Part shown: positions 1-64,000 of the stretch, piece after piece | Numbering within the stretch: the stretch's first letter is position 1 | Layout: each line of letters begins with the position of its first letter | DNA from: Halorubrum sp. PV6 | GTDB lineage: Archaea; Halobacteriota; Halobacteria; Halobacteriales; Haloferacaceae | Assembly (NCBI RefSeq): GCF_003990725.2 | Contig: NZ_CP030064.1 | Location: 806,001 to 870,000, forward strand | Length of the DNA: 64,000 bases | Reading direction: 5' to 3' | Position numbers and translations under genes: made by a program | The notes under the pieces: model-generated | What the model was told of the DNA's origin: nothing | Seen by the model: the letters and a program-made list of their open reading frames with translations, nothing else | Database searches by the model: none

Positions 1-427
1 GCGCGACGAGCAGCAGCGACCCGTTCCAGCCGGTCGACGACGTGACGAGGATACCGATCGCCACTCCGGCGAACGCGGTGTGCGCGAGCGTCTCGCCGAT
101 CAGCGCCATCTCGCGGTGGACGAGGAACGACCCCACGAGGGGGGCGACGATGCCGACGAGCACGCCGGTCGCCATCGACTGCCACATGATCGGGTGGCGG
201 AACACGTTCGTGCCGAACGCGGCGTCCATCCCGCGACCGACCGACCGGAACCCGGCGTACAGGTCACTCGCCACCGGGAGGTCCTGCGCCCAGTAGAGCA
301 GGAGAAATCCGAGCATGCAGACGGCGACGACGCCCGTGACCGCGATGCCGGCGAGTTCCGCGGTCCGGCGAAGCCCCCGACTGGGCGGTCCGTGAGTCTC
401 GCCGTTTGTCGGCGGCGTGTCGCTCAT
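1..427 (-). CDS. znuB: Metal ABC transporter permease, ZnuB/MntB type (3' part missing)
   Basis: Integral membrane channel subunit of a divalent-metal importer of the ABC-3 family. 142 residues are visible before the window edge. They start MSDTPPTNGETHGPPSRGLR, followed by a first membrane helix near residues 24-43 and a second near 85-105. The motif HREMALIGETLAHTAFAGVA near 106-125 is typical of this permease family. The ATG overlaps the stop of the upstream ATPase gene (TAATG), so the two are translationally coupled. Together with the ATPase and binding lipoprotein it forms a complete importer, probably for Zn2+ (His-rich partner). Mn2+ or Fe2+ cannot be excluded. Confidence 0.9.
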   Translation of the reverse strand, partial: MSDTPPTNGETHGPPSRGLRRTAELAGIAVTGVVAVCMLGFLLLYWAQDLPVASDLYAGFRSVGRGMDAAFGTNVFRHPIMWQSMATGVLVGIVAPLVGSFLVHREMALIGETLAHTAFAGVAIGILVTSSTGWNGSLLLVA

Positions 428-1167
428 TAGTGGTGGTGGTGGACGACCTGTCCGGTGCTGCCGTACGCCTCCGCGAGGGCGTCGCTCTCGACGAACGACT
501 CGGTGTCCCCGTGATGGTACAGCTCGGTGTTGATACAGGCGATTCGGCTCGCTCGGTCGGTGACGACGCCGATGTCGTGTTCGATGAGGATGATGGTGAT
601 CCCGTCGTCGTTGAGCTCGTCGAGGAGGGCGTAGAAGGCGTCGCGCGACTCGGCGTCGACGCCGACGGTCGGCTCGTCGAGCGCGAGCAGGTCGGCGTCG
701 CTCGCCAGCGCCCGCGCGATGTACGCCCGCTGTTTCTGGCCGCCCGACAGCTCCGAGACGAGCCGGTCGGCCAGTTCGCCGATGCCGACCGTCTCGATGG
801 CGTCGTCAACGGCGGCGCGGTCGTCGGCCGAGAGCCGCCCGCGGCCGGCGTGCGCGAACCGGCCCATGGTGACGCACTCCCGAACCGTGACCGGCATGGC
901 GCCGCCGCGGCTCGTCGCCTTCTGTGAGACGTATCCGATCCGACCGCCGTCGTCGAACTCGTCGACGGGACGGCCGAACAGCTCGACCGACCCCTCGTCG
1001 GGCCGGTGCAGCCCGAGCATGAGGTGGAGCAGGGTGGTCTTCCCGGACCCGTTCGGACCGACGAGGCCGAGGAACTCCCCCGCCTCGACTCGCAGAGAGA
1101 CGTCGCTCACGGCGACCGTGTCGCCGTAGGAGAACGTCACGCCGTCGAGGTCGACAATCGCGCTCAC
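427..1167 (-). CDS. znuC: Metal ABC transporter ATP-binding protein, ZnuC type
   Basis: Cytoplasmic ATPase that powers the metal importer. From the GTG start at 1167 it is 246 aa. Walker A GPNGSGKT is at about 37-44, the ABC signature LSGGQKQR at 140-147 and Walker B LLALDEPT at about 160-167. The C-terminus ends in four histidines. The frame stays open to a GTG at 1263 that overlaps the lipoprotein stop (GTGA), but the extra 32 residues look unlike the family. A TATA-like stretch (about 1198-1206 on the minus strand) precedes the 1167 GTG at leaderless spacing, so I chose 1167. Coupled initiation at 1263 remains possible. Confidence 0.92.
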   Translation of the reverse strand: MSAIVDLDGVTFSYGDTVAVSDVSLRVEAGEFLGLVGPNGSGKTTLLHLMLGLHRPDEGSVELFGRPVDEFDDGGRIGYVSQKATSRGGAMPVTVRECVTMGRFAHAGRGRLSADDRAAVDDAIETVGIGELADRLVSELSGGQKQRAYIARALASDADLLALDEPTVGVDAESRDAFYALLDELNDDGITIILIEHDIGVVTDRASRIACINTELYHHGDTESFVESDALAEAYGSTGQVVHHHH

Positions 1168-1259
1168 GTGGTGTGTGCCAGATGGGTCGCCCGCACGTTT
1201 ATCTCTTTTACTCCGCGCTTCGGGGCCGCCATCCCGCGTATCGCGCCGGTGTGTCCCGC

Positions 1260-2330
1260 TCACTGCGCGTCGAACGCCCGTTTAAACGCGGGGATGTTGA
1301 CCTCGGTCATCTGCTCGAGGTAACCGTACCCGGCGTCGTTCCACTCGCGGGTCGTCCCGCCGGCGGGCGTGACCGGAACCGCCGCGGTCGCGTCGCTGTT
1401 CTCGACTATCGACTCCGCGAGCCGCGACGACTGGAAACGGTCGTACAACACCGTGTCGATCCCCTCGCTGTCGACGAGGTCGATCGTGTCGGCGATCTCC
1501 GTCTGCGTCGGCTCGTTCTGCGGCGAGACGCCGACCGGCGAGTGAAAGCGGAACCCGTAGCGAGCCTCCAAGTACTGGAAGGAGTTGTGGCCCGCCATCA
1601 CGGCCACGTCGCGCGCGGCGGTGTCGGCGATGGACTGGAACGCGTCGTCGACGGCGGCGAGTTCCTCGCCGTACGCGGCCGCGTTGTCGGCGTACGCCTC
1701 GGCGTTGTCCGGGTCCGCCTCCGAGAGGCCCGCCGCGATCGTCTCGACGATGTCGGCCGCGAACACCGGGTCGACCCAGACGTGCGGATCGTGCCGGCTG
1801 CCCTCGTGCTCGTCGCCGCCGTGTTCGTCGTGGCTGTGTTCGTCGCCGCCGTGTTCGTGGCTCGTGTCCTCGTGTTCGTCGTCGTGGCTCTGGGTCTCCT
1901 CCGACTCGTGGCCGGCTTCCGCGTGAGAGTGGTCCCACTCGAGGAGGTCGCCCTCGAGGCCCGCGAGGCCGTCGATCACGGCCACCGTGTCGTAGTCGGC
2001 TTCGAGCGTCGCGGCGAGGTCCTGCGCCCACGAGAACTCCGGGTTGTCGAGGTAGACGAACGCGTCCGTCGACGCGACGTCTGCGGCGAGCGTCCCGTCC
2101 GGCGTCCACCCGTGGCCGAGCTGCCCCACGTCGACGGGGTCCTCGAAGGTCGCGTGGTCCCCCGCGACCTGGTTCGCCCAGTCGTGCAGCGTGAAGAAGG
2201 CGGCGTAGCCGGAGTCGAACTCCTCGGACCCGCCGCTCGCGGTGTCGGAACAGCCCGCCAACGACGCCGCCGTCCCGGCGAGCGCGATCCCCGCACCGCG
2301 CCGCAGCACCGACCGCCGTGAGTGTGTCAT
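1260..2330 (-). CDS. znuA: Metal-binding Tat lipoprotein, ZnuA type (cluster A-I)
   Basis: Extracellular substrate-binding lipoprotein of the importer (356 aa). The N-terminus SRRSVLRRG with a hydrophobic stretch and lipobox LAGC (Cys27) indicates Tat export and lipid anchoring, the usual haloarchaeal route. Residues about 130-185 form a long His/Asp/Glu-rich loop (HSHDEHGGDEHEG and similar) followed by DPHVWVDP. Such loops are characteristic of ZnuA-type zinc-binding proteins. Later conserved segments include MAGHNSFQYLEARYGF. It is first in the operon, upstream of the ATPase and permease. The His-rich loop argues for zinc over manganese, but this is inferred. Confidence 0.92.
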   Translation of the reverse strand: MTHSRRSVLRRGAGIALAGTAASLAGCSDTASGGSEEFDSGYAAFFTLHDWANQVAGDHATFEDPVDVGQLGHGWTPDGTLAADVASTDAFVYLDNPEFSWAQDLAATLEADYDTVAVIDGLAGLEGDLLEWDHSHAEAGHESEETQSHDDEHEDTSHEHGGDEHSHDEHGGDEHEGSRHDPHVWVDPVFAADIVETIAAGLSEADPDNAEAYADNAAAYGEELAAVDDAFQSIADTAARDVAVMAGHNSFQYLEARYGFRFHSPVGVSPQNEPTQTEIADTIDLVDSEGIDTVLYDRFQSSRLAESIVENSDATAAVPVTPAGGTTREWNDAGYGYLEQMTEVNIPAFKRAFDAQ

Positions 2331-2344
2331 ACCGATCGATACCG

Positions 2345-2377
2345 CCGGTTAATAGAAAAAGGTTGTTATTTCACAAC
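2345..2377 (-). promoter_or_regulatory. znuA promoter with overlapping inverted repeat (candidate metalloregulator operator)
   Basis: On the minus strand a TATA-like element TTCTATTAAC (2358-2349) lies about 25 bp before the ATG at 2330, as expected for a leaderless haloarchaeal transcript. Directly upstream, at 2362-2377, is the inverted repeat GTTGT-6-ACAAC. It overlaps the expected BRE region and is well placed to block transcription. A DtxR/SirR-like or Zur-like repressor would be a natural binder; the regulator itself is not in the window. Confidence 0.5.
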
Positions 2378-2381
2378 TCTG

Positions 2382-2429
2382 GATTAATAACTCGGGCGTC
2401 GAGAGCGGCGCCGATTAACAACTCGGCGG
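2382..2429. repeat. Pair of imperfect direct repeats upstream of znuA
   Basis: GATTAATAACTCGGG (2382-2396) recurs as GATTAACAACTCGGC (2413-2427), spaced 31 bp, just upstream of the znuA promoter. This AT-rich pair stands out in GC-rich surroundings. Three helical turns between copies would suit regulator binding on one DNA face. Function is inferred only. Confidence 0.45.
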
Positions 2430-2467
2430 GCGGCGCCCGACCGGCCGGAGACGGTCGGCGACGCGGC

Positions 2468-2959
2468 TCACTCGGTCAGGTCGACGACCGTCGCGCCGGC
2501 GAGGTCCGCGAGCCGTCGCGGCGCAATGGGAAACACGGCCTCCGGCGTCCCCGCCGCGCCGTAGACGGTCTCGTACCCGGTCAGCGTCGGGTCGAAGACG
2601 GTCGGGAAGTCGGCGTCGTGACAGATCGGGGGGACGCCGCCGATGCTCCACCCGACGCGCTCGCGGATTCGCTCGGGGTCGGCCATCGCCGCGTCGGCCG
2701 CGTCGAAGTGGGCCGCGACCGCGGCCAGGTCGAGTCGGTTCGCGCCGCTCGTGATCGCGGCGACGAGTCGGTCCGTGTCGGCACCGTCGCCCTCGGAGAG
2801 CGAGACGACGATGGTGGACGCGATCGCCGCGGTGTCGCACCCGACAGCGTCGGCCGCGGCGGCGGCCGTCTTCGTTCCCGCGTCGAACTCCAGCGCGTCG
2901 ATGTCGACGCCGTACCGATCCGCCGCCCGCGCCGCGAACTCCGCCGTGCGCTCGTGCAT
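2468..2959 (-). CDS. YbaK/EbsC-family aminoacyl-tRNA deacylase
   Basis: 163 aa, a single YbaK/ProX-type editing domain. Family members hydrolyse mis-charged tRNA (often Cys-tRNA-Pro or Ala-tRNA-Pro). Typical segments are visible: a conserved early lysine (GTKTAAAAADAVGC), the central SGANRLDLAAVAAHF and the glycine-rich GWSIGGVPPICHD. It is a stand-alone cytosolic protein. The start ATG at 2959 fits the family length. Which mischarged tRNA it edits cannot be told from sequence. Confidence 0.85.
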   Translation of the reverse strand: MHERTAEFAARAADRYGVDIDALEFDAGTKTAAAAADAVGCDTAAIASTIVVSLSEGDGADTDRLVAAITSGANRLDLAAVAAHFDAADAAMADPERIRERVGWSIGGVPPICHDADFPTVFDPTLTGYETVYGAAGTPEAVFPIAPRRLADLAGATVVDLTE

Positions 2960-3045
2960 GGACGATCGAGGCCCGCGGACCGCTAAGAAACTCCCGGCCG
3001 CGACGCGCCGTCTCGACTCACCGACCGACGAGCGCGAACCGACCG

Positions 3046-3771
3046 CTACCGCGTCCGCAACTCGTCTTTGTCCTTTATGACGCGGGCGTCGCCCTCGCCG
3101 GACGTGACCTCGTTGACGAGGTCATAGAGGTCGTTTTGCAGCCCCGCGGGGAAGGTCAACACGCCGACCCACGACCCGTCGTTTTGCCACTCTTCGCGCT
3201 CTAAGTCGCCGAACTCGCGGACCTGTGCCTGTCCGGAGCCGGCGTAGTCGGCCGGCAGTTGGACCGCCATCGTCACCTCTTCGAACCGGATCGGGATGAC
3301 GGGCCGGAGCGCTTCGAGGGCGTCGTCGACCTGGTTTTCGACCGGCTCCATCGGGTCGACCTGGAAGCCGGCCTCGGTCAGCGCGCGCTCGATTCGCTCG
3401 GGCGGGTGCGGGGAGTCGTCCATCTGCGGGTTCACCGCGTTGCGCGTGATGGTGGTCACGAGTTGGTTGTGCTTCCGCTCTTGCATCTCCTCGCGCTGTT
3501 CGGCGGTGATCTGTATCTCGCCGCGCCTGACGATCTCGGGGATTATCTCCAGCGGGTCCGTCGTCTCGAAGACCGTCTCTAAGTCCGCCTCAGCCGGCCT
3601 GTCGCCACGAGACGCGTTCTCGAACACGTCCTCGGCGGCGATGACGTCCTGCAGTTCTCCGTCGAACTCGCCCCGCTTCATCGAGAGCGCGGCCTCCGGA
3701 TCGATCAGCACCTCGAACCGTTCGCCGTGCGACTCCAAGCGGGCCGTCACGGCCTCGTCGAGCGATATCAT
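3046..3771 (-). CDS. sdo1: Ribosome maturation protein SDO1 (SBDS homologue)
   Basis: 241 aa archaeal SBDS protein. SBDS-family proteins act on the large ribosomal subunit; in eukaryotes they release eIF6 with EFL1. The N-terminal domain contains VLIDPEAALSMKRGEFDG. The middle helical domain has the conserved QMDDSPHPPERIERALTEAG. The C-terminal ferredoxin-like domain has ALRPVIPIRFEEVTMAVQLP. The frame extends 69 residues further upstream, but that extension is Arg-rich and unlike the family. ATG at 3771 gives the normal N-terminus and a leaderless-style start. Confidence 0.93.
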   Translation of the reverse strand: MISLDEAVTARLESHGERFEVLIDPEAALSMKRGEFDGELQDVIAAEDVFENASRGDRPAEADLETVFETTDPLEIIPEIVRRGEIQITAEQREEMQERKHNQLVTTITRNAVNPQMDDSPHPPERIERALTEAGFQVDPMEPVENQVDDALEALRPVIPIRFEEVTMAVQLPADYAGSGQAQVREFGDLEREEWQNDGSWVGVLTFPAGLQNDLYDLVNEVTSGEGDARVIKDKDELRTR

Positions 3772-3844
3772 ATCTCCCGCTACCACCCCTACGGTGAAAA
3801 AGCCTCCCGCGCCGCCGATGGAGTCGCCTCGCCGCGCGTTCAGG

Positions 3845-4045
3845 TCACCCGCCCGCCGACGGGCGCTCGTCCGTCCACGCCTCGCGACAGGCCTGCGAAC
3901 AGAAGTGTCGATGCACCGCGTCGTCGCCGTCGACCCACGTGACGGTTCGGCGGCCGACGCCGAGCGCCGGGTCCCCACAACTCGCGCAGCGCGGCGCGGA
4001 CTCCTCGTCGACGTCCTCCTCGAGGTCGGAAGTCGGGTCTACCAT
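3845..4045 (-). CDS. Small zinc-finger protein, unknown role
   Basis: 66 aa. One CxxC pair (CASCGDP) and a second half HFCSQACREAW make a TRASH/MYM-like single zinc-binding unit (Cys-x2-Cys ... Cys-x3-Cys). The N-terminus is acidic. Such mini-proteins are common in haloarchaea, and most have no assigned function. It lies just upstream of sdo1 on the same strand with a 73 bp gap, so co-transcription is possible. Confidence 0.75.
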   Translation of the reverse strand: MVDPTSDLEEDVDEESAPRCASCGDPALGVGRRTVTWVDGDDAVHRHFCSQACREAWTDERPSAGG

Positions 4046-4106
4046 ACCCGTTCGTACACCCCCGGCTACTTGAACCTGCGAGGGGCGGCAGTTCTAGCCG
4101 TGCGAC

Positions 4107-5576
4107 TCACTCCCGAACGGGCCGCCCGTCGCCCATCCCCGATCGGTTCCCGCGTCGCCGTCGGTCGGTCGAGGCCGGCGTCAGCGAGGGGTGTTCGACC
4201 GTGAGTTCCGAATCGGGCGTCGGATCGAGAATCGTTCGCTCCCGGCCGTCCGGCCACCGGACGTGGACGCGGAGCGGGGTCGCGCCGCCGAGCCCGAAGT
4301 GGGCGACCGGCTCCGTCTGGCAGAGGCAGCCGCCGCCGGCGTCGACCGTGCGTCGCTGCTCACCGTCGTCGGTCCTGAGCCGGACCACGGCGCCTCGCGC
4401 GGGAGCCCCGTGGCGGGTCGTCGGGCGGACCCGGAGCCACCCGGCGGCCGTCGCGCTCGGGTCCTTATAAATCGAGATCGGCTGGGCGGCGACCTCGCCG
4501 TGGACGACGAGCAGTTCCAAGACGCCGTCGGCGTCGATGTCCGCCGCCACCGCGCCGGTTCCGAAGCCGTCCGGCTCGGCGGCCGGGCCGGGGTCGACGC
4601 GACGCCAGGGGGTGTCGCCGCCGGACGCGTCGGGGTCGCCCCCCCGCTCACCCTCCCGTGCGAACAGCCGGTTGGGTTCGCCGGAGGCGTTGAAGAACAG
4701 CTCCTCGCGGCCGTCGTTGTCGAAGTCGGCGGCGACGACGGTTCGGATACGCCCCGTCTCGCGGAACGCCGGCGGCGCCGCGTCGACGAAGCCGTCTCCG
4801 GGCGACTGACGGAGGAGCCGGTTCGCCCCGCCCTCGTTCCCGATGGCGACGGCGAACCGCCCGCCCTCGTCGACGAGGGCCGCCCCTCGCGTGTCGCCCG
4901 CGGGATCGGAGAGCGCGGCGTCGCCGGCGGTCCGGTCGTAGTGACCCCCCTCGTTCCGGAACAGGTGGTTCGGGCCGCGCTCGACGCCGGCGAACAGGTC
5001 GCCTTCCCCCGAGCAGTCGGGGACCGCGAGCAGCGACCGACAGCCCTCGTCGACTGTCAGCCCTACCGCGTCGGCCATGTCGGTTATCTCGCCGTCGTCC
5101 CCGACTTCGTAGAACGCCAGGGGCGCGGTGTACCCGGAGACGGCGACGCCGTACCGGCCGGTCCCGAGGCGGTCGAGCGCGGCGACGGAGCGTCCGGCCC
5201 GGACCGCGAGTCGGTCGGCGTTCACGTCGAGTGCGAACAGATCGATCCAGCGGTAGCGCTCCGATTCGAGCCGGTTTAAGAGCAGGTCCGGATCGCCGCC
5301 CCCGTCGACGCCCTTGGTGCAGTTGTGGACGTACACCTCCTCGCAGCCGTCGGCGTCGAGGTCGGCTGCGCACACGCCCATCCCGTGTCTGGTTCCGTCG
5401 GCGACGATGCCGCAGGCCGTGTCGACGAAGCGGTCGCCGTCGCGGGCGTACAGGCGGTTCGGCTCGCCGTAGCCGGCGACGAACACGAGCGGGCCGTCCC
5501 GGCCGGGCGTCACCGCGACGCCGTAGCCTCGGACCGGGTCGTCGTCGGCGACGAGGTCGGACCGCTCGGTGAACAT
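4107..5576 (-). CDS. FG-GAP/VCBS repeat protein with C-terminal ASPIC/UnbV domain (CRTAC1-like)
   Basis: 489 aa. Several calcium-loop repeats of the form D-x-D-x-D-G are visible: ADLDADGCEEVYV, AADFDNDGREELFFN and AADIDADGVLELLVV, giving a predicted beta-propeller. The last ~75 residues (GAPARGAVVRLRTDDGEQ... HFGLGGATPLRVHVRWPDG) match the ASPIC/UnbV module found in CRTAC1-type proteins. No signal peptide or lipobox is seen at the N-terminus (MFTERSDLVADDDP), which is odd for a family that is usually secreted. The function is unknown; a binding scaffold is likely. Confidence 0.85.
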   Translation of the reverse strand: MFTERSDLVADDDPVRGYGVAVTPGRDGPLVFVAGYGEPNRLYARDGDRFVDTACGIVADGTRHGMGVCAADLDADGCEEVYVHNCTKGVDGGGDPDLLLNRLESERYRWIDLFALDVNADRLAVRAGRSVAALDRLGTGRYGVAVSGYTAPLAFYEVGDDGEITDMADAVGLTVDEGCRSLLAVPDCSGEGDLFAGVERGPNHLFRNEGGHYDRTAGDAALSDPAGDTRGAALVDEGGRFAVAIGNEGGANRLLRQSPGDGFVDAAPPAFRETGRIRTVVAADFDNDGREELFFNASGEPNRLFAREGERGGDPDASGGDTPWRRVDPGPAAEPDGFGTGAVAADIDADGVLELLVVHGEVAAQPISIYKDPSATAAGWLRVRPTTRHGAPARGAVVRLRTDDGEQRRTVDAGGGCLCQTEPVAHFGLGGATPLRVHVRWPDGRERTILDPTPDSELTVEHPSLTPASTDRRRRGNRSGMGDGRPVRE

Positions 5577-5683
5577 GGCCGTTCGTCACCGCTCGGGGGA
5601 TAAGAACTCATGGGTCCGCTCGAACACAGATGTATACGGAAGCGCGGGCGCGGTCACCCGTTTATAAATGCCCGCCGGAAGCG

Positions 5684-7483
5684 CTACGCGAGGACGAAGA
5701 CGAACAGCGCGACGCCGGCCGCGAGCGTCAACAGGAGGACGCTGCGGCCGATTCCCGCCCGAATCTCGACGTCGACGCCCGCGCGTCCGAGCGCCTCTCG
5801 CGGGTTCATCGCGGTCCACTCGACCGCCGCGACCGTGCGCATCACGGCGCGGTCGACGGCGCCCCACAGCTCGGTGACGCCCCAGACGGTCCCGCGGGCG
5901 AGGTAGAACACGGCCGGGTACGTCGCCGAGTCGGCGTCGGGCATCCGATGGGCGAGCCAGCCGAGCGGGCGCTTCAGGGCGAAGAAGCCGACGAACCCGC
6001 TCACGAGCAGCGCCCCGCTCTCGGTCAGGTGTTTCGTGCTGTAGGGTTTGAAGTACACGTCCTCGCTGAGGATGATGTCCGTAAACGGCATCAGCTCGAT
6101 GAGCTGGTAGTAGAACACGCCGAAGAAGACGCAGGCCCCGCCGGCCAGCACCATCCCGGCGGTCTGGAACGGCGTGGCGTCTTTCGGCGACAGCGACGCC
6201 GACCCGTGGAAGAACATGTAGTAGCCGAGCTTGATGAACGACATGAACGTCCCCACGCCGCCGAGGATCAGCAGCCACCAGAGGAGCCCCTCGCCGAGGA
6301 GCAGCTCGAAGTTGTGGAGCTCGTGGGCGGAGTCGATCACCATCCCCTTCGAAATGAACCCGTTGAACCCCGGCACCGCGGTAATCGACGCCGCGCCGAC
6401 GACGTAGACGAGGAACGTGACCGGCATCTCCCGCCAGAGCCCGCCCATCTCCCGGATGTCCTCGACGCCGGTCCGGTAGATCACCACGCCGACCGTCATG
6501 AACAGGAGGCTCTTATAAAGAACGTTGTTGAACAGGTGTGCGAACCCCCCGACGACGGCGAAATCGCCGGAATTACCGGCGAGCGTCGCGAGCCCGAAGC
6601 CGGCCAGCATGTACCCGAGCTGGGCCTGAATGTGGTACGACAGCAGCCGCCGAGGGTCGTACTGCAACAGCGCGAAGAAGGCGCCGTAGACGGCCATGAA
6701 CCCGCCGAGGTACGCCAGCCACATGCCGCCCTCGGGGAACGCCCGGTACATCACGTACGCCGCCGTCTTCGTCGTGAACACCGAGAGGAACACCGACGCC
6801 GCGACGTGCGGCCGCGGGTACGTGTCCGGGAGCCACGTGTGCAGGAAAATGAACCCGCAGTTGACGCCGATACCGATCGCCGCGAGCAGGGTCGCGCTGG
6901 CGTGGATCCCGGTCGTCGCCGAGAAGAGGAATATCTCGGCGGCCGGCACGCTCCCGAGCATCGACGCGCCGTGAACGGCGACCGCGCCGAGGAGGAACGT
7001 CCCGCCGATGCCGTGGAACAGCGCGTAGCGGTAGCCGGCCCGCACCGCCGCCCCGCCGTACTGCCACACGAGCAGCGTCGAGGTGACGGCCATCAGCTCC
7101 CAGAAGAAGATCAGGGTGAGCCAGTCGCCGGCGTAGATGGTCCCGAGCGTCGAGGAGACGTACACCATCGCAAACGCCGTGACCCACGTCGGCGCGTCGG
7201 TGCCGTACGCGTACAGCACCGCCGCCGTCGCGAGGAACCCGACCACGACGCCCATCAAAAGCGAGAACTGGTCGACGTTGAACAGCACTACGTCGAAGCC
7301 GAACAGCTGCGTCGCGACGTGGGCCCCGGTCCCGCCGTCGCCGAGCAGCACCGCCTGCACGAACGTGAACAGCGTCGCCAGCGCGGCCGCCGCGTGCCCG
7401 GCGCGACGCGGGAGCGCGAGGACGAGGAACGCCGCCGCCGCGAGCACGACGTAGGGCGGCAACGAGGTGAGCACGGCGTTCAT
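5684..7483 (-). CDS. Mrp/NuoL-type proton-conducting membrane subunit (third large subunit)
   Basis: 599 aa with many membrane helices, of the proton-translocating NuoL/M/N and MrpA/D superfamily. The conserved membrane glutamate (FFWELMA) and channel lysine (FTTKTAAYVMY) are present, as is the HTWLPDTYPRPHV segment. It is the last gene of the antiporter operon, and its ATG overlaps the preceding stop (ATGA). The long C-terminal part resembles MrpA/NuoL more than MrpD. Its expected role is to couple H+ movement to Na+ or K+ extrusion. Confidence 0.88.
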   Translation of the reverse strand: MNAVLTSLPPYVVLAAAAFLVLALPRRAGHAAAALATLFTFVQAVLLGDGGTGAHVATQLFGFDVVLFNVDQFSLLMGVVVGFLATAAVLYAYGTDAPTWVTAFAMVYVSSTLGTIYAGDWLTLIFFWELMAVTSTLLVWQYGGAAVRAGYRYALFHGIGGTFLLGAVAVHGASMLGSVPAAEIFLFSATTGIHASATLLAAIGIGVNCGFIFLHTWLPDTYPRPHVAASVFLSVFTTKTAAYVMYRAFPEGGMWLAYLGGFMAVYGAFFALLQYDPRRLLSYHIQAQLGYMLAGFGLATLAGNSGDFAVVGGFAHLFNNVLYKSLLFMTVGVVIYRTGVEDIREMGGLWREMPVTFLVYVVGAASITAVPGFNGFISKGMVIDSAHELHNFELLLGEGLLWWLLILGGVGTFMSFIKLGYYMFFHGSASLSPKDATPFQTAGMVLAGGACVFFGVFYYQLIELMPFTDIILSEDVYFKPYSTKHLTESGALLVSGFVGFFALKRPLGWLAHRMPDADSATYPAVFYLARGTVWGVTELWGAVDRAVMRTVAAVEWTAMNPREALGRAGVDVEIRAGIGRSVLLLTLAAGVALFVFVLA

Positions 7484-9576
7484 GGCCGCATCACCTCCTC
7501 AGGGAGCCGCGTGTCGACGATGAGTTCGATCAGCTCCAGGAAGCCCATCTCGTAGGGGATGACGCCGAGCAGCACCGCGAGGCTCATCGCGGTGAGGATG
7601 GGGCCGAGGGTGAACCATGTCGACTCGCGCCCGCGGAGGGCGTCGAGGCCGTCGATGTGTCGCCAGCCGCCGGCCGGCGGGCCGCCGCCGTGGCCGTCGT
7701 GGCCGTCGTGGCCGTCGTGGCCGTCGTGGCCATCGGCTTCTGGGGGCTCGTCGCCGCCGGTCGCCGCCTCACCGCGCCCTCGCCCGAACGGCACGTCGAC
7801 GTCCGAGGGCCGCCGGTCGACCGCGTAGTCGCCGGTGTCGACGCGCTCCGCCGGCTCGGAGAAGTCCCGGTCGCTCGTGTCGAAGTCCGGGCGGACCACG
7901 CCGTCCTCGTCGGTCGGGAGGTCGTCCATCTCCGCGTCGGGAATGTCGGAGTCGTCCGGGAGGTCCGGGTCGGTGGTCGCCGCATCCTCGCCGTCGACCG
8001 CCGAGTCGCCCTCCGCGCTCTCGACGAGGGAGGCGTCGTCGTCTTCGGATCCGTCGTCTGTGTCGTCGACCTCATCGTCGCCTGCGCGGCCGCCGTCGGC
8101 GGCCGCGTCGTCGTCTGCGCGGCCGCCGTCGGTCGCCGCCAGCGTCGACCGCGACTCACCGCCCAGCCGGAACTCGACGAGCGGCTTCGCGTCGTGGGCG
8201 TCCTCCGCCTCGAAGAAGGCGGTGTAGATGACGGGCCAGAAGTACGCGATGTTGAGCACCCCGGAGAGCAGCAGCGCCCCGACGAGGTAGTAGGCGACCG
8301 GCGTCAACTGCGCGCCCATCCGGATCCCGCCGATCAGCATGTAGTACTTGCTGACGAACCCGGCCAGAAGCGGAATCCCCGCCATTCCGAGCGAGGCGAC
8401 GGTAAACGCGCCCATCGTGAGCGGCATCCGCTTGCCGATCCCCGCCATCTCCGAGATGTAGTCGGTGTGCGTCGAGACGTGGATGTTCCCCGCACAGAAG
8501 AACAGGGTGAGCTTCATGAAGGCGTGCGCCGGGATGTGGAGCAGCGCGCCGACGAGCCCGTACCAGCCGAACAGCCCGAGCCCGAGGATGATGTAGCTCA
8601 ACTGGCTCACCGTCGAGTAGGCGAGCCGCTGTTTCAGGTGGTCCTTCCGCATGGCGATGATCGACGCGGCCGTCAGGGTGACGGCGCCGATAGTCGATAA
8701 GACGAGCCCGGCCGTGAAGCCGAAGGGCAGCGAGAGGTCGAAGACCAGCTCGGGGCCGAACACGTCGAGGACGACCCGCGAGACGCCGAACGCGCCGGAC
8801 TTGACGACCGCGACCGCGTGGAGCAGCCCGGAGACGGGCGTCGGCGCGACCATCGCCTCGGGGAGCCACTGGTGGAGCGGCATGATCCCGGCTTTCACGC
8901 CGAACCCGATCGCGAGCAGGAAGAAGGCGAGCATCGCGAGGCCGGGGTCGGCGTTCGCGAGTTCTTGAATGCCGCCGGCGGTAAAGGAGACGTTGCCGGC
9001 GATCAGGTAGACGAGGGCCGTCCCGGCGAGGACGAGGACGCCGCCGCCGAACATCGTGTACGCGAGGTATTTCCGGCCCGCAGAGCGCGCCTCGTCGGTC
9101 TCGTCGTGGGCGACGAGGGGGTACGTCGCGATAGAGAGAATCTCGTAGAACACGAAGATGGTCACGAGATTGCCCGCGAACGCGATCCCCATCGTCGCCG
9201 ACAGCGACACCGCGAACGCGGCGAAATAGCGGGTCTGATTCGTCTCGTCGTTGCCGCGCATGTAACCGATGCTGTAAAACGAGGTGACGATCCACAGCCC
9301 GCTCGCGAGGAACGCGAACAGCATGCCGAGCGCGTCCGCGCGCAACACGAAGTCGATGCCGGGCAGGAACGTCCCGAGGCTGGTCTCGAACACCGCGCCC
9401 TCCAAGACGGCCGGCAGCATCGAGGCGACGATCGCGAACTTCGCGACCGCTGCGGCGATCGTCCACCCTTCGCGGACGTTCGGGGAACGGTACGACGCGA
9501 CGATGAAAAACGCCGCGACGAACGAGACGAGAACCGCCAGTAGGGGTCGGAGATCGGTGATGGGTGCGTCTATCAT
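7480..9576 (-). CDS. mnhD2: MrpD/NuoN-type subunit with a long acidic His/Asp-rich insertion
   Basis: 698 aa proton-channel subunit. The membrane part is residues about 1-475 and carries the family glutamate (FVFYEILSIATYP), HQWLPEAMVAPTPVSGLLHA and the lysine AVVKSGAF. It is followed by ~165 acidic, low-complexity residues and a DGHDGHDGHDGHGGG run. Two further hydrophobic segments close the protein, including GPILTAMSLAVLLGVIPYEMG. The start was set at ATG 9576, which overlaps the upstream stop as ATGA. An upstream ATG would add 11 atypical residues. The insertion is unusual for MrpD and looks metal-binding or charge-screening. Confidence 0.88.
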   Translation of the reverse strand: MIDAPITDLRPLLAVLVSFVAAFFIVASYRSPNVREGWTIAAAVAKFAIVASMLPAVLEGAVFETSLGTFLPGIDFVLRADALGMLFAFLASGLWIVTSFYSIGYMRGNDETNQTRYFAAFAVSLSATMGIAFAGNLVTIFVFYEILSIATYPLVAHDETDEARSAGRKYLAYTMFGGGVLVLAGTALVYLIAGNVSFTAGGIQELANADPGLAMLAFFLLAIGFGVKAGIMPLHQWLPEAMVAPTPVSGLLHAVAVVKSGAFGVSRVVLDVFGPELVFDLSLPFGFTAGLVLSTIGAVTLTAASIIAMRKDHLKQRLAYSTVSQLSYIILGLGLFGWYGLVGALLHIPAHAFMKLTLFFCAGNIHVSTHTDYISEMAGIGKRMPLTMGAFTVASLGMAGIPLLAGFVSKYYMLIGGIRMGAQLTPVAYYLVGALLLSGVLNIAYFWPVIYTAFFEAEDAHDAKPLVEFRLGGESRSTLAATDGGRADDDAAADGGRAGDDEVDDTDDGSEDDDASLVESAEGDSAVDGEDAATTDPDLPDDSDIPDAEMDDLPTDEDGVVRPDFDTSDRDFSEPAERVDTGDYAVDRRPSDVDVPFGRGRGEAATGGDEPPEADGHDGHDGHDGHDGHGGGPPAGGWRHIDGLDALRGRESTWFTLGPILTAMSLAVLLGVIPYEMGFLELIELIVDTRLPEEVMRP
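7690..7735 (-). repeat. Coding micro-repeat (Asp-Gly-His) inside the Mrp subunit
   Basis: Near-perfect 9-bp tandem repeat (tggccgtcg on the plus strand), about five units, encoding the Asp-Gly-His run of the preceding CDS. Its length is likely to vary by slippage. Confidence 0.8.
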
Positions 9577-11168
9577 GCGAACACCTCCGTGAGGAACGGC
9601 GCGAACCACTCGAACAGTGCGAAGCCGCCGAAGCCGAGCGCGACGGTCGAAAGCGCGGTGAGGATGAGAACGACGAGCGACCCCGCGGGCACACGGTCCG
9701 GAACGAACCGCGGCCGGGGCGCTCCCTCGACGGGCGCGAGCAGCGCGTCGTCGGTCGCCGACTCGTGCCCGCCGTCGACCGCGACGCCGGCGTGATCGTC
9801 GCCGTCGTCACCGTGACCGCCCGACAGGCCGGCGCCGGCGAAGTAGAACCGCTCTATCACGCGCGCGACGTACGACAGGGTGAACAGCGTGCTGATGAAT
9901 ATCACGACCGCGAACCCGACGCCCGCGGGGTCGCCGCCGGCCATGCTCGACTCCACCGCGCCGACGCCGATGTACCACTTCCCGAGGAAGCCGATCGACG
10001 GCGGGATCCCGACGAGACCGAGACCGAGCAGCGCGACGGCGCCGCTCGTGTACGGCGCGGATCGCGCCGCGCTCGCGAGGTCGTCGAGTTCTCTGGCGCC
10101 GTAGCCGAGCGCCAGCAGGCCGATCCCCAAGAAGAGGCCGAACTTCAACAGCCCGTGACCGACGAGGTGGACGATCCCGCCGAGCAGCGCGGTCTCGTTC
10201 GCGAGCGCGACCGCGGCGACGATCATCCCGAACTGGGCGACCGAGGAGTACGCGAACATGCGTTTCAGGTCCGACTGCATCGCCGCGAGGACGGACCCCG
10301 CGAGGATCGAGGTGCCCGCGACGACGAGCATCCCCGTCGTGATCGCGTCGTTGGCCGCGAGGAAGTCGACCGTGAAGACGGTGTAGGAGACGCGGATCAG
10401 CGCGTACGCGCTCACGGTCGACACGAGCGCCGCGACGACGGTCGTCACCGAGTCCGGCGCGCGCTGGTAGGCGTCCGGCTGCCACGCGTGGACCGGGAAC
10501 ACGGCGATCTTCAGGCCGAGTCCGGCGACTATCAGCGCGTAGCTCGCTCGGATCAGCGGATCGGCGTAACTCGCCTGCGCGACGATCTGCGTCTGCATGT
10601 CCAGCATGTTCAGCGTCCCCGTCGCGAGGAACGCGTAGCCGACGCCGAGGAGGTACAGCGAGGCCCCGACCGTCCCCACCACGAGGTACTTCAGCGAGGC
10701 GTAGGCGCTCGCGCCCGACCGGTCGGCCGCGATGAGCGCGTACGTCGAGATCCCGACGATCTCTAAGAACACGAACATGTTGAACAGGTCGCCCGTGAGC
10801 GTGAGCCCGGCCAGTCCGCCGACCAAGAGCAGGTAGGCGCTGTAAAACGAGTTCCCGCGCGGGCCGGCGACACGGGCAAAGACGAGCGTCGCCAGCGCGA
10901 CAGCGGCGACCAACGCGAGCACCGCGACGGACAGTTCGTCGGCGACCAGTTCGATCCCGATCGGCGGCTGGTACGTCCCCAGCGCGTGCGAGAGCGGGCC
11001 GCCGCGGGCGACTTCGAGGCCGATGGCTCCCGCGAGCCCGGCGAAGACGGTCGTCGCGACCGCCGCCGTCGGCCAGCCGACGCGCTCGTACTTCACGCCG
11101 AGCGCGAGCGGGAAGGTCGCCGCGACGAGCGGAACGGCGATGGCGACCGGCAACAGGACGTCACTCAT
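9573..11168 (-). CDS. mnhD: Mrp antiporter subunit D (proton-channel subunit)
   Basis: 531 aa, about 14 membrane helices, MrpD/NuoN family. It shows the conserved MFVFLEIVGISTYALIA glutamate helix, HAWQPDAYQRAPDSV and the AYALIRVSY helix. A soluble His/Asp/Gly-rich loop (GGHGDDGDDHAGVAVDGGHE) sits near residue 460. The start ATG at 11168 overlaps the MnhC stop by 8 nt. The open frame continues 54 residues further upstream inside mnhC, but these are not family-like. It is a core subunit of the Na+/H+ antiporter complex. Confidence 0.92.
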   Translation of the reverse strand: MSDVLLPVAIAVPLVAATFPLALGVKYERVGWPTAAVATTVFAGLAGAIGLEVARGGPLSHALGTYQPPIGIELVADELSVAVLALVAAVALATLVFARVAGPRGNSFYSAYLLLVGGLAGLTLTGDLFNMFVFLEIVGISTYALIAADRSGASAYASLKYLVVGTVGASLYLLGVGYAFLATGTLNMLDMQTQIVAQASYADPLIRASYALIVAGLGLKIAVFPVHAWQPDAYQRAPDSVTTVVAALVSTVSAYALIRVSYTVFTVDFLAANDAITTGMLVVAGTSILAGSVLAAMQSDLKRMFAYSSVAQFGMIVAAVALANETALLGGIVHLVGHGLLKFGLFLGIGLLALGYGARELDDLASAARSAPYTSGAVALLGLGLVGIPPSIGFLGKWYIGVGAVESSMAGGDPAGVGFAVVIFISTLFTLSYVARVIERFYFAGAGLSGGHGDDGDDHAGVAVDGGHESATDDALLAPVEGAPRPRFVPDRVPAGSLVVLILTALSTVALGFGGFALFEWFAPFLTEVFA

Positions 11169-11748
11169 CGACGGCACCTCCGTCGGTGGCGGCCGACTCG
11201 TCGGTCGCGACGCCGGGAGCCAGCCCCGCGTCGTCGGCTTCGGTCGCCGCCCCCTCCGGGAGCCCGGCGTCGCCGCCGTCGGCCGCCGCCGACCGCGCCG
11301 GCAGCGTCCCCTCGTCGCGCAACAGCTCACGGAGCACGTCGGTGCGGAGCGTCCCGTACTCGTCGTAGATGCGGATACACAGCGCGAGCCCCACCGCGGT
11401 GAGGCTCACGCCGACCACGATGGCGGTGAGCACGATCACGTGCGGGAGCGGGCTGACGTAGAGCCCCGTCTCGGCGCCGCCCTCCGGAACGATCGGAATC
11501 GCGCCGCCGTCGACGTACGCCGACGCGATGAACAGGAGGAAGATGGCGGTCTGAAACAGATTGAGCCCGATGATCTTCTTCACGAGGTTGGGGTTGGCGA
11601 TCATCATGTAGAGTCCGATACACAGGAGCAGCGCGAACGCGACGTACGCGTGTCTCGTCGTCAGCACCTCGACTGCGGCGGCGGTCGCGGTGCCGGACGC
11701 GAGGCGTCTGGCGACGCCGGCGGCCGCGTCGGCGACGACGGCCGTCAT
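11161..11748 (-). CDS. mnhC: Mrp antiporter subunit C (NuoK-like)
   Basis: 195 aa. Three membrane helices in about residues 30-125 carry the MnhC/NuoK pattern (GLYMMIANPNLVKKIIGLNL, LPHVIVLTAIVVGVSLTAVG). The ~70-residue C-terminal tail is Ala/Asp/Glu-rich and probably cytoplasmic, which makes the protein longer than the usual ~115 aa. ATG overlaps the mnhB stop (ATGA). It assembles with the D and A subunits. Confidence 0.92.
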   Translation of the reverse strand: MTAVVADAAAGVARRLASGTATAAAVEVLTTRHAYVAFALLLCIGLYMMIANPNLVKKIIGLNLFQTAIFLLFIASAYVDGGAIPIVPEGGAETGLYVSPLPHVIVLTAIVVGVSLTAVGLALCIRIYDEYGTLRTDVLRELLRDEGTLPARSAAADGGDAGLPEGAATEADDAGLAPGVATDESAATDGGAVDE

Positions 11749-12458
11749 CGGTCACCTCCCCCGCGGACCGAGTCGCTCCCGGCCGCACCGCGGGCGTCGC
11801 GACCGCCGTCGGCCACCGCGGCGTTCTCGTCCCCGTCGCCCTCGTCGTCGCGGGACTCGCCCGACTCGCCGGTGCCGAATCCGCCATCGCCCGCGAAGCC
11901 GTTCGCGAGCAGGAAGAACAGCCCCATGAGGACGCCGCTCACGATGGGGGCGATCCCGACGATCTCTACCCCTTCCATCCCGTACTTGACGGGGTCGAGG
12001 ATCGGTATCGGCAGGAGGTCGTACTGGAGGAACGCCCCACCGAGCGCGACCGGGACGAGGCCGATCCCGGCGAACGCGAGCGCGCCGCCGACCGCGAGCG
12101 CGACGACGACGGTGTTCGCGAGCCAGCTGCGGGTGGCCTCGATGCCGAACGCGAACGCGATCATGAACACGACCGCGGCCATGATCGCGCCGCCCTGGAA
12201 CCCGCCGCCGGGCGACCCGCTCCCGTGGAAGGTGACGAAGAGCCCGAAGGTGAACGCGAACGGCGCGACCACCTTCACCGTCGGCATGATCACCTGACTC
12301 TCCGTGTACGGGGTTCCCTGCCGCCGCTCGGAGTCGAGCCGCCCGGAGCGGGGGACGGCGCGGTGCGGCGGGAGGTCGTCGTCGGCCCGGTCCGTCGGCG
12401 AGTCGTCGGTCGCATTCTCGGAGGGTGTGTCGGTCATGTCGATGTCGTCGTCGCTCAT
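11745..12458 (-). CDS. mnhB: Mrp antiporter subunit B (MnhB domain)
   Basis: 237 aa. A hydrophilic acidic N-terminus of about 55 residues precedes an MnhB domain with four helices (VIMPTVKVVAPFAFTFGLFV, HGSGSPGGGFQGGAIMA). The glycine-rich SPGGGFQGG loop is diagnostic. A Gly/Asp/Glu-rich tail follows. The start ATG at 12458 overlaps the preceding stop as ATGA. The frame stays open further upstream but is not MnhB-like there. Confidence 0.92.
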   Translation of the reverse strand: MSDDDIDMTDTPSENATDDSPTDRADDDLPPHRAVPRSGRLDSERRQGTPYTESQVIMPTVKVVAPFAFTFGLFVTFHGSGSPGGGFQGGAIMAAVVFMIAFAFGIEATRSWLANTVVVALAVGGALAFAGIGLVPVALGGAFLQYDLLPIPILDPVKYGMEGVEIVGIAPIVSGVLMGLFFLLANGFAGDGGFGTGESGESRDDEGDGDENAAVADGGRDARGAAGSDSVRGGGDR

Positions 12459-13024
12459 GCGAACGCCTCCCGGTGTAACACGATCAGCGCCGCGATGCCG
12501 CCGGCGAAGACGACGACCGCCTCGCCGAACGTGTCGAAGCCGCGGAACGCCGCCAGCACGGCCATCACGGTGTTTTCGACGCCGGTCTGCGAGTACGATT
12601 CGGCGAGGTACCACTGGCTCACCTCCGGGTTCGACCAGACCGGCGCGTCCGGCGAGCCGATCGCCGGGATGTCGCCCATCGTGAGCAGCAGGCCGGCGAA
12701 CAGCAGTCCGGCCGCGCCCGCCGCGGGGAGGTTCACCGACTCGAACACCGCGTCGTGGTCGATCCGCGTCGTCTTCGCGAGCGTCACCAAGAGCAGCACG
12801 GTCGTCACGCCGGCCGATATCGCGGCCTCGGTCATCGCCACGTCGGGGGCGCGGTAGAACGTGTACAGCGCGGCCATCCCGAGGCTGTACGCCCCGAACA
12901 CGATGACCGCGGCGAGCACGTCCCGAGCGAGCGCGGTCGCGAGCGCGGTGAGGACGACGAACGCGAGCAGGCTCGCCTCGATGGCGGTGACCTGCGCGAC
13001 GACGGCGGGGGAGAGCGCGGTCAT
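12455..13024 (-). CDS. Mrp subunit, MrpA C-terminal/DUF4040-type domain protein
   Basis: 189 aa membrane protein matching the C-terminal piece of bacterial MrpA (DUF4040 then MnhB-like), here a separate gene. AVIVFGAYSLGMAALYTFYRAPDVAMTEAAISAG is the recognisable segment (shown only in part: YRAPDVAMTEAAISAG). The final ~45 residues include ENTVMAVLAAFRGFDTFGEA, also MrpA-like. ATG at 13024 overlaps the mnhG stop. The separation of this domain from a large MrpA subunit is typical of archaeal Mrp operons. Confidence 0.88.
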   Translation of the reverse strand: MTALSPAVVAQVTAIEASLLAFVVLTALATALARDVLAAVIVFGAYSLGMAALYTFYRAPDVAMTEAAISAGVTTVLLLVTLAKTTRIDHDAVFESVNLPAAGAAGLLFAGLLLTMGDIPAIGSPDAPVWSNPEVSQWYLAESYSQTGVENTVMAVLAAFRGFDTFGEAVVVFAGGIAALIVLHREAFA

Positions 13025-13350
13025 CGGCGCTCGTCCCCCTCGGTCCACGGCACGATTCCGTCCTCGAAGGCGGCGCGGGCGATCCCGTGAGCCGCCGTGG
13101 GGTTCGTCACGAAGATGAAAAACAGCAGGAGGACGCTCTTGACCCCGGCGGACTCCCAGCCGACGGCGAGCGCGACGGCGGCCAGGCCGAACCCGGCGCC
13201 GAGCGTGTCCGCCTGGGAGGCGGTGTGCGCCCGCGAGTACACGTCCGGGAGCCGGAGCACGCCCGTCATCGCGACGAACGAGAAGAACAGGCCGAGCAGG
13301 GTGAAGACGACGACCAGCCCCAGCCGAACCGTTCCGAGCGCGTCTATCAC
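13021..13350 (-). CDS. mnhG: Mrp antiporter subunit G
   Basis: 109 aa with three membrane helices. The family signature GVLRLPDVYSRAHTASQADT is clear, followed by SVLLLFFIFVTNPTAAHGIA. It is needed for assembly of the Mrp complex in bacteria. ATG overlaps the mnhF stop by 4 nt. Confidence 0.95.
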   Translation of the reverse strand: MIDALGTVRLGLVVVFTLLGLFFSFVAMTGVLRLPDVYSRAHTASQADTLGAGFGLAAVALAVGWESAGVKSVLLLFFIFVTNPTAAHGIARAAFEDGIVPWTEGDERR

Positions 13351-13652
13351 AGCACACCACCTCGCTCAACGGTGAACTTCGAGATGGCGATGGCCATCAG
13401 GAAGTTCAACAGCGCGTACACCAGGGCGATATCCAGGAAGGTCGGCTCGGAGAGCGCGGCGCTCAGGATGGCGAGGATGACGACGGTGTTCGTCCCGAGG
13501 ACGTTCACCGCGAGGACCCGGTCTTGCATCGTCGGGCCCTTCACGGCCCGGTAGAGCATTCCGATCGCCAAGACGGTGAAGCCGGCGGCCGCGAAGAGGA
13601 GGAACTCGCCGACGGTGTAGCCGGCGACGAGCGCGGCGTCGACGACGCTCAT
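13347..13652 (-). CDS. mnhF: Mrp antiporter subunit F
   Basis: 101 aa with three membrane helices and the MnhF/PhaF pattern KGPTMQDRVLAVNVLGTNTV. In some bacteria homologues also affect bile salt efflux. Here the operon position between E and G supports an antiporter role. ATG overlaps the mnhE stop by 4 nt. Confidence 0.95.
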   Translation of the reverse strand: MSVVDAALVAGYTVGEFLLFAAAGFTVLAIGMLYRAVKGPTMQDRVLAVNVLGTNTVVILAILSAALSEPTFLDIALVYALLNFLMAIAISKFTVERGGVL

Positions 13653-14881
13653 TCGTCGCCTCCCTCCGCCGGCTCTCGCCGGTCGTCGCGGCCATCACGT
13701 GGCTCGGCTGCGTCGGTCGCGTCGGTCGCGCCGCCGTCGGTCGCGGCTATCGGCAGCTCTTCCGTCGCGTCCGGCCCTTGGAGGATCGCGCAGTCGTCGC
13801 GCTCGCGGGGCGACGGCAGCCGCGCTGCCGACCGGCCGTAGTAGATGAAGCGCGTCCAGCGTTCCAGCGACCCGTCGAAGAGCCCGTCGCGGGCCGCCGG
13901 GATGAGCGAATGGACGTACAGGTCGCTGTCTCGGGCGCGAACCGTGAGCGTCCCCGGCGTCAGCGTGATGGAGTTCGCCAGCGTCATCAGCGGGAGCCCG
14001 CTGCCGACGATCACGCGCATCCGGTTCATGCTCGGCTCGATCGGCAGCCGCGGGTCGAGTATCACCCTGGCCACTTCGAGGTTCGCCTTGATGATCTCGA
14101 ACAGGAGGACCGGGACGTACAGGAGGCCGCGAAGGACGCGCAGCGGCGTCCGCGGGAACGCGGGTTCCGCGTCGAAACTCACCCGCGAGAGCGTTATCGA
14201 AACGATGGCCGCGGTCGCGACGCCGGTGACCCAGTCGAACCAGTAGAGCGGGTCGCCGAGCACGAAGTAGAAGGCGAGCGAGACGCCGAACATCGCGACG
14301 AACCGCTTTCCGGTGGCCTCGCTCCGGAGCCGCTCCCGGCGCGTCGGGCGCGTCACGGGCGCCGTCTCGACGCGCAGGTCGGTGTTCGACAGCGCGAACT
14401 CGAGCGGCTGCAAGAGGGTGGTGTTGCCGACGGGGGTGTACTCCGGGTCGAGTATCACCGTGTCGGCGTCGTGCGTCTCGGCGTAGGCGGCGAGGGCGTC
14501 AACGTAGTCGTCCGGTCCGAACAGGTACTCGTCGGCGCCGATGACCTCCGTCACGACCGTCACTTGGGGGCGCTCTCCGTCGGTGTCGTCGAGGTCGGAG
14601 TTCGCCCACGCCTCGGCGCGTTCGAGGACGCGCACGGCCTCGTTCGCGCGGTCTTCCGCGTCCGGGTCGCCGTTCCGCCACGACGCGATTTCCACGAGGT
14701 GAATGGTCGCGAAGCCGCCTTCGACGGCCGTCTCGACGACGTGTGCGGTCGTCGCTCGGAGGGTCGGGGTCGGCTCGACGGGCACGACGAGTCCCCCGGT
14801 CGGCGCGGTCGGCGAGCCGTCCGTCGCGTCGCCGCCGGCGTCGCTCGGGGTATCGGCGTCGGCGTCAGCCACCGACCACAC
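13649..14881 (-). CDS. mnhE: MnhE fused to an N-terminal universal-stress-protein-like domain
   Basis: 410 aa. Residues about 25-175 form an alpha/beta domain like UspA: a first strand (GLVVPVEPTPTLRATTAHVV), HLVEIA, and DADTVILDPEY near the end. Residues about 190-345 are a standard MnhE with helices and FEIIKANLEVARVILDPRLP. The C-terminus is an acidic tail. It is the first gene of the operon. The start is GTG 14881; a second in-frame GTG three codons later is equally possible. Fusion of a nucleotide-binding-type domain suggests regulation of antiport by ATP or stress, but this is inference. Confidence 0.88.
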   Translation of the reverse strand: MWSVADADADTPSDAGGDATDGSPTAPTGGLVVPVEPTPTLRATTAHVVETAVEGGFATIHLVEIASWRNGDPDAEDRANEAVRVLERAEAWANSDLDDTDGERPQVTVVTEVIGADEYLFGPDDYVDALAAYAETHDADTVILDPEYTPVGNTTLLQPLEFALSNTDLRVETAPVTRPTRRERLRSEATGKRFVAMFGVSLAFYFVLGDPLYWFDWVTGVATAAIVSITLSRVSFDAEPAFPRTPLRVLRGLLYVPVLLFEIIKANLEVARVILDPRLPIEPSMNRMRVIVGSGLPLMTLANSITLTPGTLTVRARDSDLYVHSLIPAARDGLFDGSLERWTRFIYYGRSAARLPSPRERDDCAILQGPDATEELPIAATDGGATDATDAAEPRDGRDDRREPAEGGDE

Positions 14882-15090
14882 CTCCAGCGGGACCGATGTT
14901 TGCCGTCTCTATGCACATGAGTAGCTCTGCTTACACACTTTCTCCACCGCCTCAAAACAGTTTGTATCCGCGGGGAGTACGCGGCGGGCGGGTCGGGCGA
15001 TGGGGTGGCCGACACGAGGGCTGACGCGGCGGGGGCGACCGGGGACGCGGCGAACGATCCGGGTCCGCGATCCGCCCGCCACCCGCGCCG

Positions 15091-15162
15091 GTTCTCCCCG
15101 TCTATCGGGCTCTCTCCGCCTATCGGGCTCTCCCCGCCTATCGGGCTCTCCCCGCCTATCGG
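15091..15162. repeat. 18-bp tandem repeat (about 3.5 copies) at a gene's 3' end
   Basis: The unit cctatcgggctctccccg occurs at 15119-15136 and 15137-15154. A one-off variant is at 15101-15118 and partial units flank the array. The partial unit at 15155-15163 supplies the TAG stop of the upstream HTH/zinc-ribbon gene. Because the period is a multiple of three, the same stop recurs in frame in each copy. Confidence 0.85.
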
Positions 15163-15431
15163 ATCACGAAGGCCGGCTCTTCGATCCGCTCGCTCTTGCA
15201 CTCCGGGCACCGCGAGGGCTCGTTTATCGGGTCGTCGAACCCGTCGAAGCCGCAGTCGCGGCACTCGGGCGGCGCGACCAGCAGTTCGGCGTCGCCGTCG
15301 ACCGACCGCGAAACGTGCTCCACGTGGTCGTACACCACGGGCGTCGGCAGCGACAGCGCCGCCCCGAGGTCGCTCGCGGTCGCCGGGCCCTCACGGAGCG
15401 TGTCGGCGATGCGCTGGCGTGTCGTCTCCAT
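15156..15431 (-). CDS. Transcriptional regulator, HTH fused to zinc ribbon
   Basis: 91 aa. The N-terminal winged-helix part (TTRQRIADTLREGPATASDL, then PTPVVYDHVEHVSRS) resembles small archaeal HTH regulators. The C-terminal rubredoxin-like ribbon has Cys57, Cys60, Cys75 and Cys78 (CRDC...CPEC). The architecture matches COG3357-type predicted regulators. ATG at 15431 lies just after an AT-rich TATA-like run (ttttatata, about 15453-15461 on the minus strand), suggesting leaderless expression. Confidence 0.82.
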   Translation of the reverse strand: METTRQRIADTLREGPATASDLGAALSLPTPVVYDHVEHVSRSVDGDAELLVAPPECRDCGFDGFDDPINEPSRCPECKSERIEEPAFVIR

Positions 15432-15524
15432 GCGTCGCGTTCGGCGGCAGTATATAAAACGTCGGCGGCGATGCGCAGTCGGAATACGGGCGATTCCGTC
15501 GCAGACGCCCCCTCGACGGCCGGC

Positions 15525-15890
15525 TCAGGCCAGCCACAGGAGCCGCAGGTTGCTCGCGGTGAGGTAGGTGCCGACCACGGTCAGGAGGACCGGCGGAAAA
15601 TAGTAGAGGAGCGTGTCGCCCTCGCGGGTGCCCTGGACGCTGATCCAGAGCATGACGAGGTACACCGCTATCTTCAAGCCGACGAGCCCGGCGAGGCCGA
15701 ACTCGCCGAGCACGAGGACGATGACCGGATTCGCCTCGTCTATCGTCGGGACGTACTCCAAGAACGCGATAGTCGAGACGATGTCGCCGACGCCGTACGT
15801 CGCCGTCGCGGCGATCCACAGCCAGTAGAACTCCTGTGGCCGGCGGCTGTACGCTGGGCGCTGTCGCCGTCGGTCGGGGGCCCGAGACAC
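15525..15890 (-). CDS. Small haloarchaeal membrane protein, unknown
   Basis: 121 aa from the GTG at 15890. Three to four hydrophobic helices are visible: FYWLWIAATATYGVGDIVST, GLAGLVGLKIAVYLVMLW and YYFPPVLLTVVGTYLTAS. It resembles the DUF5658-like group of small membrane proteins in general layout, but I do not recognise a function. The frame remains open to ATG 15971; that extension is Arg/Gly-rich and overlaps tandem repeats, so GTG 15890 is preferred with moderate certainty. Confidence 0.65.
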   Translation of the reverse strand: MSRAPDRRRQRPAYSRRPQEFYWLWIAATATYGVGDIVSTIAFLEYVPTIDEANPVIVLVLGEFGLAGLVGLKIAVYLVMLWISVQGTREGDTLLYYFPPVLLTVVGTYLTASNLRLLWLA

Positions 15891-15972
15891 GCCTCGACCT
15901 GTCGCGGCGACGACGTGAATCTGCCGGTTCACGCCGAGACAGGGCAGGCGTTGGCGGGTCGGCAGCGGCATC

Positions 15973-16024
15973 GGTCGGTTCCGAATCGTGGGTCGGTTCC
16001 GAATCGCTGGTCGGTTCCGAATCG
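15973..16024. repeat. 18-bp-spaced tandem repeat upstream of nth
   Basis: Three exact copies of ggtcggttccgaatcg start at 15973, 15991 and 16009. They lie between the divergent small membrane protein gene and nth, ending 30 bp before the nth ATG. No hairpin is evident. Position suggests either a regulatory array or a neutral minisatellite. Confidence 0.85.
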
Positions 16025-16053
16025 TTCAATGGCGCCCGCGCGGTGTGATCGGC

Positions 16054-16737
16054 ATGGGCACGCCACTGGAGCCGCGGAACGCGCAGGTCGAGGTCGTCCT
16101 CGACCGCCTCTACGAGGAGTATCCCGACTCGACCATCTCGCTCAACTACTCGAACCGACTGGAACTTCTCATCGCCGTGATCCTCTCCGCGCAGTGTACG
16201 GACGAGCGCGTGAACGCGGTCTGTGCCGATCTGTTCGAGACGTACGACGGCCCCGAAGCGTACGCGAACGCGCCCCAAGAGGAGCTCGCGGAGGCGATAA
16301 ACTCGATCACCTACTACAACAACAAGGCGTCGTACATCCGCTCCGCCTGTGCCGACATCGCCGCGGAACACGACGGCGAGGTCCCCGATACGATGTCGGA
16401 GCTGACCGACCTGGCCGGCGTCGGCCGCAAGACCGCGAACGTCGTCCTCCAACACGGCCACGATATCGTCGAGGGAATCGTCGTCGACACGCACGTCCAG
16501 CGGCTCACGCGCCGGCTCGGCATTACCGAGGAGGAGCGCCCGGAAGCGATCGAACAGGACCTCCTCCACGTCGTCCCCGAAGACGACTGGCAGCAGTTCA
16601 CACACCTCATGATAGACCACGGTCGCGCGACCTGCACCGCCATCAACCCGGACTGCGACGACTGCGTGCTGGCGGACCGCTGTCCCTCCGAAAAGGGCGA
16701 CGGCGACGTGGACTTAGCGAGCGGTGAGCCCTGGTGA
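16054..16737 (+). CDS. nth: Endonuclease III (DNA glycosylase/AP lyase)
   Basis: 227 aa base-excision repair enzyme acting on oxidised pyrimidines. The helix-hairpin-helix ends with catalytic Lys126 (LAGVGRKTANVV), and catalytic Asp145 is in VVDTHVQR. The [4Fe-4S] ligands Cys194, Cys201, Cys204 and Cys210 follow the canonical C-x6-C-x2-C-x5-C spacing. ATG at 16054 gives the normal N-terminus (MGTPLEPRNAQVEVVLDRLY). The frame is open upstream into the tandem repeat. Confidence 0.96.
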   Translation: MGTPLEPRNAQVEVVLDRLYEEYPDSTISLNYSNRLELLIAVILSAQCTDERVNAVCADLFETYDGPEAYANAPQEELAEAINSITYYNNKASYIRSACADIAAEHDGEVPDTMSELTDLAGVGRKTANVVLQHGHDIVEGIVVDTHVQRLTRRLGITEEERPEAIEQDLLHVVPEDDWQQFTHLMIDHGRATCTAINPDCDDCVLADRCPSEKGDGDVDLASGEPW

Positions 16738-16760
16738 GCGCGGGCGATGCTGCGGCCGCC

Positions 16761-16774
16761 GGTATTTAAATACC
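16761..16774. promoter_or_regulatory. Perfect 14-bp AT-rich palindrome upstream of doxX
   Basis: GGTATTTAAATACC is a perfect palindrome in otherwise GC-rich DNA, about 100 bp before the doxX start. A TATA element (tttatatc, 16832-16839) lies between. The palindrome could be a dimeric regulator site or part of a second promoter. It may also act at the 3' side of nth. Confidence 0.4.
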
Positions 16775-16874
16775 CACCCGACGGGGGGAGTCGGCAAAAT
16801 CCTTCTCTTCGCGGGAGAACGCGCTTCCGCGTTTATATCGACACCCGATGAACGTGTAGTTGAGGAGAGACACA

Positions 16875-17432
16875 ATGTCTACAGAAATCACCAACGAGTT
16901 CGGCGGGGAGATTGGCGGCGTCACACTCTTAGGAAAGGCGCACTCGCTGTCGGCGCTGTTTATCGTCGCCCTTCGGGCGGTGATCGGCGGGATGATCCTG
17001 TTTGCCGGGGTCGGGAAGGTATTGGCGTGGCCGTTCGACGCGAGCGGCTACCTCGTTCACGGCGTCAACGCGGCGAGTCCGGTAAGCGGGCTGTACGCCG
17101 CCATGGGGTCGACGCCGTGGTTCGTCGAGTTCGCGAACGTCTTCGTCCCGGTGACGCAGGTGCTCATCGGCCTGGCGCTCATCGCCGGCGCGTTCGTCCG
17201 ACTGGCCGCGCTCGGCGGCGCGATGCAGATGCTCCTCTTCTACCTCGGCGGGTGGGAGGGCGAGTTCCTCGCGCTGTTCGACTCGACGCTGGTGTACGCG
17301 CTGGTGTTCCTCACCGTCGCCGCGTTCGGCGCGGGGCGCGTCCTCGGCGTCGACGCCTACCTCGAACGGATAGAAGTGGGCGGACAGGCGCTCGTCGAAC
17401 GATTCCCGGCGCTCCGCTACGTCCTCGGGTGA
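16875..17432 (+). CDS. DoxX family membrane protein
   Basis: 185 aa with four membrane helices in the DoxX/SURF4-type pattern: ALRAVIGGMILFAGVGKVLA, then FVPVTQVLIGLALIAGAFVR, MQMLLFYLGGWEGEF and LVYALVFLTVAAFGAGR. DoxX proteins are associated with quinone or sulfur oxidation in some archaea, but for this paralogue the role is unknown. ATG 16875 is preceded by a purine-rich GAGGAGAG at 16862-16869, and a TATA box 16832-16839 implies a short leader. An upstream in-frame ATG (16860) is less likely. Confidence 0.85.
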   Translation: MSTEITNEFGGEIGGVTLLGKAHSLSALFIVALRAVIGGMILFAGVGKVLAWPFDASGYLVHGVNAASPVSGLYAAMGSTPWFVEFANVFVPVTQVLIGLALIAGAFVRLAALGGAMQMLLFYLGGWEGEFLALFDSTLVYALVFLTVAAFGAGRVLGVDAYLERIEVGGQALVERFPALRYVLG

Positions 17433-17618
17433 CCGGCCCGGCGTGGCGCTGAGCAGAGCGGTGCGGCGGACAGGCTCGGACGCGTGATCGCGCGACCCCC
17501 GACTCGTTTCGGTCGTCGCCGGCGGCGCGGGCTGAGATTTTTCAGGACGCTCACACACGCGAACCGTGAGCGGCGCGACCGCCGGCGGGGACGCCGGCGC
17601 CCCCTTTCGGGTTCCAAT

Positions 17619-17628
17619 TCATATAAGA
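17619..17628 (+). promoter_or_regulatory. TATA box for gshA
   Basis: The sequence tcatataaga lies about 28 bp before the gshA ATG at 17653, the spacing of a leaderless haloarchaeal promoter. Confidence 0.5.
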
Positions 17629-17652
17629 CCGCGCGGCGGGAACGAGGCGCTA

Positions 17653-18732
17653 ATGCAACTCGGCTCGCGGGACGCGTTCACCCGGATGGGCACCCTCGGC
17701 ATCGAAGAGGAGTTCTACATCGTCGATGCCGACGGCCGCCCGACCTCCGGCATCGACGACCTCGTCTACGGGCGCGACCCGCCGCCGGAAGTGCCGGAGG
17801 GCTTCGACCACGAGCTATTTAAATGTACCATCGAGGCCCAGACGGAGCTGATCGAGGACCCGTCGAACGCCGCCGACGCCCTCTCGACGGTCCGAAGCGC
17901 GCTCGTCGACCACGCCGCCGCGGACGACTACCGGATCGCCGCCGCGGGGCTCCACCCGGCTGCGAAGTGGCGAGAGTTAGAACACGCCGAGAAGCCGCGG
18001 TATCAGGCGCAACTCGACCGGATCCAGTACCCGCAACACCGCAACATCACGGCGGGGCTCCACGTCCACGTCGGCGTCGACGACGCGGACAAGGCGGTGT
18101 GGATCGCGAACCGACTCCGGTGGCACGCCCCCGTGCTGCTCGCGCTCTCGGCGAACTCCCCGTTCTGGGACGGCTTCGACACGGGGCTCGCGTCGGCCCG
18201 CGCGAAGGTGTTCGAGAACCTCCCGAACACCGGGATTCCCTCCGCGTTCGACGACTTCGACGCATTCCAGCGCTACGAGCGCCGGATGGTCGAACTCGGC
18301 TCCATCGAGGACCGCGGCGAACTCTGGTTCGACGTGCGCCCGCACACCGGCCACGGCACGGTCGAGGTGCGCGCGCCGGACGCCCAGCGCGACCCGGCCA
18401 TCACCCTCGCGCTGACCGAGTACGTCCACGCGCTCGTCGTCGACTACGCCGAGCGCTACGCCGACGGCGAGTCCCTCCCGTCGCTCCGCCGAGAGCTGTT
18501 AGACGAGAACAAGTGGCGAGCGATACGCCACGGCCACGACGCCTCGTTCATCACCCGCGACGCGACGGAGACGGTCTCGCTCGGCGAAGTCGTCGCCGAC
18601 GAGTGTGACCGGCTCGGCATCGACGGGATTCAGACGGTCTACGACCGCGAGAGCGGAGCACAGCGCCAGCGACGCCTCCGCGCGGACGAGGGGCTCGACG
18701 CGCTCTGTGCGGACCTCGTGTTGTCGCCGTAA
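17653..18732 (+). CDS. gshA: Glutamate--cysteine ligase (gamma-glutamylcysteine synthetase)
   Basis: 359 aa, GCS2-family ligase forming gamma-glutamylcysteine, the main low-molecular-weight thiol of haloarchaea. The start of the domain [11 protein letters not shown], the middle [16 protein letters not shown] and [20 protein letters not shown] are hallmark segments for metal and substrate binding. ATG 17653 is chosen because a TATA box sits at leaderless spacing and residues begin the conserved fold soon after. The open frame continues 29 codons upstream. The enzyme is cytosolic. Confidence 0.93.
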
Positions 18733-18810
18733 CCGGGCGATCGCGGGGCTCGTTCCGTTGGAACCGAAACGACGAGAAACGCTTTTGACCGCCCGGTTCC
18801 ACCTTCCGGT

Positions 18811-19461
18811 ATGCCATCCGACGACACCGTCGACGAGGCCGACGACGACTCCACTGGTGACGCCGTCGACGACGACGCCCTCATCGACGCCGGCGAGGAG
18901 TCCCCGACGGAGCGAACCCGCGAGGAACTCCGGAAGACCAAAGAACGGCTCGGCGAGAGCGCCGACAAGGCGGTCAAGGGGTTCGACGACAACGTCGTCG
19001 ACCTCCTGGCGTGGCTGCTCGACACGGAGACGCGCGCGCGGATCTACGTCTTCCTCCGGGCGAACCCGCACAGCACCAGCGACGAGGTCGCCGACGGCAC
19101 CGGGCTCTACCCGAGTACGGTCCGCGAGGCGCTCGCGGAACTCCACGACGAGGAGACCGTCAGCCGCGACAAGCGGGAGGCGAGCGGCGCCGGGAACAAC
19201 CCCTACGAGTACGAGGCGATCGCCCCGAGCGAGCTGGTCCAGGGCGTCGTCGGCGACGTGCAGCGAGAGCTCAACGCCGTCTTCAACCTCGACCGCCGGC
19301 TCGGCGGCGAATCGCCGGACGGCGACACGGAGCCGGTACGGATATCGGTCGACGGCGACGGGGAGACCGCTCACGACGAGGGTGACGGCGGTCACGCGGA
19401 CGATCACGACGCGGACGATCACGACCACGACGCGGACGACCACGACGAAATCGAACAGTAG
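18811..19461 (+). CDS. Winged-helix transcriptional regulator with Asp/His-rich tail
   Basis: 216 aa. An acidic N-terminus (about 1-50) is followed by a helix and a winged-helix domain near residues 65-130 (LLDTETRARIYVFLRANPHS, GTGLYPSTVREALAELHDEE). The last ~35 residues are a tandem His/Asp run (ADDHDADDHDHDADDHDE). The tail is encoded by an imperfect repeat and may bind divalent metal. No effector domain is recognised. It could be a metal- or stress-responsive regulator, which is inference from the tail only. Confidence 0.75.
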   Translation: MPSDDTVDEADDDSTGDAVDDDALIDAGEESPTERTREELRKTKERLGESADKAVKGFDDNVVDLLAWLLDTETRARIYVFLRANPHSTSDEVADGTGLYPSTVREALAELHDEETVSRDKREASGAGNNPYEYEAIAPSELVQGVVGDVQRELNAVFNLDRRLGGESPDGDTEPVRISVDGDGETAHDEGDGGHADDHDADDHDHDADDHDEIEQ

Positions 19462-19520
19462 CCGCGCCCCTCCGCCCCCGGTTCAAGACCATTTAAGTTC
19501 CGCCCGCGCAAGCGACGTAC

Positions 19521-20015
19521 ATGAACGTCGCGCTGGGTGGTACGTTCGACCCCGTCCACGACGGCCACCGGAAGCTGTTCTCACGGGCGTTCGAGTTGGG
19601 CGACGTGACCGTCGGGCTCACGTCGGACGAACTCGCGCCGAAGACCCGACACGTCGAGCGGTACGTCCGCCCGTACGACCGCCGACAGCGTGACCTCGAA
19701 GCCGAACTGAGCGACTTCGCCGAAGAGCACGGCCGCGAGTTCGAGATCCGCACGCTCACCGATCCGACCGGCATCGCCGTCGAACCCGAGTTCGACGCGC
19801 TGATCGTCTCGCCGGAGACCGAGGCGGGCGGCGAACGGATAAACGACATCCGCCGCGAGCGCGGCCACTCGCCCCTCGAACTCGTCGTCGTCGACCACGT
19901 GTCGGCCGAGGACGGCGAGCGCATCTCCTCGACCCGCATCGTCGCCGGCGAGATAGACGAACACGGCAACCTCACCCCCGACCGAGAGGGGCGAGGGGCG
20001 ACCCGCCCGGAATGA
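19521..20015 (+). CDS. coaD: Phosphopantetheine adenylyltransferase, archaeal type
   Basis: 164 aa, CoA biosynthesis step 4 (4'-phosphopantetheine + ATP to dephospho-CoA). The nucleotidyltransferase motif GGTFDPVHDGHRKL (HxGH at residues 13-16) and the C-terminal ISSTRI motif are present. It overlaps the next gene by 4 nt (ATGA). Length and sequence match archaeal CoaD (PPAT) rather than the bacterial form. Confidence 0.93.
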   Translation: MNVALGGTFDPVHDGHRKLFSRAFELGDVTVGLTSDELAPKTRHVERYVRPYDRRQRDLEAELSDFAEEHGREFEIRTLTDPTGIAVEPEFDALIVSPETEAGGERINDIRRERGHSPLELVVVDHVSAEDGERISSTRIVAGEIDEHGNLTPDREGRGATRPE

Positions 20016-20521
20016 CGACCGACGACGACCCCGGCCACCTCCGGAGCATCGCGCTCGGCGAGACGGGCTTCGAGCGCGCCGCCGTCTGGTGTGCGGTCGG
20101 CTTCGCGGTCTCGTACGTCGCCTTCGACGCGGTCGCGCTGGCTGGCGGACTCGCCGGAGTGACACCCGCTGCCCCCGGCGTCGCCGCGGTCCTCGCGGCC
20201 CTATCCGCGGGCGGCGTCACCGCCTTCGCCGTGTTCGCCGGTGGCGGCGTCCTCCCCGCGATGCTCCTCGCCTTCGGTCCCTTTATCGCAATCCTCCTGC
20301 GAACGGTCGGCCCGCAGCCGTACACCGTCCCGCTCGCGGACCCGCTCCCGTTCCTCCGCGCCTTGGTCGGCCCGTTCGGACTCGCCGTCGCCGCCGCGCT
20401 CGCGGTCGGCGCCGTCGGCTACGCGGTCGCTCGCGGCATCGCTCGCGTCGACGCCGGTGAGCCCGGCGACGCGGAGCGCGACTCCGCTGGCTCCGACGAG
20501 CGCGCAGACGCGAGCGGCTGA
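20012..20521 (+). CDS. Haloarchaeal membrane protein, unknown function
   Basis: 169 aa with about four hydrophobic helices (AAVWCAVGFAVSYVAFDAVA, VAAVLAALSAGGVTAFAVFA, LPAMLLAFGPFIAILLRTVG, FGLAVAAALAVGAVGYAVAR). A short acidic tail follows. Translation is coupled to coaD through the ATGA overlap. I do not recognise a family with a known role. Confidence 0.75.
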   Translation: MTTDDDPGHLRSIALGETGFERAAVWCAVGFAVSYVAFDAVALAGGLAGVTPAAPGVAAVLAALSAGGVTAFAVFAGGGVLPAMLLAFGPFIAILLRTVGPQPYTVPLADPLPFLRALVGPFGLAVAAALAVGAVGYAVARGIARVDAGEPGDAERDSAGSDERADASG

Positions 20522-20531
20522 GTAAGGCCTC

Positions 20532-21962
20532 TCAGGCTTCTTCGAGCGTCCCGTTCAGCACCTTCGCGGCGATCAGTATCGGGTCCCACACCGGCGAGAA
20601 CGGCGGCGCGTACGCCAAGTCTAGTCGCTCGACCTCCGGGACGGTCATGCCCGCTTCGAGCGCCGTCGCGAGCGTGTCGATCCGGATCGCCGCGCGGTCG
20701 GGGCCGGCGATGCTCCCGCCGATGAGCCGTCCGGTCTCGCGGTCGGCGACGAGCGTCACGTCGGTCGGGGCCGCGCCCGGATAGTAGCCCGACCGAGAGC
20801 CGGCCGTTACCGTCTCGCTGACCGGGTCGAAGCCGGCCTCGCGGGCCGCCGCGTCGCCGACGAGGCCGACGCGGCCGGCCTCCATGTCGAACGCCTTCAC
20901 GACGGCCGTCCCGGCGATTTCGCCGACGCGCGACGGGTTTCCGGCGACGGTGGCGCCGACGGCCCGCCCGGCTCGGTTGGCAGTCAAGCCGAGGGGCATC
21001 CAGGCTTCACCGCCGGTGACGGCGTGGATCGCGGTCGCGCAGTCGCCCGCGGCGTACACGTCTGTGAGGTTCGTCCGGCCGTACTCGTCCGTGCGGATCG
21101 CTCCGCCGTCGCCGAGTTCGACGCCGGTCCCGCCGAGGAGGTCGGTGTTCGGGCGGATCCCCACGCCGACGATCGCGAGATCGACGGGGAACGCCTCGCC
21201 GCCGGAGCGGATGGCCTCGATCCGGCCGTCGCCGACGAGTTCCTCGACCGGGGCGTCCGTGTGGACCGTCACGCCCTCCGCTGCCAGCGCGGTTTCGACG
21301 CGCTCGCCGACTGCCTCCCCGAAATCCGAGAGGACGTGGCCGGAGCGGTGGAACAGGTGCACGTCGAGTCCCCGGCCCGACAGCGCCTCGGCCATCTCCA
21401 CGCCGACGTAGCCGCCCCCGACGATCGCCGCGGTCTCGGGGGCGGGCATCGCGGCGTTGCGGTCGACGCGCTCGCGGTCCACCGCGCTCACGTCGGCGCG
21501 GCCCGGGTCGTAGGCGTCCGGATCGGCGACGTACGCGTCGATTGCGGCCGCGGCGTCCATGTCGTGGAGGGTGAACGCGCCGTCGAGCCCGCGCACGTCG
21601 AAGGGGCCAGAAACCGCGCGCCCGCCGGTCGCGACGAGGAGGTCGCCGTAGGACTGTTCGACGCGGTCGCCGGCGGCCGTCTCGACGGCAACGGTCTTCG
21701 CGTCCGGGTCGACGCCGACGACCTCGTGGCCGCGCCGGAGGTCGATCCCCCGCTCGTCGACCTCGCTCGGCGACAGCGAGAGGAGGTCGGACATGCGCTC
21801 GACGCGCCCCTCGATGAAGTACGGCATCCCACAGAAGGCGAAAGAGATCCACCGCCCCTTCTCGAAGACGACGACCTCGCGGTCCGGCGCCTCGCGGCGG
21901 AACTTGCTGGCCGCGCTCAACCCCGCGGCGTCGGCACCGACGACGACGAACGGATCGGTCAT
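20532..21962 (-). CDS. FAD-dependent pyridine nucleotide-disulfide oxidoreductase (CoA-disulfide reductase/NADH oxidase-like)
   Basis: 476 aa. An FAD-binding motif VVVGADAAGLSAASKFRR opens the protein. The single redox cysteine Cys44 lies in SFAFCGMPYFI, the position used by CoA-disulfide reductases and NADH oxidases; no CxxxxC is present. The second dinucleotide motif IVGGGYVGVEMAEALSGRG and the DVYAAGDCATA C-terminal FAD motif follow. Likely roles are reduction of CoA- or bis-gamma-glutamylcysteine-type disulfides, or O2. The gshA gene lies 1.8 kb away, but on the other strand. Confidence 0.85.
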   Translation of the reverse strand: MTDPFVVVGADAAGLSAASKFRREAPDREVVVFEKGRWISFAFCGMPYFIEGRVERMSDLLSLSPSEVDERGIDLRRGHEVVGVDPDAKTVAVETAAGDRVEQSYGDLLVATGGRAVSGPFDVRGLDGAFTLHDMDAAAAIDAYVADPDAYDPGRADVSAVDRERVDRNAAMPAPETAAIVGGGYVGVEMAEALSGRGLDVHLFHRSGHVLSDFGEAVGERVETALAAEGVTVHTDAPVEELVGDGRIEAIRSGGEAFPVDLAIVGVGIRPNTDLLGGTGVELGDGGAIRTDEYGRTNLTDVYAAGDCATAIHAVTGGEAWMPLGLTANRAGRAVGATVAGNPSRVGEIAGTAVVKAFDMEAGRVGLVGDAAAREAGFDPVSETVTAGSRSGYYPGAAPTDVTLVADRETGRLIGGSIAGPDRAAIRIDTLATALEAGMTVPEVERLDLAYAPPFSPVWDPILIAAKVLNGTLEEA

Positions 21963-22108
21963 GGCCCCACCGACGGCTGACGGTGATAAAAAGCCACGCC
22001 GGCGGTGCAGGCGGCACGCCTTTCCTCGGGGCCTCGGGGGCCGCCGTTTTCGGGTCGGGCGCTGTCGCCGTCGGTCGGCGCCGAAACCGAGGTCGCCGTC
22101 CGAACCGG

Positions 22109-22552
22109 TTACGTCTCGCCGCCGTCGGCCAGCCGCTCCAGCGTCTCGCGCGCGTTCTCGACGGCGGCCGCCTTCTTCGCCGGGTACGCCTCGACCTTCG
22201 CGCGAACGGTGATCCCCGGACCGAGGCGTACCTCACCCCGGAACGCGGCCTGCTTGTCGACGCGGAGGAACAGCGCGCAGTTGTCGTCGACCCGCTGGTC
22301 GAGTTCGCCGATCACCTGGTCGATTTCGTCCAGCCCGGAGAGCCGGTCGAGGACGTGTCGCATCCCGTCGGCGTTCTCGATCCGCGCCGAGAGGACGACG
22401 ATCCGGTCGCCGTGGTGGCCGACGTTCTCGACGCGGTCGAGTTCGGCGTCTTCGGGGAGGAACGTGCGGAGGGCGTCGGCGACCCGCTTTTCGTCCTCGG
22501 TGGCGTACGCGAACGCTCTGAGGTCGACGTAGTGGAAGGGGACTGCGGCCAT
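22109..22552 (-). CDS. RNA-binding protein, predicted exosome-associated (COG1325 type)
   Basis: 147 aa. The sequence begins AAVPFHYVDLRAFAYATEDE and contains RTFLPEDAELDRVENVGHHG, RVDKQAAFRGEVRLGPGITV and a basic C-terminal part, the pattern of archaeal COG1325 proteins predicted to accompany exosome/RNase P genes. RNase P component 4 is encoded 1.2 kb away. The overlap with the small neighbour gene is nil (16 bp gap). Confidence 0.8.
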   Translation of the reverse strand: MAAVPFHYVDLRAFAYATEDEKRVADALRTFLPEDAELDRVENVGHHGDRIVVLSARIENADGMRHVLDRLSGLDEIDQVIGELDQRVDDNCALFLRVDKQAAFRGEVRLGPGITVRAKVEAYPAKKAAAVENARETLERLADGGET

Positions 22553-22568
22553 GCGGGTCGAAGGGGTG

Positions 22569-22757
22569 TTACTCCTCGCTCTCGACGGCGTCGAGGGCGT
22601 CTTCGGGGACGCCGGTCTCCTGCCCGTCCTCGAAGCTGACGGTGTACGTCGCGTCGCCGAACATCGTCTCCATGACCTGCGTGATCGTGCCCGTCTCGCC
22701 GTCGTAGTCGCTGTGTTTGTCGTGGAACACGACCTCGTCTTCCTTCTCGAAGCTCAT
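22569..22757 (-). CDS. Small SH3/KOW-like protein (DUF1918-type)
   Basis: 62 aa acidic protein: MSFEKEDEVVFHDKHSDYDG, then ETGTITQVMETMFGDATYTV. The beta-rich pattern with a glycine turn looks like a KOW/SH3 barrel, as in DUF1918-like small proteins. ATG 22757 with an upstream AT-containing stretch supports a separate gene, although the frame is open for over 200 codons upstream. Function unknown. Confidence 0.72.
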   Translation of the reverse strand: MSFEKEDEVVFHDKHSDYDGETGTITQVMETMFGDATYTVSFEDGQETGVPEDALDAVESEE

Positions 22758-22822
22758 GTGAGAAAGTTCCGCTGGCACGCTTAAAAGCGCCCGGATTCGC
22801 ACCGATCCGCGAACCCGGCGCG

Positions 22823-23404
22823 CTACCAGACGGCCAGCACGGCCACAGCGAGCGACACAACCAAGACGACGGCGACGGCCGCCGAGACGACCGCGCTGTC
22901 GAGCGCGACGGCGATGGTGACGCCGACCGCGAGCGCGAGGAAGCCGGCCACCGCACCGGGGACGCCGCCCCGCTCGACCAGTCGCTCGACGGCGTTGGCC
23001 GCGCGGCGCGTCGGCGGGACCGCCGGCGTGGACTCCGGGGGCTTCGAGAACGACTCGTCGACGACCACCCGCTCGGCGTCGGCCTTCTCGGGCGGGTCGA
23101 GACGCAGGTCCACGTACCGGACGTTCGAGCCGTACCCCGTGACGACTTTCAGCTTGCCGCGGACCGGCTCCGTCAGCCCGTCGACCGAGACGTAGACGGT
23201 GTTGGTCGCCTCGTCTTCGACGTAGTGGTTCGTCTCGGCCACCGACGCGAACCGGTCGAGGTCGTCGTCGAAGTGCAGGTGGACGTGGGTCGAACGGCCT
23301 TTGTTTTCCAGCGCGACGGCGAACGAGCCCGTCGCCTCGAACCGGTCGGGCGCCCGGATCGAGTGGACCGCGTCCCCGTTCAGTTCGACGGAGAGTGTCG
23401 ACAC
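22823..23404 (-). CDS. Haloarchaeal conserved protein with C-terminal membrane helices (DUF7524-like)
   Basis: 193 aa, GTG start. Residues 1-105 form a soluble beta-rich domain (AVALENKGRSTHVHLHFDDD, YGSNVRYVDLRLDPP). After a proline-rich linker, residues about 140-193 hold two hydrophobic helices. I recall similar proteins listed as DUF7524; the assignment is from memory. No signal peptide is present, so the soluble domain orientation is unclear. Confidence 0.7.
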   Translation of the reverse strand: MSTLSVELNGDAVHSIRAPDRFEATGSFAVALENKGRSTHVHLHFDDDLDRFASVAETNHYVEDEATNTVYVSVDGLTEPVRGKLKVVTGYGSNVRYVDLRLDPPEKADAERVVVDESFSKPPESTPAVPPTRRAANAVERLVERGGVPGAVAGFLALAVGVTIAVALDSAVVSAAVAVVLVVSLAVAVLAVW

Positions 23405-23427
23405 GTACTGGCCGACGCACTCGCACT

Positions 23428-23434
23428 AAAAAAA
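23428..23434 (-). terminator. Oligo-T terminator after the Trm112-like gene
   Basis: Seven consecutive T on the minus strand, about 47 nt beyond the stop of the gene ending at 23481 and just before the GTG at 23404. Archaeal transcription commonly stops at such T-runs. Confidence 0.5.
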
Positions 23435-23480
23435 GATGCAGTACGGGTCGAGCGACACCGCGGCCGAACTTGCGGATCCC

Positions 23481-23675
23481 TTACGCCGCCGCTTCGTCTC
23501 GCATGTCCGGCGGGAGGAGGTTGGGGATGCCGTCTTCGATCGGGTAGGTCTCGCCGCACTCCGTACACGTGAGCGTCCCCGCCAGAATCTCGTCGTCGTC
23601 GCGCTCGTCGACGGCGAGTTCCAGGTCGGCCTTATCGAGCGGGCAGCAGACGACGTCCATCAGGGATTCTTTCAT
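23481..23675 (-). CDS. Trm112-like methyltransferase activator
   Basis: 64 aa: MKESLMDVVCCPLDKADLEL followed by a CTECGETYPIEDGIPNLLPP zinc-knuckle ending. This is the Trm112/UPF0434 fold, a small scaffold that activates several RNA and protein methyltransferases in archaea and eukaryotes. Zinc ligands are likely Cys10/Cys11 and the CxxC at 37-40. Trm5 itself is not known to need it, so the closeness to trm5 may be coincidental. Confidence 0.85.
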   Translation of the reverse strand: MKESLMDVVCCPLDKADLELAVDERDDDEILAGTLTCTECGETYPIEDGIPNLLPPDMRDEAAA

Positions 23676-23785
23676 AAACCACCATTCGCGCGGGCCGTTA
23701 AAAAAGCGTGCGGGTTGGCGGATGTGGCGGGGCGGCCGGCCCCTCGATGACAACGACTTTGCCGGTCCGTCACGCCCGGCGAGGT

Positions 23786-24064
23786 ATGGGGATTCCGTCG
23801 GAACGGATCGACCGGCTGTTCGCGCTCGCCCGCGAGGCGGTCGTCGACGACGAGTACGACCGAGCGCGGGAGTACGTGGCGCTCGCGCGCCGTATCGCCG
23901 AGCGGAACCGCTGTGGCGTCCCCGCCGAGTTCTCCCGCCACACCTGCGACGACTGCGGCGTCTACCTCCGACCGGGAAAGACGAGCCGCGTCCGACTCCA
24001 GCCCGGCCGGGTCGTCGTTCGCTGCCGCGAGTGCGGGTCGACCGCGCGGTATCCATTTAAGTAA
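23786..24064 (+). CDS. rnp4: Ribonuclease P protein component 4 (Rpp21 homologue)
   Basis: 92 aa. Segments RIDRLFALAREAVVDDEYDR and RKYARRI-like VALARRIAERNR lead to two zinc-binding CxxC pairs, CDDC and CREC, with RPGKTSRVRLQ between. Together with Rpp29 it assembles on RNase P RNA for tRNA 5' processing. ATG 23786 gives the usual size; the open frame extends 26 codons upstream. Confidence 0.9.
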   Translation: MGIPSERIDRLFALAREAVVDDEYDRAREYVALARRIAERNRCGVPAEFSRHTCDDCGVYLRPGKTSRVRLQPGRVVVRCRECGSTARYPFK

Positions 24065-24164
24065 TCGCCGCCGGCCACGCAGTCGTCTCGTGTCGCCCCG
24101 CGTCGGCGCACGCTCGGATCGCGAAAGCGTCAGCGTTTATGACGCGCCCCGCGTTCTCGCGACA

Positions 24165-25154
24165 ATGAGCGTCCCCTGTGTCGCGGCCGACCGCGAGCAC
24201 GGCGAGGCGGTCCGCGAGCGCCTCGCCGACGCCGACCTCCTCGACGGCGACCACGAGATAGCGGTCGAGGGCGACACGATCTACATTCCCGTCACCGACC
24301 CCGACGCGGTCCCGGACGACCTCGGAACGACGGTCGTCGAGCGCGACGCGGCCGAGCGCGACCGCCCGCAGCCCCCGGCGGCGATCCTCGGCTACGAGCC
24401 CTCGCTCGAACGGCTGGGCGACATCGTCATCATCGACGAGGACGACGCCGACCGCGCCCGCGAGATAGCCGACGCGGTGGTGGCCTCCGACGTGCCCTGC
24501 GAGACGGTCCTCAACCGCGCGTCGCCGATCGAGGGCGAACTGCGCGTCCGGCGGTGGGACGTGTTGGCCGGGGACGGGACCGAGACGGTCCACCGCGAGT
24601 ACGGCCACGAGTTCCTCGTCGACGTCGCGGCGGTGTACTTCTCCCCGCGCCTCGCCACCGAGCGCCACCGGATGATAGAACAGGTCGACCCCGACGAGCG
24701 CGTCGTCGACATGTTCGCCGGCGTCGGCCCCTACGCGGTCCCGATGGCCGCCCGCGGCGCCGAGGTGGTCGCGTGCGACCTCAACGAGCGCGCGATCGAG
24801 TACCTCCGAGCGAACGCCGAGCGCAACGGCGTCGAGGCGCGCGTCACGGCGATCGCGGGCGACGTGCGAGCGCTCGGCGACGACCACGCGGACACCGCCG
24901 ACCGGCTCGTGATGAACCTCCCGCACTCCGCCGACGAGTTCCTCGACACGGCCGTCCGGCTGGCCGGCGACGACTGCGTCGTTCACTACTACGACATCCA
25001 ACACGAGGACGACCCCTTCGGCCCCGGCCTGGAAGCGATCCGCGCGGCCGCCGGCGACGCCTACGACGTGACCGTCGAGACCGAACGCGTCGTCCGGTCG
25101 TACGCCCCCTACGAGCACAACGTCTGTCTGGACGTCAGGCTGACGCGGCGCTGA
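24165..25154 (+). CDS. trm5: tRNA (guanine-37-N1)-methyltransferase Trm5
   Basis: 329 aa. The N-terminal D1/D2 region (to about residue 160) precedes a class I SAM methyltransferase domain with VVDMFAGVGPYAVPMAARGA, the acidic VVACDLNERAIEYL and the catalytic NLPHSADEFLD (NPP-like) motif. It makes m1G37, which prevents frameshifting. A TATA-like gcgtttatga about 26 bp before the ATG (24135-24144) supports the leaderless start at 24165. Confidence 0.92.
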   Translation: MSVPCVAADREHGEAVRERLADADLLDGDHEIAVEGDTIYIPVTDPDAVPDDLGTTVVERDAAERDRPQPPAAILGYEPSLERLGDIVIIDEDDADRAREIADAVVASDVPCETVLNRASPIEGELRVRRWDVLAGDGTETVHREYGHEFLVDVAAVYFSPRLATERHRMIEQVDPDERVVDMFAGVGPYAVPMAARGAEVVACDLNERAIEYLRANAERNGVEARVTAIAGDVRALGDDHADTADRLVMNLPHSADEFLDTAVRLAGDDCVVHYYDIQHEDDPFGPGLEAIRAAAGDAYDVTVETERVVRSYAPYEHNVCLDVRLTRR

Positions 25155-25274
25155 CGGGCTGCGACGAGCCCCGCGTGAACCTCCTCCGAGACCGGTGACC
25201 GATACCCTGCGCTCCGCGACGCCGAATTTCTGTCAGGTGACACGTTTATGTTACTGTGGCACGTGATACCGCCT

Positions 25275-25496
25275 ATGAGCGACACGGTTGACCCCGAAGA
25301 GCGCATCGACGACACGACGACCTGGCCGGACCTCGCGGTCGGTCTCTACGACCGGCTCACCGGCCGGAACGCGGAGATCATCTACGAGTTCGAGGAGATG
25401 AGCGTCGACGTCCCGAGCGGCACCGGCGACGACGCCGAACACGCCAACTGGCGGGTCGACGGCACCGTCCGGGTGACGACCCGTGAACGAGACTGA
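25275..25496 (+). CDS. Haloarchaeal hypothetical protein (first of an overlapping pair)
   Basis: 73 aa acidic protein: MSDTVDPEERIDDTTTWPDL then GLYDRLTGRNAEIIYEFEEM and a beta-rich C-terminus. I do not recognise a family. It overlaps the following gene by 14 nt and is probably co-translated with it. The TATA-like tttatgtt (25245-25252) is at about -26 relative to the ATG at 25275. Confidence 0.65.
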   Translation: MSDTVDPEERIDDTTTWPDLAVGLYDRLTGRNAEIIYEFEEMSVDVPSGTGDDAEHANWRVDGTVRVTTRERD

Positions 25497-25872
25497 CGCG
25501 AGGGCACCGCTCTCGGTCGTCACGGAGGACCTGACACTCTCGGTCGCGGGCGTCGACCTCGACGTCCGATCGACCGGGGACCGCCTGTTCGTCGAGGTGG
25601 CGACGGTCCGCGACGCGATCCGCGTCGCTCGGCACCTCCCGAACGACACCGACGCGCGCGGGCCCACCGCGCTGTTGACGACCACGGACCTCACGACCGA
25701 ACTCCGGGTTCGCGGTCGGACGGTCGCCGTCCTCGGCGCCGACGCGCGTCCGGGACTGCTCTCCCGAGAGTTCGGCGTGGCACCGGCGGAAGCGCGGGTG
25801 GCGGGCGTCGTCGGGGCCGCGGCCGGCGGCCTCTCGGCCGTCGCGAGCGCGGTGCGGCGACGGCTCTCGTGA
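25483..25872 (+). CDS. Haloarchaeal hypothetical protein (second of an overlapping pair)
   Basis: 129 aa, GTG start inside the previous gene. Beta-strand-rich (LSVVTEDLTLSVAGVDLDVR, FVEVATVRDAIRVARHL), with a hydrophobic Ala/Gly/Val segment at about 104-125 that could be one membrane helix near the C-terminus, ending in RRRLS. No family recognised. The overlap and shared strand suggest the two proteins act together. Confidence 0.62.
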   Translation: MNETDARAPLSVVTEDLTLSVAGVDLDVRSTGDRLFVEVATVRDAIRVARHLPNDTDARGPTALLTTTDLTTELRVRGRTVAVLGADARPGLLSREFGVAPAEARVAGVVGAAAGGLSAVASAVRRRLS

Positions 25873-25930
25873 GCGGCCAACGCTTTTGCTGACGCGTCGT
25901 TCCGGCGACTCTGTGGGTTAATACTGTGGT

Positions 25931-26260
25931 CGACTGCCGGCGTCGCTCGCTACTCGTGGCAGTCGGCACAGGCTCGACGGATCGAACCGACAGCGTGGCT
26001 GCCGTCCCACCCGGTGTTTGTCGTCGGGTGGGGACGGCGAGGGGCCCGTCACATGACAAGAGTCCACGGCCGCGGGTCGGTCGAGACCAGAGGCGATTTC
26101 GCGCTTGGCACGTCAGAGACGTGAGTCACACGCCGACCGTGGCTGTTTGCGAACAGGGTGAGCGTCGCGTCGGGTCGCGGTGGGGATCGCGACCGACGGG
26201 ACGAACGACGCCCGGTACGGGCTCCGACCGGGCAGACACCGACGGGGGAGTTGATCCCCG
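25931..26260. ncRNA. Candidate structured RNA (chain of hairpins)
   Basis: Inverted repeats seen by eye: cgactgcc/ggcagtcg (25931-25938 with 25958-25965); gccgtcccaccc/gggtggggacggc (26001-26012 with 26026-26038, one bulge); cacgtc-aga-gacgtg (26109-26123); ctgtt-tgcg-aacag (26143-26156); cgtcgggtcgcg/cgcgaccgacg (26168-26179 with 26188-26198, one bulge); cgggg/ccccg (26243-26260). A TATA-like gttaatact (25917-25925) could drive the plus strand, with T5 at 26322 as terminator. A TATA (26312-26319) could equally drive the minus strand. RNase P and SRP RNA core motifs were looked for and not seen. It may be nothing more than GC-rich chance pairing. Confidence 0.25.
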
Positions 26261-26485
26261 CCATCACGGCACGCGATCGGTGTTACCATACGTTACTCGA
26301 AGACCGAACGCGTATATATGCTTTTTCCTTATATTCTTGTAGTAATCTGCTTGAATACTCATTGATCGATTCACTATCACTTTTATTTCAAAACGAACGC
26401 GAACGACGAGTCCGGCCTGAACGCGCGGTCGGCCCGGTCAGCGTCGCGCGATCTTCGCGTCGCTCGCGTCGCGGTTTCGGAACCC

Positions 26486-26492
26486 TTATTTT
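26486..26492 (+). promoter_or_regulatory. TATA box for tRNA-Thr
   Basis: ttatttt centred about 28 bp before the first base of the mature tRNA, the usual archaeal spacing. Confidence 0.5.
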
Positions 26493-26516
26493 GTATTCGG
26501 GAATTGTTGTATACGT

Positions 26517-26589
26517 GCCGGAGTAGCTCAGCTGGCAGAGCGATTCCTTCGTAAGGAATAGGTCGAGGGTTCAAATCCCTCCTCCGGCT
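26517..26589 (+). tRNA. tRNA-Thr (anticodon CGT)
   Basis: Cloverleaf of 73 nt. The acceptor stem gccggag pairs with ctccggc at the 3' end, followed by discriminator T. The D arm is ctcagctggcagag. Anticodon stem attcc/ggaat encloses loop ttcgtaa with anticodon CGT. The T arm is gaggg-ttcaaat-ccctc. No intron and no encoded CCA. Its 3' end is not repeated elsewhere in the window, so there is no sign of an integrated element using it. Confidence 0.95.
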
Positions 26590-26701
26590 TCGTTCTCGCT
26601 TACGTCCCCTTCGTCGGCCAGTCGGTCGACTCCGCGCCGCCGTTGCTACAGCGTCTACCCGTACTGCCTGCGCTGGTCTCCCCGACGCGAGCGGTCGCGT
26701 C

Positions 26702-26905
26702 TCAGTCCCGCCGGTCGGTGATCCGCGCCGTCACGACGCCCGCCGTGACGAGCATGATACCGATGAACGCGTTCAACAGGATCCCGATCGACTCGCCGGC
26801 GGCCGCGTTCACCGACGCGAGGTAGATGAACACGACGGCGGCTGCGGCGTGGAGCGCGAAGACGCCAGTCGGTACGTTCGCCCCGAAGTCGAAGCCGATT
26901 TCCAT
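26702..26905 (-). CDS. Small two-helix membrane protein
   Basis: 67 aa. Two hydrophobic stretches (TGVFALHAAAAVVFIYLASV and GILLNAFIGIMLVTAGVVTA) with a short MEIGFDFGANVP lead and RITDRRD tail. Function unknown. ATG 26905 chosen because the much longer upstream frame runs through AT-rich promoter DNA of the divergent neighbour. Confidence 0.65.
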   Translation of the reverse strand: MEIGFDFGANVPTGVFALHAAAAVVFIYLASVNAAAGESIGILLNAFIGIMLVTAGVVTARITDRRD

Positions 26906-27052
26906 AGCAAACGTACGCCCAGGCCGGGCAAAAAGGGACCGGGTCAGTACCGCCGTTACGCGCTCGCCGGTCGCACACATCGCGCCGACCCGACGGCGAC
27001 CGTCGTCGACCATTTTCGATCGGTTGTCCTGGCGACCTCCGTAGCGCGTATG

Positions 27053-27064
27053 TATAATATAAAT
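27053..27064 (+). promoter_or_regulatory. Strong TATA element (27053-27064)
   Basis: tataatataaat in a short AT-rich stretch, about 25 bp before the ATG at 27083. It is among the best TATA matches in the window. Confidence 0.55.
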
Positions 27065-27082
27065 AATCATAGGGCGCTGCCT

Positions 27083-27241
27083 ATGTGTGTCTGTACCAAA
27101 CACGGGCGTATGCGACCACAAACGCAAACAACCGAACAAGAACTGTACGAATGTTTCAATTGCGGGGCGCGGACGAAGGCCGCCGGCAGCTGTGAGTGCG
27201 GCGGCGAGCTCCGACATATCGGCCGCTCACGGGATCTGTGA
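27083..27241 (+). CDS. Rubrerythrin-like zinc-ribbon mini-protein
   Basis: 52 aa with ELYECFNCGARTKAAGSCEC and CGGELRHIG, a rubredoxin-type CxxC...CxCGG knuckle like the haloarchaeal rubrerythrin-like-domain mini-proteins (DUF7129-like, from memory). The N-terminus adds CVCTKHG, giving extra cysteines and a histidine. A start at the next ATG (27110) would give the more usual 43 aa form. TATA spacing favours 27083. Confidence 0.7.
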   Translation: MCVCTKHGRMRPQTQTTEQELYECFNCGARTKAAGSCECGGELRHIGRSRDL

Positions 27242-27262
27242 TACGGTAACGACTGCAGGGCG

Positions 27263-28480
27263 TTACTCGCCCTCGTCGCTCTCGGCGGTGTCGTCGCCGT
27301 CCGCGTCGTCGCTCCCGTCGCCTCCCTCCGCGGCCGCGTCGTAGCCGGGCAGCGAGAGGACGTTCTCGCGCCCGAGCCGGAACCCTTCGAGGTCGCCGTC
27401 GTCCCGCAGCCCGGTGACGACTTGGCTCGTCTTGGCGGCGGTCCAGTCGAGCTCCTCGGCGACCCGCTTCTGTTTCATTCGGCCGCCCTCGGACTCCACG
27501 AGCCGAAGGACCTGCTCTTCGTTGCTCAACAGGTCCTCGTCGACCGGCGCCGCCTCGTCGCTCGCGTCGGACTCGGTCTCCCCCGTTTCGGTGTCCGTCT
27601 CGACCGTCCCGCCCTCGGACGCCCCCGCACCCGGCTCGTCGGACGCGCCTGTGGGGTCCGACGCGGTCTCCCCCTCGGCCACGCCCGCCGATGTCGCCGC
27701 CGGCTCGCCGGCGGCCGCCGTCGCGCCCGCACCCCGTTCCGCATCGCCCCTGTCCCACGGGCGGCGTCGGTAGCCGACCGCCGCGACGACCGCGACGACA
27801 AGCCCTATCGCGGCCAACAGGAGCGGGCCCACGGAGCGACTCGCCGGCTCGACCGTCACGCGGGGCTGCCCCTCGGTGAAGTCGACCGGCCCTCGCCAGA
27901 CGACGGCGTTCTCGCGGGTTTCCGTCGGCGACGGCGACGCATCGCCGAGTCGGTACTCCTCCGGCCACGTCACGATGAGCGACGAGGCCTCGTCGAGGAA
28001 CAGCGCGTCGACCGCGTCGCCGACGAGGATTCGGTCGTCTTCGACGGCCGCGAACCCCTCCCACTCGAACCGATAGGTAACCACGCCGTACGACTGCGGG
28101 AGTTCGCGTCGCTCCGCGGCCACCGTGACGTTCGTGACGTTCATCTCGCGGCCCGTCGCGTTCTCCGCGGCGGCCGCCGTCGCGCGCATCCGCTCCCCGA
28201 AGCGCGCGCTGTACGCGCTCGGGTCGGACTCCACGTCCGCCCGGAGCTCCTCGAACGCCTGCTCTTCGTCGTCGCTCGCGAGCCGGACTCGGTACTGCGT
28301 CTCCCAGACCGCGTCCCCGTCGGGCTGGACGCCGACTTCGATCAGGATGTCGTCCGGCGAGACGTCCAACTGGTCGAACCCGCCGGCCGGGAGGCCGCCA
28401 CCGCCCTGTGCGGCGCCACCCGTCGCGAGCGCGACGGCCGCGACGAGCGCGACGACCAGAAGGACTACCCTTCGCTGCAC
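27263..28480 (-). CDS. Membrane-anchored winged-helix regulator with extracellular domain
   Basis: 405 aa from GTG 28480. A Sec-type signal or anchor (QRRVVLLVVALVAAVALATG) is followed by an extracellular beta-rich domain (about 25-210; DILIEVGVQPDGDAVWETQY, VVTYRFEWEGF). A membrane helix (VGPLLLAAIGLVVAVVAAVG) lies near 220-240. An Ala/Glu/Thr-rich linker leads to a cytoplasmic winged helix near 325-385 (EEQVLRLVESEGGRMKQKRV, DWTAAKTSQVVTGLRDDGDL). This layout, outside sensor plus inside DNA-binding domain, matches haloarchaeal DUF7345/DUF7343 proteins (names from memory). The GTG fits a TATA 25 bp upstream; an ATG 13 codons earlier is the alternative. Confidence 0.8.
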   Translation of the reverse strand: MQRRVVLLVVALVAAVALATGGAAQGGGGLPAGGFDQLDVSPDDILIEVGVQPDGDAVWETQYRVRLASDDEEQAFEELRADVESDPSAYSARFGERMRATAAAAENATGREMNVTNVTVAAERRELPQSYGVVTYRFEWEGFAAVEDDRILVGDAVDALFLDEASSLIVTWPEEYRLGDASPSPTETRENAVVWRGPVDFTEGQPRVTVEPASRSVGPLLLAAIGLVVAVVAAVGYRRRPWDRGDAERGAGATAAAGEPAATSAGVAEGETASDPTGASDEPGAGASEGGTVETDTETGETESDASDEAAPVDEDLLSNEEQVLRLVESEGGRMKQKRVAEELDWTAAKTSQVVTGLRDDGDLEGFRLGRENVLSLPGYDAAAEGGDGSDDADGDDTAESDEGE

Positions 28481-28502
28481 GGGCAAACAGTTACGAGGCC
28501 GG

Positions 28503-28508
28503 GATAAA
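28503..28508 (-). promoter_or_regulatory. TATA box setting the GTG start of the membrane regulator
   Basis: TTTATC on the minus strand, centred 25 bp before GTG 28480. Leaderless initiation at that GTG yields a clean signal peptide, whereas the upstream ATG would lie within or before the core promoter. Confidence 0.45.
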
Positions 28509-28549
28509 TCGCTTCCCATCTCGCGAGTCCGGGCCGAGCCGAGTGCGCC

Positions 28550-29800
28550 CTATCCATCGATACCGCCCACGCCGACGACTCGCTGAAGCAGCCGCGCGCC
28601 GTCCGTCATCCTTCGATCGAGGCGCTCTGCGAGGTCGCTGCCGACGCTCGTGACGGCCGACGCCGCGCCGGTCGTCCCTCCGTTTCCGGTCCCCGCTCCG
28701 CCGGTCCCTGCCCCGCCGTTACCGCTCCCTGCTCCGCCGTCACCGCCTCTCGCTTCGTCGCTCCCTCCCGACCCGTTCCGGTTCGCGTCGGCTCCCGTCC
28801 CGTTACCGCGGTCGCCGTCGCTCCGTTCGGTCGGCGAGCCGGCGCCGCCCTCGCCGGCAGAGCCGCTTCCGCTCCCCGTCGGGCCGCTTCCGCTCCCCGT
28901 CGAGTCGCTTCCGTTCGTCGCCGGTCCGGACGGCGCGTCGTCGCTGCCGTTCGCCGGGGTGTTGCTGCCGTTCGCGGCGTCTCCCCCGCCGCCCATCCGG
29001 TTCGCTCCGTCCGGCGGCCCGCCGCGAGCGTCGCCTTCGCCGGGCGGCCCGCCGCCCGTGTCCGAGCGGTTCGCGCCCGGTCCGTCGCCCCGTCCCGGTC
29101 GGTCCGCGTCGGAGCCGTTTCGGGCTCCCTGTCCGACGCCCCGATCCTCTGGGGGGCCACGCCGGTCTGCGGCCAGCGGCCCGCCGACGCCGTTGCCGGC
29201 GACCCCGCGAGCGATGGCCGCGACCTCCGGCCCGCTCGCTTCGCCCGCCCGCTCGCGAAGGGTGTCGAGTCGGCTCACGTTGATCCCGCGGGCTTCCCGC
29301 GCCGCTTCCGGGAGGTCGCGGGCGACGGCGGCGCTCCGGTTCGCCTCGCGTTTGACCGCCTCGGCCCGAGCGCTCGTCTCCGCCATGCGGGCGGCGAACT
29401 GCCCGTGGCTCAACTCGCCGGCCTCGCGGCGCTCGCGGAGCGACCGCTGTTCACGTTCGATCGCTTCCAGTCGCTCTTCGGTCCGGTTCAGTCGATCTGC
29501 GACCAACGCGGCCCGCTCTTCGGGCGTCTCCGTCCGGTTGAGGCCGACCTCGAACGCCCGCGCCTCGACCTCTCCGGATATCTCGGCGCGCTGAACGCCG
29601 ATCACGCCGGAGAGACGCTCGCCGGGGCTGATCTCGTCCGTCTCGTTTGCGGTCCCGGTGCCGTCGCTCGACGCTTCGGTCTCGTTCGTCTCCACCGGAT
29701 CGTCTTGCGCGGCTGCTATCCCAATAGGGCCGGCCGCGGCGATTCCGGCGACGCCGACCACGACGACCACGGCGACGACGAGTGCGGTGCCTCGGTTCAT
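28550..29800 (-). CDS. Secreted low-complexity protein with helical domain (DUF7096-like)
   Basis: 416 aa. A signal peptide (MNRGTALVVAVVVVVGVAGI) is followed by a helical segment at about 50-205 rich in Glu/Arg/Ala (GERLSGVIGVQRAEISGEVE, LNRTEERLEAIEREQRSLRE), probably a coiled coil. A long Gly/Ser/Asn/Asp low-complexity region (about 210-385) contains many N-x-S/T glycosylation sequons. The last ~35 residues are amphipathic. The neighbour downstream is the membrane-anchored regulator; both face the outside. Start at ATG 29800 with TATA (tttatata, 29826-29833) at -29. Resembles DUF7096 proteins. Confidence 0.75.
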   Translation of the reverse strand: MNRGTALVVAVVVVVGVAGIAAAGPIGIAAAQDDPVETNETEASSDGTGTANETDEISPGERLSGVIGVQRAEISGEVEARAFEVGLNRTETPEERAALVADRLNRTEERLEAIEREQRSLRERREAGELSHGQFAARMAETSARAEAVKREANRSAAVARDLPEAAREARGINVSRLDTLRERAGEASGPEVAAIARGVAGNGVGGPLAADRRGPPEDRGVGQGARNGSDADRPGRGDGPGANRSDTGGGPPGEGDARGGPPDGANRMGGGGDAANGSNTPANGSDDAPSGPATNGSDSTGSGSGPTGSGSGSAGEGGAGSPTERSDGDRGNGTGADANRNGSGGSDEARGGDGGAGSGNGGAGTGGAGTGNGGTTGAASAVTSVGSDLAERLDRRMTDGARLLQRVVGVGGIDG

Positions 29801-29909
29801 TACCTGTCGGTACGGACCGTATCGGTATATAAACCGATCTCCGTTAAGCCGGATCAACGCGGATTAAACGGGCGACGGCAGCGGGGTGGGTAGAACCGTG
29901 CTCTTCGGC

Positions 29910-31385
29910 TCAGTACGACTTCGCGAAGTACGCGGTTCGCTCGGCGTCGTCGTCGCAGATCGCGCAGGTCTCGTCGTGGTCCGTCTCGCGGAGCGGGTCG
30001 TCGTCCTCGAACGGGACCATCACGATCTCGGCGGCCATCGGCTCTTTGATCGGCTCCTCGCAGGCCTCCTCGCCGCACCACGGCGCTTTCACGTAGCCGC
30101 CGTGCTGGCCGAGCGTCCCGAGGATGTCGGCGCGGTCGTCGGCCTCGCGAACCTCGCCGTCGAGGGTCTCTTCCGCGGCGGTGTACAGCTTCGCGTACAC
30201 CGTATCGAAGTGGTCGCAGACCGTCTCGACGACCCCGTCGCGGGCTTCGACAACGCTCTCGCCGTCGGGCCGGTGGACGAAGGTGAGTTCCTCGTCCTCG
30301 ACCTCGTGGGGGCCGATCTCGATCCGGAGCGGGACGCCGTTGAGCTCGTGTTCGTTGAACTTGAAGCCGGGATTGCGCTCGTCGCGGTCGTCGAGTTCGA
30401 CCCGGATCCCCGCGTCGTCGAGTTCGTCGGCGACGCCCTCGGCGTACGCCAGCACGTCGTCTTTCGTGTCCTCCTGCCAGATCGGGACGACGACGACCTG
30501 TTCGGGGGCGACGCCGGGCGGGAGCACGAGCCCCTGCTCGTCGGAGTGGGTCATGATAAGCGCGCCGAGCGCGCGCCACGAGAGTCCCCACGAGGTGGTG
30601 TGTGCGAGCCGCTCCTCCTCGTCTTCGTCGGAGTACGTGATGCCGAACGCCTCGGCGAACGACTGCCCGAGGTGGTGAGACGTCCCGGCCTGGACCGACT
30701 TCCCGTCGGGCATCAACGCTTCGACCGTCGTGGTCGTCTTCGCGCCGGGGAAGGTGTCGTGGTCGGGCTTTTGGCCTTTCAGAACGGGCATCGCCAGCAG
30801 ATCCTCGTAGACGGAGGCGTACTGGTCGAGCCGCGTCATCGTCTCATCCCAGGCGTCCTCGCTCGTCGCGTGGGCGGTGTGGCCCTCCTGCCAGAGGAAC
30901 TCCTTCGTGCGGAAGAACGGCTTCGTCTCCGTCGCCTCCCAGCGCACGACCGAACACCACTGGTTCACGCGCAGCGGGAGGTCACGGTGGCTCCGGACCC
31001 ACTGGCTGAGGTAGGGCGTGATGATCGACTCGGAGGTCGGTCGGACCGCGAGGCGCTCCTCGAGTTCTTTGTTCCCCGCTTCCGTCACCCACGCCACCTC
31101 GGGGTCGAACCCCTCGACGATGTCCTTCTCGCGTTCGAGGTACGACTCCGGGATGAAGAGGGGGAAGTAGGCGTTCTGGACGCCGGTGTCTTTGAACTTC
31201 GCGTCGAGGAACCCCTGGAGGCGCTCCCAGACGCCGTAGGCGCGCGGTCGGGTGACGATGAACCCGCTCATCCCCTCGGGCCCGTAGTCCGCGAGCCCGG
31301 CCTTCTGTACGACTTCGGCGTACCACTCGCCGGTGTTGTGTGACTTGGACTCGGTGATACCGAGCTCCTGGTCGTCGTCGCTCAT
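29910..31385 (-). CDS. proS: Prolyl-tRNA synthetase, archaeal/eukaryotic type
   Basis: 491 aa class II synthetase. Motif 2 and 3 regions are visible: RWEATETKPFFRTKEFLWQE and the HTTSWGLSWRALGALIMTHS block. An anticodon-binding domain begins near VVVVPIW. The C-terminal zinc-like domain carries CGEEAC and CAICDDD and ends in AYFAKSY, typical of archaeal ProRS. No YbaK editing insertion; a free-standing YbaK protein is encoded elsewhere in this window (2468-2959). Confidence 0.96.
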   Translation of the reverse strand: MSDDDQELGITESKSHNTGEWYAEVVQKAGLADYGPEGMSGFIVTRPRAYGVWERLQGFLDAKFKDTGVQNAYFPLFIPESYLEREKDIVEGFDPEVAWVTEAGNKELEERLAVRPTSESIITPYLSQWVRSHRDLPLRVNQWCSVVRWEATETKPFFRTKEFLWQEGHTAHATSEDAWDETMTRLDQYASVYEDLLAMPVLKGQKPDHDTFPGAKTTTTVEALMPDGKSVQAGTSHHLGQSFAEAFGITYSDEDEEERLAHTTSWGLSWRALGALIMTHSDEQGLVLPPGVAPEQVVVVPIWQEDTKDDVLAYAEGVADELDDAGIRVELDDRDERNPGFKFNEHELNGVPLRIEIGPHEVEDEELTFVHRPDGESVVEARDGVVETVCDHFDTVYAKLYTAAEETLDGEVREADDRADILGTLGQHGGYVKAPWCGEEACEEPIKEPMAAEIVMVPFEDDDPLRETDHDETCAICDDDAERTAYFAKSY

Positions 31386-31510
31386 TGTTCCTCACAGGGC
31401 GGGTCGCGGGCTTAAAAGGTCCGAAGGAGCCGTCGTCGCCGCCCGCAGCGGCCTCCGTCTCGCCCGCCGGCCGGAGAAAGGTTAACGGCGTCAGGCGGTC
31501 TACGTCGGGT

Positions 31511-32110
31511 ATGAACCTGTCGGGGCTCCGCCGGTACGCGTCGCGGTCGCTTGCCGGTCGCCGAGAGGCGGCGGTGTTAGCCCCCGTCATCGAGCGCGAC
31601 GGCGCGGCGCACCTCCTCTTCACGAAGCGAGCCGCGCACCTCGGCGAACACCCCGGACAGATGAGTTTTCCCGGCGGCGGTCGCGAACCGGTCGACCGAA
31701 CGCTGACCGACACCGCGCTCCGGGAGGCCGACGAGGAGGTGGGGCTGCGGCCGGAGGAGGTCGACGTGGTCGGCCGCATCGACGACACGCGAACCAGCAG
31801 CGACTACGCGGTCCGCCCCTTCGTCGGCGTCGCGCCCGACCGGGAGTACATTCCCGACGAGTCGGAGGTCGCGGAGGTGGTCGTCCTCCCCGTCGAGGGG
31901 CTGATGGACCCCGCGAACTACGAGTCGGAGCGCCGCGTCGGCCACCCGGACTACGGCGACCACCGCGTCCACTACTTCCACGTCGGCGGCTACACCGTCT
32001 GGGGCGTCACCGGCCGGATGGTCGTCCAACTGTTGGAGCGGACCTCGGACTGGCGCGCGCCAGAGGAGGTCGACCGGGTCGTCGGCGCGGACGCGGAGCT
32101 TCCGATTTAA
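31511..32110 (+). CDS. Nudix hydrolase, CoA pyrophosphatase type
   Basis: 199 aa. The CoA-specific signature LLFTKRAAHLGEHPGQMSFP precedes the Nudix box (REPVDRTLTDTALREADEEV with READEEVGL). This family (NUDT7/YeaB-like) cleaves CoA to 4'-phosphopantetheine and 3',5'-ADP. ATG 31511 chosen; the frame extends 42 codons upstream but that part would overlap proS promoter DNA. Confidence 0.85.
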   Translation: MNLSGLRRYASRSLAGRREAAVLAPVIERDGAAHLLFTKRAAHLGEHPGQMSFPGGGREPVDRTLTDTALREADEEVGLRPEEVDVVGRIDDTRTSSDYAVRPFVGVAPDREYIPDESEVAEVVVLPVEGLMDPANYESERRVGHPDYGDHRVHYFHVGGYTVWGVTGRMVVQLLERTSDWRAPEEVDRVVGADAELPI

Positions 32111-32126
32111 GTACTACTTAAAAAAC
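32107..32126. terminator. Palindrome plus oligo-A/T between convergent genes
   Basis: ttaagta-c-tacttaa (32107-32121) followed by A6 on the plus strand, which reads as T6 on the minus strand. It sits between the Nudix stop and the DUF371 stop and can serve both transcripts. Confidence 0.55.
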
Positions 32127-32130
32127 CGTC

Positions 32131-32628
32131 TCACGCGTCGGGCGTCACGCGCAGTCGCAGCGTTAGATCTGCGCCGTTCGCGAGCGCGGCAACGAGGTCG
32201 CGGTCGAGGTCGGCCGCGGCGCCGTCGCCGTCGACGAGAATCGTTCGTTCGTCGTCGGTGTAGTCGCTCGTCCGACCGACCATCGAGCGGTCGTCGAGGA
32301 GCGTCAGTTCCGGATCGCCGCGGCCCGTGATCGTCTCGCTGAACTCGCTTTCCCCCGCCTCGACCACGAGCGTCGCCTCGATGGTCGCGTTCGGGTCCCG
32401 GCAGGCCTCACGGAACGCGGGGGCGAAATCGCGGGGGGTTCGGTCGGCCTCGACGCCGACGATGCAGTCGCCCGCGGGGGTGAGCCAGTCGTCGGTCGTG
32501 AGTTCGAACGTGCTGGCGTGGTCGGCGCTGACGTGTTCGTGACCGACGGCGCGAACGACCTCGACGAGGGTGTCGCCCGCGGCGTCCCCGTCGGCGGTCG
32601 GTTCGCTCGTGGCGTCTGCGTCGCTCAT
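32131..32628 (-). CDS. DUF371 family protein
   Basis: 165 aa archaeal protein: VRAVGHEHVSADHASTFELT and the characteristic LTPAGDCIVGVEADRTP, then GDPELTLLDDRSMVGRTSDY. DUF371 is widespread in archaea without known biochemical activity. An acidic ~20-residue N-terminal extension is haloarchaeal. Cytosolic. Confidence 0.88.
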   Translation of the reverse strand: MSDADATSEPTADGDAAGDTLVEVVRAVGHEHVSADHASTFELTTDDWLTPAGDCIVGVEADRTPRDFAPAFREACRDPNATIEATLVVEAGESEFSETITGRGDPELTLLDDRSMVGRTSDYTDDERTILVDGDGAAADLDRDLVAALANGADLTLRLRVTPDA

Positions 32629-32673
32629 ACCTCTCGCTTTCGGCGGCGCGATAAGTGGCTACCGCAATCGCGC

Positions 32674-33504
32674 TCAGACGTCCGCGCCCTCGGCCAGCGC
32701 GGGGATCAGCCGCGCGGGATTCTTCGCGAACACGCGACGCATGAGGTCCTCGGAGACGTCGAGCGTGAGGATCTCCATCACGCCGATGTTCGGGTGGACG
32801 TCCGGCGCGCCCGACCCGAAGAGCACGCGGTCCGGGTGTTCCAAGACGCCGCGTTCGAGGACCTCCCGGTAGCGCACGGCGCTCGTCTCGACGTAGAGTC
32901 GGTCGTACTCGCCCAACAGTCCGAGGGTCTCGTGCATCAGGTCGGCGTCGAGCGGGTACCCGCCGAAACTGGCGAGGACGACGGGCATATCGTAGTCGAG
33001 CAGTTCGCGCTCGACGGCCTCCGGCGGAAACCGCGTGCCGGCGTGGACGATGACGGGCAGGTCGGCGGCCTCCAAGCGGGTGAGCACGTCCTCGTTCGGG
33101 AGCCCGTCGGCGTGGGGGACGAGCGTGAACCCGTGGAAGCGGTCGTCGTAGGAGTACTGCTCGACGTCGTCGGGCCGGGCGTGGTGGTCGTCGCGCTCGG
33201 CACGGAGGTTCCGGATCGCAGAGAGCGGGCCGGTCCCCGGATCGCGGGGGCCGTTGAGTCGGGCGAACGCGACGAATGGGCGGTCGATCGAGAGCCGCGC
33301 GACCGCGTTGTTCGCGCGGAGGTAACTCCGTCCGGGCGCGCGCTGACCGGGGCTCGCGACCGCGCGGACGACGCCGGCCTGCAACATCTCGCGCTCCAGC
33401 AGTTCGGGGGAGATGTCCCGCCCGTGGGTCGCGACCGACGACTCGTCGGGGTCAAGCGTCGCGCGGGTGTCGACGATCCGGAAGTCGTGTTCCAGCCCGA
33501 GCAT
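32674..33504 (-). CDS. Amidohydrolase family 2-like TIM-barrel protein
   Basis: 276 aa. Segments RIVDTRATLDPD, FARLNGPRDPGTG, HGFTLVPHADGLPNED, LPVIVHAGTRFPPEAVEREL, VVLASFGGYPLDADLMHETL and VLFGSGAPDVHPNIGVMEIL follow the amidohydrolase_2 pattern. Several classical metal ligands are changed: the usual N-terminal HxH reads DTR, and GSDxP reads GSGAP. It may therefore be a metal-poor or non-hydrolytic member. Confidence 0.78.
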   Translation of the reverse strand: MLGLEHDFRIVDTRATLDPDESSVATHGRDISPELLEREMLQAGVVRAVASPGQRAPGRSYLRANNAVARLSIDRPFVAFARLNGPRDPGTGPLSAIRNLRAERDDHHARPDDVEQYSYDDRFHGFTLVPHADGLPNEDVLTRLEAADLPVIVHAGTRFPPEAVERELLDYDMPVVLASFGGYPLDADLMHETLGLLGEYDRLYVETSAVRYREVLERGVLEHPDRVLFGSGAPDVHPNIGVMEILTLDVSEDLMRRVFAKNPARLIPALAEGADV

Positions 33505-33599
33505 CTACCGACCCGTCTCGGGCGACCCGCATGTGCCTGTCGGTCGCGGTCGTCTCATTGTAGGGGTTGCGGTCGTCTCCCGAGGCGCTTCTTAGGCCC

Positions 33600-34787
33600 T
33601 CACGGCCCAGCAGTCGAGACGATTTTTATTACGTCCCCCTCCGAGAGTTCGCGGTCCTCGCCGATCCGGCGAGCAGAGCGCGCGTCGACCGCGTGGAGAT
33701 ACCCCTCGCCAATGTCGGTGTGGACCGCGTAGGCCAGATCCGGCGGGGTCGCTCCCGACTGCAGGAGAAACGCGTCTGGGAGGACGTTTCCGGTTCCGTC
33801 TGTCCACTTCGAGGCGTCTTGGACGGGGTAGACGGTGATTCGGTCGAGCAGATCGTACACTGCGGCGTTCAGTGCGGTTTGCACGCCCGTCCCCCCGTAT
33901 TGGTCCATCGCCGATCGGATCGCCGCAAGGCCGGTACGCTGGCCGTCCGAGACGTCGCCGACAACGTCGAACGCCTCGTCGCCCGGGTCGTAGTCGACGA
34001 CGCCCGCCTCGGCGGCGCGGCGGAGCCCGAGTTCGCCGTCGGCCGTCGCTGGAATAACCGGCTTGTCGGTCCCGTCTCTGAGCCGGTCGACCGCGCCCTC
34101 CGGCGCCGCGTCGACTTTGTTCGCCACGACGACGATCGGTTTCGTCCGCCGCCGGATCGCCCGCGCGAGCGCCTCGCGGTCGGCCTCGGTCCAGGCCTGC
34201 GGGTCTTCCGGGTACTCCAGCCCGCGCAGGACGGCCGTCACGTCGTGCTCCGTCGCGCCGAACCCGGTCAGCAGGTCGGTGACCGCCGCCTCCAAGTCGA
34301 AGTCGGGCGAGCGCGACTGTCGCTCGACGCCCTCCCAGTTGCGCTCGACGATCCCCGCGAGCCACAGGTCCATCTCCTCCTCGATGAAGTCGACGTCGTC
34401 GAGGGGGTCGTGCGCGCCGACCTCGACCGGCTCGCCCTCCGCGTTCGTCGCGCCGGAGGCGTCGACGACGTTGAGGACGACGTCCGCGTTCGTCAACTCG
34501 TCGAGGAACTGGTTGCCGAGGCCCTTCCCCTCGTGGGCGCCCGGAACGAGCCCCGCCACGTCGAGGAGTTCGACGGGGACGTACCGCTTCCCGTCGCGGC
34601 AGTTCTCGGCGCCGCACCGCTCCTCGCGGTCGAGACAGGGACACTCCGTGCGGACGTGTGTCACCCCGCGGTTGGCGTCGATGGTCGTGAACGGGTAGTT
34701 CGCCACGTCGACGTCGGCCATCGTGGCGGCGGTATAAAAGGTGGACTTGCCGGCGTTCGGCTTGCCCGCGAGCGCGACCGTTATCAT
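33600..34787 (-). CDS. ychF: YchF/Ola1-type P-loop ATPase with TGS domain
   Basis: 395 aa of the Obg-related superfamily. G1 GKPNAGKST is at residues 8-16, G3 DVAGLVPGAHEGKGLG and the G4-like VVANKVDAAPEG. A TGS domain closes the protein (AYAVHTDIGEGYLHAVDARS). Archaeal members carry the cysteine-rich insert CPCLDREERCGAENC, seen here. The family binds ribosomes; substrate preference ATP versus GTP cannot be read reliably from the sequence. Confidence 0.9.
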   Translation of the reverse strand: MITVALAGKPNAGKSTFYTAATMADVDVANYPFTTIDANRGVTHVRTECPCLDREERCGAENCRDGKRYVPVELLDVAGLVPGAHEGKGLGNQFLDELTNADVVLNVVDASGATNAEGEPVEVGAHDPLDDVDFIEEEMDLWLAGIVERNWEGVERQSRSPDFDLEAAVTDLLTGFGATEHDVTAVLRGLEYPEDPQAWTEADREALARAIRRRTKPIVVVANKVDAAPEGAVDRLRDGTDKPVIPATADGELGLRRAAEAGVVDYDPGDEAFDVVGDVSDGQRTGLAAIRSAMDQYGGTGVQTALNAAVYDLLDRITVYPVQDASKWTDGTGNVLPDAFLLQSGATPPDLAYAVHTDIGEGYLHAVDARSARRIGEDRELSEGDVIKIVSTAGP

Positions 34788-34874
34788 GGTCGTGCGTCGC
34801 GGCCCCGTAAAAAGCGCCTTTCGGTCGGACGCGACGACCGCGTCGTCGCTATCGGCGACCGACCGGACGGTATC

Positions 34875-35984
34875 TCACTTCCGCGCGATGATCCGCAGCA
34901 CGTCCTCGTCGGCCAGCTCGTGGCCCTTCCCGACCTGCTGGTCGTCGTGTTTCGCGCTCGTCCCCGAGACGCGCGCGAACTTGAATCGCTCGTCGAACTC
35001 GCCGCCGATCTTCGTACAGGCATCGCCGACGGTGTCGCCCTCGAACAAGATCAGCGGCTCCTCGTAGTCGACGCCGCGACCGGGCTTGTCCATGTAAATT
35101 CGGATGAGACCGAGCTCCTCCCAGAGGCGCTCTCTGAGCCCGTCGAGCCCGAGCTCCTTCTCGGCCGAGATGAAGAGCACGTCGTCGGGGTCGAGGTCGC
35201 GCTCGCGGAGTTCCTCCTTGACCGTCGGCAAGTAGCTCTTGTCGATGAGGTCCGCCTTGTTGACGGAGACCATCGAAGGGAGGTACTCGCGGTTGTCCAT
35301 CACGGCGTCGACCAGCTCGTCGATAGTCAGATCGTGGGGGATGGTCACCTTGGCGTTGACGTAGCCGTACTCGCGGAGGACCTGCTTGACCGTCCCCTCG
35401 TCGAGGCTCACGTCGTCGCTCATCGTCACCCCGATGCCGTCTTTGTGCGTCTTTCGGATGTTGATGTTCGGCGGCTCCGTGTCGAGGCGGATGTTCGTGT
35501 TGTACAGCTCCTCGCGGAGTCGGTCGTACTGCTCGATTTCGAACACCGAGAGCATAAACACGACCAGATCGGCGGTTCGAACCACGGACAACACCTCCTT
35601 CCCGCCGCCGCGTCCGCCGGCGGCGCCCTCGATCAGTCCGGGCACGTCCAATATCTGGATGTTCGCGCCGCGGTACTGCAGCATACCGGGGTTGACGTCG
35701 AGGGTCGTGAACTCGTAGGAGCCGACCTCGCTGTCGGCGTTGGTCAAGGCGTTGATGAGGGTGGACTTCCCCACGCTCGGGAACCCGACGAGCGCGACCG
35801 TGGCGTCCCCGTGTTTCTCGACGGCGTACCCGTGGCCGCCGCCGGCGGAGGACTGGTTTTCCAGTTTCTCCTTTTTTTCCGCGAGCTTCGCCTTCAGTCG
35901 CCCGACGTGAGCCTCCGTGGCCTTGTTGTAGGGCGTGTTGGCGATCTCCTCGCGGAGGTCCTCTATCTCCTCTTCCAGTCCCAT
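34875..35984 (-). CDS. drg: DRG-family GTP-binding protein
   Basis: 369 aa. A basic helical N-terminus (AHVGRLKAKLAEKKEKLENQ), G1 GFPSVGKS at 67-74, G3 DVPGLIEGAAGGRGGGKEVL, a mid-domain S5D2L-type insertion and C-terminal TGS domain (IRIYMDKPGRGVDYEEPLIL) are all DRG hallmarks. It is a ribosome-associated translational GTPase conserved across archaea and eukaryotes. ATG 35984 chosen over the open extension to 36107. It neighbours the related ychF on the same strand. Confidence 0.93.
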   Translation of the reverse strand: MGLEEEIEDLREEIANTPYNKATEAHVGRLKAKLAEKKEKLENQSSAGGGHGYAVEKHGDATVALVGFPSVGKSTLINALTNADSEVGSYEFTTLDVNPGMLQYRGANIQILDVPGLIEGAAGGRGGGKEVLSVVRTADLVVFMLSVFEIEQYDRLREELYNTNIRLDTEPPNINIRKTHKDGIGVTMSDDVSLDEGTVKQVLREYGYVNAKVTIPHDLTIDELVDAVMDNREYLPSMVSVNKADLIDKSYLPTVKEELRERDLDPDDVLFISAEKELGLDGLRERLWEELGLIRIYMDKPGRGVDYEEPLILFEGDTVGDACTKIGGEFDERFKFARVSGTSAKHDDQQVGKGHELADEDVLRIIARK

Positions 35985-36143
35985 TATGCTACTGTCGGCC
36001 GTTCGGCTCGTTAAAGGTGTTCCTTCCGCCTCGCAGCCGAGTCGTCGGGTTCGCCGGCTTGCGGGAGACCCGAGTCGAACGGGCTGGAAACGGTGATATT
36101 TCGACACGATTATCCCGAGGGATCGTGAGAGTTGACACGTCGA

Positions 36144-36344
36144 ATGCCCGATCCGACGATCCTCCGTGACAGCACGCAGATCGTCCTCCCTCGTTGCGCG
36201 CTCGACGGGTTACGAGACGGGGTCTGCGAGCGATTCACGGTGACGATTGTCGAAACCGATGACCACTACCGGATCATCGGGAGTCCGGTCGAAATCAAGG
36301 CCGCGAGCAACTTCCTCGCGCGGAACGGCGTCGCGGTCGCCTGA
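36144..36344 (+). CDS. Small haloarchaeal protein (VNG_1110C-like)
   Basis: 66 aa: MPDPTILRDSTQIVLPRCAL, then FTVTIVETDDHYRIIGSPVE and IKAASNFLARNGVAVA. I recall this as the VNG_1110C-type conserved haloarchaeal family with unknown role. It is an alpha-beta mini-protein, possibly nucleic-acid or protein binding. ATG 36144 preferred over the one four codons earlier. Confidence 0.78.
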   Translation: MPDPTILRDSTQIVLPRCALDGLRDGVCERFTVTIVETDDHYRIIGSPVEIKAASNFLARNGVAVA

Positions 36345-36500
36345 CTGCCCCTACCGACCGACTCTGCCGCTCGATCGTACTCCTCGTCGCTCTTCGTCGC
36401 TCCTAAAAATCTCACCAGCAGCAGGAGAACTCGTCGAATCAGCCGGCCGCCTGCCCGTCGAACCGTCCAAAGTCGGCGTCCCGCCGAACGCGCCGACGAC

Positions 36501-36953
36501 TTACCCGATGACGCCGACGAGCAGCTGTGCCACGATGAGCACGAGGAACAGCAGTCCGGCCGCGAACGACCCGGCCGCGACGCCGTGCGCGTTCCCGAGG
36601 CCACGCCCGCGGGCGCCGAAGTAGGCGCCGAAGAAGACGAAGCCGGCGATCAACAGCGCGACCGCGGCGTACACGAGGGTGAGCAGACTCCCGGAGAGCC
36701 CTTCCGGCACGCCGAAGCTCCCGACCGCGAGGAGCGCGACCGCGCCGATACCGACCGTGATCAGGATAAACGAGATCGCCCAGGTTATCGGTTTCTGGGC
36801 GACCTCGCTGAGGGTGCCGGTGATCGCATCGTACCTGCTGATCGATCCGGCGCCTGGGGCGGTGCGTTTCGCGCCGATCTGCGCGACGGCGACGAAGGTG
36901 CCCACGACGAGCAGCCCCATCAGTGCCGTACTCAAGAGCGTGAGTGAGACCAT
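36501..36953 (-). CDS. Four-helix membrane protein next to cox genes, unknown
   Basis: 150 aa, strongly hydrophobic: LLSTALMGLLVVGTFVAVAQ, WAISFILITVGIGAVALLAV, LTLVYAAVALLIAGFVFFGA and AAGLLFLVLIVAQLLVGVIG. The spacing of a short loop GARGRGLGNAHGVA between helices 3 and 4 is the only polar landmark. It lies divergent from coxB across a 353-bp gap, so shared regulation with the oxidase is possible. No family name recalled with confidence. Confidence 0.7.
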   Translation of the reverse strand: MVSLTLLSTALMGLLVVGTFVAVAQIGAKRTAPGAGSISRYDAITGTLSEVAQKPITWAISFILITVGIGAVALLAVGSFGVPEGLSGSLLTLVYAAVALLIAGFVFFGAYFGARGRGLGNAHGVAAGSFAAGLLFLVLIVAQLLVGVIG

Positions 36954-37306
36954 GGTGAGTTCGTTGTAAGCAGGTCCGTTCCCGCGTACAAATAGCCTTC
37001 GTATGTTGTGCCGGTCGACTTCCCGTACGCTGTGCCGGTCGACTTCCCATACGCTGTGCCCGTCGGCTCGTCCGCGCTGCCGACAGCCCCTCGACTGTGC
37101 TACCGGCCGATTCGACCGCCCCGCTCACCACACGGGCTGTCAGCACCCCCGGCGGCGACGCTGGGCGACTCACGGGCGAGTTACGCTTTCGCAGTGATAC
37201 GTTGGCCGGGCGCTACTGTGGCTGTTTCAGGGGGTCACGCCGCGGCCATTCACACAAGAGTTAACTGCGCCTTCGCCAAGGAGTAGACAAGAGCAAAGAG
37301 ACGAAC
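36954..37306. other. 353-bp intergenic region between divergent membrane gene and coxB
   Basis: Holds the 24-bp tandem repeat (37008-37067) and GC-rich filler. Just before coxB there is a gagttaac TATA-like element near 37258-37265 and a purine-rich aagagcaaagagacgaac leader (about 37288-37305). No ORF with credible composition. Confidence 0.6.
37008..37067. repeat. 24-bp tandem repeat upstream of coxB
   Basis: tgtgccggtcgacttcccgtacgc is a single 24-nt unit at 37008-37031 (printed here only as tgtgccggtcgacttc... with key differences): the second copy 37032-37055 differs by one base (cccg to ccca), and a degenerate third begins tgtgcccgtcgg at 37056. It lies about 250 bp before coxB. Confidence 0.8.
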
Positions 37307-38095
37307 ATGATAGACACACTTATCCTGCAACAGGGGAGCGACTGGCGCGCGCAGGCGGAGGTCTTCGACGAGATTTTCTTCGTCTTCCTCGCGCTGGGAA
37401 CGCTGGTCGGAACGGTCGTCGTCGCGTACACGCTGTGGAACGTGTACAAGTACCGCGACGACGGCGGCGAACCCAGAGAGGGGTTCGACGCGCCACAGGT
37501 CGGCGAGCTCCCGACGGGACAGGGCGGTCCGAAAGCAAAGAAGCTCTTCCTCTCCTTCGGGTTGAGCGCCATCGTCGTCATCAGCCTCGTCGTGTACGCG
37601 TACGGGATCCTCCTGTACGTCGAAGACGGCCCGGATGCGGAGGGTGACAACATCGAGATCATGGTCGAAGGCTACCAGTACGGCTGGGACTTCGAGTACC
37701 CCAACGGCCACAGCACGACCGGTGAACTGACCGTGCCCGCCGACACGCGGATCGACATCACAGTGACCTCACGGGACGTGTGGCACAACTTTGGCTCGTC
37801 GGACTTACGGATCAAGTCCGACGCCATCCCCGGAGACACCAACACCAACTGGTTCTCCGTAAGTTCCGAAGAGGTCCAGGCGCAGGGCGGCGAAGCCACG
37901 TACATGATCGAGTGCTTCGAGCTCTGCGGACCCGGCCACTCCGCGATGAAAGGACAGATCACCGTCATCCCGCAAGACGAGTGGGAAGAGTGGTACGAGG
38001 GAACCGGTAGCAGCGACGCCAACGTCGAAGGCGGCGTCGGTACCGACAGTCCCGCACGCGTTAGCGGGGCGGCGCTCGGAGGTGTGAGCGCATGA
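37307..38095 (+). CDS. coxB: Cytochrome c oxidase subunit II (CuA-containing)
   Basis: 262 aa. Two membrane helices (about 21-45 and 82-104) are followed by an outside cupredoxin domain. CuA ligands are complete: His160, Cys203, Glu205, Cys207, His211 and Met214 (VWHNFG ... [16 protein letters not shown]). Presence of CuA suggests the electron donor is a small blue-copper protein such as halocyanin. One is encoded at 43831-44355. It overlaps coxAC by 4 nt (ATGA). The last ~25 residues form an Ala/Gly-rich tail. Confidence 0.95.
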
Positions 38096-40590
38096 GCGAA
38101 CTCCCACCGACCACGTCCGTCAAGCGCTGGTTCGTCACGACGAACCACAAAGACATCGGCATCCTCTACACTATCACCGCGCTGTTCTTCCTGCTTTTCG
38201 GCGGGGTGCTCGCGCTGCTCATCCGGATGCAGCTGTGGGACCCGACGAGCCAGATCCTCTCCGGGCTGGCGTACAACGAGGCCGTCACCGCCCACGGGAT
38301 GATCATGGTGTTCTGGTTCCTCTCACCCTTCGGATTCGGGTTCGCGAACTACTTCGTGCCCTTGCAGATCGGTGCCGACGACCTCGCGTTCCCCCGGCTG
38401 AACGCGCTCTCGTACTGGATGTACCTGCTTTCGGGCGTTCTCCTCGGAATCAGCTTCTTCCAGGGCGGCACGCTCAGCGCTGGCTGGACGATGTACGCCC
38501 CGCTGAACATTCCGATGTACACGCCGAGTATCGGGTCCACCGGGGCGGTACTCGCGCTGTTCATGTTCGTCGTCGGCGTCACCGCGTCGACGGTGAACTT
38601 CCTCACGTCGATACACCACTCCCGCGCGGAGGGGATGGGCATCATGGACATGCCGATGTTCACCTGGTCTATCCTCACGACCGCGTGGATGATGCTGTTC
38701 GCGTTCGCGGCGCTGCTCGCTCTCGGACTCATCTTGGCGTCTGACCGGGTCCTCGGCAGCGTGTACTTCTCGGCTACTGAGGGCGGCTCTCTCCTCTGGG
38801 GCCACCTCTTCTGGTTCTTCGGTCACCCCGAGGTGTACATCGTCTTCTTCCCGGCGTTGGGCGTGATGTTGGAGCTGTTCCAGACGTTCTCCGGACGCCG
38901 GCTCGTCGGTCGGAAGTGGGTGATTATCTCCATCTGTCTCATCTCCGTCCAGTCGTTCCTCGTGTGGATGCACCACATGTTCCTGACGACGATCAACCTG
39001 GAGATCAAGACCCTGATGATGGCGACCACCATCGGGATCTCACTCCCCTTCGACCTGCTGGTGTTCTCGCTGATTTACACCCTGATCAAGGGGCGCGTGC
39101 AGTTCACGACGCCGTTCCTCTTCGCGTTCGGGGCGCTGCTGCTGTTCATCCTCGGCGGCATCACCGGGGTGTTCCTCGGCGCGATCGTCCTCGACTACGA
39201 GTTCCGCGGCACCTACTGGGTGGTCGCCCACTTCCACTACGTGATGTTCGGCGGTGCGACCGCGCTGTTCGGCGGGGCCTACTACTGGTTCCCGAAGGTG
39301 ACCGGAAAGATGTACGACGAACTGCTGGGGAAGATCCACTTCGTCATCTTCTTCATCAGTTTCAACATGGTGTACTTCTCGATGTTCCTCGGCTGGGAGA
39401 CCCCCCGCCGCGTCTTCGAGTACAACCCCGAGTTCCAGATCTTCCACCAGTTCGGGACGATCGGAGCCTTCATCCTCGGGTTCTCGTTTTTCATCATGTT
39501 CTACAACTTCGCGAAGTCCTACGTCTCCGGCGAACCCGCCGGCGACAACCCGTGGGACTACTCGCGGACGGCGGAGTGGGCGGTCTCCTCGCCCCCGCCG
39601 CTTGAGAACTGGCCGAACCGCCCCTCGTACGCGTCCGGTAAACTCGAGTTCGTCAAAGACTACGTGCCTGACGGCGGCCCGGCCCTGAAGGCCGACGCCG
39701 ACGGCAACGCGGCGACGGACGGCGGCAGCAGCCACGAAGAACACATCACGAAGTACCCGCACTGGGACGAACACCCGAGCCACGCGAGCATCTGGCCGTT
39801 CGCGCTCTCGTTCGCGCTCGGCGTGATGCTGCTCGGGCTCTCCGGGTTCAGCGAGGCGCTGTCGTTCGCCGTCGGTGAGTCGCTCGCAGACACCACGCTC
39901 ACCGTCTCGAACCCGGTGTACCCCATCCTCGTCCTCGTCGGGATGGCCGGGCTGATCTGGACCGGCGTGAAGTGGGGGCTCGAAGACTTCTACGCCCCGC
40001 CCAGCGAGTTCGCCGAGCGGTGGCCCTTCGAGGGCGTCGAGAAGGTGAAACTGGGCATGTGGTTCTTCATCGCGTCAGACGTGATCGTCTTCGGCGCGTT
40101 CCTCTCCGCGGCCATCTTCGTCCGGTACAACGCCGGCTGGATGACGTGGCAGCCGCTGACGGAGTCGCTGCCCGGCCTCATCAACACGTTCGTGCTGATC
40201 ACCTCCTCGTTCACGGTGATCCTCGCGCTGGTCGCGGCCCACCGGAACAGCCGTCAGGGGCTCCTCGCGTCGCTCGGGAGCACGATCCTGCTCGGATTCG
40301 TGTTCCTCGGGATCAAGATGTGGGAGTGGCACCACGAGATCTACGACGTGGGAGTCCGCCTCGCACAGAACCCGTACGGCGACCCGGTTCAGGCGTCGAT
40401 CTACTACGTGACGACCGGGCTCCACGGGATCCACGTGGTGATCGGACTGGTAGTCGCCATCTTCCTGTTCGTCAGGGCCTACCAGGGACACTACCTAGAC
40501 GACGAGCGGCCGATCGAGTACTTCGGCCTCTACTGGCACTTCGTCGACATCGTCTGGGTGTTCATCTTCCCGCTGTTCTACCTCTTCTGA
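38092..40590 (+). CDS. coxAC: Fused cytochrome c oxidase subunits I and III (CoxAC)
   Basis: 832 aa. Residues 1-~510 are the heme-copper subunit [21 protein letters not shown] near 64, CuB His245 cross-linked Tyr249 ([14 protein letters not shown]), WMHHMF, and the heme ligands His380 and His382 ([10 protein letters not shown]). An acidic linker (about 510-560) joins a subunit III domain (about 560-832) ending in [20 protein letters not shown]. Fusion of I and III is known in haloarchaea. Terminal oxidase in the cytoplasmic membrane; proton pumping is expected. Confidence 0.95.
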
Positions 40591-40700
40591 GGTAGCCGCC
40601 GACCCGGCTCGTTTTTCATTTCGTTCGCGTTTTGAGACGCCTCCCTCACAGCGGCGCGTCTCCTCGGAGCGTTTATGTGGCCGAGTCGCCGAACACGGGT

Positions 40701-40847
40701 ATGTTCGGTGTGCCGACCGGCGAATTCCTGATCGGTATCGGGTTCGCGCTCGCCGGCGTGGGGACCTGGTTTATTGGGCTCGGCGTCGCGTACCTCCTGT
40801 ACCGTCGCTGGCGCGGTGACGGCCCCCGCGAAAAGTACGACGAGTAA
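40701..40847 (+). CDS. Single-helix mini-protein downstream of coxAC
   Basis: 48 aa: MFGVPTGEFLIGIGFALAGV then GTWFIGLGVAYLLYRRWRGD and an acidic end. It has one or two hydrophobic helices with positive-inside RRWR. Its position after coxAC (110 bp) and size suggest an accessory oxidase or membrane peptide. A TATA-like gcgtttatgtg (40669-40679) about 27 bp upstream suggests its own promoter. No family recognised. Confidence 0.6.
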   Translation: MFGVPTGEFLIGIGFALAGVGTWFIGLGVAYLLYRRWRGDGPREKYDE

Positions 40848-40908
40848 CACGACAAGTAACCCGTTCCGGTTCGGTCACGTTTTTGAGGGCGCTACTCCGA
40901 GACCCGGT

Positions 40909-41901
40909 ATGACAGCGACGGCACTCGTCATCGGCGGCACGCGGTTTATCGGTCGGCATACGGTCTCCGACCTGCTCGCGAACGGGTACGAAGTCACCAT
41001 GCTGAATCGCGGCAACCACGAGAACCCCTTCGCCGACGACGGCCGGGTGACCCACGTCGAAGGCGACCGAAAGACCGAACGCGACCTGCGGACGGCGAAA
41101 CTCTCGGCCGAGCCCGACATCGTGATCGACTGCGTCGCGTACCAGCCGGCCGACGTCGAGACGGCGACCGACGTGTTCGCCGACGTCGACGGCTACGTGT
41201 ACATCTCGTCGGGCGACAGTTACGCGGCCGAATCGATACCCAAACGCGAGGGAGAGACGCCGCTCCGGTCGTGTTCGCCGGAGCAGGCGACCGACGACAC
41301 GTCCGACACCTACGGGAACCGAAAGGCGGAGGGCGACCGTGCGGTCTTCGCGGCCGCCGAGGAGGGCGTCCAGGCGATGGCCGTGCGCCCGTGTATCGTC
41401 TACGGGCCCTACGACTACACGGAACGGCTCGACTACTGGATCGACCGAGTGCTCGCGCACGAGCGCGTCGTCGTCCCCGGCGACGGCCAGAACCTCTGGC
41501 ACCGGGCGTACGTCGAGGACGTGGCCAGCGCGCTCCGGATCGTCGCCGAGCGCGGGGAGGCGGGGCGGGCGTACAACGTCGGCGACCGGCGGGCACTCAC
41601 GCTCGAAGCGACGCTCGAAACCATCGCCGAGGCCGCCGGGACCGACTGCCGGGTCGTCACGGCGAGCGCCGACGCGCTGGCGGCCGGCGGGCTCGAACCG
41701 GACGACTTCGTGTTGTACCGGGACCATCCCCACCTGCTCGACACGTGTGCGCTCGCCGACCTCGGCTGGGAGTCGACGCCGGTCGACGAGGCCATGGCGC
41801 GGACCGTCGCGGAACACCGCGAGGCCGACCGCGACGGCAGCGAGTGGGATCCGGGACGGGAAAACGAGGAACGCGTGTTGGGCGTCAAAGAGACGCTGTA
41901 G
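40909..41901 (+). CDS. NAD-dependent epimerase/reductase (extended SDR)
   Basis: 330 aa. The nucleotide-binding motif IGGTRFIGRHTVSDLLANGY differs from classical GxxGxxG by an R, as in the GGTRFIG epimerase subgroup. An SDR catalytic pair YGNRKAEGD (YxxxK) is present, together with IVYGPYDYTERLDYWIDRVL. The substrate is probably a nucleotide sugar. No sugar-pathway neighbours, so specificity is open. Confidence 0.82.
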   Translation: MTATALVIGGTRFIGRHTVSDLLANGYEVTMLNRGNHENPFADDGRVTHVEGDRKTERDLRTAKLSAEPDIVIDCVAYQPADVETATDVFADVDGYVYISSGDSYAAESIPKREGETPLRSCSPEQATDDTSDTYGNRKAEGDRAVFAAAEEGVQAMAVRPCIVYGPYDYTERLDYWIDRVLAHERVVVPGDGQNLWHRAYVEDVASALRIVAERGEAGRAYNVGDRRALTLEATLETIAEAAGTDCRVVTASADALAAGGLEPDDFVLYRDHPHLLDTCALADLGWESTPVDEAMARTVAEHREADRDGSEWDPGRENEERVLGVKETL

Positions 41902-41913
41902 GTCGCGAGCGAC

Positions 41914-42663
41914 TCAGTACGCCGCGTCCCACCGAGCCGGCTTGCGCCGGTTCCCGCACTTGCGGCACTCCATCCGGTCCATCGTGTCGATGGCGATGTT
42001 CGTCCCCTCGCAGTTCCCGCAGAGGTACCCGTACCGCTGGCTCATCTCGGCGTCCGCGTACGCGACGTAGAAGGGGGCGTGCGAGCCGCGGTCGCTCTCG
42101 TCGAAGGCGACGTGGACCGTCTCGCCGTCCTCGGTCTCGTAGATGCCCTCGGAGATGCCGGCCAGCCGACCGATCTGCTTTCGGTACTCTCGCTCTTCGA
42201 ACGCCTCGTCGCCGATCTCCACCGAGCGCTCGCCGTCGAGGTCGTACCCCTCTCGATCGTAGAAGGCCGTCCCGGCCTCGTTGTCCGCGAGGACGCGCGC
42301 CTCGATCCGGTCGACATCGGCCGCGCGAAGGTCCGACTCCACGCGTTCGAGGAGTTCCGAGCCCACGCCGGACCCCCGGTGGTCGGGATGGACGTGGAGC
42401 CAGTCGATCTCGCCGACGCGCTCGCGTCGGCCGACGACGTAACTCTCGGCGAACCCGACGACCGTCCCGTCGACGAGGGCTACCGGGAACACCGTGTCCT
42501 CGTCGCCGATGTCCGCGCTCAGCTCCTCGGGGTCGTACCACTCGTCGACGGCCTCTGCGAGCAGCGCCTCGTCGACCGCGTGCCCGTATGACGCGAGCAG
42601 GGATTCGCGTGCGATCGTCCGGATGCTGTCGATGTCGTCGAGCGTTGCGGGTCGCAGATCCAT
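41914..42663 (-). CDS. GNAT N-acetyltransferase with C-terminal zinc ribbon
   Basis: 249 aa. The GNAT domain (about 1-155) has the acetyl-CoA motif A LHVHPDHRGSGVGSELLERV and the motif B NEAGTAFYDREGYDLDGERS. Residues about 210-249 contain two CxxC pairs (YLCGNCEGTN and MECRKCGNRR), forming a zinc ribbon. The ribbon may recruit a protein or nucleic-acid substrate. Upstream AT-rich tatatataaa (42680-42689 on the plus strand) supplies a TATA for this gene. Confidence 0.85.
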   Translation of the reverse strand: MDLRPATLDDIDSIRTIARESLLASYGHAVDEALLAEAVDEWYDPEELSADIGDEDTVFPVALVDGTVVGFAESYVVGRRERVGEIDWLHVHPDHRGSGVGSELLERVESDLRAADVDRIEARVLADNEAGTAFYDREGYDLDGERSVEIGDEAFEEREYRKQIGRLAGISEGIYETEDGETVHVAFDESDRGSHAPFYVAYADAEMSQRYGYLCGNCEGTNIAIDTMDRMECRKCGNRRKPARWDAAY

Positions 42664-42763
42664 ACGTATCCATTTACGCGTATATATAAAAACGCACAGG
42701 CAGCCACAGACGCTGCGGCAACGCGGTAAATTGGGGGACGGCGTGAGAAAAGCGGGGCTCGGT

Positions 42764-43039
42764 TTACGAGATGGAGTACGTCGCGGCGGCCATCAGGAGC
42801 ATGGTGAGCGCGAGCGCGAGCGCCATCACGTAGGTGAGCGAGCGGTTCTCCCACCGGAGGTGCTGGAAGTACGCGACGATGAGGAGCGTCTTGACGGTCG
42901 CGATAACCATCGTTCCGGCAATCGCCTGGGCGTAGGTGAAACTGACGAAGTCGGCCTCAAAGAGAATAAAATTCAGCGTCGCCGCGACCAGCAGCGCGAC
43001 GTAGATGGCCGAGTACAACTTGATCGAATCGTGCGACAT
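42764..43039 (-). CDS. Cytochrome c oxidase subunit IV-type membrane protein (COX4_pro)
   Basis: 91 aa with three helices: LYSAIYVALLVAATLNFILF, AQAIAGTMVIATVKTLLIVA and LTYVMALALALTMLLMAAAT. The pattern VKTLLIVAYFQHLRWE is typical of prokaryotic COX4-like subunits. Found 2.2 kb from coxAC on the other strand, it probably belongs to the same oxidase as CoxB/CoxAC. Confidence 0.8.
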   Translation of the reverse strand: MSHDSIKLYSAIYVALLVAATLNFILFEADFVSFTYAQAIAGTMVIATVKTLLIVAYFQHLRWENRSLTYVMALALALTMLLMAAATYSIS

Positions 43040-43230
43040 TGCTTGTATTCCCCTTCGGCCGTGTGCTTAAAGAATTAACCATCCGGGGAACCGGCGGCCC
43101 CGAGCGGCCGACAGCGACACGCGTCGATCGGTGTGGCCTGACAGATCCGGACCCGCCGACTCCGGATCCCGAAACGCCTATCCGCGCCACGCGCGCACCT
43201 CTCATCGGTCGCAGCCCGGCCGGAATCACC

Positions 43231-43749
43231 GTGGACCCGCTCGAACCGACAGCCGATCTGCTCGAATCGCTGTACGTCGTCAACAAGGTCGCAAAGCAGT
43301 TCGCCGACGAGGCGACCGCCGCCTACGAGCGCGGCGATCTCACCGAAAGCAACGTCCAGTCCGCCCGCAAGGACGCGCTATACCGGACGAAAACCGCCGT
43401 CCTCTCCCGCGTCGTCGCCCACGACCCGTCCCGCGTCTCGGGGGAGTATCACACGATCAACGGCGACGTGTGGCTCTTTTTATCCATCGACGGCTGGCAC
43501 TTCCACCAGCCGGCGTACGCGATCGGCGGCGAACTCACCGAGGCGATCGAGATCGCGAACGATCGGTCCGCCCCCATCGACGCCCCGTACGCCCGCGATT
43601 CGTCGGTCGAGCGCTCGGACCGAACGCTGGCGGAGTCGCTCTCGCGGCTGGCCGACGCCGGCGTCAACGCCAACGACCACCTCGCGCGGCCGACGGTCAC
43701 CAGCGCGGACGACCGGATCGTCGACGTGCGATGGTCGTTCCTCCCGTAA
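43231..43749 (+). CDS. Haloarchaeal hypothetical protein
   Basis: 172 aa from GTG 43231. Helical first half (PTADLLESLYVVNKVAKQFA, TESNVQSARKDALYRTKTAV) and a mixed second half (SGEYHTINGDVWLFLSIDGW HF, then SFLP at the end). A soluble protein is predicted. The frame is open to ATG 43039, but the upstream 64 residues are Pro/Arg-rich shadow-like. No function recognised; it lies between oxidase subunit IV and halocyanin but on the opposite strand to both. Confidence 0.62.
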   Translation: MDPLEPTADLLESLYVVNKVAKQFADEATAAYERGDLTESNVQSARKDALYRTKTAVLSRVVAHDPSRVSGEYHTINGDVWLFLSIDGWHFHQPAYAIGGELTEAIEIANDRSAPIDAPYARDSSVERSDRTLAESLSRLADAGVNANDHLARPTVTSADDRIVDVRWSFLP

Positions 43750-43830
43750 CGCACGCCACCGGCGAGACGATCGGTCCAGTCGCTATCCGGGATCACGTTC
43801 GATAAAACCGAACTGCGGTGCGAGGTCGCG

Positions 43831-44355
43831 TTACGCTTCGACGACTTCGATGGCGCCGAGCATGCCGTTCGCTCGGTGGGGCGTACACTCGTAGAGCTTG
43901 ACCCCTGCGGCGTCGAACGTCTGCTCGAAGGTGTACCCCTCCTCCATCACGGTCTCGCCGTTGTCGAACTCGGTCTCGGAGCCCTCGGCGGAGGCCACGT
44001 TGTGTCCGCCGCCCTCCCCGGTCCACTCCCAGACGACGGTCGTGCCGGCGTCGACCCGGATCGCGGCCGGGTCGAACGCGAAGCCGACGTCGCCCGCGCC
44101 GACCGCGACGCTGACCTCGTCTTGCCCGGTGTAGTCGAGGATCGTCCCGTCGTACATCCGGGCCTCGCCCTCGCTGAGGTAGGTGTCGATTTCGCTCGGC
44201 ACGTCGTCGAGCGCCTCCGGGCCGCTGTCGCCGCCGTCGGAGCCGTCGCCGCCGTCGCCACCGTCCCCGCCGCCCGAACAGCCGGCGAGCGTTCCGAGGG
44301 TCAACGCGGCTCCGGTTCCGGCGACGTACCGCCGTCTAGACAGTCTATCAGACAT
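43831..44355 (-). CDS. Halocyanin-type blue copper lipoprotein
   Basis: 174 aa. The Tat-like signal SRRRYVAGTGAALTLGTLAG ends in lipobox Cys26. A Gly/Asp linker leads to a halocyanin domain with type-1 copper ligands His118 (GGGHNVAS), Cys157, His160 and Met165 (YECTPHRANGM). It is a membrane-anchored periplasmic-face electron carrier, here most likely feeding the CuA site of the nearby oxidase. TATA-like element lies in actaaatagcg (44358-44368) just before the ATG, too close for a leaderless start, so the promoter is unclear. Confidence 0.92.
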   Translation of the reverse strand: MSDRLSRRRYVAGTGAALTLGTLAGCSGGGDGGDGGDGSDGGDSGPEALDDVPSEIDTYLSEGEARMYDGTILDYTGQDEVSVAVGAGDVGFAFDPAAIRVDAGTTVVWEWTGEGGGHNVASAEGSETEFDNGETVMEEGYTFEQTFDAAGVKLYECTPHRANGMLGAIEVVEA

Positions 44356-44488
44356 CGCTATTTAGTACGGTTTCTAGCCTTACAAACCCCTTGATGGCGG
44401 CCGTTCGGTGAGAATACCCCGCAGGTTATATATTCGCTATCGCCCCGCTGCCGGCGGGTTTATTCGCGGCCGTCGACGTTGCCTACCT

Positions 44489-45088
44489 ATGCGGGAAGAC
44501 GACCTGGCGACCCGCGTGGTCGACCACTACGCGGCCACCAACGACGACCCCGAGATCAACGTGGAGGAGCCGTACGACGCCGAGGGGCGGCGCGGGGTCG
44601 TCGACGTGTACGTCCGCCGTCACACGCCGGAGCGCGTCGACCACGTCATCGAGTTAAAAAGCGACGCGGCGGTGCGGGCCGCGACGGGCGCCAACGAGAT
44701 CCTCAGGCAGTACCGGCGCATGGAGCGGTACTTCCACGCGGACGAGCGCCACGCGATCCGACCGAAACTCGGGCGCACCCAACCCGGCGCGCGGTACCTG
44801 CTCTGTTTCGCCCCGACCCCGACCTGCGTCTATCACGTCGCGACTCACCGGTCGCTGTACGGCTCGGTCGACACGGCGGCGCGAGTCGACGACGTGCCCG
44901 CGGTCAGGACGGTCGGGTTTCTCACCGGGCTCGACGGTTCCCCCGCGGACCTCGGCGTGGTGTCGGTCAACGGGGACGCCCCGTTCGGCTCCGAAGCGTT
45001 CCTCCGTGCCGTGCCCGACGGCTCGCGGTTAGCGGAGAGCATTCGCCGGGTCGACGACGACGTGATCGACCCCGCCGTCGACGGATAA
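44489..45088 (+). CDS. Unassigned protein with PD-(D/E)XK nuclease-like motif
   Basis: 199 aa. The N-terminal third reads like the core of a PD-(D/E)XK fold: helix with acid residues, then GVVDVYVRRHT (Asp39), and VDHVIELKSDAAVRAATGAN (Glu55-x-Lys57), followed by helix ILRQYRRMERYF. Spacing D-x15-ExK fits. The second half is beta/alpha without recognised motifs. No restriction or CRISPR partner is nearby. It could be a genuine nuclease, a Holliday-junction-type enzyme or a degenerate fold; ATG 44489 chosen with the open frame extending 27 codons upstream. Confidence 0.6.
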   Translation: MREDDLATRVVDHYAATNDDPEINVEEPYDAEGRRGVVDVYVRRHTPERVDHVIELKSDAAVRAATGANEILRQYRRMERYFHADERHAIRPKLGRTQPGARYLLCFAPTPTCVYHVATHRSLYGSVDTAARVDDVPAVRTVGFLTGLDGSPADLGVVSVNGDAPFGSEAFLRAVPDGSRLAESIRRVDDDVIDPAVDG

Positions 45089-45134
45089 GAGGTACACGGG
45101 TCAGTGCGGCCGGTGCAGCCGTGTCGCGGCCGGC

Positions 45135-45488
45135 TCAGTACTCTTCGTACGCGAGATTCATCATCCACTGGGAGAACGCGTCGGCCTGCGCGTCGACCTC
45201 TTCCTCGCCGATGAACGGCGAGAGCATGTCGCCGGCCATGAGCAGCGAGAAGTCGAGGTCGCGAGGCGCGGGTTCGAGGTAGTACGTGTTGTGACCGTCG
45301 TAGACGGTGTCCGAGCGCTGAATGAGCCCGGACTCCTCTAGCGCCTCCGCGATCCGACTTCCCTTCCGCGAAGAGACGTCGAGTTCCTTCCAGAAGTCGC
45401 TCTGGTGGATGCCACCGGTCTCGCGGATGAGGTCGAGGCCGGCGCGTTCGTCCTCCGAGAGGTCGGCCTCGAGTTCGGACACACTCAT
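45135..45488 (-). CDS. Winged-helix (MarR/Lrp-like) transcriptional regulator
   Basis: 117 aa. A wHTH at about 12-70 (LDLIRETGGIHQSDFWKELD, SSRKGSRIAEALEESGLIQR) with a wing VYDGHNTYYLEP. The C-terminus (LLMAGDMLSPFIGEEEV) is short and acidic. No effector domain. Haloarchaea carry several such single-domain regulators with unknown ligands. Confidence 0.8.
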   Translation of the reverse strand: MSVSELEADLSEDERAGLDLIRETGGIHQSDFWKELDVSSRKGSRIAEALEESGLIQRSDTVYDGHNTYYLEPAPRDLDFSLLMAGDMLSPFIGEEEVDAQADAFSQWMMNLAYEEY

Positions 45489-45544
45489 ACGCTAACACCC
45501 GCCCGCGACTCGCTTAAAACTGGCTTTCCGCGCCGTCGCCGTCG

Positions 45545-46351
45545 CTACGCCGACCTGTCCGCGCCACGCGAGCCGACGGCTCCGAAGCCGGCCGGCAGCG
45601 ACACGGGCTCCGCGGGCGTCTCGCACGGCGGGCCGTCGGCGTACGCGAACGCGACCGACCCGTCCGCGTCGGCGGTCGTCCGGATCCGGGTGAACGACCG
45701 GGTACCGAACCCGTCGCCGTGGAGGCACGCGCCGTAGGCGTGGTCCGCGAGGGTCGCGCTCGCCCGGTCGAGCCACTCCTCGCTCGACTCACCGGGTTCG
45801 GGCGGCAGCGCGCTCGCGACCGAGCGCGCGCTCTCGACGCGCTCCTCGCCGACCTCGCGCCGCCGGTCCGGGACCGAAAAGCGCTCGACACCGTTGACCA
45901 CGCCGCCGACGTTGCCGACGACGTGGACGCCGGGGTCGAGCGGCGTGACCGTCAACTCCCCGTCGTACGAGAGCAGGAAAGCGTCGTCGCCGTCGGCGAT
46001 GGCGAGGTTGAACCCGTCGTACGACCGACTCGCGACGGCGCGCTCGACCGCCTCGACGGTCTCGGTCGCCGAATCGGTCTGCAGGCAGTCGCGGACGAGC
46101 AACCCGCGCGAGCGGTCGGCTTGTCGGTCGGCGTCGAGCCAGCGGTTCGTAATCGCGACGACGACTCCCGACGCGGAGACGCCGATCCACGTCCCGCCGG
46201 CTTCGGCGTCGCGGGGCGCGACGAACCGGTCGTCGTCGTCGCCGCGCAGCGCCGGCGGTTCGGCGGGCCGGTCCATCGCTTCGTCGCGGTTCGCGGCGAG
46301 CGCGACGGGGGCGTCGTCGAACGCCCGCCACGCGAGCGTGAGCGTGCACAC
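45545..46351 (-). CDS. NRDE/TANGO2 family protein
   Basis: 268 aa from GTG 46351. The family N-terminus CTLTLAWRAF (Cys2, possibly an Ntn-type nucleophile after Met removal) and the eponymous ANRDEAMDRPAEPP at about 20-33 are present, as are GGTWIGVSASGVVVAITNR and DPGVHVVGNVGG. TANGO2 relatives influence heme and lipid handling in eukaryotes; in archaea the role is unknown. The GTG start was chosen because it places Cys at position 2; the frame is open 51 codons further. Confidence 0.85.
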   Translation of the reverse strand: MCTLTLAWRAFDDAPVALAANRDEAMDRPAEPPALRGDDDDRFVAPRDAEAGGTWIGVSASGVVVAITNRWLDADRQADRSRGLLVRDCLQTDSATETVEAVERAVASRSYDGFNLAIADGDDAFLLSYDGELTVTPLDPGVHVVGNVGGVVNGVERFSVPDRRREVGEERVESARSVASALPPEPGESSEEWLDRASATLADHAYGACLHGDGFGTRSFTRIRTTADADGSVAFAYADGPPCETPAEPVSLPAGFGAVGSRGADRSA

Positions 46352-46413
46352 GACCGGAGATACGGCGCCCCGCGAGGAAAAGCCCGCGATCGGCTGGGTG
46401 AAACTCTTTACTC

Positions 46414-46423
46414 GGTATAAAAG
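46414..46423 (+). promoter_or_regulatory. TATA box for gdh-gfcR
   Basis: ggtataaaag with AT-rich flank (46401-46432), about 40 bp before the gdh ATG, implying a short leader. The same stretch could also serve the divergent TANGO2 gene. GfcR is expected to act on sugar-catabolic promoters of this kind; its binding motif was not verified here. Confidence 0.55.
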
Positions 46424-46457
46424 AAATCTTTTGGTGGCTGGCCGCGAAGGTAGTGAT

Positions 46458-47528
46458 ATGAATGCGATCGCCGTGTACGACGGGGAGGGCGAACCGGTCG
46501 TCACAGAGAAGCCGCGACCGACGCCGGCCGCCGGAGAGGCACTCGTGCGAACCCTGCGAGTCGGCGTCGACGGGACCGATCACGAGGTCATCGCCGGGGG
46601 GCACGGGGGATCGCCCGAGGGCGAAGACCACCTCGTCTTGGGGCACGAGGCCGTCGGCGTGGTCGAAGACCCGAACGGGACGGCGTTCGAGGTCGGCGAC
46701 GTCGTGGTGCCGACCGTCAGGCGCCCGCCGAACGGCGAAAACGAGTACTTCGCCCGCGGCGAGCCGGACATGGCGCCGGACGGCCAGTACCACGAGCGCG
46801 GGATCGTCGGCGCTCACGGGTTCATGGCGGAGTACTTCACCACGCCAGAGGAGTTCTTGATTGAGATTCCCCCCGCCCTCGCCGAGTGGGGGTTCCTCGT
46901 CGAACCCGTCTCGATAGCGGAGAAGGCGATCGAACACGCGTACGCCAGCCGGTCGGCGTTCCAGTGGGCGCCGGAGTCCGCGCTCGTGTTGGGGAACGGC
47001 TCGCTCGGCCTGTTGACCGTGGCGACGCTGGACGAGTCGTTCGAGCGGGTCTACTGTCTCGGGCGGCGCGAGCGTCCCGACCCGACGATCGACATCATCG
47101 AGTCGCTCGGCGCGACGTACGTCAACTCGAACGAGACGCCGGTCTCGTCCGTACCGGACGCCTACGAGCCGATGGACTTCGTCTTCGAGGCGACGGGGTA
47201 CGCGCCCCACGCGTTCGACACCATCGAGGCGCTCGCGCCGAACGGCGTCGGCGCGCTGCTCGGCGTGCCGGGTGACTGGGAGTTCGAGATCGACGGCGGC
47301 CGGCTTCACCGCGAGTTCGTCCTCCACAACAAGGCGCTCGTCGGCAGCGTCAACTCCGGGTACGAACACTTCGAGGCCGCCGTCGACTCGCTGTCCCGCC
47401 TTTCGCCCGGCTTCCTCGACGATCTCGTCACCGGAGTGTACGGGCTCGACGAGTTCGAGGCCGCGTTCGCGGATGACGACACGACTATTAAAACGGCGGT
47501 TGAATTCGACACATATGAAAAACGTTGA
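46458..47528 (+). CDS. gdh: Glucose 1-dehydrogenase, haloarchaeal zinc MDR type
   Basis: 356 aa. First enzyme of the semi-phosphorylative Entner-Doudoroff pathway (glucose + NAD(P)+ to gluconolactone). Zinc-site residues match those of characterised haloarchaeal enzymes: Asp38, His63 and Glu64 (LGHEAVGVVED), and an acidic residue near 149 (FLVEPVSIAEKA). The nucleotide-binding fold has VLGNGSLGLLTVATL. It overlaps gfcR by 14 nt, giving a sugar-catabolism regulator/enzyme pair known from Haloferax. Confidence 0.93.
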   Translation: MNAIAVYDGEGEPVVTEKPRPTPAAGEALVRTLRVGVDGTDHEVIAGGHGGSPEGEDHLVLGHEAVGVVEDPNGTAFEVGDVVVPTVRRPPNGENEYFARGEPDMAPDGQYHERGIVGAHGFMAEYFTTPEEFLIEIPPALAEWGFLVEPVSIAEKAIEHAYASRSAFQWAPESALVLGNGSLGLLTVATLDESFERVYCLGRRERPDPTIDIIESLGATYVNSNETPVSSVPDAYEPMDFVFEATGYAPHAFDTIEALAPNGVGALLGVPGDWEFEIDGGRLHREFVLHNKALVGSVNSGYEHFEAAVDSLSRLSPGFLDDLVTGVYGLDEFEAAFADDDTTIKTAVEFDTYEKR

Positions 47529-48150
47529 CGACCTCATCGACAGCGCGGCCGAACTCGCGGAACACGGGCTTTCGAAGGGCGAAATCGCCGACGAACTGAA
47601 CGTCTCGCGTGAGACCGCAAGCTGGCTCGTCGAGCGCGGCGGCGGCAACCACGCGGACACCGAGACGGCGGCGACGACCACGACGGCCGACATCCACATC
47701 GACTGGTCGGCGCTCGGGCGCGACTCGACGCGGCTCGGGTACGCGGCGAGCGCGATGGCGGATCTGCTTGCCAAGCAGGGCGAGGAGGTCGACCTGACCG
47801 TCGGCATCGAGAAGGCCGGCGCGCCCCTCGCGACCGCGGTCGCAGACCGGCTCGACACAGACCTGGGAACGTACGCGCCCGCGAAACACCAGTGGGACGA
47901 AGGCGACATCGACGAGCAGGGCGGGGGGTTCTCGCGGAACTTCGCCGCGATCCGCGGCCGCGACTGCTACGTCGTCGACGACATCATCACCTCGGGGACG
48001 ACGATGCGAGAGTCCATCGACGCGATCCGCGAGCAGGGCGGCGACCCCGTCGCCTGCGTCGTGCTCGTGGACAAGCGCGGCTACGACGAGATAGACGGCG
48101 TCCCGGTGTACTCGCTCGTCGACGTGGTTCGCGTCGACCGCGAGGAGTAA
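47515..48150 (+). CDS. gfcR: Sugar-catabolism regulator GfcR (HTH fused to phosphoribosyltransferase-like domain)
   Basis: 211 aa. N-terminal HTH at about 18-41 (LSKGEIADELNVSRETASWL) and a C-terminal type I PRTase fold with PRPP motif VVDDIITSGTTM at about 153-164. In Haloferax volcanii the homologue activates genes for glucose and fructose degradation; the PRTase part is thought to sense a metabolite. Start ATG 47515 lies inside gdh; the frame is open further upstream but that would be the gdh frame's shadow. Confidence 0.93.
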   Translation: MKNVDDLIDSAAELAEHGLSKGEIADELNVSRETASWLVERGGGNHADTETAATTTTADIHIDWSALGRDSTRLGYAASAMADLLAKQGEEVDLTVGIEKAGAPLATAVADRLDTDLGTYAPAKHQWDEGDIDEQGGGFSRNFAAIRGRDCYVVDDIITSGTTMRESIDAIREQGGDPVACVVLVDKRGYDEIDGVPVYSLVDVVRVDREE

Positions 48151-48207
48151 TCGCGGGGCCGTCACCCGTGCGGAACCCATTTGCCTCGCGGGTGCGTACC
48201 GCTGTCC

Positions 48208-48552
48208 ATGACGTTCCAACCCGAAAGCGACGCCGAGCCCGAAGAGATCAGCGCCCGCGTCGAGGAGACGCTCGCCGAAAACGACGTGGTCTTGTTCATG
48301 AAGGGGAACCGGCTGATGCCCCAGTGCGGCTACTCACAGCGCGCCGTCGAACTAATCGGCCAGCACGTCGAGGAGTTCGAGACGGTCGACGTCCTGCCGG
48401 CGCTGCCGCACTACCGCGAGGCGCTCGAAGCGGAGAGCGGCTGGGAGACGATTCCGCAGACGTTCGTCGACGGCGAGTTCATCGGCGGGAGCGACGTCCT
48501 CGCGGAGCTCGACGAGCGCGGCGAACTGGCCGCCGAACTGGGCGCGGAGTAG
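48208..48552 (+). CDS. Monothiol-type glutaredoxin (CGYS)
   Basis: 114 aa. The thioredoxin fold carries KGNRLMPQCGYSQRAV with Cys40 in CGYS, close to the CGFS of Fe-S-handling glutaredoxins, and the cis-Pro ETIPQTFVDGEFIGGSDVLA. In a gamma-glutamylcysteine-using archaeon (gshA is at 17653) it may work with that thiol and bind a shared [2Fe-2S] cluster. ATG 48208 chosen over 48181. Confidence 0.9.
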   Translation: MTFQPESDAEPEEISARVEETLAENDVVLFMKGNRLMPQCGYSQRAVELIGQHVEEFETVDVLPALPHYREALEAESGWETIPQTFVDGEFIGGSDVLAELDERGELAAELGAE

Positions 48553-48578
48553 TCCGACCGTCCGGTCGCGGGCAGCGT

Positions 48579-48662
48579 CGCCCCGCCACACCAGCGAATC
48601 GCCCCGTCACACCAGCGAATCTCCCTGCCACACCAGCGAATCGTCCCGTCACGACCCTCGAA
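48579..48662. repeat. 21-bp tandem repeat after the glutaredoxin gene
   Basis: Three copies at 48579, 48600 and 48621 share the core ccacaccagcgaat (one has tcacaccagcgaat), and a decayed fourth runs to 48662. Variation is in the first seven bases (cgccccg, cgccccg, ctccctg). It begins 27 bp after the stop. Confidence 0.85.
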
Positions 48663-48828
48663 CCGGCGTTCACGTCGCGTACGCCGCCACGCGCGGGAGC
48701 GTCGTTCGATCTTGAAGTTCGGAATTCGAAGGGCAGGCGATATAAACCCTCGGGCCGTAGTTAGGGTAGAAGCAGCAGTCGCCGCTGCCGCCGTGCCGAT
48801 CGGTTCGACCCACTTCACCAACCCAACA

Positions 48829-49398
48829 ATGACAGGCCGCGTGTTCAGACTTCATTCGACGCTCGAACTGCCACTCGAAGACGTGGAGACGTACTTCGAA
48901 GAAGATCCCGACCTACCCCCGGAGATCGAGGACATCGACATCACGCGTCGAAACAACACCCTCATCATCAAGGCCCTGTCCGACGACGAATCGATCAGCA
49001 AGTACACCCCGACCGCCCAGCTGAAGGCGTCCGTCACGGAGACGCGCGTCTGGGAGGAAGAGCCGCCGCGCGCCGGCGGCCCCCAGTGGATGGACGACGA
49101 AGAAGAGGAGATCCCATCCGAACTCGTCGAGTTCGCCTGCTTTAAAGGCGACCGCGAGACCGTCCTCCAGAACTCCGCGCTTCAGTACCCGATGTTTCTC
49201 GTCCTCCGGAAGATCGCGACGCTCTCCGAGAAGGGGACGCTGACGGCGATCACCGAAGAGGACGGGACGCTCGAAGCGACCCGCATCGTCGAGGGCGAAC
49301 CGCGCCCCGCGAGCATCGAAGTCGTCGAGAGCCCGCAGGGCGGCGGCGACGGCGACGGCGGCGTCAACTGGCGCGACAACGAGTTCATCTCGGACTGA
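48829..49398 (+). CDS. Haloarchaeal conserved protein (DUF7110-like)
   Basis: 189 aa: MTGRVFRLHSTLELPLEDVE, then DIDITRRNNTLIIKALSDDE and EIPSELVEFACFKGDRETVL, QYPMFLVLRKIATLSEKGTL. It is acidic, soluble, with two alpha/beta halves. I recall the DUF7110 label for such proteins; function unknown. A good TATA (gatataaac, 48739-48747) lies ~85 bp upstream, so the transcript would carry a 5' leader of about 55-60 nt, unusual where leaderless mRNAs prevail. Gly/Asp-rich tail. Confidence 0.75.
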   Translation: MTGRVFRLHSTLELPLEDVETYFEEDPDLPPEIEDIDITRRNNTLIIKALSDDESISKYTPTAQLKASVTETRVWEEEPPRAGGPQWMDDEEEEIPSELVEFACFKGDRETVLQNSALQYPMFLVLRKIATLSEKGTLTAITEEDGTLEATRIVEGEPRPASIEVVESPQGGGDGDGGVNWRDNEFISD

Positions 49399-49425
49399 GC
49401 CCGGCGCTTCGGGCGTCGACCCGCG

Positions 49426-50664
49426 TCAGTCCTCGGCCGTCGGCGTCTGCGCTCGCCCCATCGCCTCGAAGCCGCCTTTTAAATCCGCGAGCAAGTCGTC
49501 CGTTCCTTCGATACCCACCGAGACGCGGATGAGCGTGTCCGAGATACCGAGCGCCTCGCGTTCCGCCGGCGAGAGCGGTTCGTGTGTCATCGCGGCCGGC
49601 AGTTCGATCAGGCTCTCGACGCCGCCGACGGAGACCGCGAGCGTGAACTCGGACAGCGCCTCGACGAACCGCTTTGCCCCCTCGATGCCGCCGGCGAGTT
49701 CGAACGAGAGGATGCCGCCGTAGCCGGACATCTGCTCGCTGGCGAGTTCGTGGTCCGGGTGGCTCGGCAGGCCGGGATAGTACACGTCGGTCACCTCCGG
49801 GCGGTCCGCGAGGAACTCGGCGACGGCCATCGCGTTCGCCTCGTGTCGCTCCATCCGGGCGGCGAGCGTCTTCATCCCCCGTAACACGAGGTAGCTGTCG
49901 AACGGTCCGCTGACGGCGCCGACGCCGACCTGTTGGAGGAATCGGATCTCTTCGGCCAGCGCGTCGTCGTCGGTGACGACCGCGCCGGCGATGGCGTCGG
50001 AGTGACCGTTGAGGTACTTCGTCGTGCTGTGGACGACGGCGTCGGCGCCCAGTTCGAGCGGCCGCTGGAAGTACGGGCTCGCGAACGTGTTGTCGACGCC
50101 GAACATCACGTCGCGGTCCGCGAGCAGGTCGGCGATGGCGGCGATGTCACACAGCGCGAGTTTCGGGTTCGTCGGCGACTCCATCCAGACGGCGGCGGTC
50201 TCCTCCCGGAGCGCGGCCGCCACGTTCGCCGTGTCCGTCGCGTCGACGTACGTGACGTCGACCCCGAGACGCGACCGGAACACGTCGTCGAGCATTCGAC
50301 GGGTGCCGGCGTACAGGTCCTCGAAGGCGACGACGTGGTCGCCCGGCGTCACGCTCGCGAGCAGCGTCGTGAATATCGCCGCCGTGCCGGAGGCGAACGC
50401 GGCGCCGTGAGCGCCGCCTTCGAGCGCGGCGATCCGCGTCTCTAGCGCGTGTCGCGTCGGATTCGACAGGCGCCCGTAGACGAACTCGCCGGCGCTCGGG
50501 TCTACGTCTTCGAGCCGCATCTCGGTGTCGAGACCGGGAAGCGCGAACGTCGACGCGAGGTGAATCGGCGAGACGACGTCGCCCGCCTCGCTGCCGTTCT
50601 CGAACGGCGCCTCGCCTTCGGTGACGGTGAGCGTCTCCAGCGTCGGCTTCGATTGGTCCTCCAT
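49426..50664 (-). CDS. PLP-dependent trans-sulfuration enzyme (cystathionine gamma-synthase/lyase family)
   Basis: 412 aa, Cys/Met metabolism fold I. Key parts: YGRLSNPTRHALETRIAALE, the glycine-rich AAFASGTAAIFTTLLASVTP, DNTFASPYFQRPLELGADAV and the PLP lysine in HSTTKYLNGHSDAIAG. The end SVGGVESLIELPAAMTHEPL is typical of both synthases and lyases, so the direction of trans-sulfuration is unresolved. Start ATG 50664; the long upstream open frame is shadow. AT-rich aataacaacatatta (about 50686-50700) is the likely promoter. Confidence 0.9.
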   Translation of the reverse strand: MEDQSKPTLETLTVTEGEAPFENGSEAGDVVSPIHLASTFALPGLDTEMRLEDVDPSAGEFVYGRLSNPTRHALETRIAALEGGAHGAAFASGTAAIFTTLLASVTPGDHVVAFEDLYAGTRRMLDDVFRSRLGVDVTYVDATDTANVAAALREETAAVWMESPTNPKLALCDIAAIADLLADRDVMFGVDNTFASPYFQRPLELGADAVVHSTTKYLNGHSDAIAGAVVTDDDALAEEIRFLQQVGVGAVSGPFDSYLVLRGMKTLAARMERHEANAMAVAEFLADRPEVTDVYYPGLPSHPDHELASEQMSGYGGILSFELAGGIEGAKRFVEALSEFTLAVSVGGVESLIELPAAMTHEPLSPAEREALGISDTLIRVSVGIEGTDDLLADLKGGFEAMGRAQTPTAED

Positions 50665-50845
50665 ACGCGGACTCCGACGCAGGGGCGGTAATATGTTGTT
50701 ATTTTTCATTAATAACGCGCGTTCGTCGGATAACTCACGGGGATACGAGGGTTCGGCCGACGAACCCTCGCTGCTCGCCCGGCTCGGTCGACGCGCGTCG
50801 ATCCGGACCGTCGACGCTTTACGCGCGCCCGGCCTCCTCCCGCCC

Positions 50846-51562
50846 ATGACCGACGACTGGGTGAGTCTCTTTTCGGGCGGCAAGGACTCCTCGTGGGCGC
50901 TGTACCGCGCGCTGGCGGAGGGGCTCGACGTCTCGCGACTCCTGACCGTCCACCCCGCGGGCGACTCGTACATGTACCACACGCCGGCGACCGAACTCGC
51001 GACGCTCGCGGCCGAAAGCGTCGGGATCGACCTCGTCGAGGTGTCGCCCGACGACTTCGGCGCCGACGACGTCGACGACGCCGGCGAGCAGGGCGACGCC
51101 GAACTGGAGCCGATGGAGGCCGCGCTCCGGGAGATAGCGGCGGACGACGAGATCGATCTCGCGGGCGTCACCGCCGGTGCGGTCGAAAGCGAGTACCAGA
51201 CCAGCCGCATTCAGGCGATGTGCGACCGACTCGGGATCGACCTGTTCGCGCCGCTGTGGCAGGAGGACCCGGTCGCGCTCGCCGAGGCCATGTTCGACGC
51301 CGGCTTCGAGATCCGGATCGTCCAAGTCGCCGCCTACGGCCTCGACGAGTCGTGGCTCGGTCGTCGGTACGACGCCGACGCGCTCGCGGACCTCCTCGAA
51401 CTCCGCGAGGAGTACGGCGTCCACCCGCTCGGTGAGGGCGGGGAGTTCGAGACGTACGTCGTCGACGGCCCGCACATGGACCGGCGGATCGCCATGGAGT
51501 ACGACACGGTGTGGGAGGGCGACCGCGGGCACATCGACGTTCGGGACGCGCGACTGGAGTGA
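50846..51562 (+). CDS. dph6: Diphthine--ammonia ligase (Dph6)
   Basis: 238 aa. The N-terminal PP-loop FSGGKDSSWALYRA (from residue 9) marks an ATP-pyrophosphatase. AGVTAGAVESEYQTSRIQAM and HPLGEGGEFETYVVDGPHMD are the hallmark Dph6/COG2102 segments. It performs the last step of diphthamide formation on elongation factor 2. The first-step enzyme Dph2 is encoded at 60027. The encoded E/D-rich insert near residue 75 is haloarchaeal. Confidence 0.92.
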   Translation: MTDDWVSLFSGGKDSSWALYRALAEGLDVSRLLTVHPAGDSYMYHTPATELATLAAESVGIDLVEVSPDDFGADDVDDAGEQGDAELEPMEAALREIAADDEIDLAGVTAGAVESEYQTSRIQAMCDRLGIDLFAPLWQEDPVALAEAMFDAGFEIRIVQVAAYGLDESWLGRRYDADALADLLELREEYGVHPLGEGGEFETYVVDGPHMDRRIAMEYDTVWEGDRGHIDVRDARLE

Positions 51563-51599
51563 GTCCCGGCTGCCGCCGTTGCGGCTCGGCTGACGCCTT

Positions 51600-51628
51600 T
51601 AAAATAGGTTCTCTGCTTAAAAACCGAC
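51600..51628. terminator. Bidirectional T-rich terminator between dph6 and gdhA
   Basis: The convergent gap contains tttaaaata and cttaaaaacc. On the minus strand this gives GGTTTTTAAG just past the gdhA stop, on the plus strand TTTAAAA after dph6. No stem is needed for archaeal termination. Confidence 0.5.
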
Positions 51629-51635
51629 TGCCGCG

Positions 51636-52889
51636 TTACGGCCAGTTTCCGGCCTGGTCGTAGGCGTCGACGATCCGGTCGATAGCGACGACGTACGCCG
51701 CGGTCCGAAGGTTCGGCGTGTCCCGCGCCTCGAAGGCGTCGACGATGCCCGCGAACGCCTCCGTGATGGTCCGTTCTAACTCGTCGTTCACCCGCTCTTC
51801 CGTCCAGTGGAACCGCTGTCGGTTCTGAACCCACTCGAAGTACGAGACGGTGACGCCGCCCGCGTTCGCCAGGATGTCCGGGACGACGTACACCGACCTG
51901 TCGACGAGCACGTCGTCAGCGCCGGGGGTGAGCGGGCCGTTCGCGGCCTCGACGATCAGGTCCGCGTCGACGTCGGCGGCGAGGTCGCTGTCGATCGCGT
52001 TTTCGAGCGCGGCGGGCACGAGCACGTCGACGTCCAGCGTCAACAGCGCCTCGTTCGTGATCGAGTCGGTGTCAGCGTAGCCGTCGACGGTCCCCGTCTC
52101 GACCTTGTGGGCTTTTACCGCGCGCGGATCGAACCCGTCGGGGTCGTGAATGCCGCCCGAGGAGTCGGAGACGGCGACCACGTCGGCGCCGAGGTCGTCG
52201 AGCAGTTTGGCCGCGACCGAACCCGCGTTGCCGTACCCCTGCACGGCGACCGTCGCGCCGTCGATATCGCGGTCGAGCCAGTCGAACGCCTCCCGCGCCG
52301 CGAGCGCGACGGAGCGCCCGGTCGCCTCGACGCGCCCCTCGCTGCCGCCCGAGTCGATCGCCTTGCCGGTGATGACGCCGGGCGCGGTCGTGTTCTCTAA
52401 GGTCTCGTAGGTGTCTTTGATCCAGTTCATCTCCCGCTGGCCGGTGTTGACGTCGGGCGCGGGGATGTCGCGGTCCTCGCCGATGAGCGGGCGGAGTTCG
52501 GTCGCGAACGCGCGGGTGAGACGCTCCATCTCGGCTTCGGAGTACTCCTCGGGGTCGATCGCGATACCGCCCTTCCCGCCGCCGTACGGGATGTCGACGA
52601 CGGCGCACTTGTACGCCATCCACCCGGACAGCGCCTTCACCTCGTCGCGGGTGACGCCGGGGTGATAGCGAATGCCGCCTTTATACGGGCCGCGGTCGCC
52701 GTTGAACTGCGACCGGTACGCCCGGACGGTCTCCAGCGACCCGTCGTCGCGCTCGAACGTGAGGTTCGTCTCCAACACTCGCTCGGGGTTTTGCAGCCGC
52801 GTGACGACGCCCGGAGCCGGGTCGAGGAAGGTCGCAGCGTCGGCGACCTGCTCTTTGAGGCTCTCAAAGGGATTGGCTTGCTTGGTCAT
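51636..52889 (-). CDS. gdhA: Glutamate dehydrogenase (hexameric)
   Basis: 417 aa oxidoreductase of the Glu/Leu/Phe/Val dehydrogenase family. Substrate-binding [10 protein letters not shown], catalytic-lysine segment [20 protein letters not shown], and the NAD(P)-binding [20 protein letters not shown] are in order. Length is standard. It links 2-oxoglutarate and ammonium. Start ATG 52889 is chosen; the open frame upstream has shadow composition. Confidence 0.95.
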
Positions 52890-52945
52890 ACAGAGAGTTC
52901 CCGAGGGACCGCGGTTAACTGTGGCGGAGGGTTCGCTTTTTTGTC

Positions 52946-53860
52946 TCAATCGGTGTCGTCGCCGTCGCGCTCCGCGGCGCGCTCGGCGATGCGCTCCGCC
53001 TGCGCGATCAGGGGTGCGTCTATCATCTCGCCGTCGACCTCGAAGACGGCTCTCCCCTCGCGCTCGGCGTCGTCTCGGGCCTCCAGCACCGCGTTCGCCC
53101 ACTCGATTTCGTCCGGGTCCGGGGCGAAGGCGGCGTTGATCGGCTCGACCTGTGCCGGGTGGATCGCCATCTTCCCGTCGTAGCCGAGCGTGAGCGCGAA
53201 CGTCGCCTCCTCACGAACCCCTTCGACGTCCGAAAAGTCGGGATAAACGGTGTCTATCGCGTCGACGCCCGCCGCGGCGGCCGCGAGGACGACGTGCTCG
53301 CGGGCGTACAGCACCTCCGTCCCCTCGTCGGTCCGCGTCGCGCCCACGTCGGCCGCGAGGTCTTCGGCGCCGAAGACGAGGGCGTCGGTCGCGTCGGCAG
53401 CCGCGATGGCCTGTGCCGAGAGGACGCCGGCCGCCGTCTCCACGAGCGCGAACACGGCCGGGGCACACCCGCGCTCGGCACACAGATCCGCGACCCGGTC
53501 GATGCGGGCTGGCGACGCCACCTTCGGGAGCATCACCGCGTCGAGGCGCCGGGCGGCGCGGCGTTTCGGGCTCGACGTCGAAGCCGAGTCCGCCTCTCCG
53601 TTCCCGTCCTCCGGCGCGCCCACCACCGCGTCGAGGTCCGCCGCCGGATCGGTGGCGGTGAGGCGGACGCACACCTCCGCGTCGGGGTCGAAATCGGGCG
53701 ACGCGAGCACCGCTTTGACCGCCTCGCGGGCTTCGGTCTTCCGGTCGAGCGCCACGGCGTCTTCTAAGTCGAAGCAGATCACGTCGGCGTCGGTTTCGGG
53801 GGCCTTGCGCATGAGGTCCGGCCGGTCGCCGGGCGAGAACAGGAGGCTTCGTCGTGCCAT
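52946..53860 (-). CDS. HpcH/HpaI aldolase, CitE-like (malyl-CoA lyase/thioesterase group)
   Basis: 304 aa TIM barrel. [40 protein letters not shown], the DAVMLPKV strand, [20 protein letters not shown] and [14 protein letters not shown] are conserved CitE-type features; the Asp/Glu metal site is intact. Members act as beta-methylmalyl-CoA/malyl-CoA lyases or (3S)-malyl-CoA thioesterases. A 15-residue polar insert near residue 88-100 is extra. Divergent to the MaoC-like gene (86 bp gap), which supports joint CoA-ester chemistry. Confidence 0.85.
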
Positions 53861-53946
53861 GTCGGGCGCTCCGCGCGCAGCGACATAAATCGTCCCGACG
53901 CCGGCACAGCGGTACCGATTTGTCGCTCGCGGGAGACGGGGTCGGC

Positions 53947-54429
53947 ATGACGGGCCGTTACTTCGAGGAGTTCGCGGTCGGCGAAACGTTCGACCACGAG
54001 CGCCGGCGAACGGTGAGCGAGGCCGACAACCAGCGCTTCTGTGACATGACGATGAACCAGCAGCCGCTCCACCTCGACGCCGACTTCGCCGGGGAGACGC
54101 AGTTCGGCGAGCGCCTGGTCAACGGGCTCTACACGCTGTCGCTCGCGGTCGGGGTGTCGATTCCGGAGACGACCGACGGCACCATCGTCGCGAACCTCTC
54201 GTACGACGCGGTGGAACACCCGAACCCCGTGTTCCACGGGGACACGATCCGCGCCCGCTCGACCGTGACGGATAAACGAGAGACGAGCGACGGCGAGCGG
54301 GGCGTCGTCACGATGCACGTCGAGGCGTACAAGACGGTCGCGGACGGCGACGACGTGCTCGTCTGTGAGTTCGACCGTACGGTCCTCTCGAAGAAGCGCC
54401 CGGAGCCGACCGACGACGGGAACAGTTAG
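53947..54429 (+). CDS. MaoC-like hot-dog hydratase
   Basis: 160 aa single hot-dog domain. FEEFAVGETFDHERRRTVSE opens the fold; the hydratase region reads MTMNQQPLHLDADFAGETQF, where the usual Asp of the D-x-N-P-x-H motif is replaced (Asn-Gln-Gln-Pro-Leu-His). HPNPVFHGDTIRARSTVTDK follows. It is half the size of two-domain mesaconyl-CoA hydratases. Beside the CitE-like gene it probably handles an acyl-CoA. The 3' end overlaps the CYTH gene by 4 nt tail to tail. Confidence 0.82.
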   Translation: MTGRYFEEFAVGETFDHERRRTVSEADNQRFCDMTMNQQPLHLDADFAGETQFGERLVNGLYTLSLAVGVSIPETTDGTIVANLSYDAVEHPNPVFHGDTIRARSTVTDKRETSDGERGVVTMHVEAYKTVADGDDVLVCEFDRTVLSKKRPEPTDDGNS

Positions 54430-55049
54430 GACTCCTGAGCCAGCAGCTGTCCGAGGTACGACGTTCTGACCTGCGCGTCGGCGTCGAGCCCCAGCCGCTC
54501 TAACACCGCCAGCGCCTCGTCGCGCGTGGCCGCCACCTCGTCTTCGGCCGCGACCTCTCGCTCGATTTCGACGAACTCCCCGAGGCCGTCGACCGCGTCC
54601 AGGGTCACGGTGAACGACGCCAGCGACCAGAACTCGCGGCGCTTCTCGACGGTCGCCGCCGGCTCGAAGCCGAGTCCGGAGAAGAGCCCCGCCGTGGCGT
54701 CGGCGTCGCTCACTTCGGTCTCGTGTTCCACGCGCGTCTTCGAGTCCGCGTCGATGAGCGGGCCCTTATACGTGAGCTTGGTCGTCGCCGCCGGCGTCTG
54801 CCCGTCGTCCAACGCGCCGCCTCGGTCGACGCTCGCCTCTCCGTGTCGCTCGCCCGATCCGACCCCGTCGGGGAGCGGCGTCTCGTGGCGCACTCGCAGC
54901 GCCTCGTCGGTCTCGGCGAAGTCGCGGTGCGGGGCGTCGTAGTACGTGTCGCGCTGCAGTCGGGCGTCGAGTCGCTCGGCGCCCGCGTCGCGGAGACGGT
55001 CCCGAACCGAATCGACGTCGGCCGGGACTTTGATCTCGACTTCGAACAT
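54426..55049 (-). CDS. CYTH-domain protein (class IV adenylate cyclase/CyaB-like)
   Basis: 207 aa. The strand-one signature MFEVEIKVPAD (ExExK) begins the tunnel fold, with TYYDAPHRDFAETDEALRVR, KLTYKGPLIDADSKTRVEHE and EIEREVAAEDEVAATRDEAL following. CYTH enzymes hydrolyse or cyclise triphosphates using divalent metal: adenylate cyclase, thiamine-triphosphatase or tripolyphosphatase are the alternatives. A Gly/Asp-rich stretch (about 60-85) is an insertion. Confidence 0.85.
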   Translation of the reverse strand: MFEVEIKVPADVDSVRDRLRDAGAERLDARLQRDTYYDAPHRDFAETDEALRVRHETPLPDGVGSGERHGEASVDRGGALDDGQTPAATTKLTYKGPLIDADSKTRVEHETEVSDADATAGLFSGLGFEPAATVEKRREFWSLASFTVTLDAVDGLGEFVEIEREVAAEDEVAATRDEALAVLERLGLDADAQVRTSYLGQLLAQES

Positions 55050-55164
55050 ACACCGGATTCCGGCGGACGTGTTCTTAAGCGCCGCGGGACGCTGGCTCTC
55101 TTCTGGGTGCCCGTCGCCGCGTCGAACCGTGCGCCTTAAGGGTGTAACAGGTGACGTTCACGGT

Positions 55165-56091
55165 ATGAGCGATCAGGAGCAAGCGGACGCGGCCGAAGAC
55201 GCCGATGAGGCCGAAACCGAAGAGCCCGCCGGACTCGCGGACGGCGACTTCGTGCGTATCGCGTACACCATTCGAACGACCGACGACGACCAGGTTATCG
55301 ACACCACCGACGAGTCGGTCGCGGAAGAAGCCGACATCGACACCGAGGACCACGAGTTCGAACCGCGCGTCATCACGCTCGGCGCCGGACACGTGTTCCC
55401 GTCGGTCGACGAGGCCTTTATCGGCGCCGAGGTCGGCGACGAGGGCGTCGTCGACGTGCCCGCCGAGGACGCCTTCGGCGCGTACGACCCCGACGAAGTC
55501 GAGACCGTCAAAGCCGACAAGATCCCCGAGGACAGCCGCTACCCCGGCGCGCAGGTCCAGATCGACAACCAGCAGGGGTACTTAGAGACGATCATCGGCG
55601 GGCGCGCTCGCGTCGACTTCAACCACCCGCTGGCCGGCGAAGACCTCGAGTACGAGTACGAGATTCTCGAAGCGATCGACGACCGCGAGGAGCAGGCCGC
55701 CGGCATGCTCGGCATCTACCTGCAGGAGGCGCCCGAGGTCCGCATCGAGACCGTCACCGAGGAGGAAGAGACCATCTCCGAAGACGACGACGGCGAGGAG
55801 GTCGTCGAGACCGAAGACGTCGAGAAAGACGTCCTCTACGTGACGGCCACGCAGGCGATGCAAATGAACCAGCAGTGGATGTTCCAGAAACAGCAGATCG
55901 CACAGGATCTGATGGGCCGTCTCGACCTCGACCGCGTGGTCGTCGAGGAGGTCATCGAGGGCGGCGGCATGGGCGGTCTCGGCGGCATGATGGGCGGCAT
56001 GGGCGGCGGCGGTGCCGGCGACATCGAAGACGCGCTCGAAGACGTCGACGTCGACGCCGACGAGATCATGGACGAGATCGACGAGGAGTAA
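55165..56091 (+). CDS. FKBP-type peptidyl-prolyl isomerase, SlyD-like long archaeal form
   Basis: 308 aa. After an acidic start, the FKBP domain (about 25-175) has DFVRIAYTIRTTDDDQVIDT and the inserted chaperone flap, with PAEDAFGAYDPDEVETVKAD and FNHPLAGEDLEYEYEILEAI. A C-terminal helical extension (about 180-308) is rich in Glu and Met (QAMQMNQQWMFQKQQIAQDL) and then Gly/Met (GGMGGLGGMMGGMGGGG). Long archaeal FKBPs have an extra C-terminal domain, but this Gly-Met stretch looks distinctive. Cytosolic folding factor. Confidence 0.9.
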   Translation: MSDQEQADAAEDADEAETEEPAGLADGDFVRIAYTIRTTDDDQVIDTTDESVAEEADIDTEDHEFEPRVITLGAGHVFPSVDEAFIGAEVGDEGVVDVPAEDAFGAYDPDEVETVKADKIPEDSRYPGAQVQIDNQQGYLETIIGGRARVDFNHPLAGEDLEYEYEILEAIDDREEQAAGMLGIYLQEAPEVRIETVTEEEETISEDDDGEEVVETEDVEKDVLYVTATQAMQMNQQWMFQKQQIAQDLMGRLDLDRVVVEEVIEGGGMGGLGGMMGGMGGGGAGDIEDALEDVDVDADEIMDEIDEE

Positions 56092-56171
56092 CGCGACTGT
56101 CACTCGGTCCGTCGCGGCTCCCGGACCCGCGTACCGATCCCTTTTGAACTGCGGGCGTCCCACTGCGAGAC

Positions 56172-56435
56172 ATGGAGATAGAACGTGCACGCGAGGACCT
56201 CGTCGTCGCCGCGAGCGCCGGCGCCACGACGATCGCCCTCGCGCTTTTATCTGGCGTCGTCGGCCTCGTCGACGTATCGACCGTCCCGACGCTGGCGCCG
56301 CTCGCCGTCTACGCGGCGTACCTCTTCTCGCGCAAGGGCGGCCCGTACGGCACGCTCGACCGGCCGCGGAACTGGGCGGCAGTCGCCGTGCTCGTCGGCG
56401 GACTCGTCGTCGCCGCGTCGGCGCTCTCGGCGTGA
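56172..56435 (+). CDS. Small three-helix membrane protein
   Basis: 87 aa: VAASAGATTIALALLSGVVG, TVPTLAPLAVYAAYLFSRKG and AAVAVLVGGLVVAASALSA with a soluble acidic start. Function unknown; common layout among haloarchaeal mini-membrane proteins. It follows the FKBP gene at 80 bp. Confidence 0.65.
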   Translation: MEIERAREDLVVAASAGATTIALALLSGVVGLVDVSTVPTLAPLAVYAAYLFSRKGGPYGTLDRPRNWAAVAVLVGGLVVAASALSA

Positions 56436-56492
56436 GGGCGGCTCCGTCGCTACCGGCGTGAAAGCCACTCGAAAAAGCGCGTCGCAGCCGGT

Positions 56493-57113
56493 TCAGGCGA
56501 TGTCTCGGCTCGTGTCGATCGACACGCTGTCGGTTAACTTCAGCTTCAGCGGCTCTTCGAGCGCCGCGCCGCCGCGGAACTTCGGGACGATCAGGCGGTT
56601 CACGATTTCGGCGCTGGTGACGGTCGTCCGGAGATCGAATATCACGTCCGCGACCTGCTCCGTGAGACGCCTGTTCTCGCCGGTGTTCGTTTTAAATGCG
56701 TGTATCAGGGCGACGCCGTCGGCGTCGGCGACGCGCTGGCGGAGATCGGTGAGGAAGGAGCCGTAGCGCGCTCCGTCGACGGCTTCCAGCGGCTCGATCG
56801 AATCGATCACGAGCGTCCCCCGGTCCGGAAGGTCCGACGCGGCCGCCAACACGTCCTCGATCGGGTCCTCACGGTCCGTCTCCGCGACGGTCGTCTCCCT
56901 GTCCGCATCGTCACCGAGCGAAAGGGTCGGCTCGACCGCGTCGGCCGCCCGGACCGTCGTGAGGTACCGACACGTCCGCGGCCGCGAGAACCGCTCAACT
57001 ATCAGCTCCGACTGGCTCGCCGGGTCCGCCTTCAGCACGACGACGCTGCCGCTCGGGAGTCCACCGCCGAACTCCCTGTCCAGCACGGAGATCCCGGTCG
57101 GTAGCGTCTCCAT
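56493..57113 (-). CDS. RecA/KaiC-like protein lacking a canonical P-loop
   Basis: 206 aa. The start METLPTGISVLDREFGGGLP and SGSVVVLKADPASQSELIVE align by eye with KaiC/RadA (TGIPGLDELLGGGIPRG), but where GxxGxGK[ST] should be it reads ADPASQSE. The Walker lysine is gone. A Walker-B-like GTLVIDSIEPLE and a later VADVIFDLRTTVTSAEIVNR remain. Likely a non-catalytic RecA-fold partner. It lies 74 bp downstream of the ParA-like gene, on the same strand. Confidence 0.75.
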   Translation of the reverse strand: METLPTGISVLDREFGGGLPSGSVVVLKADPASQSELIVERFSRPRTCRYLTTVRAADAVEPTLSLGDDADRETTVAETDREDPIEDVLAAASDLPDRGTLVIDSIEPLEAVDGARYGSFLTDLRQRVADADGVALIHAFKTNTGENRRLTEQVADVIFDLRTTVTSAEIVNRLIVPKFRGGAALEEPLKLKLTDSVSIDTSRDIA

Positions 57114-57187
57114 ATAGTCGCTGCCTGCTCCGGAGGTTTGGCTCTGTCGGTGGGCCGCGCGCGCTCGGTGTGAGTCGACGCCGACGG

Positions 57188-57862
57188 TCACGCGACTCGC
57201 CACCGCTCCGACTCACACTCGTCGACGAGCCGCCGGGCCGCCTCCTCGTACGCCGACCTGACCGCCGGGACGGACAGCGGGTCGGCGTCGGTCGGGGGAA
57301 CTCCTCCGAGGACCGGGCAGCCGAGCAGGTCGCCCACGCCGTCCGGAACCGACTCCGCCCGGACGGCGACGGCGCCCACCGGCGGGCAGCCGAGCCGCCG
57401 CGCGAGCGCCGCGGTCTTCGCGGTGTCGCGGAGCGCCGCCCGCCGGAGCGGCGTCACGAGGAGACACCGGTCGGCCGCCTGAAGCGGTGCGGCCGCGTCG
57501 GGCGACGCCCCCGCCGGACAGTCGAGCAGCGTCGGCACGTCGTCCGGGACCGCCGTCGCGAGCGCGGCGAGGGCTCGCTCCGCGTCGGCTTCGCTTGGCG
57601 TCTCCGGCGCCGAGAGAACGGTCGGAGCGTGTCGGCTCGGGCGGATCGGCCCCCCGCCCGCGACCGCCTCGGTGACGGTCGTCGCGTCCGCTGCGGGACC
57701 GCGGTCGTCGTCGGTCGCGCTCGCCAACCGCGCTAAGTTCGGGAGGTCCCAGTCGGCGTCAGCGGCGACGACCGGCGCCCTCCGTCGCGACAGGGCCCGC
57801 GAGAGCCCCAGCGTGGTTGTCGTCTTCCCGCTTCCTCCCTTACCGCCGGCTACGGCTATCAC
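57188..57862 (-). CDS. ParA/MinD-family ATPase (short)
   Basis: 224 aa. The deviant Walker A KGGSGKTT is at residues 8-15, preceded by MIAVAGG. AADADWDLPNLARLA (switch/aspartate) and PTLLDCPAGASPDAAAPLQA (Walker B region) follow. No clear membrane-targeting helix is seen at the C-terminus, unlike bacterial MinD. Its partner is probably the RecA-like protein downstream. A positioning or regulatory ATPase is a reasonable guess; the cargo is unknown. Confidence 0.82.
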   Translation of the reverse strand: MIAVAGGKGGSGKTTTTLGLSRALSRRRAPVVAADADWDLPNLARLASATDDDRGPAADATTVTEAVAGGGPIRPSRHAPTVLSAPETPSEADAERALAALATAVPDDVPTLLDCPAGASPDAAAPLQAADRCLLVTPLRRAALRDTAKTAALARRLGCPPVGAVAVRAESVPDGVGDLLGCPVLGGVPPTDADPLSVPAVRSAYEEAARRLVDECESERWRVA

Positions 57863-57928
57863 GGGTGGCCTGTGGCGCGACGATTGAAAAACGGCCGGAC
57901 GCGAGAGGGACGGGAACGACGTGACGGC

Positions 57929-58321
57929 TCAGTCCTGACAACAGCCGCCGGCCTCGCCGCCGAAGTCGACCGCGAGCGGCTCCGAGATGGCCTCGTTGAC
58001 GGCCTCCAGCGAGTCGGTCAGCTCCGCCTGCGCTTCGAGGAACTCGCTCATGACGGGCATCGAGTGCAGTTCGTCTTGGGCTTCCTGTACCTTCTTGAGC
58101 CCCGAGTTCGTCGCTTGTCCGGTCTCGCGGGCCTGCATGAACTCCGCGCGGATCTGTTCGAACTCGTCGATCTTCGCCTGCACCGCCTCGTCGCGCTGCA
58201 CCGCTTCGCGAGCCGTCTCGAACCGCTCGTACTCTTGGGTCTGGGCGATGCGCTCGCCGAGTTCGCGACCGAGGTCTTCGAGTGTGGCCTGTTCGTCGGT
58301 GGCGGCCTGTTCGACGCTCAT
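57929..58321 (-). CDS. YlbF/YmcA-family helical protein
   Basis: 130 aa, almost entirely helical (LGRELGERIAQTQEYERFET, QAKIDEFEQIRAEFMQARET). It carries the YlbF domain found in bacterial RNase Y-associated regulators. The C-terminus GGEAGGCCQD provides a vicinal Cys pair, which in bacterial relatives binds an Fe-S cluster. No RNase Y exists in archaea, so the partner differs. Confidence 0.85.
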   Translation of the reverse strand: MSVEQAATDEQATLEDLGRELGERIAQTQEYERFETAREAVQRDEAVQAKIDEFEQIRAEFMQARETGQATNSGLKKVQEAQDELHSMPVMSEFLEAQAELTDSLEAVNEAISEPLAVDFGGEAGGCCQD

Positions 58322-58423
58322 ACGCGAACGACGGGGCCGATCGGTTTTAACCTGCCGGAGCCGGGTGTACAGCGGCTCGCGTTCGCCAACGCGTTCGCCC
58401 GCGTCGCTATCGACCGCACCCGG

Positions 58424-59086
58424 TCACGCCCGTTCGCCGACCTGTTCGTCCACGAACGCGACGAGGTCGCGCAGCTCCTGCTGGCCGATCCCGTGTCCGC
58501 CTGGGTAACTCCCCCTCGTGACGGCGGCGCCGACCTCGGCGAGCCTGTCTGCCGCGGCCGCCGACCGCGACTCCGGAATCACGCGGTCCCCGGCTCCCGC
58601 GCCGACGAACACCGGCTTGCCGTCGATCCCCTCGGGGTCGAGGGTCGCGTGCGACTCGGCGAGGTACCCGTGGAGCGCGGCGACCCACGCGTAGCGGTCC
58701 GGCTCCTCCAACACGAGCGAGAGGCTCGTGATGGCACCCTGACTGAAGCCGAGCAGGCCGATCCTATCGGCGTCGAGGCCGTACCCGTCGACCGCCGCGT
58801 CGATGCTCTCGACGACCAGATCGAGGCTCCGCCGGAAGCCGTCCGCGTCCGGTTGGCTCGACTCGAGGCCGCCGGCGGACAGGTCGAGGTCGTACCAGGT
58901 GTACCCGCCCTGAAGCGGGTCCGGTGCGCGCAGGCTCACGACGTGGAGGTGGTCCGGCAGGTGCCGAGCCACCGGCAACAGGTCTTCCTCGTCGGCCCCG
59001 CGACCGTGCAACACGACGACTGCGGGGGCGTTCTCGGCGTCGGTGTCGGGCGCGACGTGAACGTGTTCGAGTGGTATGTCGGTCAT
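58424..59086 (-). CDS. Alpha/beta hydrolase, phospholipase/carboxylesterase type
   Basis: 220 aa. HGRGADEEDLLPVARHLPDH near residue 27 is the oxyanion-hole region. The nucleophile Ser115 lies in LLGFSQGAITSL, the acid is in GAGAGDRVIP and the His in YPGGHGIGQQ. The pattern fits the dienelactone hydrolase/lysophospholipase (YpfH) subgroup. Cytosolic. Start ATG 59086 chosen over 59173. Confidence 0.87.
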   Translation of the reverse strand: MTDIPLEHVHVAPDTDAENAPAVVVLHGRGADEEDLLPVARHLPDHLHVVSLRAPDPLQGGYTWYDLDLSAGGLESSQPDADGFRRSLDLVVESIDAAVDGYGLDADRIGLLGFSQGAITSLSLVLEEPDRYAWVAALHGYLAESHATLDPEGIDGKPVFVGAGAGDRVIPESRSAAAADRLAEVGAAVTRGSYPGGHGIGQQELRDLVAFVDEQVGERA

Positions 59087-59210
59087 CTGTCGCGCGTTCG
59101 TCGGCTTACGGGTTGTATCCGTCGACCGCGGCAGCACAGGGGCGAGTGGGCCTGCCAGCGCCCTCGCTTCCACGTGAGTTATTTAAGATGTCACGCAGAT
59201 ATCGGAAGCG

Positions 59211-59912
59211 ATGCGTCCCCGAACCTACGCCGTGTTGACGGCAACCCTCCTCCTTGTGGCCGGGATCGCTGCCGCGCCATCGGCCGATGCGCGCGCACCG
59301 CCGACGCCGATCTGTGGCGTCTGTGACCTCGACAGCACAACGCCAAACGGCACGACCGTCGCCGCCGGCGAAAGTTCGCTGCTGATCACCGTCCACGACG
59401 ACGGGTCGACGACGTGGACGGCGAAGGTTGGCTTGGCGGCAGGTGACGACGCGCTCGCGGCGAACGACTCGCTTCGGCGGACGGTCGTCGCCGACGCGGT
59501 TCGTGACGGAATCGCCGATCCGGACGACGTCGACTCGCGGATCGACGCTGGCAACCTGCTGGTTACGTACCGCGACCCGACCCTTACCGAGCAACATCTC
59601 GGTGTCGTGGTGTTTACACCCCTGACGCCCGCGTCTCCCTCGGTCCCGTTCGCCATCGGCGGGGAGGGTCCGCGATACCTGGGCGCCGACCGCCTGACGG
59701 TTCGGGGGTCGCCAGGGTGGAACATCCACGGCGACGCGAGCGCGAGCGACGCCGATGGCCGTCTCGTTTGGACGCGCGCGGCCGGCGACCCCGACGCCGA
59801 AGGGCGGGTGTTCATCGACGTTACCCGCGATCCTGTCGCGGCCGAAGACGGTTCGATACTGCCCGGACTGCGGGCGCGGATCGGCCGACTGCTCACCGGG
59901 AACCACTTTTAA
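59211..59912 (+). CDS. Secreted haloarchaeal protein, unknown
   Basis: 233 aa. A Sec signal peptide MRPRTYAVLTATLLLVAGIA is followed by ICGVCDLD (CxxC) near the mature start. The mature part is beta-rich (SSLLITVHDDGSTTWTAKVG, GNLLVTYRDPTLTEQHLGVV) and contains glycosylation sequons (PNGTTV, ANDSLR). No C-terminal anchor seen. Unknown function; the CxxC might bind metal or be redox-active. Confidence 0.65.
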   Translation: MRPRTYAVLTATLLLVAGIAAAPSADARAPPTPICGVCDLDSTTPNGTTVAAGESSLLITVHDDGSTTWTAKVGLAAGDDALAANDSLRRTVVADAVRDGIADPDDVDSRIDAGNLLVTYRDPTLTEQHLGVVVFTPLTPASPSVPFAIGGEGPRYLGADRLTVRGSPGWNIHGDASASDADGRLVWTRAAGDPDAEGRVFIDVTRDPVAAEDGSILPGLRARIGRLLTGNHF

Positions 59913-60026
59913 AATCCACTTTTACCCCCAGCCGCGTGTGCGGCGACCGTGACCCTCACGAACGTCTCGAACAGTACTGACGGTCGAACGCGCCGTTTAA
60001 CCGTCCCGCCGTACAATTCGTTCGAC

Positions 60027-61070
60027 ATGAGCGGCTCCACGGAGGGCGACCTCACCAAGACGGGGATGGCCCTGAAACACGACCGCGAGTGGGACTACGA
60101 ACTCGACCGGATCGTCGAGGCGATCGAAGAGCGCGACGCCTCGAAGGTCGGCCTCCAGTTCCCCGAAGGGCTCAAACGCCGCGGCCCGAAGGTCGCCGAC
60201 GACCTCCGCGAGGTCGCGCCGGACGACGTCACGTTCATGCTGTCCGGACAGCCCTGTTACGGCGCCTGCGACCTCGACACCTACCTGATGCGCCGGACGG
60301 ACGTGTTCGTCCACTTCGGCCACACGCCGATGAAGGAGTCCGACAGCATCGTCTACGTCCCCCTGTTCTCGAACGTCGACCCCTTCCCGATCATGGAAGA
60401 CGCGCTGGCCGAGGAGCTCTCTCCGCCCGAAGAAGACCCGGACGTCGGGCTCGTCACGACCGCCCAGCACATGAACCGCTTCGAGGAGATGACCGACTGG
60501 TTAGAGGAGCGCGGCTACGAGGTCCACACCCGTCGAGGCGACGACCGGCTCACGAAGGAGGGGCAGGTGCTCGGCTGCAACTACGCGTCCGCGGACATCG
60601 ACGCCGAGCAGGTGCTGTACGTCGGCGGCGGGAAGTTCCACCCCGTCGGGCTCGCGATGGAACACCCCGACAAGCGCGTCGTCATCGCCGACCCGGTCAA
60701 CAACGCCGTCTCGGTCGCGGAGCACGACCAGTTCCTCAAGCAGCGCTACGCGTCGGTCCACAAGGCGATGGGCGCCGAGAAGTGGGGCGTTATCTTCTGT
60801 ACGAAGATCGGACAGGGCCGGTGGGAGAAGGCCCAAGAGATCGTCGAGAACAACGAGAACGCCTACCTGATCACGATGGACGAGGTGACGCCGGACCGCC
60901 TCCGCAACTTCGACATGGACGCGTTCGTCAACACCGGCTGTCCGCGGATCACGACCGACGACGGCCCGCGGTTCCACAAGCCCATGCTGACCCCCGGCGA
61001 GTACGAGGCCGCCATCGGCGAGAAGCCGCTCGACTCGATCGAGTTCGACACGTTCCACGACACCTGGTAA
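60027..61070 (+). CDS. dph2: 2-(3-amino-3-carboxypropyl)histidine synthase (Dph2)
   Basis: 347 aa. Radical-SAM-like [4Fe-4S] enzyme that transfers a 3-amino-3-carboxypropyl group from SAM to the EF-2 histidine. The three cluster cysteines match archaeal Dph2: Cys81 (CYGACDLD), Cys184 (VLGCNYAS) and Cys305 (NTGCPRI). VGLQFPEGLKRRGPKV and HFGHTPM are other family blocks. Pathway partner dph6 is at 50846; dph5 was not found in this window. Start ATG 60027 chosen over 59949. Confidence 0.93.
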   Translation: MSGSTEGDLTKTGMALKHDREWDYELDRIVEAIEERDASKVGLQFPEGLKRRGPKVADDLREVAPDDVTFMLSGQPCYGACDLDTYLMRRTDVFVHFGHTPMKESDSIVYVPLFSNVDPFPIMEDALAEELSPPEEDPDVGLVTTAQHMNRFEEMTDWLEERGYEVHTRRGDDRLTKEGQVLGCNYASADIDAEQVLYVGGGKFHPVGLAMEHPDKRVVIADPVNNAVSVAEHDQFLKQRYASVHKAMGAEKWGVIFCTKIGQGRWEKAQEIVENNENAYLITMDEVTPDRLRNFDMDAFVNTGCPRITTDDGPRFHKPMLTPGEYEAAIGEKPLDSIEFDTFHDTW

Positions 61071-61259
61071 CTCCGTCGGGAGCGCTCGACACACCGAAGT
61101 ATCGTCACAGCGCGGGACGCCGCGAGACCACTTAACGGTCAGAGTCGGCGAGTCGGACTCCCTTTTCACCGCGATCGGTTCGAGCCGTGCGCTCGGTTCG
61201 GGCCGCGGTGATCGCCAATAGTTATGTGCCGCGCGCGCACCGGATCACCACACACCGAC

Positions 61260-62339
61260 ATGGGCCCAGCCAGCAGCGGTATCGCCGTCGTCCTCGTCGC
61301 GAACGCGCCGGACCGAGCGGCGGCGTTAGCGCAGTCGCTGGAAGCCGCGGACGACCGCTTCGCCGTCGAGTCGGTCGGAGAGTGCGAGACGGCCTCCCGG
61401 ATCTTGCGCGAGACGGCGGTGGACTGTCTCGTCACCGTCGGCGCCCTCGACGACGACGACACCGGCGCGTCCTGTATCGCCGCGGTTCGCGACGCCCATC
61501 CTGCCCTCCCGATCGTGTGGTGTCCCGACGAGACGGTCGACGGCGACGCCCTCAGCGCGGCGGTCGACGCCGGCGCCACCGAGGTCGCGCGACCGTGTGG
61601 CGACCGCGATCTGACGCCCGTACTGGCCAACCGACTCGACACCGTCGTCGGCGCCGCGCGCGCGGCCGCCGAGGCGGAGCGACAGCAAGATCGGCTCGAC
61701 GAGTTCACCAGCGGGGTCTCACACGACCTGCGGAGTCCGCTCAACGTCGCCCAGGGGCGACTCGCGCTGGCGCAGAGCGAAGACGACATCGGCCACGTCG
61801 ACGACGCGGCGGCCGCGGTCGATCGGACGCTCGAACTGATAGAGGACCTGCTGACGCTCGCCAAACAGGGGTCTCGGCCGGAGGTGTTCGAACCGATCGA
61901 CCTCTCGGCGCTCGCGGAGCAGTGTTGGGCGAACGTCGCGACCGGCGAGGCGACGCTCGTCGTCGACAGCGACCGACGGGTCTTGGGGCATTCGAGCCGC
62001 CTGAAACAGCTGTTAGAGAACCTGTTTCGGAACGCGATCGACCACGCCGGACCGGAGTCCACCGTCGTCGTCGGCGACATCGAACCGATGTACACGACGA
62101 CGCGCGCCGAGAGCAACCTGCCGACGGGATTTTACGTCGAAGACGACGGCCCGGGGATCCCCGCGGCCGACCGCGAGGCCGTGTTCGAGGTGGGCTACAC
62201 CACTCACGACGACGGGACGGGATTCGGCCTCAACATCGTCAACGGGGTCGCCGACGCCCACGGCTGGAACGTCGCCGTGTCCGAGAGCGCGGACGGCGGC
62301 GCCCGGTTCGAGATCACGGGCGTCGAGAGCGGCGACTAA
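61260..62339 (+). CDS. Sensor histidine kinase with degenerate receiver domain
   Basis: 359 aa. Residues about 8-130 look like a receiver domain ([51 protein letters not shown]), but the phosphoacceptor Asp is replaced by Val60 in CLVTVGAL. A dimerisation/H-box ([20 protein letters not shown]; His155) and an HATPase domain follow with [24 protein letters not shown] and [17 protein letters not shown]. No membrane segment, so it is cytosolic. Start could also be ATG 61224. No cognate regulator adjacent. Confidence 0.88.
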
Positions 62340-62370
62340 CCCCCGCCGTCCGTGACCGCCGCGACCCCGA

Positions 62371-62820
62371 TCAGCCGGTCTCTACCGCGCGTTCGACGTA
62401 CTCGACCGCCTCGCGCGGCGATTCGACCGCCTCCACGCCGTCGACCGCGTGCGTGTCGAGCCCGGCGACGGCCCGCCCGTGGGCGAGGGCGAGACCGATC
62501 TCCGAGAGCGTCCCGTGTGAGCCGTCGACCGCGATCGTGGCGTCGCCGTTCAAAATCACGAGCGCGTTACGGGCGTGCCCCATCCCAGTCGCTATCGGCA
62601 CGGTGACGTGCGGATTCGCGTCCCCCCGGCGCGCCGTCGGCACGATCCCGATCGTCTCTCCGCCGGCGCTCGCGGCGCCGCGACAGACCGCTTCCATCAC
62701 CCCGCCGAGTCCGCCGCAGACGACCTCGTGGCCGCGCTCCGCGAGCCGTTCGCCGAGCCGTTCCGCGACCGCGGCCGTCTCTGGCGGGACCGAACTGCCG
62801 CCGATGACACTGACGCGCAT
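62371..62820 (-). CDS. LOG/YvdD-like Rossmann protein (TIGR00725 type)
   Basis: 149 aa. RVSVIGGSSVPPETAAVAER, GHEVVCGGLGGVMEAVCRGA and VILNGDATIAVDGSHGTLSE are the SLOG-superfamily marks. TIGR00725-like proteins were proposed to bind nucleotides or molybdopterin; cytokinin-LOG activity requires PGGxGTxxE, here DGSHGTLSE, so a phosphoribohydrolase role is doubtful. Divergent from the HAD gene (94 bp between starts). Confidence 0.82.
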   Translation of the reverse strand: MRVSVIGGSSVPPETAAVAERLGERLAERGHEVVCGGLGGVMEAVCRGAASAGGETIGIVPTARRGDANPHVTVPIATGMGHARNALVILNGDATIAVDGSHGTLSEIGLALAHGRAVAGLDTHAVDGVEAVESPREAVEYVERAVETG

Positions 62821-62914
62821 ACCGCGGGACGGGAGCCGGACGCTTATAAGATAGTCGGCGATCTTGTCGCGGCGTTGGTGAAACCCTTTTAAGTACCGAG
62901 CGAGTGCAGAGTGT

Positions 62915-63571
62915 ATGACGTACGATACCGTCGTGTTCGACAACGACGGTGTCCTCGTGGGCCGCACGCGATTCGACGTGCTTCGGGACGCAACCCGAGA
63001 CGCGTTCGAAGAGTGCGGCGTCGAGGAGCCCGATCCGGACGACGTAGAGCGCATGACCATCGGTGCGACCCCCGGCAGCGTGGGGACCGTCTGTCAGACG
63101 TACGACCTCGATCCGGGGTCGTTCTGGCGGACCCGCGACGACGTGGTCTCGAAGGCCCAACAGCAGGAGGCGCGCGAGGGGCGCAAGACCCCGTACGACG
63201 ACCTCGGCGAACTCGAGAGTCTCGACGTGGAGATGGGAATCGTCTCCTCGAACCAGCAGGCCACCGTCGACTTCCTCGTCGACCACTTCGACGGCTTCGA
63301 GCGCTTCGGCGCCGCGTACGGCCGTGAGCCGACGATCCACTCGCTTCAACTCCGCAAGCCGAACCCGCACTACATCGAGCAGGCGCTCGGTGACCTCGAC
63401 GCGGGCAACGCGCTGTTCGTCGGCGACAACGAATCCGACGTGCGCGCGGCCGCGAACGCCGGTATCGACTCGGCGTTCATCCGCCGACCTCACCGCCGCA
63501 ACTGGGACCTGAATGTCTGGCCGACCTGGGAGATAGAGCAGCTCTCGGACCTCCACGACATCGTCGGGTAA
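62915..63571 (+). CDS. HAD-superfamily hydrolase
   Basis: 218 aa. Motif I VVFDNDGVLVGRT (nucleophile Asp9, Asp11), motif II GIVSSNQQATVDF, motif III Lys in RKPNPHYIEQAL, and motif IV ALFVGDNESDVRAAANAGID. Helical cap of the phosphoglycolate-phosphatase/beta-phosphoglucomutase class. Substrate unknown. Haloarchaea carry numerous such phosphatases. Confidence 0.88.
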   Translation: MTYDTVVFDNDGVLVGRTRFDVLRDATRDAFEECGVEEPDPDDVERMTIGATPGSVGTVCQTYDLDPGSFWRTRDDVVSKAQQQEAREGRKTPYDDLGELESLDVEMGIVSSNQQATVDFLVDHFDGFERFGAAYGREPTIHSLQLRKPNPHYIEQALGDLDAGNALFVGDNESDVRAAANAGIDSAFIRRPHRRNWDLNVWPTWEIEQLSDLHDIVG

Positions 63572-63588
63572 CCGCGTCTCACCCCCGG

Positions 63589-63648
63589 CCGCCAGCGGTT
63601 GCGCGAGTCTTGACGCCAGCCACCAGCGGTTACGCGAGTCTTGACGCC
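63589..63648. repeat. Two-copy 31-bp tandem repeat
   Basis: The segment ccagcggttgcgcgagtctt at 63592 recurs at 63623 with one change (gttgcg to gttacg) and is followed in both by gacgcc. It lies between the HAD stop and the helicase start. Confidence 0.8.
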
Positions 63649-63702
63649 GCCCGACGAGTGGGAACGGCTTTTAGCCCATCGGGGCACTACCGATACCATC
63701 CC

Positions 63703-64000
63703 GTGTCCGAGAGCTCTGAGGCGACGTGGCGGCGCTATTTCGGCTTCGAAGACTCGTACGAGAACCAAGACGACGTCGTCGAGCAGATCATCGAGACCGC
63801 TCGCAGCGCCGGCTACCTCGCCATGGAGGGCCCGTGCGGGACCGGCAAGACGATGGCGTCGCTCGCCGCGGCCGGCTACCTCGTCCGCGAAACCGACCAG
63901 TTCGAGAACGCCATCGTCGCCACGCCGGTGAAACAGCAGCGCCAGCAGTTCGTCGAGGACCTCCGCGTCATCAACGACGGCTTGGACGCCCCGCTGGCCG
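63703..64000 (+). CDS. Rad3/XPD-like DNA helicase (5' part, cut by window end)
   Basis: 99 residues are visible from GTG 63703. WRRYFGFEDSYENQDDVVEQ is followed by Walker A MEGPCGTGKTMASLAAAGYL and motif Ia AIVATPVKQQRQQFVEDLRV, the pattern of superfamily 2 Rad3/DinG helicases. The four Fe-S cysteines expected soon after motif Ia lie beyond the window. Probably nucleotide-excision repair or general helicase; subgroup cannot be settled from this fragment. Confidence 0.85.
   Translation, partial: MSESSEATWRRYFGFEDSYENQDDVVEQIIETARSAGYLAMEGPCGTGKTMASLAAAGYLVRETDQFENAIVATPVKQQRQQFVEDLRVINDGLDAPLA

Follow-up and report, generated by a model that had tools for sequence, protein, structure and literature searches.

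The region examined here lies within a 64,000-nucleotide stretch of the Halorubrum sp. PV6 genome (GCF_003990725.2, contig NZ_CP030064.1, positions 806,001 to 870,000), referred to as the window, in which a Pcc1-like protein gene and tRNA-Thr(CGT) are separated by 644 bp without a credible gene. The original prediction was that a chain of six hairpins in this gap, at positions 25931-26260, might represent an unnamed structured RNA preceded by a TATA-like element and followed by a T5 run. The gap is real and the two strongest stems are present at the predicted positions, with 13 pairs and a bulge in the stem at 26001-26038 and 11 pairs and one bulge in that at 26168-26198. In the single sequence the folding excess is only modest, with z-scores of -2.1 on the plus strand and -2.6 on the minus strand and 1 of 100 shuffles as good in each case, such that one genome alone could not decide the question. 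The features of the locus are listed in Table 1.

Table 1. Features of the locus in window coordinates, with the sequence evidence for each
Feature	Position	Strand	Description and support
Small ORF	25271-25496	+	About 75 aa, overlapping the start of pcc1; 78-92% identical in other Halorubrum species
pcc1	25483-25872	+	Pcc1-like protein gene (named from sequence knowledge, not by a library search), convergent with the RNA; a matching ORF lies upstream in 23 of the 30 loci examined, including the window's own
Structured non-coding RNA	25990-26290	-	About 300 nt; 5′ end inferred at about 26288-26290, 3′ end uncertain, about 25990-26001
P7 terminal hairpin	26001-26038	-	Six pairs with changes on both sides; C-G 15 / U-A 12 at 26034/26005
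Inferred pseudoknot, 3′ half	26044-26049	-	ACGGGC, inside the near-invariant stretch UUGUCAUGUGACGGGCC
P4	26065-26141	-	26141-26135/26071-26065, enclosing P5 and P6; G-C 15 / A-U 13 at 26140/26066
P6 hairpin	26087-26108	-	CCAAGCGCGAAAUCGCCUCUGG, the part shared with Halopenitus; nearly invariant in Halorubrum, A-U to C-G swap in Halopenitus
P5 hairpin	26109-26123	-	A-U 20 / G-C 10 and U-A 28 / C-G 2
P3 hairpin	26168-26198	-	Four pairs with changes on both sides; lengthened in five loci of a divergent Halorubrum clade
P2 hairpin	26210-26233	-	Loop CGGAGCCCGU, carrying the invariant GCCCGU; U-A to U-G in 9 sequences, G-C to A-U in 6 sequences
Inferred pseudoknot, 5′ half	26217-26222	-	GCCCGU in the P2 loop; complementary to the 3′ half and unchanged in all 30 aligned sequences, no covariation
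P1 domain	26236-26283	-	Closing stem 26283-26278/26241-26236 with adjacent hairpins P1a (26270-26260) and P1b (26259-26245, loop AUCRAMU); three P1 pairs with changes on both sides, 12 G-C to G-U changes in P1b, more in a 44-sequence set
Promoter	26311-26333	-	BRE-like AAGGAAAAAG followed by a TATA box (CATATATAC here; ACTAAATAC or CATAAATAC in relatives), about 27 bp upstream of the inferred start
tRNA-Thr(CGT)	26517-26589	+	Divergent from the RNA
Small cysteine-rich protein	27084-27241	+	About 50 aa (CxxC), resembling a zinc ribbon, preceded by an AT-rich promoter-like stretch

Conservation of the intergenic region

A DNA search found the region in all 34 same-genus genomes tested, at 69-86% identity in the best match. 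In an alignment of the whole gap, conservation runs from about 25990 to 26290, drops between about 26285 and 26310, returns at 26311-26333, and is lost again until the tRNA promoter at about 26477. The first of the originally predicted hairpins (about 25931-25967) and the TATA-like element near 25918 lie in non-conserved DNA, and the T5 run near 26325 is, when read on the other strand, the purine-rich BRE of a minus-strand promoter. A covariance model of the region, R1, finds the element in 51 of 52 Halorubrum genomes, including all 46 of good quality, and nearly always once, the one miss being a genome that is 79% complete. Full-length matches reach down to 96 bits in a divergent clade, and one Halorubrum genome (G391) carries two copies with equal scores on different contigs (C3:393275-393580 and C5:166023-166328). 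The region is not protein-coding, as most species have stops in all six frames, gap lengths are not multiples of three, and substitution rates are similar at the three codon positions.

In 7 of the 30 loci examined neither the 75-aa ORF nor the Pcc1-like gene was found upstream of the RNA, and in several of these the RNA is followed directly by the 3′ end of a methyltransferase gene, whereas the link to tRNA-Thr persists. In most other genera of the family that were read, tRNA-Thr follows that methyltransferase gene closely with no such RNA between them, indicating that the RNA came to this place in the Halorubrum lineage.

Strand, predicted structure and promoter

Consensus folding of 30 aligned relatives gives -206 kcal/mol on the minus strand compared with -156±6 for 100 column shuffles, none of which was as good (z -8.3), and a smaller excess on the plus strand (z -5.4). 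The structure has 71 pairs in 11 helices, counting an inferred pseudoknot, with 94.8% of cells paired and 19 pairs showing changes on both sides, and 86 cells are compensatory compared with 36.7 in shuffles and at most 14 when the pairing is slid by 1-3 positions. As shuffles ignore kinship, the inferred substitutions of each column were also re-placed at random on a tree of 44 sequences, with 140 compensatory cells observed against 39.5±12.4 expected (z 8.1; largest of 200 runs 81) and 93.7% of cells paired against 84.0±1.9. The structure was derived from these same sequences and the absolute numbers thus lean in its favor, although an excess of this size is unlikely to come from that alone. 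The compensatory changes proposed in the original prediction as a test of the stems at 26001-26038 and 26168-26198 are present. G-U pairs exceed A-C mismatches by 114 to 58 when read on the minus strand, where the null gives 231 to 235, as is expected if the minus strand is the RNA, and an independent strand-neutral listing agrees.

The promoter block TATAAGGAAAAAG(C/A)(A/C)TAWATAC is kept in most relatives while the sequence between it and P1 is variable, and BRE and TATA box are the basal promoter elements reported for haloarchaea (PMC4983044). Its distance to P1 fits the inferred start, whereas no clear or conserved terminator was seen. Taken together, the data support the original prediction of an unnamed structured RNA with two changes, in that the transcript is placed on the minus strand, driven by the TATA at about 26312 that had been mentioned only as a possible promoter for the opposite strand, and the limits shift to about 25990-26290. 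The P2 loop is inferred to pair with the ACGGGC about 170 nt further on, giving a compact pseudoknotted core that holds the near-invariant single-stranded pieces, namely the P2 loop, UUGUCAUGUG, and the P6 loop and internal loop. As the pseudoknot never varies, it is plausible but remains an inference. The P1b loop resembles a tRNA T-loop but lacks U54, and no more than a resemblance is suggested.

Relation to known RNAs and distribution outside Halorubrum

At gathering thresholds the only Rfam 15 match in the window is the tRNA, low-threshold hits are at chance level, and six homologous loci give only tRNAs above the cut-off. The absence of recognizable RNase P and SRP RNA noted in the original prediction is borne out, as the only genomic match to RNase P RNA (RF00373) over the cut-off is at 2496627-2496939 of contig C1 and the only match to archaeal SRP RNA (RF01857) is at 773908-774219 of the same contig. 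Archaeal SRP (7S) RNA is comparable as a single-copy stable structured RNA of about 300 nt, and RNase P RNA as a stand-alone gene of about 300 nt with pseudoknot-like long-range pairing. The intergenic sRNAs of Haloferax volcanii likewise have their own promoters and in most cases an unknown function, but the RNA described here has a far more constrained fold, and no homologue of it was detected outside Halorubrum and Halopenitus in genomes sampled across the order. Orphan large structured RNAs such as OLE, ROOL and GOLLD (cf. PMC12286853) share an ornate fold, covariation and a long-unknown function, whereas the present RNA is smaller and archaeal, with no sequence relation shown. Stand-alone structured RNAs are familiar, and what is new is a family in Halorubrum that matches none of the known families tested. 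No paper describing it was found in the library searched, which is not proof of absence. Very few large structured RNAs are known from archaea beyond rRNA, tRNA, RNase P, SRP and guide RNAs. The family suggests that lineage-restricted structured RNAs can become near-obligatory, and its model is ready for use in annotation.

Outside the genus only Halopenitus, in 3 of 3 genomes, has a convincing partial relative, consisting of the hairpin plus CCACGCGCRAAAUCGCCGCUGG with an A-U to C-G swap. A second model, R2, gives E-values of 1.7e-8 to 9.3e-8 for these elements, but was built with the Halopenitus sequences included, and the independent evidence includes the R1 match. The element (loci L087, L088 and L089, about 1515-1612, minus strand) is intergenic and conserved, shares the P5-P6 part of the RNA, has a TATA-like stretch upstream, and sits between genes that appear from their sequences to be DUF460-like and isochorismatase-like. 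Pattern and model searches across the order and family gave nothing else convincing, with two candidate loci reading as coding sequence. A search upstream of tRNA-Thr in sister genera found no RNA there, the best scores being low and the two inspected lying in coding sequence. Phage and plasmid collections gave no match, and viral-contig hits to the P6 pattern show only the 22-mer or a weak 45-nt match and not the RNA.

Possible function and alternative explanations

The folded shape has been preserved by matching mutations in every good Halorubrum genome examined, and the RNA almost certainly does something important, although its role is unknown. The sequence evidence, in the absence of transcript data, indicates that the locus very probably encodes a structured non-coding RNA on the minus strand, nearly always single-copy and under strong purifying selection throughout Halorubrum. 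Downstream on the minus strand lies the 3′ end of the convergent pcc1 or of the methyltransferase gene, and as no gene is positioned there to be regulated in cis, as would be required of a leader or riboswitch, the RNA likely acts in trans. It is somewhat more likely than not that it works chiefly by binding a protein through the inferred core rather than by base pairing, as the RNA of an RNP or as a protein-regulating RNA, although no protein partner is known. This overall reading is held with reasonable confidence. Confinement of the family essentially to one genus plus a partial match in Halopenitus would be unusual for a housekeeping RNP RNA.

An alternative is a trans-acting regulatory sRNA that base-pairs with mRNAs through one of its invariant single-stranded stretches, with the fold serving for stability. 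Most haloarchaeal intergenic sRNAs studied are thought of as regulators (e.g., PMC3956466, PMC12482152), and both the RNA's own promoter and its trans location would fit such a role, but the invariant 13-mer GTCACATGACAAG has no second site in its own genome with up to 1 mismatch, and the RNA is long, GC-rich and mostly paired, with an invariance that extends into helices and a putative pseudoknot. Base pairing as the main mechanism is therefore less likely but not excluded. A modification-guide RNA of unusual form is very unlikely. Several hairpins are present and guide RNAs are common in archaea, but by inspection of the 30-sequence alignment no ACA trinucleotide is conserved 3′ of P2, P3, P4, P6 or P7 and no box C (RUGAUGA) or box D (CUGA) is conserved, no Rfam guide family matched, and the longest continuous complementarity to rRNA, without modeling of bipartite pockets, is 10 nt, within the 9-12 nt of shuffles.

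It is equally improbable that the conserved block belongs to a plus-strand transcript, for instance the 3′-UTR of pcc1 ending at the T5 run. A T-rich stretch is conserved at about 26323-26331 and the plus strand also folds better than shuffles, yet the G-U bias and the larger z-score favor the minus strand, the part next to pcc1 is not conserved, and the RNA persists where no pcc1 is found upstream. A DNA-level element such as a recombination, replication or protein-binding site is also very doubtful. Inverted repeats form in DNA as well and the locus abuts a tRNA gene, but pairing kept across about 70 positions including distant helices, a strand bias in G-U changes, and a promoter at the right distance are signs of RNA. 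A more speculative possibility, considered unlikely but not excluded, is a previously undescribed core RNP RNA or even a ribozyme of Halorubrum and Halopenitus, with a pseudoknotted structure of about 300 nt and an unrecognized cellular role, that appears to have arisen or been relocated within one haloarchaeal lineage. Parts of the RNA may also occur in another context, as in one Halorubrum genome (G025, contig C31; locus L198, 1449-1572) a P6-like motif and a P1a/P1b-like motif (GCCGTGATGGCGCGGATCGAATCCGC, with a compensatory G:C swap) lie within 125 bp of each other just upstream of a PCNA-like gene, in swapped order and with long alternative inverted repeats, perhaps representing a regulatory leader that uses the same modules.

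Follow-up and report, generated by a model that had tools for sequence, protein, structure and literature searches.

How those archaea that have no outer membrane pass information from the cell surface to transcription is, to our knowledge, poorly known. This question is raised by two neighbouring genes in Halorubrum sp. PV6, one for a putative membrane-anchored regulator and one for a putative secreted protein. The DNA examined here was a stretch of 64,000 nt (the window, to which all positions below refer unless another sequence is named), and its closest relatives are named Halorubrum species, with up to 72% identity. Three genes stand in a row on the minus strand and encode, in this order, prolyl-tRNA synthetase (29910-31385), a DUF7096 protein (28550-29800) and the regulator (27263-28480). 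The stop codon of the DUF7096 gene and the GTG of the regulator are 69 bp apart.

The open reading frame of the regulator as listed runs from 27263 to 28519 on the minus strand and begins with an ATG at 28519. This ATG sits inside a promoter-like element, and it is unusable as a start in three of the 14 Halorubrum genomes that were read, one of which has an in-frame stop (L162) and two of which read ATA (L156 and L169). In all 14 genomes the GTG, at 28480 in the window, was found 39 nt behind the conserved element ATRGGAAGSRATTT, counted from the first base of the element. The comparison supports GTG 28480 as the better start and agrees with the start given in the initial annotation. From this GTG the protein is 405 amino acids long. 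Based on hydropathy, Pfam and a structure model, it is predicted to consist of a signal peptide region (residues 1-23, 28412-28480, hydrophobic from 5 to 23), an alpha/beta DUF7345 ectodomain (residues 44-212, 27845-28351), a transmembrane helix (residues 217-238, 27767-27832, with 217-235 indicated by hydropathy) followed by RRR and, beyond a linker, a DUF7343 winged helix (residues 317-378, 27347-27532), all on the minus strand. The Pfam match to DUF7345 covered residues 49-176 (E 1.6e-32, 112.8 bits against a curated cut-off of 27.5) and that to DUF7343 residues 317-378 (E 5.6e-27, 93.8 bits against 27.6). Ectodomain and winged helix were modelled at a pLDDT of about 94-98, and most of the linker, an acidic and flexible segment predicted to be disordered, stayed below 50. 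Residues 313-381 resembled many MarR/ArsR-like winged helix-turn-helix chains (best Z 10.9, rmsd 1.9, 60 aligned), which assigns the C-terminal domain to the winged-helix fold and makes it a predicted DNA-binding domain. The top Foldseek matches of the ectodomain (FMO protein, ribophorin I and LppM) were discarded with TM-scores of about 0.2 or less, and a sequence search of the PDB gave 0 matches.

Hydropathy, positive-inside residues and the structure model gave the same predicted topology, that is a signal sequence, an ectodomain, a single transmembrane helix and a C-terminus on the inside. From this we infer that the regulator is a type I membrane protein with its ectodomain outside and its winged helix inside the cell, and the earlier proposal of an outside domain, one helix and a cytoplasmic winged helix agrees with hydropathy, Pfam and model in this computed topology. 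It had also been suggested that cleavage of the signal sequence, leaving a soluble protein, would speak against such an anchor. This does not apply to the regulator, because the second hydrophobic segment would hold the protein in the membrane with its signal sequence cleaved or intact.

The DUF7096 gene (28550-29800, minus strand) encodes a protein of 416 amino acids, which Pfam, hydropathy and the model predict to be secreted, helical and rich in sequons. Its hydropathy profile has a single hydrophobic segment at the N terminus, read as a signal sequence, and 13 N-X-S/T sequons were counted as compared to 2.5 ± 1.5 in shuffles, many of them in the tail; the reading of this protein as secreted in the initial annotation is supported, and the sequon count fits its description there as glycosylation-rich. 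The Pfam match to DUF7096 itself is weak (E 1.1e-6, 29.1 bits against a curated cut-off of 27), and the assignment is backed by its alignment to 32 proteins encoded next to other regulators. Alignment and model place the helical domain at residues 59-201 (29198-29626), with three long helices plus short ones and a pLDDT mostly above 90, and residues 210-381 (28658-29173) form a low-complexity, predicted disordered tail that is rich in Gly, Asn and Ser and has a pLDDT mostly below 50. About 30 bp 5' of the ATG a TATA-like box, TATATAAA (29826-29833, minus strand), was read directly from the sequence. For the helical bundle, Foldseek gave no match at E <= 0.001, and VIA structure matches (Z up to 10.5) were discarded because scores in this range count as noise for helical bundles. 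No LTXXQ-type Pfam match was obtained for the protein at E <= 1.

Both protein families are widespread among Halobacteria. DUF7345 was present in 391 of 391 Halobacteria genomes and in 28 of the 241 genomes from the same phylum outside this class, and both DUF7345 and DUF7343 were found in all 60 aligned members of the regulator family. DUF7096 was present in 79 of the 80 genomes of a genus-level set (80 of 89 genomes, with seven genera and two further genomes of the window's genus left out), and it is nearly confined to Halobacteria, as it was detected in 53 of 53 class members in a draw from the phylum as compared to three weak matches in the 241 others. The genome of the window carries two pairs. 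The one in the window is co-directional (class B), whereas the other (class A, C1:415698-417862, L079) is divergent and has a longer partner with DUF7096, DUF7094 and an Fn3-like domain. The mean pairwise identity of the winged helix was 0.68 in class B and 0.80 in class A, as compared to 0.45 and 0.36, respectively, for the ectodomain, and the length of the linker varied from 19 to 97 residues.

The pairing of the two genes is conserved. Of 40 class B loci from genus representatives, which were fetched by the position of the regulator alone, 33 had DUF7096 as an immediate same-strand neighbour, located downstream of the regulator in 31 of these 33; no partner was found within about 5 kb in 7/40 loci. 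In the named class B loci, DUF7096 was nearby in 76/80 and on the same strand in 75, and a DUF7096 neighbour was present in none of 16 control loci around drg, a gene for a DRG-type GTPase. The order of the window, with the partner upstream, was seen in 38 of 120 class B loci, with proS within reach in 31 of the 38, and in the remaining loci the partner was mostly downstream, with 20 loci beside argG and argH. For class A, the regulator was on the strand opposite to DUF7096 in 38/40 loci. This count covers L099-L138, which were fetched by the position of DUF7096 alone, because L079-L098 had been chosen knowing both genes. As the DUF7096 pieces are short, the automated scan by itself recognised the two class A genes in opposite orientation in only 22 of the 40 loci, and for the rest the strand of DUF7096 was taken from a profile search. 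Thus, the pairing persists through inversion of the gene order, relocation, changed neighbours and two paralogous arrangements, and the lack of conservation that had been named as a ground for rejecting a link was not found in either class. The same-direction arrangement that had been pointed out earlier is present in the window, but it is not a conserved trait, since the class A pair is divergent and in most other genera the partner comes after the regulator and not before it.

Several other genes were seen around the class B pair. The argG-argH genes were close to it in 22/120 loci, 20 with the partner nearby and 2 without, and these loci include L046, L050, L052, L056, L061, L064, L076 and L078. 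A gene resembling LigT/2'-5' RNA ligase was located near the pair in several loci (confirmed by Pfam in L053). In six class B loci (L058, L068, L069, L070, L074 and L076) a stand-alone DUF7345 protein is encoded right after DUF7096; Pfam confirmed the domain in five of these proteins, which were all that were tested, and a C-terminal PGF-CTERM signal was above the cut-off in L076 and sub-threshold in L069.

Additionally, the evolutionary distances of the two proteins were compared. The partial correlation between the ectodomain and DUF7096 distances was 0.76 with ProS removed (31 loci) and 0.74 with ArgG removed (20 loci), whereas that between the winged helix and DUF7096 was -0.02 and 0.22 with the same controls, the winged helix being too conserved to carry much distance signal. 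When an additional neighbour gene was removed, the correlation of the ectodomain with DUF7096 was 0.46-0.80, and that of the ectodomain with the additional gene was -0.02 to 0.52, with the value of 0.52 obtained in one set, for an unrelated gene. Rates can also become coupled when linked genes that evolve fast are inherited together. The coupling favours a functional link between the ectodomain and DUF7096, and it falls short of proof of contact.

Outside Halobacteria we analysed 20 loci from 19 of the 28 DUF7345-positive genomes. A relative of the regulator was present in all 20, with some of the open frames truncated or fragmentary, and in 14 of the 20 the upstream gene on the same strand encoded a predicted secreted helical protein that matched a DUF5667 profile. 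The profile was built with six of these 14, and Pfam confirmed DUF5667 in these six and one more; the weakest profile match of a partner (L307) had an E of 1.5e-10. A DUF7096-like neighbour was found in one further locus, the sequence of L299, L306 and L312 breaks off no more than 400 bp 5' of the regulator, and no partner was found at L291 and L309. The similarity between DUF7096 and DUF5667 is weak (hhalign probability 57), so DUF5667 at the place of DUF7096 may be either an analogue that replaced it or a distantly related family. At L297 (832-2702), a DUF7096-like and a DUF5667 secreted protein are encoded in tandem directly upstream of the regulator.

The promoter of the regulator carries the element ATGGGAAGCGATTT (28506-28519, minus strand, 39 nt upstream of the GTG), which resembles a BRE/TATA core promoter and is a candidate operator. 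The pattern ATRGAAAGNRTTTTC was found with at least 13 of 15 positions upstream of the class A regulator in 58/60 loci, as compared to a best score of 12 of 15 in control flanks (n = 80). A shorter form of it was found in 60/80 genomes, and the reversed pattern gave two matches in all. The distance from the class A element to the start codon was mostly 38-44 nt, which is the position expected of BRE/TATA if the transcript is leaderless, and the Halorubrum class B promoter bears a variant of the element. Initially, the element was considered an operator specific to the regulator, with two matches in 3.04 Mb, both 5' of the two paralogues, a count that was partly by design as the pattern had been loosened to take in the site of the window. 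This specificity was dropped, as 16 of the 17 sites that were neither in class A nor in the window's genus were located upstream of drg, in 15 genomes of one family (f4) and one genome of another (f8), and a similar core was present about 41 nt before the ATG in most of 20 further drg promoters. In 17 matched genomes the mean pairwise identity of the element was 0.83 for class A and 0.65 for drg, and the promoter of the drg gene in the window (35241-35984, minus strand) scored only 9 of 15. Because drg promoters share the core, we regard the element as a core promoter with strong conservation and treat an operator role as no more than a candidate, and given its BRE/TATA position and its resemblance to drg promoters, its conservation falls short of demonstrating autoregulation. 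As a core promoter it appears to be under unusual constraint, and it may also serve as the regulator's own operator.

We consider it fairly probable that the pair works as a membrane one-component signalling module in which the regulator has a dedicated helical partner outside the cell. The regulator would span the membrane, with DUF7345 facing outwards and the winged helix held inside the cell by a long disordered tether, and the secreted DUF7096 protein would be this partner, acting as a ligand, a co-sensor or a reporter of cell-surface occupancy. Such a partnership is suggested by the conserved linkage, the paralogue-specific pairing, the replacement by DUF5667 elsewhere and the coupled evolution. 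When partner binding or the state of the surface changes, the tethered winged helix would be altered, directly or via proteolytic release, and would in turn change transcription, probably including that from the regulator's own promoter.

The secreted protein could instead be the product of a surface-protein gene that is controlled by the regulator, a membrane one-component sensor also in this case, and not a binding partner. The divergent class A layout is typical of a regulator beside the gene that it controls, and the class A promoter core is conserved. However, the rates of the partner are coupled to the ectodomain and not to the winged helix, the class B regulator usually precedes its partner on the same strand, and another secreted helical family fills the same place in other archaea, and we regard this explanation as rather unlikely, though the strongest of the competing ones. 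Linkage by chance, or by a general co-regulation of surface genes, seems highly improbable for a pair that was kept in two paralogous arrangements, through relocation and inversion of the order, even if the partner is absent nearby in 7/40 class B loci and neighbours in archaeal genomes often persist. Regulated proteolysis, with shedding of the ectodomain and the winged helix cut free as a soluble factor, would fit the single transmembrane helix and the long, variable and disordered linker (19-97 residues), but a long tether would also fit DNA binding at the membrane, and we think this course of events improbable. Returning to the signalling module, we propose, with more hesitation than for the pair itself, that it may be a general archaeal envelope-sensing module, in which a type I membrane protein carrying its winged helix at the C terminus is paired with a secreted helical protein (DUF7096 in Halobacteria, DUF5667 in other members of the phylum). 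It would have been duplicated into an autoregulated divergent copy that was kept across Halobacteria, and in some lineages it would have been joined by the stand-alone, partly surface-anchored DUF7345 protein, as a possible decoy or receptor.

Bacterial regulators of the ToxR/CadC type have an N-terminal cytoplasmic winged helix-turn-helix, one transmembrane helix and a C-terminal sensor outside, and ToxR has a small partner, ToxS. The predicted regulator likewise combines a winged helix, one transmembrane helix and a sensor outside the cell in a single chain, but the order of the chain is reversed and its candidate partner is a secreted helical protein. CpxP and Spy are periplasmic helical partners of envelope sensors and offer a parallel for a putative secreted helical protein alongside a membrane sensor, although the sensor in those systems is a histidine kinase. 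Among archaea, ArnR and ArnR1 of Sulfolobus are described as membrane-bound one-component regulators with a helix-turn-helix in the N-terminal region, and CsmR is a different, small protein of 13 kDa (PMC13286277). ArnR and ArnR1 share with the regulator studied here that they are archaeal membrane-anchored helix-turn-helix proteins; however, the winged helix found here is C-terminal (residues 317-378 of 405) and comes after a signal peptide, an ectodomain and one transmembrane helix. Another report lists arCOG00381, a 'membrane-bound transcriptional regulator' from halobacterial loci for type IV pili that is filed under pfam11748 (PMC4858521), which by its description alone is also a haloarchaeal membrane-bound regulator. 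The accessible section of PMC5118699 contained nothing on the DUF7345-DUF7343/DUF7096 family. The regulator has the exact domain content of the Pfam combination DUF7345-DUF7343 (PF24036 and PF24034), above the curated cut-offs, and both are domains of unknown function. Our literature search yielded no mention of DUF7345, DUF7343, DUF7096, DUF4897 or DUF5667, and within the literature searched no function was assigned to the pairing of the regulator with DUF7096. Membrane one-component regulators are thus already known, whereas the reversed chain order together with a secreted helical partner, retained throughout Halobacteria and with counterparts in other archaea, was not found described in that literature.

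A DUF7345 regulator was present in every Halobacteria genome sampled, accompanied by a candidate ligand and with a predicted DNA-binding domain that is strongly conserved throughout the class. The class B pair occurs in Haloferax species (L255, L256, L261 and L264) and Haloferax volcanii matches both DUF7345 and DUF7096, and therefore the module is open to ordinary genetics. On the other side of the regulator gene in the window, a small protein that resembles a CxxC/CxC zinc ribbon, as judged from its translation only, is encoded convergently at 27110-27241 (plus strand), and a short membrane protein with a sub-threshold resemblance to SMR transporters is encoded downstream at 26702-26911 (minus strand).
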